33,041 nt of DNA from Phycisphaerales bacterium (lineage in GTDB: Bacteria > Planctomycetota > Phycisphaerae > Phycisphaerales > SM1A02). Shown here in pieces: positions 1 to 33,041 of this stretch. Position numbers and translations under genes: made by a program. The notes beneath the pieces were generated by a model. It did not search any database, was not told the origin of the DNA, and saw only the letters and a list, made by a program, of their open reading frames with translations. Within the stretch, counting starts at the first letter, position 1, and each line of letters starts with the position of its first letter. The DNA lies in contig JAJDDB010000018.1 of the NCBI GenBank assembly GCA_029260575.1, positions 1-33,041 on the forward strand, in the 5' to 3' direction.

Positions 1-255
1 GGCCGGGCATTCGTACGCGCAGCGCCGGCATTTGTCCGTGGGAACGGGCGATGTGTACGTGGGACTGCGTCTCGCGCGCGTGGGAACGAAGGAACCTTCT
101 GTGTAAACGTTCCAAACATCAGGCGCAACGAAGGAAACTTCGAGTGCGACAAGGGAAACAGACAAGCTGTGAATCTCGCACGCGCAGGATTCGCACGTCC
201 GGACTGTTATCGAACAGCAATCCGCGACTTCCCAAACACCATCCGACCCGCTTTT

Positions 256-507
256 GTTCCAGAGAATTGTTCCCGGATATCAATGGAGCGTTCCCGGGTA
301 TCAATGGAAGACTCTCTGGAACAAACCCCCGCTCCATTGCTTCCAGAAAATTCCTCACTGGAACATGAACCGCTCGCATTCGTTCCAGAGGAAGCGTCAG
401 GGACACGAAAGGCCACTTCATTTCTTCTAGCGACCGCTGGATTGCTTCCCGGAAAGCGAGCAAAGATATCCGGGAACCATTCTCTGAGAGAAAACACGTC
501 CGTTGCT
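256..507. repeat. Degenerate 21-bp tandem array with boxes in both orientations
   Basis: About twelve consecutive 21-bp units can be laid out from 256. Recurrent boxes fall in the same phase: GTTCCAGAG starts at 256 and 382 (CTTCCAGAA at 340), CTTCCCGG at 445, ATATCAATGGA/GTATCAATGGA at 277/298, and GTTCCCGG closes units at 269-276 and 290-297. Boxes also occur inverted. TTTGTTCCAGAGA (253-265) is a perfect inverted copy of 313-325, and GTTCCCGGATATC (269-281) is a perfect inverted copy of 465-477. Because 21 is a multiple of 3, several frames stay open here and read as heptapeptide-like repeats on both strands, which explains overlapping ORFs without homology. The function is unknown. Confidence 0.7.
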
Positions 508-581
508 GAGGTATTCGACAGAATTCGCGACCGAGACTTGACGGTCGTGGTCTGGCAACACAAAGGCAGGTATTCACGCTG

Positions 582-752
582 GTGTTTTGCACAGTAGTGT
601 TCTTGTCACTTACATCACTCATTATTGCAGTCGTGCTCGCAACCTCGAGTGACTTGTCCGACGCTGGACACCAGATGCTTGAGACGTGTTCCACTTGTTG
701 GAAGCTTGGATTTGGTGCGATTGTTGGAATGATTGGAGGCAAGGCAACATAA
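582..752 (+). CDS. Possible small membrane protein (56 aa) or gene remnant
   Basis: This short frame is open from a GTG at 582 to TAA at 752. It encodes a hydrophobic segment (about residues 2-21, rich in V, L, I), a short polar linker (DLSDAGHQM), then a second apolar, glycine-rich tail ending GMIGGKAT. The two-segment layout resembles small bacterial membrane proteins of unknown function. The start is uncertain: there is no ATG, the GTG at 582 has an AGG about 11 bases upstream, and a second GTG lies at 597. The frame stays open upstream into the edge of the repeat array, so this may be the tail of an eroded gene. Confidence 0.35.
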   Translation: MFCTVVFLSLTSLIIAVVLATSSDLSDAGHQMLETCSTCWKLGFGAIVGMIGGKAT

Positions 753-794
753 GTACAACTTGTCTCCCAGTGATTCCCCCGCGATGATGTTGCC

Positions 795-1250
795 ATGAGT
801 GCAGCAAAGCAGAACCAGCCGCAGGCTGAATCCGGCAACTACATCACCGCGCTGCGTGTGGTCATGTTGCCGAGGGATACGAATCAGTACGGCACGATCT
901 TCGGCGGTGTGATCCTGAGCTATATCGACCAGGCGGGGTTCATCGAGGCCCGCCGCCACGGCGTACACCGCTGGGTCACCGTCTCCGTGGATAAAGTCGA
1001 TTTCCGCGCGCCCGTACTCGTCGGCGATGTGGTCACCTTTTGCACCGCCACCGAGCGCACCGGAACAAGCTCCGTCAAGGTGTGCATCCGCGTGGAAGCG
1101 GAACGCTACACCACCGGCGAGGTGATCCTTGTCACCGAAGCACGGCTGACGATGGTGTCAGTCAATTCCAAGGGCAAAGCAATCCCGTTCGCAAGTACAC
1201 CAACGGTGACAATCGATGAAGGCCCGCCTGTGGATGAGGCGAGCAATTGA
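795..1250 (+). CDS. Acyl-CoA thioesterase, hotdog fold (YciA/BACH type)
   Basis: This 151-residue protein is predicted to hydrolyse acyl-CoA thioesters in the cytoplasm. It carries the typical hotdog pattern: VVMLPRDTNQYGTIFGGVILSYID near residues 22-46, where the N...G.IFGG..L..ID block shapes the active site and the long helix, followed by VTVSVDKVDFRAPVLVGDVV (around 62-80). Length and motif order fit the YciA/acyl-CoA hydrolase group. No strong Shine-Dalgarno is visible before the ATG. The last codons overlap the TTG start of purN by four bases (TTGA), so the two genes are probably co-transcribed. The substrate range cannot be read from the sequence. Confidence 0.88.
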   Translation: MSAAKQNQPQAESGNYITALRVVMLPRDTNQYGTIFGGVILSYIDQAGFIEARRHGVHRWVTVSVDKVDFRAPVLVGDVVTFCTATERTGTSSVKVCIRVEAERYTTGEVILVTEARLTMVSVNSKGKAIPFASTPTVTIDEGPPVDEASN

Positions 1251-1891
1251 ACAGTGACCGCGCACAACCATTGAAACTCGCAGCGCTCATCGGCGGCGGC
1301 GGGCGGACGCTGCTGAACATTGCCGATCACATCGACCGTGGCGATCTTAATGCGGAAGTCGTCTGTGTGATTGCGTCCAAGCGCAGCATTGCGGGCACCA
1401 GCCGAGCTGAAGCGCGCGGATTCACCGTCCACGCGCTGGATGATTTTCCGGATGACAGCGCCCGTCAGCAGCAGGACCGCATAGATAGCTGGTTGGAGGA
1501 AGCCGGAACGGAGTTGGTGTGTCTGTGCGGGTGGCTGCAGTGGTTTCGCGTTTCCCCGAATTGGGACGGGCGGGTGCTGAATATTCACCCGGCCCTGCTG
1601 CCGGAGTTCGGGGGGGTGGGGATGTACGGCATGAATGTCCACCGGGCGGTGCTGGCAGCGGGCAGAGCCGAGAGCGGGTGTACGGTGCATTTTGTGGATG
1701 ACCAGTACGACCACGGGCCGGTCGTTGTGCTGCGGCGGTGCCCGGTAAAGCCCGATGACACGCCCGAGAGCCTTGCGGCGCGGGTGTATGCTGAGGAATG
1801 TCGGGCCTATCCGCAGGCAATTGCGGAATGTGCCGATGGAGTTGTGCGTTATGTCGATGGAAAAGTGGTTCGCGAACTTCGCAGCCGTTGA
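1247..1891 (+). CDS. purN: Phosphoribosylglycinamide formyltransferase (PurN)
   Basis: PurN transfers a formyl group from 10-formyl-THF to GAR in purine synthesis. The 214-residue protein has the formyltransferase signature with catalytic Asn112 and His114 (LNIHPALLPEF) and Asp155 in HFVDDQYDHGP. The GMNVHRAVLAAG segment that contacts the substrate is also present. The N-terminal phosphate-binding loop reads GGGGRTLLNI instead of the more common SGxGSNLQ, an unusual Arg-Thr substitution. The start is a TTG that overlaps the upstream stop codon (TTGA), with GGATGAGG about nine bases before it. A TTG at 1271 is an alternative start but would trim the N-terminus close to the first strand. Confidence 0.92.
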   Translation: MNSDRAQPLKLAALIGGGGRTLLNIADHIDRGDLNAEVVCVIASKRSIAGTSRAEARGFTVHALDDFPDDSARQQQDRIDSWLEEAGTELVCLCGWLQWFRVSPNWDGRVLNIHPALLPEFGGVGMYGMNVHRAVLAAGRAESGCTVHFVDDQYDHGPVVVLRRCPVKPDDTPESLAARVYAEECRAYPQAIAECADGVVRYVDGKVVRELRSR

Positions 1892-1959
1892 CGGGTCCAA
1901 CCGGTTGAACCATCTACAGTATTGCATATGCACCACAGCACACGCGAGGCGATGAACAG

Positions 1960-3420
1960 ATGACGATGCGAATTCGAGCGCTGCACCTTTGGGTTCTTCT
2001 TGGAGTGTTGCTGGCGACGTGCAGTGCTGCGACGGCGCAGTCCAATGAATCTGCCGCGGCGCTGGAGCAGCGCATCTACCAGAGCTTTGATCAGCAACGG
2101 CATCACGCAGCGCTGCAGCAGATCAATGAGTTTCTCGAGCGCTGGCCGAACCGGCCGAACATGCTGTACAACAAAGCGTGCGCGCATGCACTGATCGGCG
2201 AGCGCGACAACTCAGCGCAGGCGCTGCGCGATGCCATCGAAGCGGGGTTCGATTCCTTCGATCACATGCGCCGCGATCCGGATCTGGAATCGATCCGCGA
2301 TCATCCGACGTATCTTGCAGTGCTTGAAGCATTGCGAAGCACGCAGCGCAATGATGCGCAGCGGCTGATTTCCAGATGGCGCAACCGGTTCAAGGGCGAG
2401 GATGACTATTCCTTTGAAGTCGATGATGTGCATCGCATCTGCTACGCAACAGCACTGGACAGTGTGGCCCATGCAGAGATGCGCGACATGCTGCAGAAGC
2501 AGGCGGATCATCTTTCTGCGATGTTCTTTGACGGCATGCCGGACTATTACGCAATGGTTGCAGTGCCGACGCCGGAGCATGTGGATCAACTTCTCAAAGG
2601 TGATGCAAGCGTGGGCGGGCTGTACGACCACGGCCAGCGCGTCTTGGTGACACGAAACATCGGCGGCTCGCTTCGCCATGAGTTTTTTCACCTCATGCAT
2701 TACGGACATATGGATCGCACCGGACAGGAACATCCGCTGTGGATTCAGGAAGGCATGGCATCGCTGTACGAGGATTACCGCCTCGATGATTCCGGTAACA
2801 TCGATTACCTGCCCAACGAGCGGCACAACGTTGTGCGCGGTCTGGCCCGCGGCGGTGGGTTGATGCGCTGGGAGCGATTGCTCGAGATAGATAACGAACG
2901 GTTCATGCGCAGCGCATCGAAGTTGTACCCGCAGGTGCGCTCGATGTTTGAATTCTTCGCAGACCGCGGCAAGCTGCAGGACTGGTATCGCAGTTATGTG
3001 CGTTCGTATCGTGAAGATCGATCGGGCAGGCAGGCACTTGAAGACATATTCGGCGCATCATTGGAAGACATAGAACGGCAGTGGCGCCGATGGGTGCAGG
3101 ATCGGCCGATGGTTGATCTGTACATCCGCGAGGGCGATGCGGCACTGGGGATCATCGCCGAACCACGCGCAAGCAACGATGGTGTGAAAATCTCGGAGAT
3201 CGTCGCTGGATCAGCAGCGCAGAAAAGCCGGCTGGAGGTCGGTGATGTAATCGTGTCAGTCGATGGCACATCAACGCGATCGCTGAAGGAACTGCAAGGC
3301 GTTATCGGACAACTGTCGCCCGGCGATTCGGTTGTGGTGCGAGCCCGCCGATCTGACGCATATTTCACGACGCAATTGCGCCTACAGGCATTACAGCCGA
3401 CACGGCGAGGTCGGCCGTAA
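1960..3420 (+). CDS. Exported zinc metalloprotease with TPR-like N-terminus and PDZ domain
   Basis: This 486-residue protein has a signal peptide (about residues 1-27, ending ATAQ). A TPR-like helical segment follows (about 28-125, including PNMLYNKACAHALIGERDNSAQALRDAIEAG split over two helices). The gluzincin-like peptidase core contains His240-Glu241...His244 (HEFFH) and a downstream Glu264 in WIQEGMAS, giving an HExxH...E zinc site. A C-terminal PDZ domain (about 395-475, GVKISEIVAGSAAQ and LEVGDVIVSVDG) probably recognises substrate tails. It likely acts in the periplasm or on the surface. The start at 1960 is an ATG followed by a second ATG two codons later, with only a weak upstream purine stretch. 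It stands alone, 68 bases after purN. The substrate is unknown. Confidence 0.82.
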   Translation: MTMRIRALHLWVLLGVLLATCSAATAQSNESAAALEQRIYQSFDQQRHHAALQQINEFLERWPNRPNMLYNKACAHALIGERDNSAQALRDAIEAGFDSFDHMRRDPDLESIRDHPTYLAVLEALRSTQRNDAQRLISRWRNRFKGEDDYSFEVDDVHRICYATALDSVAHAEMRDMLQKQADHLSAMFFDGMPDYYAMVAVPTPEHVDQLLKGDASVGGLYDHGQRVLVTRNIGGSLRHEFFHLMHYGHMDRTGQEHPLWIQEGMASLYEDYRLDDSGNIDYLPNERHNVVRGLARGGGLMRWERLLEIDNERFMRSASKLYPQVRSMFEFFADRGKLQDWYRSYVRSYREDRSGRQALEDIFGASLEDIERQWRRWVQDRPMVDLYIREGDAALGIIAEPRASNDGVKISEIVAGSAAQKSRLEVGDVIVSVDGTSTRSLKELQGVIGQLSPGDSVVVRARRSDAYFTTQLRLQALQPTRRGRP

Positions 3421-3542
3421 GACTTGATTCCAGTGGAATTGAACTGCACATCGGCGGCGATTACACTCCTGTCGGCCGGTCGTAGTCGTGCATCGACTTC
3501 TCGTTTGCACGAATAAAAGCGGCGTCGGCTCCGGAATCCTCC

Positions 3543-4508
3543 ATGTCCGACAACGCCCCTCGCACCTTTGGATCAGACTTCAGGCAATTCTTCTTACGGG
3601 GTCTGGTGATCCTGTTGCCGTCCGTGTTGACGCTTTGGATTGTCGTCAAGGCATACCAATTCGTGGACAGCACGATCGCTGAACCCATCAACCGGGGCGT
3701 CCGTACCGCCATAGTCAACGGTTCGAAAGTCTGGGAGCCGCTGCGCAACCAGTTCGACCCCAGTGAAACTGATATCGAAGAAGCATGGCAGGTGCTGCCC
3801 GCTAGTAGTCGGACGACCGGTGCCCGCGACAGCCTTCGGCCGGAACTTCGCGCTCGGAACATCAACGACTGGTGGGACAGTCACTGGTACATGGATCTGA
3901 TCGGCATCGTGATTGCGATCATTGCGGTGTATGTCGCTGGTCGGCTGCTCGGCGGTTTTGTCGGCAGGCGCATCTATAAGCGAATCGAACGGCTGATTAC
4001 ATCGTTGCCTGTATTCAAACAGGTGTATCCATACGTTAAACAGATCGTGGATTTTCTTTTTTCCGATGAGAAACCGATCAAGTTCAATCGTGTGGTGGCT
4101 GTGGAGTATCCGCGCATAGGCATCTGGTCCGTCGGGTTCATGACCGGTGCGTCGATGAAGACTGTTTCGGTGAAGGCTGGTGAGTCCGTGACCGTGTTCA
4201 TTCCCAGCTCGCCAACGCCATTTACGGGCTACACGATCACGGTCAACGTGAACGACATCATTGAACTGCCGATCACAGTGGAAGAGGCGATTCGTTTCGC
4301 TGTTTCAGGCGGGGTCCTGATCCCGGAACATCAGATTCCCGATGGTCTTGAAGATGAGGATCTGCGAACTGCCCGAGGAGAAACGCTGTCACCGAAGCAG
4401 ACGAAGGCTATAACAGAAGTGACGAAATCTGCTGCGGAATCCGCTGATGGAGAAGATCACGCAAAACGATCCAAAGCAAAGAAACGCGCACCCGAAGATG
4501 ATCGCTAA
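3543..4508 (+). CDS. DUF502 family integral membrane protein
   Basis: This 321-residue protein matches the DUF502 layout. A first membrane helix (about 19-37, FFLRGLVILLPSVLTLWIVV) is followed by a second (about 119-140, DLIGIVIAIIAVYVAGRLLG). Then come the conserved cytosolic motifs PVFKQVYPYVKQIVDFLF, VVAVEYPRIGIWSVGFMTG and VFIPSSPTPFTGYTITV. The loop between the helices is longer than usual, about 80 residues. The C-terminal 45 residues are highly charged, lysine-rich and probably disordered. The family's function is not established; an envelope role is usually assumed. It is followed 40 bases later by hpf on the same strand. Confidence 0.88.
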   Translation: MSDNAPRTFGSDFRQFFLRGLVILLPSVLTLWIVVKAYQFVDSTIAEPINRGVRTAIVNGSKVWEPLRNQFDPSETDIEEAWQVLPASSRTTGARDSLRPELRARNINDWWDSHWYMDLIGIVIAIIAVYVAGRLLGGFVGRRIYKRIERLITSLPVFKQVYPYVKQIVDFLFSDEKPIKFNRVVAVEYPRIGIWSVGFMTGASMKTVSVKAGESVTVFIPSSPTPFTGYTITVNVNDIIELPITVEEAIRFAVSGGVLIPEHQIPDGLEDEDLRTARGETLSPKQTKAITEVTKSAAESADGEDHAKRSKAKKRAPEDDR

Positions 4509-4533
4509 CATACTGTGACTTGAATCAATCACT

Positions 4534-4540
4534 GGAGGTG
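4534..4540 (+). promoter_or_regulatory. Strong Shine-Dalgarno for hpf
   Basis: GGAGGTG lies eight bases before the ATG at 4549. It is the best anti-Shine-Dalgarno match seen in the window and fixes the hpf start. Confidence 0.8.
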
Positions 4541-4548
4541 TACTGACC

Positions 4549-4872
4549 ATGCAGGTGCAAATCACCAGCAAACACATGGACGTGACAACCGCCATCGAGG
4601 AATACGCCACGCGAAAGGTCGAGAAGCTGCCACGATACTTCGATCGAATCCAACAAGTTGAAGTTATTATGGATTCCGCACCGCTCGGCTTCAGCACCGA
4701 GATTCTTGTAGACGTCGAACATCACGAACCGTTTGTCGCCCGCTGCTCGCACGAAGATGTCTATGCTTCAATTGATCTGGCGATGGATCGCTCGGTCCGG
4801 CAGCTCACCGATCACAAGAGCAAACTCCGCGACAGCAAGCATCACACACCGACCGGCAGGACCGAATCATGA
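4549..4872 (+). CDS. hpf: Ribosome hibernation promoting factor, short form (HPF/RaiA family)
   Basis: The 107-residue product matches the S30AE/HPF domain: MQVQITSKHMDVTTAIEEYATRKVEKL at the start, then a strand pair around EVIMDSAPLG...AEILVDVEHH-like residues, and the helix VYASIDLAMDRSVRQL. Proteins of this family bind the 30S decoding region and inactivate ribosomes in stationary phase. It lacks the C-terminal dimerisation domain of long HPF, so it is a short form, which elsewhere works with RMF or forms 100S differently. The stop overlaps the ptsN start (ATGA), indicating translational coupling. The hpf-ptsN neighbourhood matches the rpoN operon of proteobacteria, although rpoN itself is not in this window. 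Confidence 0.93.
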   Translation: MQVQITSKHMDVTTAIEEYATRKVEKLPRYFDRIQQVEVIMDSAPLGFSTEILVDVEHHEPFVARCSHEDVYASIDLAMDRSVRQLTDHKSKLRDSKHHTPTGRTES

Positions 4873-5345
4873 AGCTCCGCGACATCGTTATTGAAAAGGC
4901 AATCATTCCCGATTTGCAATCGACGACACGTGACGACGTCATAGCGGAAATGATTGATGCCTTAGTGGATGCAGGCTCTATTGTGACAGCAAATCGTGAT
5001 GCGTATATCAAGTCGGTGGTGCGAAGAGAAAAACGCGGCTCGACCGGCTTCGGCCGGGGCGTGGCGGTTCCACACATCAAGGACGCCAGCATCAATGCCA
5101 TGCACGTTGCGATCGGAATCAGTCAGGAAGGTATTGACTTCAATGCGCTCGATCGCATGCCGGTGCACTCCATCTTCCTGCTACTGAGTCCGGAAGACAA
5201 ACCCGAAGATCACCTCGACGCAATGGAAGCAATCTTTACGAATCTGCAGCAGGACACGTTCCGCAGATTCCTGCATCAAGCTCGAAGCGTTGACGATGTG
5301 CTCACACTGCTGCAGGAAGCAGACGAACAGGCGACGGCCCGCTGA
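4869..5345 (+). CDS. ptsN: PTS EIIA component, nitrogen-regulatory type (PtsN-like)
   Basis: This 158-residue EIIA of the fructose/nitrogen class has the phosphorylatable His69 in the signature GVAVPHIK, preceded by REKRGSTGFGRG. The C-terminal segment SPEDKPEDHLDAMEAIFTNL is typical of PtsN. It has no fused EIIB or EIIC domain, so it is probably a regulatory protein rather than a sugar transporter. It starts at an ATG overlapping the hpf stop by four bases. The HPr gene follows 124 bases later, so a short phosphorelay is likely; the matching enzyme I is not in this window. Confidence 0.9.
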   Translation: MKLRDIVIEKAIIPDLQSTTRDDVIAEMIDALVDAGSIVTANRDAYIKSVVRREKRGSTGFGRGVAVPHIKDASINAMHVAIGISQEGIDFNALDRMPVHSIFLLLSPEDKPEDHLDAMEAIFTNLQQDTFRRFLHQARSVDDVLTLLQEADEQATAR

Positions 5346-5455
5346 GAACGGCCCTGCAGCGACAGTACGATGCCTCAGCATCGGATTGCAACCTCTGATA
5401 ATCTGGGCAAAGCCGTATGAAAGCGGCGATTGCCTTCCAACTGACCCGTCGATCC

Positions 5456-5460
5456 AGGAG
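5456..5460 (+). promoter_or_regulatory. Shine-Dalgarno setting the ptsH start
   Basis: AGGAG ends nine bases before the GTG at 5470. It supports this GTG rather than an upstream start, and the resulting protein begins where HPr proteins normally do. Confidence 0.65.
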
Positions 5461-5469
5461 ACCGGCTGC

Positions 5470-5751
5470 GTGGCGACCGCCTCAGGCAATGTGACCATCT
5501 CGAACAAGCTGGGGCTGCACGCGCGCCCAGCCATGATGTTCGTGGATACAGCTAACAAGTTCGATTGCGCAATTTCAGTTATCCGCACCGACAACCCTGA
5601 TGAAAAAATCGATGGCAAGAGCATCATGCAGATGATGATGCTGGCTGCGACAATGGGCACCGAACTGCAGATCGAAGCGGATGGAGATGACTGTCAGGAC
5701 GCAGTCGATGCGCTGATCGCGCTGGTCAAGAGCAACTTCGAGGAAGAGTGA
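5470..5751 (+). CDS. ptsH: Phosphocarrier protein HPr
   Basis: The 93-residue product fits the length of HPr, the small phosphocarrier that accepts phosphate from enzyme I. The active-site block LGLHARPA places the phosphorylated histidine at residue 17. A second conserved block, GKSIMQMMMLAA, carries Ser51 in the position targeted by HPr kinase in organisms that have HprK. The longer in-frame extension upstream crosses the ptsN end and has no HPr homology, so the GTG at 5470 with its AGGAG site is the likely start. With the adjacent PtsN it suggests a regulatory PTS branch. Confidence 0.92.
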   Translation: MATASGNVTISNKLGLHARPAMMFVDTANKFDCAISVIRTDNPDEKIDGKSIMQMMMLAATMGTELQIEADGDDCQDAVDALIALVKSNFEEE

Positions 5752-5890
5752 ACTCCAAGCCCAATCCGCATTTCCACATCGCTACGAGTGGTTCGGCGAA
5801 TCATCGGGCGCTGCTTTTTCGCAGTTTCTCTGGAGATCGCAGCGATCCGTCGTAGGCTCTCGCTAGAGAGATACATTCCAGGGGATTCCG

Positions 5891-6520
5891 GTGGAAATGA
5901 GAAGAATCATGCGCCACCAGAAAAAGATGGCGAGCGCCACCCTATTGCAAAGGCGATTATTTGTTCTTGCTCTGGGTGCCGCAGTGTTCCTGATCAATGC
6001 AGCGGCGCCTGCCGGAACCGATCCGAATTTCTTCATTGACAAGGCCGAGTGGCAAACTGCAGTAGGCGAGTTCACGACGATCGACTTCACCGGTTTTGCG
6101 CCGGGGACGATCATCACCGATCAGTATCAGGATCAGGGTGTCACGTTTTTCAACGGTATTGACACCATCTTCTTCAATTCCAACGCCTTTCCGAACGATG
6201 AGTTCGGGCTGGATGGCAACGGCGACATCTGGGTGCAGTTCGATCAGCCGATGCACTGGGTTGGCGCCGACTGGTCGGGCTCAAACTTTCAGATTGATCT
6301 ATATCGAGAAGGTGAATTGCTCTCGCAGACTTTCATTCAGAGCGACGAGAATATCGGCAACTTTCTGGGGCTCTACTCCGAAGTATCATTCGATGTGGCC
6401 GTGCTGATTGATCCTCTGAATCAGGCTGAGATAGACGATCTCTTCTTTGCCGTACCGACCCCCGCAACGCTCACAGTGCTGCTGCTTCCATTGCTGCGTT
6501 CATGTCGCAGACGCTCATGA
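5891..6520 (+). CDS. Exported protein with PEP-CTERM-like sorting tail
   Basis: This 209-residue protein has an N-terminal signal peptide (about residues 20-40, LFVLALGAAVFLINAAAPAG). The middle is predicted to be beta-rich (TTIDFTGFAPGTIITDQYQDQGVTF), a pattern common in PEP-CTERM surface proteins. The C-terminus reads VPTPA, a short hydrophobic helix, then RSCRRRS. This is the layout of a PEP-CTERM signal cleaved by exosortase, but with PTPA instead of PEPA. The start is uncertain: GTG 5891 has AGGGG six bases upstream, while ATG 5897 and ATG 5909 are alternatives. A hairpin directly after the stop probably terminates it. The exosortase gene is not in this window. Confidence 0.75.
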   Translation: MEMRRIMRHQKKMASATLLQRRLFVLALGAAVFLINAAAPAGTDPNFFIDKAEWQTAVGEFTTIDFTGFAPGTIITDQYQDQGVTFFNGIDTIFFNSNAFPNDEFGLDGNGDIWVQFDQPMHWVGADWSGSNFQIDLYREGELLSQTFIQSDENIGNFLGLYSEVSFDVAVLIDPLNQAEIDDLFFAVPTPATLTVLLLPLLRSCRRRS

Positions 6521-6558
6521 AGGCGTCTGCTCACTGCGGCAGGGACGCCTCCACATCT
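6521..6558 (+). terminator. Probable Rho-independent terminator after the PEP-CTERM gene
   Basis: AGGCGTC (6521-6527) pairs with GACGCCT (6544-6550), and TGC/GCA extends the stem past a small bulge. A T-rich run follows (about 6557-6563). It begins directly after the stop codon. Confidence 0.5.
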
Positions 6559-6587
6559 TTTCCCTTCCACTGAAAAGGGGGCATCCC

Positions 6588-7017
6588 ATGGCCCGGACTT
6601 CAACTATTATCGCACGCGCATTGTGCGCAACAATGTTCGCACCTGCGCTGTGCGGATGGCAAATTCTGCATCGCAGATGTTGCCGGTCCGCTTGATCTGC
6701 CCAATGAAATCGATGGCGAAGTCAAAGTCTTTGATCTGCTGTACATCCACGACAACTGGAACACCTGCCCCGGACAGACCGGCCAGGTCACGTCGCTGGA
6801 AGATGAACTTGACGAAGCGGGTCTCGATGAAGACGACTGGGACGAGTACTACGACGTGATGACGATCGGCACGGAGGCGGAGAAATCAAACTACAACTGC
6901 TGGATGTAGCACTATCTTTATGATCACGACCCCTCTTGCAACTACATCGGCGAATGTGACTTCTGCCCGGATGACGATCCGTTTGGCCCGACGCTGCATA
7001 TTTGCAGCGGCCCGTAA
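6588..7017 (+). pseudogene. Frame-broken exported acidic protein
   Basis: An ATG at 6588 opens a signal-peptide-like sequence (MARTSTIIARALCATMFAPA) that stops at 6695. A second frame carries a coherent acidic, Cys- and Asp-rich continuation from about 6652: ADGKFCIADVAGPLDLPNE, then FDLLYIHDNWNTCPGQ and DEAGLDEDDWDEYYDVMT, up to a TAG at 6907-6909. Beyond the TAG the same frame continues with similar composition (DHDPSCNYIGECDFCPDDDP) to TAA at 7017. Reading through needs one frame change after the signal peptide and suppression of one stop. No family was recognised. Gene decay is the simplest explanation, but assembly errors are possible. Confidence 0.55.
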
Positions 7018-7052
7018 GCATCCACCCGTTCCAGTTCGATGAAAACACCAAT

Positions 7053-7083
7053 CCCCGCGTCGAAGCCCGGCGCGGGGTTTCTT
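7053..7083 (+). terminator. Rho-independent terminator
   Basis: CCCCGCG (7053-7059) pairs with CGCGGGG (7071-7077), followed by TTTCTTC. It lies between the broken exported-protein gene and the hpnH promoter. Confidence 0.75.
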
Positions 7084-7098
7084 CATGCATAAAGCTGC

Positions 7099-7127
7099 CT
7101 GACATCACCAGTCTGCTGTGCTATCGT
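7099..7127 (+). promoter_or_regulatory. Candidate sigma-70-type promoter for hpnH
   Basis: CTGACA (7099-7104) and TATCGT (7122-7127) are separated by 17 bases. They sit just after the preceding terminator and about 40 bases before the hpnH ATG. Confidence 0.45.
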
Positions 7128-7165
7128 TGCACCGTTCGCGTTCTCCCGAGCCAGTTGGAGCCTTT

Positions 7166-8302
7166 ATGGGTGTTCCCATTTCACAGATGTTCACGGTCGC
7201 GCGGTACGTGCTCAGCCAGAAGCTGCGCCGCCGGGGCCGCTATCCGCTGGTGCTGATGCTCGAGCCGCTGTTTCGCTGCAACCTTGCCTGTGCCGGCTGC
7301 GGGAAGATTCAATACCCCGCCCACATTCTGAAAAAAGACCTGCCGCTTGACGATGCGCTCAAAGCTGTCGATGAATGCGGCGCGCCGATGGTGTCAATCC
7401 CCGGCGGCGAGCCGCTGCTGTACGGCCCCATCCGCGAGCTTGTTCAGGAACTGGTCAAACGCCGCAAGTACATCTATCTGTGTACCAATGCGCTCAAGCT
7501 CACCGAAGCGCTGGATGCCAAGTGGTTCACGCCGAGCAAGTACCTGACGTTTTCCGTGCATATGGACGGCCAGTCTGATCATCACGATTTTGCGGTGTGC
7601 AGGGAAGGCACATACGACATTGCAATCAAAGCCATTCGCCAGGCAGTCGAAGAAGGCTTCCGCGTCACGACGAACACGACGCTGTTTGAAGGCGCAGATC
7701 CGAATTCCGTGCGCGGGTTCTTCGATGAAATGATGGACCTCGGCGTCGAAGGCATGATGGTGTCACCCGGCTATGCCTATGACAAGGCGCCGGATCAGCA
7801 GAACTTCCTGATGCAGCAGGAAACGAATTCGCTGTTCGAGATGATTCTTTCCAACCGTAAGAAGCGTTGGAAATTCAATCAGTCGCCGTTGTTTCTTGAG
7901 TTTCTGATGGGCGGGCGCGAATATGAATGCACGCCCTGGGGCAACCCCACGTACAACATCTTCGGCTGGCAGAAGCCGTGCTATCTGCTGCAGGAAGGCT
8001 ACGTCGACACATTTGATGAGTTGATCAACGACACCCAGTGGGACAATTACGGCAAGGCATCCGGCAATCCCAAGTGTCAGCAGTGCATGGTGCACTGCGG
8101 GTACGAGCCGACGGCTGTCGACCACACGTTCAGCAGCTTCGGCGGGATGTGGGGCACGGTGAAGGCAATGGTGTTCAACAGTTATGCAAACCCCGCAGCG
8201 GACAAGCGCCTGGCGGAAGAAGCAAAGAAAGCGCACAGCCCGCTGGCGCGGCTTGTGGAACTCGGCTTTGCAGATGATGTGAAGGACAAGGGTGCGGCGT
8301 AG
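7166..8302 (+). CDS. hpnH: Adenosyl-hopene synthase HpnH, radical SAM
   Basis: HpnH attaches the 5'-deoxyadenosyl group of SAM to hopene (diploptene), the first step toward C35 bacteriohopanepolyols. The 378-residue protein has the radical SAM cluster motif CNLACAGC, preceded by YPLVLMLEPLFR, then VSIPGGEPL and the HpnH-specific stretches VSPGYAYDKAPDQ, CTPWGNPTYNIFGWQKPCYLL and CMVHCGYEPTAV. The start is set at ATG 7166 (MGVPISQM), which matches the family N-terminus and has GGAG six bases upstream; a longer frame upstream is not supported. No other hopanoid genes are present here, so the squalene-hopene cyclase must be encoded elsewhere. Confidence 0.93.
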   Translation: MGVPISQMFTVARYVLSQKLRRRGRYPLVLMLEPLFRCNLACAGCGKIQYPAHILKKDLPLDDALKAVDECGAPMVSIPGGEPLLYGPIRELVQELVKRRKYIYLCTNALKLTEALDAKWFTPSKYLTFSVHMDGQSDHHDFAVCREGTYDIAIKAIRQAVEEGFRVTTNTTLFEGADPNSVRGFFDEMMDLGVEGMMVSPGYAYDKAPDQQNFLMQQETNSLFEMILSNRKKRWKFNQSPLFLEFLMGGREYECTPWGNPTYNIFGWQKPCYLLQEGYVDTFDELINDTQWDNYGKASGNPKCQQCMVHCGYEPTAVDHTFSSFGGMWGTVKAMVFNSYANPAADKRLAEEAKKAHSPLARLVELGFADDVKDKGAA

Positions 8303-8331
8303 TCTTGCATTTCGTTGCCTACACTTGCGAG

Positions 8332-9012
8332 ATGTTGAATATCACCATTCTCGGCACGGGTTCCGTCGGCTCAACACTCGGGCGGCGGTGGGCGCAGCGC
8401 GGTCATCGCATCACGTTCGGCTCGCGCAATCCGAATGCACCGAAAGTCCGTGATTTACTGTCCCAATGCGATGGTAATGCGAGCGCAGCAACGAATGATG
8501 AAGCCATAACCGCCGACACCCGGGTTGTTGTCATTGCCACGCCCTGGCCGGTGACGCTTGATCTTGTGCGCGTTCTTGCAGATCAACTTGCTGGCAAAGT
8601 CGTCGTCGACTGCACGAACCCTCTGCGAAACGATCTCGATGGCCTTTCAATCGGTCACGACACATCCGCAGCAGAGCAGATCGCCGCGGCCGCACCCGGC
8701 GCGAAAGTTGTCAAGGCTTTCAACTCCACCGGTGCCAACAATATGGAAAACCCGAAGTTCGGCGAGCAGAACGATGACGCGTTTATCTGCGGCGACGACA
8801 CGCACGCAAAGAACATCGTCACCGACCTTGCACAGCAACTGGGTTTTGATGTCATCGACAGCGGCGCGCTCAGGGTTGCTCGCTATCTCGAACCGCTCGC
8901 AATGTTGTGGATACACCTGGCAATGCATCAGCGCCTCGGGCGAGACATTGCGATCAAGTTGCTGCGGAGAGAGAAACCAAGTCAACTCACTCCTGCACAC
9001 AGCCGTGTATGA
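8332..9012 (+). CDS. NADP-dependent oxidoreductase, F420 reductase-like (coenzyme F420 oxidoreductase family)
   Basis: This 226-residue Rossmann-fold protein begins with the dinucleotide-binding loop ILGTGSVGSTLG and continues with ITFGSRNP, whose polar residues after the second strand suggest NADP preference. Later blocks VVVDCTNPL and VKAFNSTGANNMENP are characteristic of the NADPH:F420 oxidoreductase-like family (also seen in STEAP-type proteins). The start is placed at ATG 8332, giving MLNITILGTG, the usual position of the first strand; a TTG at 8305 is an alternative. It follows hpnH by 29 bases. Whether the organism makes F420 cannot be judged from this window, so the substrate stays open. 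Confidence 0.8.
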   Translation: MLNITILGTGSVGSTLGRRWAQRGHRITFGSRNPNAPKVRDLLSQCDGNASAATNDEAITADTRVVVIATPWPVTLDLVRVLADQLAGKVVVDCTNPLRNDLDGLSIGHDTSAAEQIAAAAPGAKVVKAFNSTGANNMENPKFGEQNDDAFICGDDTHAKNIVTDLAQQLGFDVIDSGALRVARYLEPLAMLWIHLAMHQRLGRDIAIKLLRREKPSQLTPAHSRV

Positions 9013-9041
9013 TCCGCACAACGAAATGGAGATCGGGAATC

Positions 9042-9248
9042 ATGCAGCAGATCCGTATATTCAAAGGCGTTGAGACAGAGCTCCGCGAGTTGGAGCGTGA
9101 CATCAACGGCTGGTTGCAGGAATCTCATGCCACGATCGTCAACATCTTCGGCAACATCTCACCGCAATCGCCGAGCGCGCCGTCAAAGGTGGGCAGCAAG
9201 TTTTCTTCGTCCGACATCATGATTGCCATAGTCTACGAAAAGGATTGA
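9042..9248 (+). CDS. Small conserved-looking protein of unknown function (68 aa)
   Basis: The 68-residue product starts MQQIRIFKGVETELRELERD and ends with SSSDIMIAIVYEKD. It appears to consist of a strand, an amphipathic helix (ELRELERDINGWLQ), a second strand (ATIVNIFGNISPQS), a flexible Ser/Pro-rich turn and a final strand. It has no Cys, signal peptide or membrane segment. A reasonable purine stretch (GAGATCGGGA) precedes the ATG at 9042, which is preferred over the longer upstream frame overlapping the previous gene. The M50 protease gene starts six bases after its stop, so the two are probably translated from one message. Confidence 0.65.
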   Translation: MQQIRIFKGVETELRELERDINGWLQESHATIVNIFGNISPQSPSAPSKVGSKFSSSDIMIAIVYEKD

Positions 9249-9254
9249 TCGGTT

Positions 9255-9929
9255 ATGGGCTGGTGGGTTGCGGAGGTTTATCACAATCGCGGCATTGCAG
9301 TGGTGCTGAGTTGGGCCTTCTGGGTGATCTTCTCAATCACACTCCACGAGTTGTCGCATGGTTGGGCAGCGCTGTGGCAAGGTGACACGACACCGCGCGA
9401 TCTGCATCGCATGACGATGAACCCGTGGGTACATATGGGCCCGTGGTCGCTGCTGATGTTCGCTCTGGTGGGCATTGCCTGGGGCGTGATGCCGGTGAAC
9501 CCGTCTCGCTTTCGCAATCGGAGGTGGGGCGATCTGTATGTCGCCGCAGCCGGGCCGGCGATGAATATCGCGCTGGCGCTGTTGTGCATCATCGGCCTGG
9601 GACTCTGGTTGCGGTATGTTCCACCGAACACCGGACCGCAGACGAACTGGGTCGATCACGCACGCGAGTTCTTCTACATCGGCGCGTTGTTGAACATCGT
9701 GCTTGCGACGTTCAACATGCTGCCTATGCCGCCGTTGGACGGCTCGACCGTGGCGAAGTCGCTGTCGCCGGCGTACGCGCGATTCATGGCCGACCCGCAA
9801 AAACAGATGATCGGATTCTTCTTCGTGCTGGCGCTGCTGTTCCTGACGCCGCTGTTCGACTGGCTGTTCGAAGGCGCGGCATATCTGACAATCACCGCCG
9901 CCGGCAACCTCGTCAGGGTGCTGCCGTAG
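9255..9929 (+). CDS. Site-2 protease family, peptidase M50 membrane metalloprotease
   Basis: This 224-residue integral membrane protein has the zinc motif His31-Glu32-Leu-Ser-His35 (HELSH) in the first hydrophobic region. The second metal-ligand motif NMLPMPPLDG, with Asp162, lies in a later helix. Four to six membrane segments are visible, ending with FFFVLALLFLTPLF. It has no PDZ or CBS domain, which fits the compact class III S2P group. Such enzymes cleave membrane-embedded substrates, often anti-sigma factors, but no substrate is evident here. It starts six bases after the 68-residue gene. Confidence 0.88.
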   Translation: MGWWVAEVYHNRGIAVVLSWAFWVIFSITLHELSHGWAALWQGDTTPRDLHRMTMNPWVHMGPWSLLMFALVGIAWGVMPVNPSRFRNRRWGDLYVAAAGPAMNIALALLCIIGLGLWLRYVPPNTGPQTNWVDHAREFFYIGALLNIVLATFNMLPMPPLDGSTVAKSLSPAYARFMADPQKQMIGFFFVLALLFLTPLFDWLFEGAAYLTITAAGNLVRVLP

Positions 9930-9948
9930 GCGTGGTTCGCCGTGGAAT

Positions 9949-9976
9949 TTGCCCGACCAGCAGGTTCTGCTATCCT
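9949..9976 (+). promoter_or_regulatory. Candidate promoter upstream of rpsP
   Basis: TTGCCC (9949-9954) and TATCCT (9971-9976) are separated by 16 bases, in the 171-bp gap between the M50 gene and rpsP. Confidence 0.35.
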
Positions 9977-10051
9977 GCCCGATTCTGATTCACCCGCGGC
10001 TGAAGCTGGTTCGCACGTGGCTGGGACGTTCCCTGCCTCCCCGACACAGCG

Positions 10052-10070
10052 GTCATCGGACTCCGATGAC
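10052..10070 (+). promoter_or_regulatory. Perfect 9+1+9 palindrome in the rpsP leader
   Basis: GTCATCGGACTCCGATGAC is a perfect inverted repeat of nine bases around a single central base, ending 30 bases before the rpsP ATG. As RNA it can form a seven-base-pair stem with a five-base loop; as DNA it could be an operator. A second short palindrome, GGAAAG-GA-CTTTCC (10083-10096), includes the Shine-Dalgarno and could mask it. Confidence 0.4.
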
Positions 10071-10100
10071 GAAGTTGCGCCTGGAAAGGACTTTCCTGAC

Positions 10101-10373
10101 ATGGTTGTTTTGCGACTAATGCGTATGGGCCGAACCCACCGGCCGTTCTACAGACTCAGCGCGATGGACAAGCGGGCCCCCCGCAACGGCCGAGTGATCG
10201 AACAACTCGGCTGGTTTGACCCCGTCGCGGCGGATGACAAGCAGATTTCGTTCAAGGTTGATCGCGTCGACTACTGGCTCAGCGTCGGCGCCCAGCCGTC
10301 CAATACAGTGCGCAGCCTGCTTCGCCGCATCGATGTCGACCCCACGTCGGGCAAGAAGATCGAAGCGTCGTAA
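10101..10373 (+). CDS. rpsP: 30S ribosomal protein bS16
   Basis: The 90-residue protein has the bS16 pattern: MVVLRLMRMGRTHRPFYRL, then DKRAPRNGRVIEQLGWFDP and the C-terminal VDYWLSVGAQPSNTVRSLL. The start at ATG 10101 follows GGAAAGGA and gives the normal length; the long in-frame upstream extension has no homology. It is followed by trmD and rplS. The usual rimM gene between rpsP and trmD is absent: only 66 bases separate the two coding regions. Confidence 0.95.
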   Translation: MVVLRLMRMGRTHRPFYRLSAMDKRAPRNGRVIEQLGWFDPVAADDKQISFKVDRVDYWLSVGAQPSNTVRSLLRRIDVDPTSGKKIEAS

Positions 10374-10439
10374 CGCTGTCAGAAACGTGCTGAATGAAAT
10401 GAATTGTTCTGCAGGCGACGCTTGTCGCTACGATTTCCC

Positions 10440-11150
10440 ATGCGCATTGACGTTCTGACACTTTTTCCGGAGATGTTTCCCGCTGTCCTCGGCGCGAGCA
10501 TTCTCGGCCGCGCGCAACAGGCGGACGCTGTCAGCTTCCACACGCATAATATTCGCGACTGGGCGGACAATAAACACAACAAGGTTGATGACCGCCCATT
10601 CGGCGGCGGCCCCGGCATGGTCATGATGTGCCAACCCCTGCATGATGCGGTCACTGCAGTTGAAGCGATGGATGCGGCACCTGCTGAGCGCATACTGCTG
10701 TCACCACAGGGCGCGGCATTGACGCAGCCGATCGTCGAGCAACTTGCCGCTGCGCAGCGCCTGCTGCTGATTGCGGGGCATTATGAAGGTGTTGACGAGC
10801 GCGTTATCGAAGAACTGCAGCCGCAGCAGATCAGCCTCGGCGATTACGTCCTCTCCGGTGGTGAGTTGCCCGCACTTGTGCTGATTGACGCAATCGTTCG
10901 GTTGCTGCCAGGCGTGCTCGGCCACGAGGATTCCGCCGCGGAAGATTCGTTTGCAGCCCGCCAGTTGCCCGACCTTGGCACCCGCCGTGTACTGGACTGC
11001 CCGCATTACACGAGACCCGCTGTCTGGAACGGCCGGGCTGTGCCGAAAGTGCTGACCTCGGGCGATCACGCAGCTGTCGAAGCTTGGCGGCAGCAGCAGA
11101 TGTTGGAAAGGACCCGGAAACTGCGGCCGGATTTGTTGGATGAGCTTTGA
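10440..11150 (+). CDS. trmD: tRNA (guanine(37)-N1)-methyltransferase TrmD
   Basis: TrmD methylates G37 next to the anticodon and prevents +1 frameshifting. The 236-residue protein has the SPOUT signatures MRIDVLTLFPEMF, DDRPFGGGPGMVM, the trefoil-knot region LLLIAGHYEGVDERVIEE and ISLGDYVLSGGELPALVLID, and the C-terminal RPDLLDEL. The ATG at 10440 starts exactly at the family N-terminus. No good Shine-Dalgarno is seen, which suggests coupling to rpsP or a weak site. Confidence 0.95.
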   Translation: MRIDVLTLFPEMFPAVLGASILGRAQQADAVSFHTHNIRDWADNKHNKVDDRPFGGGPGMVMMCQPLHDAVTAVEAMDAAPAERILLSPQGAALTQPIVEQLAAAQRLLLIAGHYEGVDERVIEELQPQQISLGDYVLSGGELPALVLIDAIVRLLPGVLGHEDSAAEDSFAARQLPDLGTRRVLDCPHYTRPAVWNGRAVPKVLTSGDHAAVEAWRQQQMLERTRKLRPDLLDEL

Positions 11151-11193
11151 TGAACCCGCCCCTTCGAAGACTCGGGTGCGGCGTCGCCCGGCT

Positions 11194-11221
11194 TTGATTT
11201 TGCCCGTAGAAACGCTATGAT
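11194..11221 (+). promoter_or_regulatory. Candidate promoter for rplS
   Basis: TTGATT (11194-11199) and TATGAT (11216-11221) are separated by 16 bases in the 203-bp gap after trmD. This gives rplS its own start of transcription and a leader of about 125 bases. Confidence 0.5.
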
Positions 11222-11353
11222 CCCCGCCCGCGACAGACCGGCCGAATCAGCGTGGTGGGCCACAAACCACGGCCGGTACAGCCAGACGGCAATTGCGTTC
11301 GTGAACTTGCCATCGAAAAGTTCGCTCGAGAAGTTCGCTCAAAGAGGTGTGCT

Positions 11354-11797
11354 ATGAACCGCCAGCAGGTTATTGAATCCGTCGTCGAACATCAGCTCAA
11401 AGATGAGAAGGACATGCCGTACTTCTCCGTCGGCGACACGCTGAACGTACACGTGCGCATCATTGAAGGTACGAAAGAACGCATTCAGGTCTATCAGGGC
11501 GTTCTCATTTCGATGAACAGCCGGGGCATCAACAGGACAATCACCGTCCGCCGTATCGTCGCCAACGAAGGCGTCGAGCGCGTCTTCCCCGTGCACTCAC
11601 CGCGCATCGCACAGATCGAAGTCGTCCGCCGTGGCGATGTCCGCAGGTCAAAGCTGTATTACCTGCGCGATCGTGTCGGCAAGAGCCGGCGTCTTCGCGA
11701 TCAGCGCCGCGGCCTCAAGCATGCAACCGTTTCAACCGAACCAGCCAAGTCCAGCAGCGCTGCAAAGAAAAACGCTGCTGAAGCGACTGGCGAATAA
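11354..11797 (+). CDS. rplS: 50S ribosomal protein bL19
   Basis: The 147-residue protein has the bL19 core: [60 protein letters not shown] and [18 protein letters not shown]. It is longer than the typical 115-120 residues because of a basic, Ala/Ser-rich C-terminal tail of about 30 residues, probably disordered. AGAGGTG precedes the ATG at 11354 by a short spacer. A strong hairpin with T-run follows the gene. Confidence 0.95.
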
Positions 11798-11830
11798 ACA
11801 GGATTCGCACAATGCAACTCTTGAACGACA

Positions 11831-11862
11831 AAGCCCCGGCATGATCCGGGGCTTGTTTCGTT
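11831..11862 (+). terminator. Rho-independent terminator after rplS
   Basis: AAGCCCCGG (11831-11839) pairs perfectly with CCGGGGCTT (11846-11854), loop CATGAT, followed by GTTTCGTTT. Convergent genes lie on both sides, so it may serve both strands. Confidence 0.85.
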
Positions 11863-11887
11863 TGCGCGATGATCGATCCTAGAACGT

Positions 11888-12352
11888 TCAGTGATCGGAC
11901 ATTCTGCGGTTCTCAACGTGATCGATCGCTGCCATGACATCGGTGCAGATCGGGAACACGCGATCCAGCCGAGTGAGTTTGAAGACCTGATGCACGGTAT
12001 TGCCCGCGTTGGCCACAGCAAGCCGCACACCGTTGTCAGTCAGATCGTTACATGCACTCACCAGGCAGCCGAGACATGCAGAATCGATTGCCTGCACGTT
12101 TTGCATGTCGAGCACGAGTTGATTTGCACCGCTGTTGGCCAGGTCATAAAGCAGCTCAGCGAGCTGTTCGACGCCCGATCCTGTGCATAAATCGGTGATG
12201 GTCAGCGTGGCAACACCTGTTGTGCCGACAAATTCGACATCCGCGATGCTGCTGGTAACTGACTTACATATGTGTTCCTGTTCGCCAGCGGCGACAGCTG
12301 CGGATTCGGATATATCGTGCATCCGACCTGATCGCTGAAAGAGCTTGAACAT
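11888..12352 (-). CDS. STAS-domain protein, anti-sigma factor antagonist-like
   Basis: The 154-residue protein has a STAS domain in its C-terminal two thirds: GVATLTITDLCTGSGVEQL, then LVLDMQNVQAIDSACLGCLV, in which the serine after Asp (IDSA) matches the phosphorylated serine of SpoIIAA-type antagonists, and RVFPICTDVMAAIDHV. Such proteins bind anti-sigma kinases in partner-switching regulation. The first 45 residues (MFKLFQRSGRMHDISES...) are not part of the domain. AAGGG lies eight bases before the ATG at 12352. A kinase or phosphatase partner is not in the window. Confidence 0.82.
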   Translation of the reverse strand: MFKLFQRSGRMHDISESAAVAAGEQEHICKSVTSSIADVEFVGTTGVATLTITDLCTGSGVEQLAELLYDLANSGANQLVLDMQNVQAIDSACLGCLVSACNDLTDNGVRLAVANAGNTVHQVFKLTRLDRVFPICTDVMAAIDHVENRRMSDH

Positions 12353-12390
12353 GTACGTGACCCTTCGCTGAGCCTCGCCAACTATCAATC

Positions 12391-12420
12391 GCACATCATG
12401 ACAACGCACATCGTGACAAC
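12391..12420. repeat. Two tandem 15-bp copies upstream of the STAS gene
   Basis: GCACATCATGACAAC (12391-12405) is followed immediately by GCACATCGTGACAAC (12406-12420), with one mismatch. They lie 38 bases upstream of the STAS start on its 5' side. They might be a regulator-binding pair or a chance slippage duplication. Confidence 0.55.
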
Positions 12421-12559
12421 CGTTCCCCCTCTTGCCACACAGTGCACCAGCAAGAATCGACCATCGCGCGCGCACAATCAAGGTGCAGCATGCTGATACA
12501 TCATTTGCTTGTGAAGATGGATGACTTCAGCGAACGGGGTAAACCTCAGCCGGTAATTC

Positions 12560-12937
12560 TCAACCTGCTTTGGCCCCATAAAACGGCTGATCCGGTCCGG
12601 ATGAGAAACCAACAGGACGCTTCGGTCGCGCCTTGAGCCGTGCTTTGCCCGGCTCGGGTTGATCGTTCTCGCTGTTTTGACGATTGGGCGTGCCGTGGTT
12701 GGCATTCGTGTGCGAACGATTCGGCACTGCGATCAATTCATCGCGCTTGTCGATCGGTTGCGGAACCGCAGAATTCTGCATCGGCTGCGCTGACTGCTGC
12801 CCGGACGCAATGTTGTTGTGTGCAGGCGGATCCTCTTCGATATGCAATCGACGACGGCGCGCAGAATCTATCGAGCGCTCCATCGCAGCAAGAATCGGTC
12901 GAACTTTATCCGCAGCCTGTCGTTTGGTGGTATCCAT
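12560..12937 (-). CDS. Small charged hypothetical protein (125 aa)
   Basis: The predicted protein starts MDTTKRQAADKVRPILAAME and forms one amphipathic, Arg-rich helix (residues about 5-35, ending SARRRRL). A long polar, Gln/Asn/Pro-rich region and a basic tail (KARLKARPKRPVGF) follow, probably disordered. No family is recognised. The start at 12937 is favoured because GGGAG lies about ten bases upstream and the composition becomes protein-like there; the longer frame extending to 13459 runs antisense to the tricorn gene and looks spurious. It is on the same strand as the STAS gene, with a 207-base gap. Confidence 0.5.
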   Translation of the reverse strand: MDTTKRQAADKVRPILAAMERSIDSARRRRLHIEEDPPAHNNIASGQQSAQPMQNSAVPQPIDKRDELIAVPNRSHTNANHGTPNRQNSENDQPEPGKARLKARPKRPVGFSSGPDQPFYGAKAG

Positions 12938-13228
12938 TGCCGCCGTACTCCCTTTCGCCAGGTGGTCTATCGGCCCATCGCTGCAGCAGCTTTCCTGCAA
13001 GCTCTCGCAAAGATGCATACTTCTCCCGGACCCAGTGGTACAGGTCCGACAAATCACCACCGAGCACGCCCGATTGCCAGGTTCGGCCTTCCCATCCTGC
13101 ACCGCCTGCCCTGATTGCAACTCGTTACAAATCTGCCGGTTGTGATGGATGTAACAGCTGGAGAAGCCCGTGCGCCAAGCCGATGAGTGGGTATCCTGAG
13201 ACTCCCGGCTGTGGAGATGGAGAAATAC

Positions 13229-16200
13229 ATGCTCTGGAAGAATTTCCGTATCAATTCGCTGTCGCAGCGCACATCGATCACGATGGCTGCGCTTGCTGTC
13301 ATCACCCTGGCCGGCCCTGCCGCCGCAGGAGATGGCAATGTTGACCTTCCGCGCTTTCCTGCTGTCAGTCCCGATGGTGAACACGTCACGTTCACATGGC
13401 GCGGCGACCTTTGGAAAGTATCGGCCGATGGCGGACACGCCGCCCGGCTCACCAGCCATGCTGCTGATGATCTGTACTCGACGTGGGCACCCGACGGTGC
13501 GTCGATTGCATTCACTTCTGATCGCGATGGGTATCAGAACATCTATCTCATGAATGCGGATGGTTCAGGTGTGCGGCAGGTTTCCAATCTTGACCGGCCG
13601 TGCGCGCTCGATGCCTTCGGCGTTGATGCTGATGACAACACCGTTGTGACATTCTCCACAACACTGGAAGCTGACGTGTATCGTTCAGCCCGACCGTACA
13701 TGATCGATCTCGACGGCGGCGAACCGGTGCGCGTGCATGATGCATTCGGAAGCAATCCCCGCATCAGCCCCGACGGGAGCAAAGTTGCATTCGTGCGCGG
13801 CGGCTACTACAGCGGGTTTGCGCGCCGGCATTCATTCGGCCCCGAGACAATGGATCTGTGGCTGTACGATCGTGACGACGAAACCTTTACGCAGCTCACC
13901 GAGTGGCCTGGCCACGATGGCGAGCCGCGCTGGCTCGATGACAACACCATCATGTTCATGTCCGAGCGCGATTTTGACACCGTAAACCTGTATACGCTGG
14001 ATATCAACCGCCCCCGGCCGAAGCGCATCACCGCATTCAAGGACCGCGACATCAATTCATTCGATGTCGCAGCCGATGGTTCGGTTGCCATCATTCAAGT
14101 CTGGGACACGCTGTACCGTCTCGATCTCACAAAGACCAGCGCTAAGCCCAAAGCGCTTGCCATCACCGCTGCCGAAGACGCTTCGGACAACTACAGTCTG
14201 CAATCCATCGGCAGCAACATTGACGAAGCGGCGCTCAGCCCGGACGGCAAGGTCATGGCGTATGTCGCCCACGGTGAGATTTACGTGCGCAACATCGAAG
14301 ACAAAAGCGACACCCGCAGAGTCACCGATTCCATTGCCCGAGATCAGGACATTGCATGGTCCGCTGACGGACTCACGTTGTATTTTTCCAGCGATCGCGG
14401 CGAAACAGAGAACATCTATGCAGCAACGGTTACGCTGACACGCTCGGAGATCAAGGATTCGTTCAAAGAAGCGTCTAGCGACAATGATGACGATGCGGAG
14501 GATGACGATGCCGATGGCAAGGCGTCGCCCAGCGGTCGATGGACAGGTACGTTTGAAGATCCTGATGCCGGTGAAATTGACTTTGTGATAGTTCTGAAAG
14601 TCGATCGCAAGGGCAAAGTCACCGGCGACGTCGAAGCTGATCCATATTCCGGCGACATTGAAGGCACGTACAACAAGCAATCCGGATCGTTGAACCTGAC
14701 GCTGACGGTCAGCGCTACCGAAACGGAAATTGCCGTGCATCTGAAACTCGAAGACGATGCGCTTGTCGGCGCAGCGGTTTCAGAGGACAACGTCATTCCC
14801 CTGCGAGCCGAGCGCGATACCGACTACAAACCGGCGCCCGGCGACGCTGCTGCCGATGACGATGCCAAACCGGAGCTTGACCCTGAACGCTGGCATGATG
14901 CAATGGCGTTCAAAATCACGCCGGTTGTGAAAACTGCATATCACGATCGTCTGCCCAGCCCGTCGCCTGACGGCACCAAGCTTGCGTTCAAGCGCGGTCG
15001 AGGCAGCATCGTCGTACTCGATCTTGAAACCGGCGATGAAACCGAACTGCTCGAACATTGGGACTACTGGCTCGAATGGCGCTGGAGCCCGGACAGTCGG
15101 CACATTGCTGTCGCGCGATCGGATTTGGATTTCAATGATGACATATACATCATGGCTGCGGACGGCTCCGGCGAACCGGTGAACATCACTCGGCACCCGG
15201 ACAATGAAGCAAACCCGCGATTTTCAGCTGACGGGCGCATCCTCAGTTTCGTTTCCGAACGCGTCAACGAGGAATTCGATGTCTGGATGGTGTACCTCGA
15301 TGAAGACCTGGAAGCGCTCACGCCAAAGGAACTGGAAACGTACTACACCGATGCGGTGAAGGCTGCGTCCAAACGCAAACCCGTCGAAGTCGTTGATCCT
15401 GATGAAGAAGATGAACAAGACGATGAAGCATCAGATGATGACGATGCGGAAGAAGAAGATGTTGAACATCCGTGGGAGCTGGAAGAACTCGAGGATGCGT
15501 GGATGCGCGTCCGTCGGGTGACAAGCTACTCCGGAAATGAGACCGGGCTGGAAATGACGCCCGGCGGCGATCGCTACATCTTCAACGGCGCGCACGGTCA
15601 GTCCGGCCTGTATTCGATCAAGTGGGACGGCTCAGATCTCACACGCCTCAACAGTCCGGCTGCGGTGCAGCACCTTTCCCTTGATGGCAGCAAGATCGTC
15701 TTTGTTTCCGGGGGACGAGCAGCAACAATCGCGCCCGGCGGCGGCAAGACAGAATTCATCAACATCAGCGATCAGATTCGAATTGATCTGGCCGCACAGG
15801 CCAGCCAGAAGTTCATGGAAATGACCCGTGTGCTTGGCATGATGTTCTATCACCCCGACATGAAGGGCGTGGATTGGGATGCACTCACCGAGCAATACCA
15901 CGACCTTATTGTGCGCACGCGAACCGCACACGAATTTGACTACGTCGGCGAGCGCCTTCTCGGCGAACTCACCGCGTCTCACCTCGGCATTTTCCCGGCT
16001 GGCGGCTTTCGCTCAGACATTGTGCAATCACACGGCCGGCTGGGAACCATACACCACCGCGTCGAACTCGAGGATGGCGACATCGGCTTTGAAGTGACGG
16101 ATGTCGTTCCGGAATCGCCCGCAGCAAAAGGTTCGATGGCGCTGGAGCCGGGCGATGTCATCGTTGCAATTGAACTTGAACCATTCGAGGAAAACAAAAC

Positions 16201-16957
16201 AGTCGAGGCGAAACTTGAAGGTCGTGTCGGTAACGAAACGGTCGTCACAATCGAACGCATGATCAACAGCGAACCGCAGCGGCTCAATGTTCTGATTACG
16301 CCAACAGGCTTCGGGAGCTATCGTCAACTGCGCTATGAACAATGGCGCAACGAAAACGCACGGCGTGTTGATGAGTGGTCCGATGGCCGCATCGGCTACA
16401 TCCACATTCAGGGTATGAATCAGCCATCGCTCGATGTCTTTGAGCGCGATCTCTTCGCTGCGGCTCAGGGCAAGGACGGACTGCTCATTGATGTGCGCAA
16501 CAACGGCGGCGGCTGGACCACCGACCGCGTGCTCTCATCGATTATGGTCAAGGAACATTCATACACCGTCCCCCGTGGCGCGCCGCACGAGACCGGCCAC
16601 TACCCGCAGGATCGCTTGTTCATTCAACGCTACACGATGCCGATCAACGCACTGTGCAACGAGAAAAGTTTCTCCAACGCGGAAATCTTCTCGCACGCAT
16701 TCAAGACGCTGGAACGCGGCACGCTTGTCGGCCAGCAGACCTGGGGCGGCGTCATTTCCACGGGCGGGTTCGGATTGATCGATGGCACGTTCGTTCGCCT
16801 GCCGTTCCGCGGGTGGTATCTCACCGATGATGCGGACATGGAAAACAACGGCGCGATGCCGCACCTTGTCGTGCCGCAGACACCGCAAGCGGAGGCTGCC
16901 GAAGATGATGAACAACTGCAAGCCGCGGTGGATGATCTTCTCAAACGGCTCGATTGA
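13229..16957 (+). CDS. Tricorn protease homologue, exported, with inserted beta domain
   Basis: This 1242-residue serine protease of the tricorn/S41 group has a signal peptide (about residues 1-34, VITLAGPAAAG). Two beta-propeller regions with TolB/WD40-like repeats follow (FPAVSPDGEHVTFTWRGDLW; LPSPSPDGTKLAFKRG). A PDZ domain lies around 940-1015, and the C-terminal tail-specific protease domain has Ser917-His918 (ASHLGIF), nucleophile Ser1149 (NEKSFSNAEIF) and Glu1205 (DMENNGAMPH), matching the tricorn triad. Two acidic stretches (about 415-430 and 728-748) interrupt the propellers. Between them sits an extra beta-rich segment, 433-528 (SGRWTGTFEDPDAGEIDF). Start: ATG 13229 with GGAG six bases upstream, preferred over GTG 13187. 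It probably degrades peptides in the periplasm. Confidence 0.9.
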   Translation: MLWKNFRINSLSQRTSITMAALAVITLAGPAAAGDGNVDLPRFPAVSPDGEHVTFTWRGDLWKVSADGGHAARLTSHAADDLYSTWAPDGASIAFTSDRDGYQNIYLMNADGSGVRQVSNLDRPCALDAFGVDADDNTVVTFSTTLEADVYRSARPYMIDLDGGEPVRVHDAFGSNPRISPDGSKVAFVRGGYYSGFARRHSFGPETMDLWLYDRDDETFTQLTEWPGHDGEPRWLDDNTIMFMSERDFDTVNLYTLDINRPRPKRITAFKDRDINSFDVAADGSVAIIQVWDTLYRLDLTKTSAKPKALAITAAEDASDNYSLQSIGSNIDEAALSPDGKVMAYVAHGEIYVRNIEDKSDTRRVTDSIARDQDIAWSADGLTLYFSSDRGETENIYAATVTLTRSEIKDSFKEASSDNDDDAEDDDADGKASPSGRWTGTFEDPDAGEIDFVIVLKVDRKGKVTGDVEADPYSGDIEGTYNKQSGSLNLTLTVSATETEIAVHLKLEDDALVGAAVSEDNVIPLRAERDTDYKPAPGDAAADDDAKPELDPERWHDAMAFKITPVVKTAYHDRLPSPSPDGTKLAFKRGRGSIVVLDLETGDETELLEHWDYWLEWRWSPDSRHIAVARSDLDFNDDIYIMAADGSGEPVNITRHPDNEANPRFSADGRILSFVSERVNEEFDVWMVYLDEDLEALTPKELETYYTDAVKAASKRKPVEVVDPDEEDEQDDEASDDDDAEEEDVEHPWELEELEDAWMRVRRVTSYSGNETGLEMTPGGDRYIFNGAHGQSGLYSIKWDGSDLTRLNSPAAVQHLSLDGSKIVFVSGGRAATIAPGGGKTEFINISDQIRIDLAAQASQKFMEMTRVLGMMFYHPDMKGVDWDALTEQYHDLIVRTRTAHEFDYVGERLLGELTASHLGIFPAGGFRSDIVQSHGRLGTIHHRVELEDGDIGFEVTDVVPESPAAKGSMALEPGDVIVAIELEPFEENKTVEAKLEGRVGNETVVTIERMINSEPQRLNVLITPTGFGSYRQLRYEQWRNENARRVDEWSDGRIGYIHIQGMNQPSLDVFERDLFAAAQGKDGLLIDVRNNGGGWTTDRVLSSIMVKEHSYTVPRGAPHETGHYPQDRLFIQRYTMPINALCNEKSFSNAEIFSHAFKTLERGTLVGQQTWGGVISTGGFGLIDGTFVRLPFRGWYLTDDADMENNGAMPHLVVPQTPQAEAAEDDEQLQAAVDDLLKRLD

Positions 16958-16987
16958 GTGATTGCATCACCACATTCGACTGAGACG

Positions 16988-17016
16988 CGCCCCACTCAAG
17001 CGAGTGGGGCGTTTTC
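16988..17016. terminator. Terminator between convergent genes
   Basis: CGCCCCACTC (16988-16997) pairs perfectly with GAGTGGGGCG (17002-17011), loop AAGC, followed by TTTT. It ends the tricorn gene; the stem could also serve the minus-strand gene ending at 17055. Confidence 0.85.
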
Positions 17017-17054
17017 GTACAGCCAGTCGTAGTGTTGGTACACGAGTGTGCGAG

Positions 17055-17969
17055 TCACTGCTCCGCAGCAGTCGAACCGTTGACATCAATATGCTCTGCC
17101 CGATCGCGCATACCGCGGGCAGCGTCAGCAACGACGTCGTACACACTTGCAAGAAGCCCCACCAGGGGGAATTTTCCGTCCAGCGGTGACGGCCCCAAAC
17201 GGCGCAGCAGTGCATGCGGCGCATGTGATGCCGGCGGTATCTGTTCCAGATCGGTGAGCATCGAACCGGAACCCCAGAATTCTTCCAGAGACTCTTCAAG
17301 TGCGGGCAATGGTTGCGATGTTGCGACGATGAACGGGTCACCGTGCGCCGATGCCGCCCCCTGCACCTGCATCACCCGAAGTTCGCGCAACTGTTCCAAC
17401 ACAGTTGTAATCGACAAACCGCGCAGCAGAAACACGATATGCGGCTCCTGCACCATGCGCTCCAGCATGCACAAACATACGATCGCGCCAGCCCGTTGGC
17501 ATTCTGTATCACCGCGCCGCGGGTCACTGTCGATCTGCACGCGCTCTTCATGCGATGGCGTAAACTTCACGCCATGCGCCTCCGCAAGCGCCAACAGCCC
17601 CGGCGGCAATTCACTGGAAAGCAGGCTCGCTTCAGACATCGCTTCCTGCGCAAGAGCTTCCAGAAGCTGTCGCCACTGCGCTGCCGGCAGTTCGGGAAAG
17701 CGCACGGTTACTGTGCTCGGCCGGGTTCCTCCGCGCACCGCTGCAATCGCAGATGATTCGCTGAGGTGCAAACTGGCAAGCCGCCCCTGCCGAGCCTCTT
17801 CAACTGCGTTTTCCCATATCGACGTGCTGAACTGATCTTGCGTCCACAGAAGCCACCGCTGCACAATCGGCTGCGCTGCCAAAGGCGCACGTGCAACGAG
17901 TTCATCAGGCGCGCTGCGCAGGCGGGTTCCGCTACGGCGTTTGCCGGTTGGGGGGCGCGATCGGCTCAT
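17055..17969 (-). CDS. SWIM zinc-finger-like protein with degenerate zinc site, SNF2 partner
   Basis: This 304-residue protein resembles the SWIM zinc-finger proteins usually encoded beside bacterial SNF2 helicases: basic N-terminus, a strand-rich part (STVTVRFPELPAAQWRQLLEAL), a helical part (ELPPGLLALAEAHGVKFTPS), the zinc-finger position, then VFLLRGLSITTVLEQL. At the finger, where the family has CxCP...CxH, this protein reads DSDPRRGDTECQRAGAIV. Both Cys of the CxC are Asp, the third Cys is kept and the His is Arg. Zinc binding is therefore unlikely. It overlaps the end of the SNF2 gene by four bases (ATGA), implying translational coupling. The assignment rests on pattern and context. Confidence 0.7.
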   Translation of the reverse strand: MSRSRPPTGKRRSGTRLRSAPDELVARAPLAAQPIVQRWLLWTQDQFSTSIWENAVEEARQGRLASLHLSESSAIAAVRGGTRPSTVTVRFPELPAAQWRQLLEALAQEAMSEASLLSSELPPGLLALAEAHGVKFTPSHEERVQIDSDPRRGDTECQRAGAIVCLCMLERMVQEPHIVFLLRGLSITTVLEQLRELRVMQVQGAASAHGDPFIVATSQPLPALEESLEEFWGSGSMLTDLEQIPPASHAPHALLRRLGPSPLDGKFPLVGLLASVYDVVADAARGMRDRAEHIDVNGSTAAEQ

Positions 17970-20900
17970 TCCTCAACCTCCATTGCTGTCTCGCGCAACT
18001 GCAGCATGTCGTGCAACTGCGATGTTGTCAGCTCTGTCAGCCACTGTTCGCCGCTTCCGATGATTGATTTGGAAAGTTCCGCCTTTTGTTCCAGCATCTG
18101 ATCGATGCGTTCTTCCAGCGTTCCCAGACAGACGAACTTGTGTACGTGTACTGTGCGCACCTGCCCGATTCGGAACGCCCGGTCGGTTGCCTGATTCTCC
18201 ACTGCAGGATTCCACCACCGGTCAAAGTGGAAAACGTGATTCGCTGCAGTAAGATTCAAACCAACGCCGCCTGCTTTCAGTGAAAGCACAAACACCGGCG
18301 TGCGATGATCACCACTCTGAAAACGATCGATCATTTTCTGCCGCTGCTTGGGCGTTGTCCCGCCGTGCAGGAACAGCGCATCGCAATCAAACTCATGCTG
18401 AACCATCTGTGACAGCAGATGTCCCATGCGCCGATACTGTGTAAATACCAGGGCTTTTTCGCCGCTGGCGACGACTTGCTCCAGCATCTGCAACAGCCGT
18501 TGGCACTTGCCTGATCGATCCGCCGTCGGCAGACGATTGGCAAGCGATCTACCGTTGCTGTCAAGATCGCCGCTGACCAGCTCCGGATGATCGCACGTCT
18601 GTTTCAGTTTCACCAGCGCTGCCAGAACCATGCCCCGCCGCTGCATACCCTCTGCACGATCCACATCTGCGAGCACATGATCGACAACGTTTTGATACAC
18701 CGCTGCCTGTTCCTTGGTGAGCGTGGCATACTCCTTCGTCTCCACGCATTCCGGAAGATCGCTGATCACCTTCGGATCAGTTTTCAACCTGCGAAGCACA
18801 AACGGCTGCACAAGTTGTCGAAGTCGCTGAGCAACCTGCGCATCACGATGACGTTCGATCGGCACAGCAAACAACCTGCGGAACTCACCTGCACTGCCGA
18901 GATATCCCGGGTTGCAGAACTCCATGATCGACCATAACTCACTGAGACGATTCTCCAATGGAGTGCCCGTCAGCGCGACACGGTACGCAGTATCAAGGCC
19001 GCGCACAGCAGCGGTCTGCTTGGTCGGCGGGTTCTTGATGTACTGCGCTTCATCCAAAACGACGCGCCCCCACCGCCGCTTGGACAGTGAATCGACATCG
19101 CGCGACACCAGCCCGTACGTTGTTATCACGACATCGTGTTCATTCGTCTCGGCTATGAATTCTGCGCCGGTCGGCCGATCCGGTCCGTGGTGAATCTGCA
19201 CACGCAGCGCATTTGCAAAGCGCTCGATCTCACGATTCCAGTTGGCGATCAACGATGTCGGCACGATCAGCAGCGTCGGGTCGATCGTTTCATCGCCGGC
19301 GTTCTCGCGTTCGTGCAGCAACAGCGCGATCAACTGAATCGTCTTGCCCAGACCCATATCATCAGCAAGGCATGCACCGAAACCAAGTGACTCCAGGAAG
19401 ATCAGCCAGCGCAACCCGTTGAGCTGATACGGCCGCAGCGAACCCGCAAAACCCTTCGGCGGATCAACCGCAGGTAAACGTCTTTGCCCGTCTTCCGAAT
19501 CGAACAAACCGCTCAACCACCCGCGTGCATCCAAACCAAGCAACGGCAGCGATGGACGATTGCGCTCCATCCCGAACGCCATGCGCACAACTTCACCAAG
19601 CTTGGCCTGACCATTCTCTGATTGCTCGACAAGTTCGGACGCGGTTTTCAGATCATCGGGCCGAAGCACAACCCAGCGCCCGTTGACGCGCGCTAGCGGG
19701 CTTGCCTGACGACGAATGTGATCGAATTGCTCTGCAGTCAACACGTCGTCACCGATGGCGACGTTCCAGCGATATTCCACAAGTTGGCGCAAGCCGAGCG
19801 ATGAAACGTTGCGGGCTTCTGCGGTGTGTTCGGTCGCAGTCGGTGGATCCTGTGTCGCATCAATCGTCAAACGCATACCCAACCGGCTTGCTGCATCATC
19901 CCACCACGGCGGCGGATCAAGCATGACGCCGGACTCTTGAAGGAGCGGACGAAACTCGCTGAGCAGCGCAAATGTTTCGTTGGTTGTAAGAAGAAGCGGC
20001 TGCGGCGCCGAACCGGACAAAGCCTCTTCAAGCTTCGGATAGACCCTGCTGGCCCTGCCGAGTTCGCGCAACATTAATTCCTGCGGCTGCATTCCAGCCA
20101 TACCGCTTTGTTGCCGTGATGCTGCCCCAGACCACAACTCTTCAGCATCGAACGCAATGCTTGGATCATCTTCATGTTGCAGGTACGCAGTCAACGTCCA
20201 ATGACCATCCGGTTCGCCTGATTCCGACATGCCCGGTTCATCCAACCGCAGACACAACCGTAGCGGTTCATCGCCGCCGGTCTCATCCAGACGGCTGATC
20301 CACAGCGACACATCACGAAGCAGATATTCGCCGCCGGCAAGATTGCCATCAGCGCCGAGCAAACCGCCCAGCCACGCGACATTCGGATCACTTGCCGGTC
20401 GATCAGCAATGGCGTCGCCGAACCCGTCCTCGCGCAGCACATTGCGAACCACCGAATCGGTCATGGCCAGCAAAGCATCTCGAAGGACCAGCCACGGTTG
20501 ATCTTCAGTTGCAGGAAATGCCGCTCGAACCACAGGCGGCATTGCGGTCAGCAGTGCTTCCAGCCGTCTGATGGCATCTTCATCGTGCAGCCAGGGCTGC
20601 CAGACCGCCAGTGTCCGACGGGCGTCCGGGCGAATGACGGAAGGTATAAACCGTTGATCACAAAGCATTTCGATCACAAATCGAGCAACTGCGATCCAAT
20701 ATCGCAGCGAATGCCCGGCCAGCAGTTTGTGATCAGCAACAGTTTCCTCGATTGTCAGCAAGCCTGCAGCGGCATGGACCGGATCCAGCCGCAGGCACGG
20801 CACATCAAACCACTGCAGCCGTGCATCAGCGGGAATTACATTCGAGCCGATCAGCGTTGCCAACCTCTCACTGGCAGCGGGAACCGCATCCACAACCGGA

Positions 20901-21193
20901 AGCCGCAAGCGAAACCGGCCTTCTGTTAACACAAGTTCTTCTATTCCAGAAGTTTGTGATTCAAGCAGCTGCTTGAGGCCACTGCTGTCAATCGCAAACG
21001 GGTGTTCGGATGCCGATCCGAGCGTTGCTGTGAGTCCCGGTTCCGCAAGAGCGATGCCGGTCGCAGCTCCTGCGGCCGAACCTTCAAAGCCGAGCTGCGT
21101 CTTCTCCGCACGTCCAGCCTCAAGACACCGGTCAAGAGACTCCGCCCAAAGGCAGATAGCGTGGCGTGACCAATTCGCGTGCAGTATCTGCAT
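17966..21193 (-). CDS. SNF2/SWI2-family helicase
   Basis: This is a double-stranded DNA translocase of the bacterial SNF2 group, 1075 residues from ATG 21193. The N-terminal half holds the SNF2-associated region (LRLPVVDAVPAASERL; LLTTNETFALLSEFRPLL). The helicase core starts about residue 590: motif I DDMGLGKT (near 610), motif II DEAQYIKNP (near 711), motif III LTGTPLENRLSELWSIMEF, and the C-terminal lobe with LSLKAGGVGLNLTAANHV and motif VI QATDRAFRIGQ. The end is TLEERIDQMLEQKAELSKSIIG. The start is uncertain: GTG 21250 would add 19 residues and begin only seven bases after tRNA-Lys, while ATG 21193 (MQILHANW) matches the usual family beginning; neither has a clear Shine-Dalgarno. The role is unknown; chromatin-like remodelling, repair or defence are possible. 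Confidence 0.9.
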   Translation of the reverse strand: MQILHANWSRHAICLWAESLDRCLEAGRAEKTQLGFEGSAAGAATGIALAEPGLTATLGSASEHPFAIDSSGLKQLLESQTSGIEELVLTEGRFRLRLPVVDAVPAASERLATLIGSNVIPADARLQWFDVPCLRLDPVHAAAGLLTIEETVADHKLLAGHSLRYWIAVARFVIEMLCDQRFIPSVIRPDARRTLAVWQPWLHDEDAIRRLEALLTAMPPVVRAAFPATEDQPWLVLRDALLAMTDSVVRNVLREDGFGDAIADRPASDPNVAWLGGLLGADGNLAGGEYLLRDVSLWISRLDETGGDEPLRLCLRLDEPGMSESGEPDGHWTLTAYLQHEDDPSIAFDAEELWSGAASRQQSGMAGMQPQELMLRELGRASRVYPKLEEALSGSAPQPLLLTTNETFALLSEFRPLLQESGVMLDPPPWWDDAASRLGMRLTIDATQDPPTATEHTAEARNVSSLGLRQLVEYRWNVAIGDDVLTAEQFDHIRRQASPLARVNGRWVVLRPDDLKTASELVEQSENGQAKLGEVVRMAFGMERNRPSLPLLGLDARGWLSGLFDSEDGQRRLPAVDPPKGFAGSLRPYQLNGLRWLIFLESLGFGACLADDMGLGKTIQLIALLLHERENAGDETIDPTLLIVPTSLIANWNREIERFANALRVQIHHGPDRPTGAEFIAETNEHDVVITTYGLVSRDVDSLSKRRWGRVVLDEAQYIKNPPTKQTAAVRGLDTAYRVALTGTPLENRLSELWSIMEFCNPGYLGSAGEFRRLFAVPIERHRDAQVAQRLRQLVQPFVLRRLKTDPKVISDLPECVETKEYATLTKEQAAVYQNVVDHVLADVDRAEGMQRRGMVLAALVKLKQTCDHPELVSGDLDSNGRSLANRLPTADRSGKCQRLLQMLEQVVASGEKALVFTQYRRMGHLLSQMVQHEFDCDALFLHGGTTPKQRQKMIDRFQSGDHRTPVFVLSLKAGGVGLNLTAANHVFHFDRWWNPAVENQATDRAFRIGQVRTVHVHKFVCLGTLEERIDQMLEQKAELSKSIIGSGEQWLTELTTSQLHDMLQLRETAMEVEE

Positions 21194-21256
21194 AGATTGC
21201 GCGTCGCGGACGTTGAAGGACGTGGCTCGAACGACACCGATCTGCCGCACGGTAAA

Positions 21257-21329
21257 TGATCGCGCTGGGACTCGAACCCAGGACCTACCGCTTAAAAGGC
21301 GGTTGCTCTGCCAACTGAGCTACGCGATC
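21257..21329 (-). tRNA. tRNA-Lys (anticodon TTT)
   Basis: The reverse strand folds into a full cloverleaf. The acceptor stem is GATCGCG/CGCGATC, the D arm begins with GCTCAGTTGGC, the anticodon stem ACCGC/GCGGT holds the loop CTTTTAA, and the T arm is CTGGG-TTCGAGT-CCCAG. The discriminator base is A. CCA is not encoded. A possible -10 (TACACT, plus-strand 21341-21346) lies just upstream of the 5' end. Confidence 0.97.
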
Positions 21330-21647
21330 GCGAATCGGACAGTGTAGCCGCAACTGCCGCTCACCGCGATGATTGACGATTCATCCACGATTCTGCTGCC
21401 TCGTCAAACACATCCTTGCTGCAACTCCGGCTCAGGCAAGCCGCTCATGATGCCGATAACGGTGCAGACTTCGGTCCGAAATCCTGTGACGGTGGTGAAG
21501 CCCACCCCTGATTTCGTCCGATAAAGGGCTGGCTCGCCGGAGCCGGCCACGACCCCAGGGCGGCTCACACAGTCGCAGTACAAGACAGATCATCGGCTGC
21601 GGTGGGTTCCACTCGTTTGCCGGTTCACAACGTCAGAGGTGTTCTCC
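21330..21647. other. 318-bp intergenic region
   Basis: No coding frame is convincing here. Visible items are a possible -10 element for tRNA-Lys at 21341-21346 and a nine-base-pair hairpin with one G-T pair (21527-21535 with 21540-21548, four-base loop, no T-run). The end holds AGAGG (21635-21639), which serves as ribosome binding site for the next gene. Confidence 0.5.
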
Positions 21648-22901
21648 GTGACTGGATATTCGTCATACATGCTCACTGCGGCAACCGCACTACTTGCCGG
21701 CGCATTGCTGGCCGGCTGCGCGACCAATCTCTCAAATACCTCGTCCGCGAAGCGCCCACCGCTGACGACGGGTGCCAGCAGCAACAGCGCCGCCCCCGTC
21801 ACCCCCGGCCAGCGCGTCAAGCTCAACGATCGCCCATACAGCAATCCCGAAGATGTCAGCTTTGAACAATCTACAACCCGGCGCAGTGAAACCGGACTCG
21901 ATGCATCGTTGATCGGGCTGTACGGCGAACTCGCAAGCAACGCACCCAAGCCGCCTGCCAACCCCGATGGCGCGCGCAACATCGTGCAGGTCACGACCGC
22001 AAGCGAAGGCGCTGTCTTTGACCCGGCCATAGATCCAACCGGCTCGCGCATGGCGTTCTCATCAACCATGCATAGTACGAGCGCAGACATTTACCTGCAG
22101 TCAACAACCGGCAGCACGATCACGCAGCTCACCGATGATCCCGGTGACGATGTCATGCCGGCCTTCAGTCCCGACGGGCAATACGTTTCCTTCGCATCCA
22201 ACCGCTCAGGGAACTGGAACATCTATTACACGCCGACATCCGGCGGACGGCCGGTGCAGCTCACATTCGAAAACGAACATGAACTGCACCCGAGTTGGTC
22301 GCCCGACGGCACGATGATTGCGTACTGCCGATACGGCCAGCAATCCGGCAGGTGGGAAATCTGGACAGTCGATATTGAAAATCCATCTGTCCGCAGGTTC
22401 CTGGTGTACGGCATGTTCCCGGAGTGGAACCCCGACGTCGCCCGCAACAAGATGCTGTTCCAACGACCGCGTCAGCGCGGCAGCCGGTACCACGGCGTGT
22501 GGACAATCAACTACGTCGATGGGGAAGCCAAGCAGCCGACGGAAATCGTCAGCGCCGCAAACGCCGCAGCAATCAACCCGTCGTGGTCGCCTGATGGCAA
22601 CCGCATTGTGTTTGTGACCGTGCTCGACCCCGAAGCAGAACCAGCAGCCAGACCCGGTCTGTGCGATGTCTGGGTCGTGTCGATCGACGGCACCAATCGA
22701 ACAAACCTCACCAGCGGCAACTCGGCAAACTATCAGCCGACGTGGGCTTCTGATGGGAATGTATATTTCGTTTCGGATCGTTCCGGCGTAGATAACATCT
22801 GGTCCGTCGCCGCCGGCTTCAACGGCAATTCACCTGACATGCGTCCGAGCAATATGGTGAATGTCGATCCCAACATGCAGCAACCGAACGACCAGCCCTG
22901 A
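21648..22901 (+). CDS. TolB-like beta-propeller lipoprotein
   Basis: The 417-residue protein has a lipoprotein signal peptide ending in the lipobox LLAGC (lipidated Cys about residue 24). A Ser/Pro-rich linker follows, then a six-bladed-type propeller with TolB/PD40 repeats: FDPAIDPTGSRMAFSS, MPAFSPDGQYVSFASNRSG, HPSWSPDGTMIAYCR, INPSWSPDGNRIVFV, YQPTWASDGNVYFVSDRSG. These usually form a platform for protein contacts at the outer membrane or in the periplasm. The GTG at 21648 is chosen as start because AGAGG lies eight bases upstream; the GTG at 21639 overlaps that site. It is followed by another lipoprotein gene on the same strand. Confidence 0.83.
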   Translation: MTGYSSYMLTAATALLAGALLAGCATNLSNTSSAKRPPLTTGASSNSAAPVTPGQRVKLNDRPYSNPEDVSFEQSTTRRSETGLDASLIGLYGELASNAPKPPANPDGARNIVQVTTASEGAVFDPAIDPTGSRMAFSSTMHSTSADIYLQSTTGSTITQLTDDPGDDVMPAFSPDGQYVSFASNRSGNWNIYYTPTSGGRPVQLTFENEHELHPSWSPDGTMIAYCRYGQQSGRWEIWTVDIENPSVRRFLVYGMFPEWNPDVARNKMLFQRPRQRGSRYHGVWTINYVDGEAKQPTEIVSAANAAAINPSWSPDGNRIVFVTVLDPEAEPAARPGLCDVWVVSIDGTNRTNLTSGNSANYQPTWASDGNVYFVSDRSGVDNIWSVAAGFNGNSPDMRPSNMVNVDPNMQQPNDQP

Positions 22902-22979
22902 CCGGCTGATCGTTTCTTTGTTCCGGTATGGATGCCGGGACGCCAAGACAAGCGGAGCTTGTCGCTTCGGCAGGACGCC

Positions 22980-23780
22980 ATGACAAGTGTACAGTCCATG
23001 TTCAACGTATCGTTGCAGTTGCACCGTACGCTGATGCGCCTTCGTGCGCGTTGGTGTTGCATACCACTCACGCTGCTCATTCTTCTGGTGGCGGCTCCGG
23101 CCTGTCAGCGACGACTGCAGCAGCCTGATCTGCTTGCGGCGCCATACCAACAGCCCGAATTGTGGGCCGTTGCGCCGTTTGCAAATGAATCCGGCGTGTC
23201 GATTGTCGATACCTATCGCGTCGCTGATATGTTCACCCAACAAGTGCAGCAGATCAATGGCGTCGAAGCAGTGCCGGTCAATCGTGTGCTCTCTGTGATG
23301 CGGCTTCTCGGGCTCAACGCGATCGAATCGGAACTCGACGCTGTTGTGCTCATGAACACGCTTGAAGTTGATGCACTTGTCATCGGCTCCATAACTGCGT
23401 GGGATCCGTATCGCCCGCCGACGCTTGCTGCTGCTGTCGAGCTGTATCGCTCAGATGCAAGTCAACGCGGACAGATTGATCCTATTCAAATTTCGCGTCA
23501 TCCAAGTGGTGATCCACTACCCGGGCAGATGTCTGACGGCCCCGCTGCTGTTGCTGCTGGTGTCTTTGACGCTCGCAATCATCAGACACTGTACTGGCTC
23601 GAACAGTATGCCGAATCGCGCACGCTTCCCGACAGTGCCTACGGCAATGACATCTACCTCGTGAGCATGGACTTGTACATGCAGTTCGTCAGCTATCGGT
23701 TGCTGCATGATCTGCTCCAGCAGGAGCGCATCAGACTTCACCCGATCGCCACGGCGGACGAGGAAATGAATACGCGTTGA
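22980..23780 (+). CDS. Lipoprotein, possible LpoB/CsgG-like fold
   Basis: The 266-residue protein has a hydrophobic signal segment (CCIPLTLLILLVAAPAC), with the lipidated Cys probably in LVAAPAC. The following region LWAVAPFANESGVSIVDTYRVADMF, then VEAVPVNRVLSVMRLLG and VDALVIGSITAWDPYRPP, resembles the alpha/beta core of LpoB/CsgG-type periplasmic lipoproteins (APF.N.SG...; A..L..D.vi.G.i). This is a pattern-based guess. The start at ATG 22980 has AGGA five to six bases upstream; ATG 22932 and ATG 23034 are alternatives. It lies 78 bases after the propeller lipoprotein and may share its transcript. Confidence 0.6.
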   Translation: MTSVQSMFNVSLQLHRTLMRLRARWCCIPLTLLILLVAAPACQRRLQQPDLLAAPYQQPELWAVAPFANESGVSIVDTYRVADMFTQQVQQINGVEAVPVNRVLSVMRLLGLNAIESELDAVVLMNTLEVDALVIGSITAWDPYRPPTLAAAVELYRSDASQRGQIDPIQISRHPSGDPLPGQMSDGPAAVAAGVFDARNHQTLYWLEQYAESRTLPDSAYGNDIYLVSMDLYMQFVSYRLLHDLLQQERIRLHPIATADEEMNTR

Positions 23781-23980
23781 CGGTCGTTTGTGGCCGCCGA
23801 CGTTTGGCGGAGCTCCACGAATGGACCAACGCAAGAGAACAAGACTAACCCGTCAGCCACTGGCCACGCGCTCGGTGCGCACTGATTCGAGCTGACCGGC
23901 TTTACTCCGGCAGCGTCATGTGTCGTGACCGCTCTGCGCGTCACAAGGTTCAGATTCCCAAGAGAAACGGCAGTTGAACG

Positions 23981-25051
23981 ATGACCGATACACCACACCA
24001 ACACCTCCCGATCGTTGATGAATTCCTTCATTATCTGCTCGATGACCGACACTTCAGTCCGTACACAGCCCGGTGTTACGGTGTCGACCTTCGGCAATAC
24101 ACCGAATTCCTCACCGATGAATTCAACATTGATTGCTCCCGTGAGGATGAACAGAAGGCCTACCAGCGCCGCCTGAACAACCACGCGCCGCAGACCAACC
24201 ACGCACCAACGAACGGCGAAGCCAGCCGTGATGTGCTTGGCACCGTCGGCCGGCCGTCGACTGTCAGCGCAGCAATGCTCGACGCCGATGTCGATCGCAT
24301 CCGGGCGTTTCTGGCCAATCTTGGTGAACAAAACTATTCCGCAGCCACGATGGCTCGCAAGATCGCCACGCTTCGATCCTTTCACCGCTGGCTCGCCAAG
24401 TGTGAAGTGATCGAATCCAACCCGATGCTGCTGATCCGTACGCCGCGACAGTCCAAGCGGCTGCCCAAAGCGATTACTGTCGAACAGGTCGAACAACTGC
24501 TGGCAGCTCCCGATGAAACAACACTGCTCGGCGCACGTGACCGCGCGATTCTCGAAACGCTGTATTCCACCGGCATTCGCGTCAGCGAACTCGTCGGCCT
24601 GAATCGCGATGGGTTTGATGATTCAAGCCAGGCCCTGATCGTCCGTGGTAAGGGACGGCGCGAACGCATGGTTCCGCTGGGCACCCACGCACTGGTTGCG
24701 CTCAAGCATTACACCGATATGCTCGACACCGAACAGCAGCAGGCCGGCGTCGCAGGCGATGAACAGTCTCCCATGTTCATCAACAAGCACGGCACCCGTC
24801 TTTCCACGCGGTCGGTCCGTAGAAAAGTCAGCAAGTATCTAGCCCAGTCAGGACTCGATCCGGAAATCAGCCCGCACACTCTTCGCCACAGCTTTGCAAC
24901 GCACCTGCTCGACAATGGCGCTGATCTGCGCTCCGTGCAGGAATTGCTCGGCCACCAGTCGCTTTCAACCACGCAGGTGTACACACATCTGACCACGCAG
25001 CGCATGCGGCAGGCGTACGACGATGCACATCCGCGCGCAGAGGCATCCTGA
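23981..25051 (+). CDS. xerC: Tyrosine recombinase XerC
   Basis: The 356-residue recombinase has an N-terminal SAM-like DNA-binding domain (FLHYLLDDRHFSPYTARCY) and the catalytic domain with Arg200 (STGIRVSEL), the lysine in RGKGRRERMVPLG, His299-x-x-Arg302 (HTLRHSFATH), LGHQSLSTTQ and nucleophile Tyr334 (VYTHL). The ending YDDAHPRA is the XerC signature, so it is the chromosome-dimer resolvase rather than a phage or integron integrase. About 50 residues are inserted in the N-terminal domain (around 50-100, acidic and Gln/Asn-rich) compared with the usual 300. No dif site was recognised nearby. The ATG at 23981 has only a weak ribosome binding site. Confidence 0.9.
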   Translation: MTDTPHQHLPIVDEFLHYLLDDRHFSPYTARCYGVDLRQYTEFLTDEFNIDCSREDEQKAYQRRLNNHAPQTNHAPTNGEASRDVLGTVGRPSTVSAAMLDADVDRIRAFLANLGEQNYSAATMARKIATLRSFHRWLAKCEVIESNPMLLIRTPRQSKRLPKAITVEQVEQLLAAPDETTLLGARDRAILETLYSTGIRVSELVGLNRDGFDDSSQALIVRGKGRRERMVPLGTHALVALKHYTDMLDTEQQQAGVAGDEQSPMFINKHGTRLSTRSVRRKVSKYLAQSGLDPEISPHTLRHSFATHLLDNGADLRSVQELLGHQSLSTTQVYTHLTTQRMRQAYDDAHPRAEAS

Positions 25052-25113
25052 ATAATTGCGATTCTGGCGAGACAGCTACTGCGTCGCCGATACTGAATCG
25101 CATAACAACTGAA

Positions 25114-25171
25114 CGTGCCGCACGTCGGCACAATGACGGGGCGCTCGGTGGGAGCGCCCCGCTCTTTTTTT
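25114..25171 (+). terminator. Terminator after xerC, with a preceding hairpin
   Basis: GGGGCGCTC (25138-25146) pairs perfectly with GAGCGCCCC (25152-25160), followed by GCTCTTTTTTT. Just before it, GTGCCG-CACGT-CGGCAC (25114-25130) forms a smaller stem. It lies between xerC and a convergent minus-strand gene. Confidence 0.85.
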
Positions 25172-25202
25172 GTGTATTCAATATATCCTTCGAATGCGCA
25201 AT

Positions 25203-25868
25203 TCATGCAGCCTGATCGCGCCATTCGCTCTCGCAATCGATCGATAATGCACTTGGCACCTGCCCGAGCAGTGCTTCGACTCGTGCATCAATCGCGCCGC
25301 CACACTCCGGACAACGCTTCGCATTCGGCTCGTGACCCAGCAGTGCATACCCGCATTTCAAACACACCGGCACACCGAGTTCAACCAGCCGCAGACGCAG
25401 ACGCAGTGCAGCGCCAAACCGCTGTGTTCGACTGATCAGCATCCAAAGTGTGATGATCATCGTCGTCAGCCGCAGCCAGTAATTTGTCGCGCCGGTTGCG
25501 ATGCTGCCGAGTGCAGATGCAGCTAGCTGTCCGACAGTGAGTCCCACTCCCGCAGCCAGTAGCGCCATCATGCTCAGCATCATCCAATAGCGCCAGTCGC
25601 GCACATCACGCATTGATGTGCCGAAGGCGCGCAGCGTTTCCCGCCTGTCATCCGCATTCGGAAACAGCGCTAGCTCCGGCAAACGAGCAAGCGTCAGCCG
25701 CAATATCCAACTCGGATCGCGCAACATTCGCGCTGCAGGCCGTCGCATGAGCCGGTGCAGCTGCTCAGCGCATTTTCGCATGACCAGACGGCGCACCATA
25801 TACCAGTCCGGATACGAATGCCTGCATCCAAGGCGCGTAGCGCATAAATTGACCAGTCGCGTTGACAT
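25203..25868 (-). CDS. Membrane protein with C-terminal zinc ribbon
   Basis: The 221-residue protein has a basic N-terminal part (MRRPAARMLRDPSWILRL). Two membrane segments follow around 105-125 (WMMLSMMALLAAGVGLTVGQ) and 140-160 (LTTMIITLWMLI). Then comes a zinc ribbon CLKCGYALLGHEPNAKRCPEC with two CxxC pairs 14 residues apart. Membrane proteins ending in CxxCGY.L...CPECG are frequent in Phycisphaerae, but their function is not known. The start at 25868 is supported by AGAGGA about nine bases upstream; downstream ATGs (MVRRLVMRK) are alternatives. Divergent from the PAC2 gene. Confidence 0.65.
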   Translation of the reverse strand: MSTRLVNLCATRLGCRHSYPDWYMVRRLVMRKCAEQLHRLMRRPAARMLRDPSWILRLTLARLPELALFPNADDRRETLRAFGTSMRDVRDWRYWMMLSMMALLAAGVGLTVGQLAASALGSIATGATNYWLRLTTMIITLWMLISRTQRFGAALRLRLRLVELGVPVCLKCGYALLGHEPNAKRCPECGGAIDARVEALLGQVPSALSIDCESEWRDQAA

Positions 25869-26044
25869 TGCTGAACATCCTCTTGCACTGTTCATAATGC
25901 GCCGCTGCGGCTCCCCGGCTGCAACTGCATCCCGCAAGCGCTGCCTGCCTCCGCGATAGCCCACGCAGTACGAACAGCTTTGCCACATACCCCACTTCTC
26001 GGACCCTCATTGCCATCGCGCCGCAGCCGTCATACGCTGATCCC

Positions 26045-27037
26045 ATGGCCAACGAAACCGAACTGCGTGATCCCTGGCTTGTCGCCGTCTGGCCGGGCAT
26101 GGGCAACGTCGCTGTCGGCGCGGGTGCGTATCTTGCTGAACAGATCGGCGCGCACCTCGTGCATGAACTGCCCGCAAGCGATCTCTTTGATATCAAGCAC
26201 GTCGAAGTCAAACAGGGCCTTGCAACCGTCGGCCGACTGCCGCGCAGCATGTTCTTCGAATGGAAAAACCCCGCTGAAGACGGCCGCGACATGCTTATCT
26301 TCATCGGCGAATCACAACCGTCCACAGGTGGGTATGCGCTGTGTCAACGACTGCTTGATTATGCACTTGCCCGCGGTGTGCGCCGCATCGTCACGTTCGC
26401 TGCGATGGCGACGCAACTGCATCCGACCGATGACCCGCGCGTGTTCGGCGTTGGGACCGACCACGACACGCTGCAGGAACTGCGTGATCTTGAAACCGAT
26501 GTTCTAGCGGAAGGACAGATCGGCGGGCTGAACGGCGTGCTGCTCGCAGCCGGCGTCGAGCGCGGCCGCTCGGGTTTGTGTCTCATGGGTGAGCTGCCAT
26601 TTTTCGCAGCCGGTGTGCCAAATCCGAAAGCATCACTTGCTGTACTCAAAGTCTTCAGTAAACTCGCAACCATCGACATTGACCTGACACAGCTCGAAGA
26701 ACAATCCAAAGCTGTCGAGCAGGGTTTGCTCGAACTGCTCGAAAAGATGCGTGAAGCAGCCCGGCAGGAATCCGATGCCGATGATGAAAGTTTCTCCGTG
26801 CCCGAATTCGCCAACGCGCCTGATAATGAAGACGACGAAGACAAGAATAATCCCGAAGCGAAAGAAGACAACGGCCCGAAGCTCGACTACAACGCCCGCA
26901 GACGGATCGAAACGATGTTCGAAGAAGCATCGCACAAGCGCGAAAAAGCGTTTCGCCTGAAAGAAGAACTCGACCGCCTCGGCGTGTTCAAACAATACGA
27001 AGACCGCTTCCTCGATCTCTTCAAGAAAGCGGATTGA
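26045..27037 (+). CDS. PAC2 family protein (proteasome assembly chaperone-like)
   Basis: The 330-residue protein carries a PAC2/DUF75 domain in residues about 1-200: PWLVAVWPGMGNVAVGAGAYL at the N-terminus, then DMLIFIGESQPSTGGYALCQRLLDYA, and GGLNGVLLAAGVERGRSGLCLMGELP. Archaeal and eukaryotic relatives assist proteasome assembly; the role of bacterial members is unclear. After residue 210 comes a coiled-coil-like helix (LEEQSKAVEQGLLELLEKM), a strongly acidic linker (NAPDNEDDEDKNNPEAKED) and a helical charged tail. The ATG at 26045 is clear. No proteasome genes are present here. Confidence 0.85.
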   Translation: MANETELRDPWLVAVWPGMGNVAVGAGAYLAEQIGAHLVHELPASDLFDIKHVEVKQGLATVGRLPRSMFFEWKNPAEDGRDMLIFIGESQPSTGGYALCQRLLDYALARGVRRIVTFAAMATQLHPTDDPRVFGVGTDHDTLQELRDLETDVLAEGQIGGLNGVLLAAGVERGRSGLCLMGELPFFAAGVPNPKASLAVLKVFSKLATIDIDLTQLEEQSKAVEQGLLELLEKMREAARQESDADDESFSVPEFANAPDNEDDEDKNNPEAKEDNGPKLDYNARRRIETMFEEASHKREKAFRLKEELDRLGVFKQYEDRFLDLFKKAD

Positions 27038-27073
27038 GACAAAAACGAACCGCAGGCGCGCACAAAATATGAA

Positions 27074-27095
27074 TCGCCGCGACTTGTCGCGCGGC
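27074..27095. repeat. REP-like palindrome (copy 1)
   Basis: CGCCGCGACTTGTCGCGC (27074-27091) is an imperfect palindrome, with CGCGAC paired to GTCGCG. It is an exact inverted copy of 28833-28850. It lies in the gap between two convergent genes, where the hairpin may also slow or stop transcription. Confidence 0.75.
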
Positions 27096-27102
27096 TCCAT
27101 CA

Positions 27103-27660
27103 TCAATCATCCGCCACGACCCCACGCGCACCACCGCGCGTGAATTCAATCGGCAGGCTCATAAACACCGCCAACTCTTCCGCAAGCAGATTCGCTTCAC
27201 TCTCCCGCATCTTGCGTGTCAGAACGATGTCATCGCCCTCGCCTTCCGTCGACCAGATGCGCAGTTCACAATAGAAGGATTCACCCGGCTGGCGCGTGCG
27301 GTTGAAGTACCAGTACTTCTTGACCTCGATCGCTGTACACGAATCCAAATCGTGCTCTGATGCGCGTTGAAGACCTGCAATGGAAATCCATTCGATGATG
27401 ATGTGCGCATTGCGATCGATCGTGAAACCCGATCTGCTGATGAGTACATACACGCCGCCGAGCAGCGCGGGCACCGCCAGTAGTGAACTGATAATGCCGT
27501 ACACGACATGCCCGCCGGAGTTGGGGGTGAAGTTGTGAATCGCTCCCGCCGCTGCACCGCTGCCGACAACGAGCAGACACAACCCGATCAACCGGCGCCA
27601 TACCACCGGCGCGCGCAACTCCAATCGTTCCGAATGCAGTTTGTCACGTACAAGTTTCAC
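27103..27660 (-). CDS. Membrane protein of unknown function
   Basis: The protein has two hydrophobic segments (LIGLCLLVVGSGAAAGAI and IISSLLAVPALLGGVYVLI) followed by a soluble region of about 110 residues (SGFTIDRNAHIIIEWISIAG ... LRIWSTEGEGDDIVLTRK). That order, a double membrane helix then a beta-rich domain, suggests a PH-like or DUF-type membrane-anchored protein, but I do not recognise the family. The GTG at 27660 is a tentative start. The same frame is open further upstream into the HbpS-like gene, and no ATG or Shine-Dalgarno helps to choose. Confidence 0.5.
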   Translation of the reverse strand: MKLVRDKLHSERLELRAPVVWRRLIGLCLLVVGSGAAAGAIHNFTPNSGGHVVYGIISSLLAVPALLGGVYVLISRSGFTIDRNAHIIIEWISIAGLQRASEHDLDSCTAIEVKKYWYFNRTRQPGESFYCELRIWSTEGEGDDIVLTRKMRESEANLLAEELAVFMSLPIEFTRGGARGVVADD

Positions 27661-27679
27661 AACACGTCGCTGCGATGCA

Positions 27680-28102
27680 TCAACTTGCTGCTGTGGCGCC
27701 GGCCTCGGCAACCGTGTGATCGTTCTCAACACTTGAGCCGCTGACACCAATCGCGCCGATGACTGTGCCGTCGCCGTTGGTGATCGGAACACCGCCGGGG
27801 AATGTGATCAAGCCGTCGTTGGAATGTTCGATGCCGAACAACGGCGCGCCCGGCTGACTGAGCTTGCCGATTTCGCCGGTGTTCATGTCGAAATACCGCG
27901 CGGTTTTCGCTTTGCGGATCGAAATATCGATCGACCCCAGCCAGGCGTCGTCCATGCGCGCGAACGCTTTGAGGTTCCCGCCGACATCGACAACAGCAAT
28001 GTCCATCTTCGTGTCAATGGCTTCCGCCTTGCGCATCGCAACTTCAACAGCAGCCTGCGCCTGCGTAAGTGTGATGTCGTTCATCGTCATGGTAACTGTC
28101 AT
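27680..28102 (-). CDS. HbpS/GlcG-like heme-binding family protein
   Basis: The 140-residue protein matches the GlcG/HbpS family: [39 protein letters not shown]-type core (here IAVVDVGG), [21 protein letters not shown] and [17 protein letters not shown]. Family members include the extracellular heme sensor HbpS and GlcG of unknown role. It has no signal peptide and no added domains. The start at 28102 is supported by AAGGA eight bases upstream. The next gene follows on the same strand and they may be co-transcribed. Confidence 0.85.
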
Positions 28103-28168
28103 CGTACTTGTCCTTGTTGTTAATCGGTTGAGACGCGATTGTAACCAATTACACAACGCGCGACGAAG

Positions 28169-28186
28169 CGCCGCGATTCATCGCGC
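28169..28186. repeat. REP-like palindrome (copy 2)
   Basis: CGCCGCGATTCATCGCGC is identical to 28811-28828. It sits four bases beyond the end of the broken RAYT transposase, so the transposase remnant is bracketed by REP copies. Confidence 0.75.
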
Positions 28187-28189
28187 GTT

Positions 28190-28788
28190 TCATATAGCCG
28201 GCTCATACTCGGTCAAAAATCCCCAGTTCTGCGCCGGCATGCCGGCCTTGAGCGGATTGTCCTGCACATATCGAATTGCTGCACGCATATGCGATTCGGA
28301 ATCAATGAACGGACACCAATATCCTCGCGCCCACGGCGAAGGCACACGCCCATTCTCCGATGCATACGTCTGTAGCGGATGTACGTTCTCCGTGTTCATC
28401 TGCCGTGTCGCTGCAGATTTCAGATGCGCAGCAATCTGATCAATATGCACCGAATGGCGTCGCATCACGAGATGTACATGATCGCGCATGATGGCCAGTG
28501 CATGCATGACATATCGACGTTGCCCACCAGCATTGACAAAACCGCGCGCGATCGCGCGAGCCTGTTCGCCGGTGAACTGTACCGGCGGATAGCGCAGCGC
28601 ATCCTTCGCTGCAGCGCGTCTCGTATAATCATGTGGCACATGCGCGACGGATCGTGTTGTAATCACCTTCGTCGCCGGCCGAACACGCGCAAATCGATTC
28701 CACGCACCACATCCGACCACGACCCACGCGGATCGTTGGGCAACCAGAATCCATACGCGCTGAAGATAAAGTGATACCCCAAAACCAT
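28190..28788 (-). pseudogene. REP-associated tyrosine transposase (RAYT), frameshifted
   Basis: RAYT enzymes of the Y1 HUH family mobilise REP palindromes. The first part, from ATG 28788, reads MVLGYHFIFSAYGFWLPNDP then RGSWSDVV. The rest, in another frame, continues RFARVRPATKVITTRSVAHV and holds the metal-binding motif DHVHLVM, then ATRQMNTENVHPL, SPWARGYWCPF and the family ending IRYVQDNPLKAG. The two frames meet near 28705-28720: one base appears to be missing after the VVR codons, and the first frame ends shortly after in RRRR-stop. The downstream frame could start at GTG 28720 but would lack the conserved HFIFSAYG strand. A sequencing error is the alternative. Confidence 0.75.
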
Positions 28789-28810
28789 AAAATCATTATA
28801 CAAAATGAAA

Positions 28811-28850
28811 CGCCGCGATTCATCGCGCCATAGCGCGACAAGTCGCGGCG
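28811..28850. repeat. REPIN: two REP palindromes in inverted order
   Basis: CGCCGCGATTCATCGCGC (28811-28828) and GCGCGACAAGTCGCGGCG (28833-28850) face each other across CATA. The first is identical to copy 2, the second is the inverse of copy 1. Two REP units in inverted orientation are the REPIN form thought to be the mobile unit. It lies 22 bases upstream of the RAYT start. Confidence 0.8.
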
Positions 28851-28868
28851 CTCAATGAAAATGGTCAC

Positions 28869-29630
28869 TCACGCCGTCATTTTCAACGATGCATCCGCCG
28901 CGCGGTCATCGTTCGCTTGCTTCTGCTTGCGCAGCGCTTTGATCGCAAGCACCATCGACACGGGCAGCGACCATTCGCTGACGTTCGGGCCCTTGTTGTC
29001 GTTGTAGCCGGCCCAGCGCGCGTAATACGTCGGCCGCAGGCCGCGCGCGAGCATGTCAAAGTCCTGGCTCACGAGCATCTTGCTCTTCGTGAACGAACCC
29101 ACCGGCCGCGCCTCGGACACCTTCGGCCTCGGCTCGCCCGGGCCGCTGTATGCCACCCATAACTCCAGCCGCGCCGCACCGTACGGCCTCGCGGGGGACG
29201 TCGGCGTGTTGGTATGGTGATATCGCAGTTCATCAATACCCGGCAGCGAACCAATGAACTTCAACAGCGGCGGCGTATTCGGACACACACGCTTGTGATG
29301 CGACACATTGCGCGGCTGCACACCGATGCCGAGCTTGTCGCCATCCGTGATGCCATCGTTGATCTTGATGAATGCAGCCTGCTTGCGGATCGCGTCTTCA
29401 AGAATCGACCGCGCATCGTCCTTGTTGGCAATCGCGCCGCGCGTGCGCGTTCCGGGGCTTCGGGCAGTCTTTAGAGCGGCATTGAACTCGTTGAACCACC
29501 GCATCAGCGATGCAGCTTCGGCCGGAACCATCATGTACCGCGCAGGATCAGCGCTGATGTTATTGCAGAACGCCTCAGCGAAGAGTTGAAACTTTCCATC
29601 GGCACGCGGAATGTTCGGTTCGGCAGCCAT
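28869..29630 (-). CDS. Uncharacterised protein with helical N-terminus and C-terminal beta domain
   Basis: The 253-residue protein begins MAAEPNIPRADGKFQLFAEA and has a helical first half (SLMRWFNEFNAALKTARSPG; DDARSILEDAIRKQAAFIKI). A conserved-looking GIGVQPRN block follows. The second half looks like a fibronectin-type beta sandwich (LELWVAYSGPGEPRP ... TYYARWAGYNDNKGPNVSEW). I recall similar proteins of about 200-250 residues in Bacteroidota and Planctomycetota with no assigned function. The ATG at 29630 has GAG eight bases upstream; a GTG at 29639 is possible. It lies between the REPIN and the second 21-bp array. Confidence 0.65.
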   Translation of the reverse strand: MAAEPNIPRADGKFQLFAEAFCNNISADPARYMMVPAEAASLMRWFNEFNAALKTARSPGTRTRGAIANKDDARSILEDAIRKQAAFIKINDGITDGDKLGIGVQPRNVSHHKRVCPNTPPLLKFIGSLPGIDELRYHHTNTPTSPARPYGAARLELWVAYSGPGEPRPKVSEARPVGSFTKSKMLVSQDFDMLARGLRPTYYARWAGYNDNKGPNVSEWSLPVSMVLAIKALRKQKQANDDRAADASLKMTA

Positions 29631-29687
29631 GTGCAGCACTCTTTATCGGCGCTAGCGAGTCACCGCTGAACCGAGAAACCCAGCAAT

Positions 29688-29897
29688 TGCGCCGAACACG
29701 CAAACGATTTCGGTGAATGCGTTTACCGCGGCGAGGAACCTGCAAACAACATTAACGTGCATAGTACCGCTCGTATCGGTCGCGCAAACGGTGATTTCGA
29801 ATATGCGAACGGGGCCTCCGTTTGCACAGACCATTCGTCCGATTGTGCAAACGGCGCGGACGGATGCGCCGACGGCGGTGAAACTTCAGTCAATGAT
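29688..29897. repeat. Second degenerate 21-bp tandem array
   Basis: About ten 21-bp units can be aligned from 29688. The box GCAAACG recurs in identical phase at 29700, 29742, 29784 and 29847, with variants GCGAACG (29805) and GCGTTTACC in other units. One unit has the box inverted, so CCGTTTGCACA (29818-29828) and TGTGCAAACGG (29844-29854) form a perfect 11-bp hairpin stem with a 15-base loop. The period equals that of the array at 256-507, but the boxes differ. The interval 29640-29960 has no gene. Confidence 0.7.
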
Positions 29898-29960
29898 GCC
29901 CGCCTGAATGAAATGGACTCTGTCTTAATCCGAGTCTCGATCACTCCTCCGCAAAAGTGG

Positions 29961-32456
29961 CTATTTCCGTGAAGGTTTCGGGGATACCGTAAAGGAAGAT
30001 ATAAATAGATCTGGCAGTAGTTGGTATGTCGATAGCAACTTGGCCACTTCTGCAGACTTCCCAAATCCCGGAAGCCTCGACACAGCTACACAATATTGTG
30101 TAATCGATTCTCTAAACTTTGAGAGCTTCTCTGCCGTAATCACTCTCGTTCCCGGCGCGGGCGTAGCGGCATCTTCAAATGTGGATGACGGATGCACCAT
30201 TATGGGAATAGCAGTACACGTCTGATCGTACTCCATCCCGAACCAATTGATTGATCCGGCAAGCTGATTACAGTCTTTTTTGTTGATCTTGCTAGATGTC
30301 GCTTCGTTCTTACATTCGATGACTAGATACCTCAGTGCACCGACTGCCCACAACACATCAGGTCCAGCGCCGTATTCAGCTTCCGGCAATTGCGACTGAC
30401 ATCCAATCATGCGAGCAGCGTCCTTTAAGGCTCGCTCGAATCTTTTATGCGAGTTCGGTCTAAACGCCAGATCATCTACGGTTGCATTTACTGCCACAAT
30501 AAGATCGTTTGGCCGTTCGAATTCACCCCTCAGATAAGAGATACTCGCACTCGCCTGTTCACCTACAACAGGCTCAATTCGCTGGTAGTCTACTCCGACC
30601 AATGGCCTAATCAATTGGCGATTGAGCTTTACTGCCGACATAAGTATTTGCTGCGCCTCTGCCTTGTCTACAACATGCGTATATTCGGCAAGTTCTGCCA
30701 TCAGCCACCCTTTGAGCATGAGATTATGGACTGAATTAACGCGTTCTTGTATCAAGTTGATTGATGTATTGTAATCGTCAATCTCAGCGGAGTTAAACGC
30801 ACGCCGCCGTGCCACTGCAATCTCAATGTCAGTGCTCGCCGTTGCATATGTAATGTGAACGAGTGCTGACTTCGCCGCCCTTACCCATTCTGGGTTGCGG
30901 GTAAGGCAGTAGTCGATTGCACCGCCAATTTCCTCAATACTCTTGCCGCGCACTTGGTTGCCAACTTGCTCAGACAAATCAAATTGAGCCCGAGTGGCGG
31001 GCGTAAATCGATCAATGCCATGGTTCGTGAAGAGCTGTGATGTTAGAGTTGCGCCCATCAAAAGCACTACACAATAATCGTCACTAGCGCGAACACCACG
31101 TCCCATACCCTGTTCGATTTGCTGAATCGACTTTCCCACAGCCAAGGGGGTTCCATAGAGAAGAGAACCCTGCTCTATCTGGTCAATGGCTCGCCTAGCG
31201 GCTGGCAGGCCATCAAGAACCAGCAACCTGCATGCGTCATACGGCAAATCAATTCCGTCGTACTTGTTCACAAGGACTACAAGTCCAACGTGACCCGCAT
31301 TCAACTTGGCCACGCCATTCTCAAGGTTTTCTGCGGTCAATGTCTCGGCCGCAACATCAGACCAAAACTCAGCACGATAGTTTGAAGGAACTATTACAAC
31401 TACATTGCATGTCTTCGCCAGTCTTGACGCGTATAACTTGATTTGTTCAGCTGTGACTTCAGGATTCAACTCTTGGGGCACAAGAACCAGTCGATCCCCA
31501 ATATCACTTGCAGTGGCAGGGGCAATCGCAGTTGCAATGTTCTCTGGATTGGCATTGAAGTCCGTAATGAGCACACTATCATCCGCAAAAGTCGCGCTCA
31601 TGAAGATTCTGCGTTCAGCCTGAGCAAAACTTGGAATGACATCTACCGGGAGACATTTTGGTGATATCTCCACATGGCCACCGCCGAACACGCAACGACA
31701 AAATCGGAGATGTTCCCGAATAAGTGGCCAGCAAAATTTTATGTTGTCATGCTCTCTGTGCTCGTGAATGATTGTTTCGACCTGCTGAACCTTGTCAAGC
31801 CACGCCCAGAAAGGTACGAGCATGAGCCGATTCCGCTCATGCTGTTCAATTTCCAATACTTTGCTGGTTGACTGTGACTCAAGATCACTTCGAAACAACT
31901 CAAACAGTTCATCATAAACAGGACTGGTAGCCTCAAGATCGAGGGTAAACTGTTGTTCGGCAGTTGCCAAACAGGCATGAACGTCATCTAAGATTAGACT
32001 ACCGATAGGAATCTGCGGCCCCTGTCCACCAACTCCAAATTTTGACTTGCCGTTCAACAGCACATGAATGTTGGTCACTAGAATGGCACTGCCGCGAGAA
32101 ACGGCAATAGAACGAGGTTCTGTTTCCACCGCTAGACCAAGCGCTTGCGCCTCTTGAACGACCTGCGATACAAGGTAAGGTGTAGGTGCGACGTAGACCG
32201 CCGGACCTTTCTTTTCGTTTAGACACGACTTGAGAATAAGAAGGCCAACGACTGTTTTGCCGCCCCCAGTATTCATCTTCAGGCGATGATCTATTTTAGA
32301 TCTTGCCTGAAACCATTGGTCGAGCACCTCCGATTGCACGTCGCGCAGGTATCGGTACTTCTGCTGCTTGCCTGGAAGAACAGCAAAGAGATCCCGTGGA
32401 TTGATGACCGTATCTGCAGTGGACGGCGCGGCAATTTTCGTAAAATCGAGACCCAT
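29961..32456 (-). CDS. Large superfamily 2 helicase with C-terminal PD-(D/E)xK nuclease signature
   Basis: This 831-residue protein has Walker A at 61-68 (MNTGGGKT), motif II DDVH at 157-160 (SLILDDVHACLA, with Asp instead of Glu in DEAH), motif III-like FMSATFADDS and a motif VI-like QGMGRGVRASDDY. This places it near DinG/XPD-type helicases. Between the lobes sits an alpha-helical insertion. The C-terminal 150 residues contain GPDVLWAVGALRYLVIECKN. Asp700 and Glu714-x-Lys716 fit a PD-(D/E)xK nuclease, with KKDCNQLAGSI after it. AGGGG precedes the ATG at 32456. It stands alone, 33 bases past icd, and looks more A+T-rich than its neighbours by eye. A role in phage defence is inferred, not shown; no known system was recognised. 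Confidence 0.75.
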   Translation of the reverse strand: MGLDFTKIAAPSTADTVINPRDLFAVLPGKQQKYRYLRDVQSEVLDQWFQARSKIDHRLKMNTGGGKTVVGLLILKSCLNEKKGPAVYVAPTPYLVSQVVQEAQALGLAVETEPRSIAVSRGSAILVTNIHVLLNGKSKFGVGGQGPQIPIGSLILDDVHACLATAEQQFTLDLEATSPVYDELFELFRSDLESQSTSKVLEIEQHERNRLMLVPFWAWLDKVQQVETIIHEHREHDNIKFCWPLIREHLRFCRCVFGGGHVEISPKCLPVDVIPSFAQAERRIFMSATFADDSVLITDFNANPENIATAIAPATASDIGDRLVLVPQELNPEVTAEQIKLYASRLAKTCNVVVIVPSNYRAEFWSDVAAETLTAENLENGVAKLNAGHVGLVVLVNKYDGIDLPYDACRLLVLDGLPAARRAIDQIEQGSLLYGTPLAVGKSIQQIEQGMGRGVRASDDYCVVLLMGATLTSQLFTNHGIDRFTPATRAQFDLSEQVGNQVRGKSIEEIGGAIDYCLTRNPEWVRAAKSALVHITYATASTDIEIAVARRRAFNSAEIDDYNTSINLIQERVNSVHNLMLKGWLMAELAEYTHVVDKAEAQQILMSAVKLNRQLIRPLVGVDYQRIEPVVGEQASASISYLRGEFERPNDLIVAVNATVDDLAFRPNSHKRFERALKDAARMIGCQSQLPEAEYGAGPDVLWAVGALRYLVIECKNEATSSKINKKDCNQLAGSINWFGMEYDQTCTAIPIMVHPSSTFEDAATPAPGTRVITAEKLSKFRESITQYCVAVSRLPGFGKSAEVAKLLSTYQLLPDLFISSFTVSPKPSRK

Positions 32457-32475
32457 TCACACCCCTATCTGCCGA

Positions 32476-32493
32476 ATGAGGTTAGCTCCTCAT
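32476..32493. terminator. Short hairpin at the icd 3' end
   Basis: ATGAGG (32476-32481) pairs with CCTCAT (32488-32493) around TTAGCT, overlapping the icd stop codon. There is no T-run. It may only be a weak terminator or a leader structure for the helicase gene. Confidence 0.25.
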
Positions 32494-33041
32494 GCCCCCG
32501 CCATGGCCGGTTTCCCAGCGCCCATGTGCTTGATGATGTCATCTGCGAACTCGCTGCACTTGCGCAGCGTTGCTCCGTCCATCAGGCGTTCGAAGTCGTA
32601 GGTCACAGTCTTTGCGCTGATCGCGCCTTCGATGCCTTTGACGATGAGGTCTGCAGCTTCTTCCCAGCCCATGTAGCGCAGCATCATTTCGCCGCTGAGG
32701 ACCACGCTGCCCGGGTTGACCTTGTCCAGGTTCGCGTACTTCGGCGCGGTGCCGTGCGTGGCCTCGAAGATTGCGTGGCCGCTGTCGTAGTTGATGTTCG
32801 CGCCGGGGGCGATGCCGATGCCGCCCACCTGGGCCGCCAGCGCGTCGGACAGGTAATCGCCGTTGAGGTTCATCGTCGCGACCACGTCGTAGCTCTTGGC
32901 CCGCGTGAGCACCTGCTGGAGGGTGATGTCGGCGATGGTGTCGCGGATGAGCAACTTGCTCTTCCACTTGCCGTCTCCGTGCGTGTCCCAGAGCTTCATG
33001 GCGGTTTCCACTTCGGCGCGAATCGTCGCCTGCTGGTCGGG
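32490..33041 (-). CDS. icd: NADP-dependent isocitrate dehydrogenase, C-terminal part
   Basis: Icd oxidises isocitrate to 2-oxoglutarate in the TCA cycle. Only the last 183 residues are in the window; the reading frame continues beyond the right edge. The blocks [63 protein letters not shown] and [14 protein letters not shown] match bacterial homodimeric Icd closely, including the NADP-side HGTAPKYA segment. The helicase gene begins 33 bases after its stop on the same strand. Confidence 0.95.

Follow-up and report, generated by a model that had tools for sequence, protein, structure and literature searches.

An Hna-family gene lies 33 bp behind icd in a Phycisphaerales bacterium

The 831-residue protein matches Hna along its whole length

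The window, that is the whole stretch of 33,041 nucleotides analysed here, encodes at 29961–32456 on the minus strand an 831-residue protein that belongs, over its full length, to the Hna family, listed by PADLOC under the candidate number PDC-S28. The gene is very probably a single-gene abortive-infection defence of this family, probably acquired horizontally, and it sits 33 bp behind icd. Hna has already been named, its structure has been solved and a mechanism has been proposed; the present gene adds one more member.

The reading frame begins with ATG in the ORF listing, and frame 1 of the plus strand over the same interval is full of stops on translation. Pfam models DEAD, ResIII and Helicase_C_2 each match the protein above their curated cut-offs, which confirms the SF2 helicase core proposed in an initial annotation of this DNA. 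Together, the ORF, PADLOC, phmmer and the structural model describe an SF2 core followed by a C-terminal PD-(D/E)xK nuclease. The same annotation had judged by eye that the gene differs in composition from its surroundings. Indeed, its GC content (0.489) lies below that of all 275 equal-length stretches of positions 1–29960 (0.533–0.600), and its GC3 is 0.474 versus 0.54–0.87 in the 14 other genes measured.

The first PDC-S28 model, PDLC04986, covers residues 3–826 with 1024 bits and scores 1020 bits on the Hna of Sinorhizobium meliloti (pSymA), so the full-length family profile fits this protein as well as it fits the type member. The second model, PDLC04987, gives 402 and 400 bits, respectively, and both models are matched by all 60 members of our alignment, the 831-residue protein included. 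We considered the two models as subfamilies parting this protein from S. meliloti Hna and rejected the idea, since both score alike on both proteins. On pSymA, S. meliloti hna (locus L013) starts with GTG and encodes 845 residues. Comparing the protein with every PDB chain by phmmer, at E values up to 1, gave one distinct sequence, 10uj_A (845 residues, E 8e-120). PDB 10UJ is the Hna monomer and 9YKJ the Hna dimer of S. meliloti, as described in the accessible text of PMC13381803.

The AlphaFold2 model, built from an alignment of 60 sequences, has a mean pLDDT of 91.3 and a pTM of 0.88. Its best fold match in the PDB is 9yhn, entitled 'Hna Monomer' (E 2e-66, TM 0.92/0.94, rmsd 2.2, 830 columns), followed by two chains of 9ykj (E 1e-46 and 4e-29). 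DinG and XPD structures start at E 4e-11, the best non-Hna match being a type IV-A1 CRISPR DinG. Hence, the earlier statement that the protein matches no named system has to be withdrawn: by PADLOC score, phmmer E value and fold similarity it is Hna, and a direct match to a described system had been set beforehand as a refuting outcome. The accompanying guess of an anti-phage family is well supported at the family level, through membership in Hna.

The gene thus resembles that of S. meliloti Hna (pSymA; PDB 10UJ, 9YHN, 9YKJ) in being a single gene, in length (831 versus 845 residues) and in domain order, and the likeness extends to the predicted fold over 830 columns, to the P/D/E/K nuclease signature and to the R/Q residues linked to ATP. 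PDC-S28 designates the same family, with near full-length matches by both proteins, under a candidate number only.

Nuclease and ATP residues are conserved

The three SF2 motifs align with those of the Hna family. They comprise NTGGGKT (residues 62–68; 32253–32273, minus strand), the Walker A motif, or motif I; DDVH (residues 157–160; 31977–31988, minus strand), motif II; and QQIEQGMGRGVR (residues 445–456; 31089–31124, minus strand), motif VI. DDVH had been called divergent; it is a minor variant of the family form DDAH, the 101 sequences of the protein's own clade having DDAH in 89 cases, DDVH in 7, DDTH in 4 and DDMH in 1.

Conservation was evaluated on 122 distinct homologues: 101 from the own clade, 13 from the S. 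meliloti clade and 8 outside both. These clades are taken from a midpoint-rooted FastTree tree, in which the own side has 101 tips (support 0.878, with an inner group of 100 at support 1.0), and 13 tips lie on the S. meliloti side (support 0.999). The 831-residue protein and S. meliloti Hna fall in separate clades and are 30% identical.

The nuclease signature spans residues 699–716 (30309–30362, minus strand) and was placed by alignment with S. meliloti Hna and by the strands of the model. P699, D700, E714 and K716 align with P712, D713, E727 and K729 of S. meliloti Hna. All 101 own-clade and all 13 S. meliloti-clade sequences have D700, E714 and K716, whereas P699 is shared by 98 of the 101 and by all 13; of the eight homologues outside both clades, every one has E, seven each have D and P, and six have K. 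The C-terminal domain of the model contains a helix (670–683), strands 687–689, 701–706 and 709–715, a helix (726–742) and a strand (748–754). D700, E714 and K716 therefore stand at the positions given earlier, preceded by P699, and the proposed helicase–nuclease fusion with a C-terminal nuclease fold is borne out by the P/D/E/K alignment and by the strands and helices of the model. In S. meliloti Hna, the K729A substitution abolishes nuclease activity (PMC13381803, accessible text).

On the ATP side, R38 and Q41 correspond to R36 and Q39 of S. meliloti Hna; of the 101 own-clade sequences, 79 have R and 100 have Q at these columns. The R36A/Q39A substitutions are reported to abolish the ATPase activity of S. 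meliloti Hna and to raise cleavage, and the enzyme is described, in the text accessible to us, as being without an iron–sulphur cluster (PMC13381803). The helicase label refers to the SF2 fold alone: unwinding was not apparent in vitro for S. meliloti Hna, according to the same text (PMC13381803).

Two distant relatives from viral contigs (L135:8001–9734 and L136:8001–9446) carry H at the nuclease-lysine column, in a row motif FEDH; judging from these residues, their nuclease may be altered.

The gene follows icd and was probably acquired

The 3′ part of icd (isocitrate dehydrogenase; Pfam Iso_dh, 4.4e-41) occupies 32490–33041 on the minus strand, and the contig ends inside it at 33041. The ATG of the hna-like gene comes 33 bp after the icd stop codon, on the same strand. 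The gene had been said to sit alone beside icd; it does adjoin icd, and this close spacing on one strand means that it is not wholly alone. A promoter scan of the 33-bp gap ended without a promoter-like match, so that transcription from the icd transcript is plausible, as we infer from the layout. A second icd match in the same genome (G000:C22:2147–2584, 77% identical to the copy in the window over residues 29–174) indicates two icd-like genes.

The comparison comprised 41 genomes, the own genome and 40 relatives; 34 of the 41 pass 90% completeness and 5% contamination. A homologue of the 831-residue protein was found in the own genome and in none of the 40 relatives. Icd matches of at least 71% identity are listed for 26 of the 41 genomes, own included, and with weaker matches, possibly to other dehydrogenases of the same family, the tally reaches 39. 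No hna was found by tblastn in the icd regions of seven relatives (5 to 15 kb each). One of them, G008 (locus L148), has a RAYT-like gene directly after icd (icd ends at 8005; RAYT ORF at 8072–8713). This gene is 51% identical over 174 residues to the RAYT-like gene at 28190–28720 of the window and is its best match among the 24 relatives searched; the other six icd regions gave no RAYT match. The absence from 40 relatives, together with icd and RAYT as near neighbours in one relative, suggests that the hna-like gene was probably acquired. The simplest reading, drawn from that one relative, is that the hna-like gene and a 256-residue gene were inserted between icd and the RAYT-like gene, though loss may have occurred instead. 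At L148:8072–8800, palindrome-like DNA is seen by eye beside the RAYT gene, in the same neighbourhood without hna.

The 256-residue gene (28869–29639, minus strand) is an ORF located between the hna-like and RAYT-like genes, and it belongs to an expanded family of unknown function. Counting the protein itself and fragments, its product has 21 matches in the own genome, and 7 of the 31 genomes searched (own included) contain a match; no match was found in Pfam, NCBIfam or PHROGs at E values up to 1, or in PADLOC up to 0.01. The gene at 28190–28720 (minus strand) encodes a RAYT-like Y1 transposase, with Pfam Y1_Tnp above cut-off and the NCBIfam REP-associated transposase model at 58.8 bits, below its cut-off of 80. 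A pattern search located four REP-like exact palindromes at 27076–27092, 28170–28186, 28812–28828 and 28833–28849, versus an expectation of 0.1 when one mismatch is permitted. Outside this region, a single further copy of the exact pattern was located in the 4.1-Mb assembly (C35), and the RAYT-like gene seems to have few REP copies of that form. Of the REP/RAYT DNA described as next to the gene, the transposase gene and the palindromes are thus real, with the 256-residue gene lying in between. The repeat array also placed beside it is not there, the nearest of the seven short tandem repeats in the window being at 24162–24204.

Could the gene belong to the Hna family and yet give no phage defence in this host, being unexpressed or serving, for example, in plasmid exclusion? 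The gap without a promoter-like match and a base composition unlike that of the rest of the window fit such a case, which we hold to be unlikely: the frame is fully open with its catalytic residues intact, and the closest relative among the matches listed, from a Planctomycetota MAG (locus L028, 66% identity), keeps its catalytic residues as well.

Homologues are sporadic and occur on plasmid records and viral contigs

Homologues were detected by tblastn on 255 of 72,556 plasmid records, 188 of them with one place covering at least 80% of the query, and on 1 of 50,697 phage records. Pattern scans added 36 distinct viral-contig loci (L103–L138) that encode relatives; some viruses, or host DNA within viral contigs, carry Hna-family genes. 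In genome contigs, the scans gave at least 546 stretches, the best 80 of which were kept. These homologues across phyla (best 80 of at least 546) agree with the horizontal transfer of hna described in the accessible text of PMC12445080. S. meliloti hna is located on a symbiotic megaplasmid, unlike the present gene, which lies beside icd on a 33-kb contig.

This distribution bears on whether the protein is instead a housekeeping DNA repair helicase of the DinG/XPD type, with a nuclease domain and no defence role. In the fold ranking, DinG and XPD structures come next after Hna, and the position close behind icd, 33 bp away on one strand, would suit a housekeeping gene. However, all 40 relatives lack a match, the composition is foreign, homologues occur on plasmid records and viral contigs, and the fold E value is 2e-66 to Hna versus 4e-11 to the best DinG. 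The fold ranking and the sporadic distribution lead us to discard this reading as very improbable.

We surveyed the neighbours of 12 of the best 80 genome loci, as 119 mechanically picked ORFs. At a PADLOC E value of 1e-8 they match 322 families, and no enrichment over random loci is claimed. Among the 25 of these families that were listed, each with two or three ORFs, are type III restriction–modification, a type II methyltransferase and DrmD/DrmA, as well as mad3, BrxH, HmaA, PLD helicase and SoFic. Pfam assigns the ORFs to 133 families; the 25 listed include the mobile-element families TraH, TraG_N and TniB (first ORF), and housekeeping ones such as histidyl-tRNA synthetase and PEPCK.

Comparison with other helicase–nuclease systems

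ExoDinG proteins (e.g. S. aureus DinG) share the XPD/DinG-type core and 3′–5′ exonuclease activity, the latter predicted for the protein studied here. In contrast to its C-terminal PD-(D/E)xK domain, the exonuclease domain of ExoDinG is N-terminal, as stated in the accessible text of PMC11981726. Hachiman HamB is described as a sensor helicase paired with a nuclease, and its activity is reported to be stimulated by phage SSB (PMC13381803, accessible text). The Hachiman nuclease is a separate protein, HamA, whereas here the nuclease is fused, and HamB matches with only 11 bits. A HamA and HamB pair was not found, the four neighbouring proteins scanned having no PADLOC match at E 0.01.

That the gene might act together with other genes in a larger system (Hachiman, DISARM, Zorya, SngABC-like, Pbe or type IV CRISPR DinG) is barely credible. 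The helicase part does give partial PADLOC matches (SngC 46, PbeA 33, typeIV_DinG 30 and HamB 11 bits, the last at E 0.016), and type III restriction–modification, DISARM-like and BREX-like genes lie near some homologues. Against this, helicase and nuclease form a single polypeptide that matches Hna throughout, and a partial match of this sort is also seen in S. meliloti Hna (typeIV_DinG, 45 bits). On the side of the gene away from icd, the proteins at 28869–29639, 28190–28720, 27103–27792 and 26045–27037 have no PADLOC match at E 0.01. Hachiman, DISARM, Zorya and type IV CRISPR DinG were ruled out on profile scores. PADLOC listed 11 families at E values up to 1, a range in which HMMER filters drop most matches above about 0.1, and none of them is a DISARM or Zorya signature protein.

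Mechanism expected from S. meliloti Hna

According to the accessible text of PMC13381803, S. meliloti Hna is a 3′–5′ exonuclease on single-stranded DNA with no apparent unwinding; ATP holds it as an inactive dimer, the SSB of phage 5A releases it, and its toxicity tracks nuclease activity. The accessible text of PMC12445080 reports that hna alone gives phage resistance back to strains lacking pSymA, and that infected cells die without new phages.

By homology, this mechanism is the most likely one for the 831-residue protein. Its SF2 core would bind ATP, and the protein would rest as an inactive dimer. The dimer would then be broken by a protein that the phage makes, for instance a single-stranded DNA-binding protein, and the freed PD-(D/E)xK domain would degrade single-stranded DNA in the 3′–5′ direction. 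The infected cell would die with no phage released. The protein is presumably expressed and protective in its host; a limited literature search found no phage test of it or of a member of its clade.

The loop at the dimer interface differs between clades

The identity of 30% and the separate clades suggest that details of regulation may differ from those of S. meliloti Hna. Residues 33–41 (KYRYLRDVQ; 32334–32360, minus strand) align with the HEL1 loop region of S. meliloti Hna, where T30, D31 and P34 are aligned, with small gaps, to Q31, K33 and Y36. Unlike the nuclease signature, this dimer loop is not matched: D31 and P34 of S. meliloti Hna face K33 and Y36. P occupies the P34 column in 11 of 13 S. 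meliloti-clade sequences and in 0 of 101 of the own clade, which mostly has Y (65), R (20) or F (13). The own-clade loop often reads K-F/Y-x-Y-P/L-R-D-V-Q in place of D-K-G-P-L-R-P-x-Q. With P34 missing from all 101 sequences, the T30/D31/P34 loop is not counted as defining Hna.

Mutation of T30/D31/P34 is reported to break the S. meliloti Hna dimer, and an AF3 model has SSB competing for the dimer interface; SSB escape mutations fall outside that interface (PMC13381803, accessible text). A rewritten loop, with the nuclease residues and Q39 kept, makes another dimer interface or other phage triggers possible. We therefore raise, tentatively and while leaning against it, the idea that the protein stands for a large clade of Hna in which auto-inhibition and the sensing of phage are unlike those of S. 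meliloti Hna. No special conservation of the loop was found inside the own clade; the T30, D31 and P34 columns lie at the 44th, 64th and 63rd percentile, and such middling values weaken the idea of a different switch. The small alignment gaps at the loop also call for caution.

Discussion

Hna is present in about 2% of sequenced bacterial genomes, according to the accessible text of PMC13381803. In the 2023 PADLOC library the family appears as candidate PDC-S28, PHROGs files it as phrog_16128 with function unknown, and no NCBIfam model matches the 831-residue protein above its cut-off. In our literature search, the name 'Hna' was absent from the main text of the one paper found to use 'PDC-S28'. 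For the gene itself the importance is small, one extra member of Hna. The link between PDC-S28 and Hna may help annotators, who meet a candidate number in PADLOC, no NCBIfam match above cut-off and an unknown function in PHROGs. If the tentative reading of the loop is true, the clade to which the protein belongs would sense phage in another way than S. meliloti Hna.
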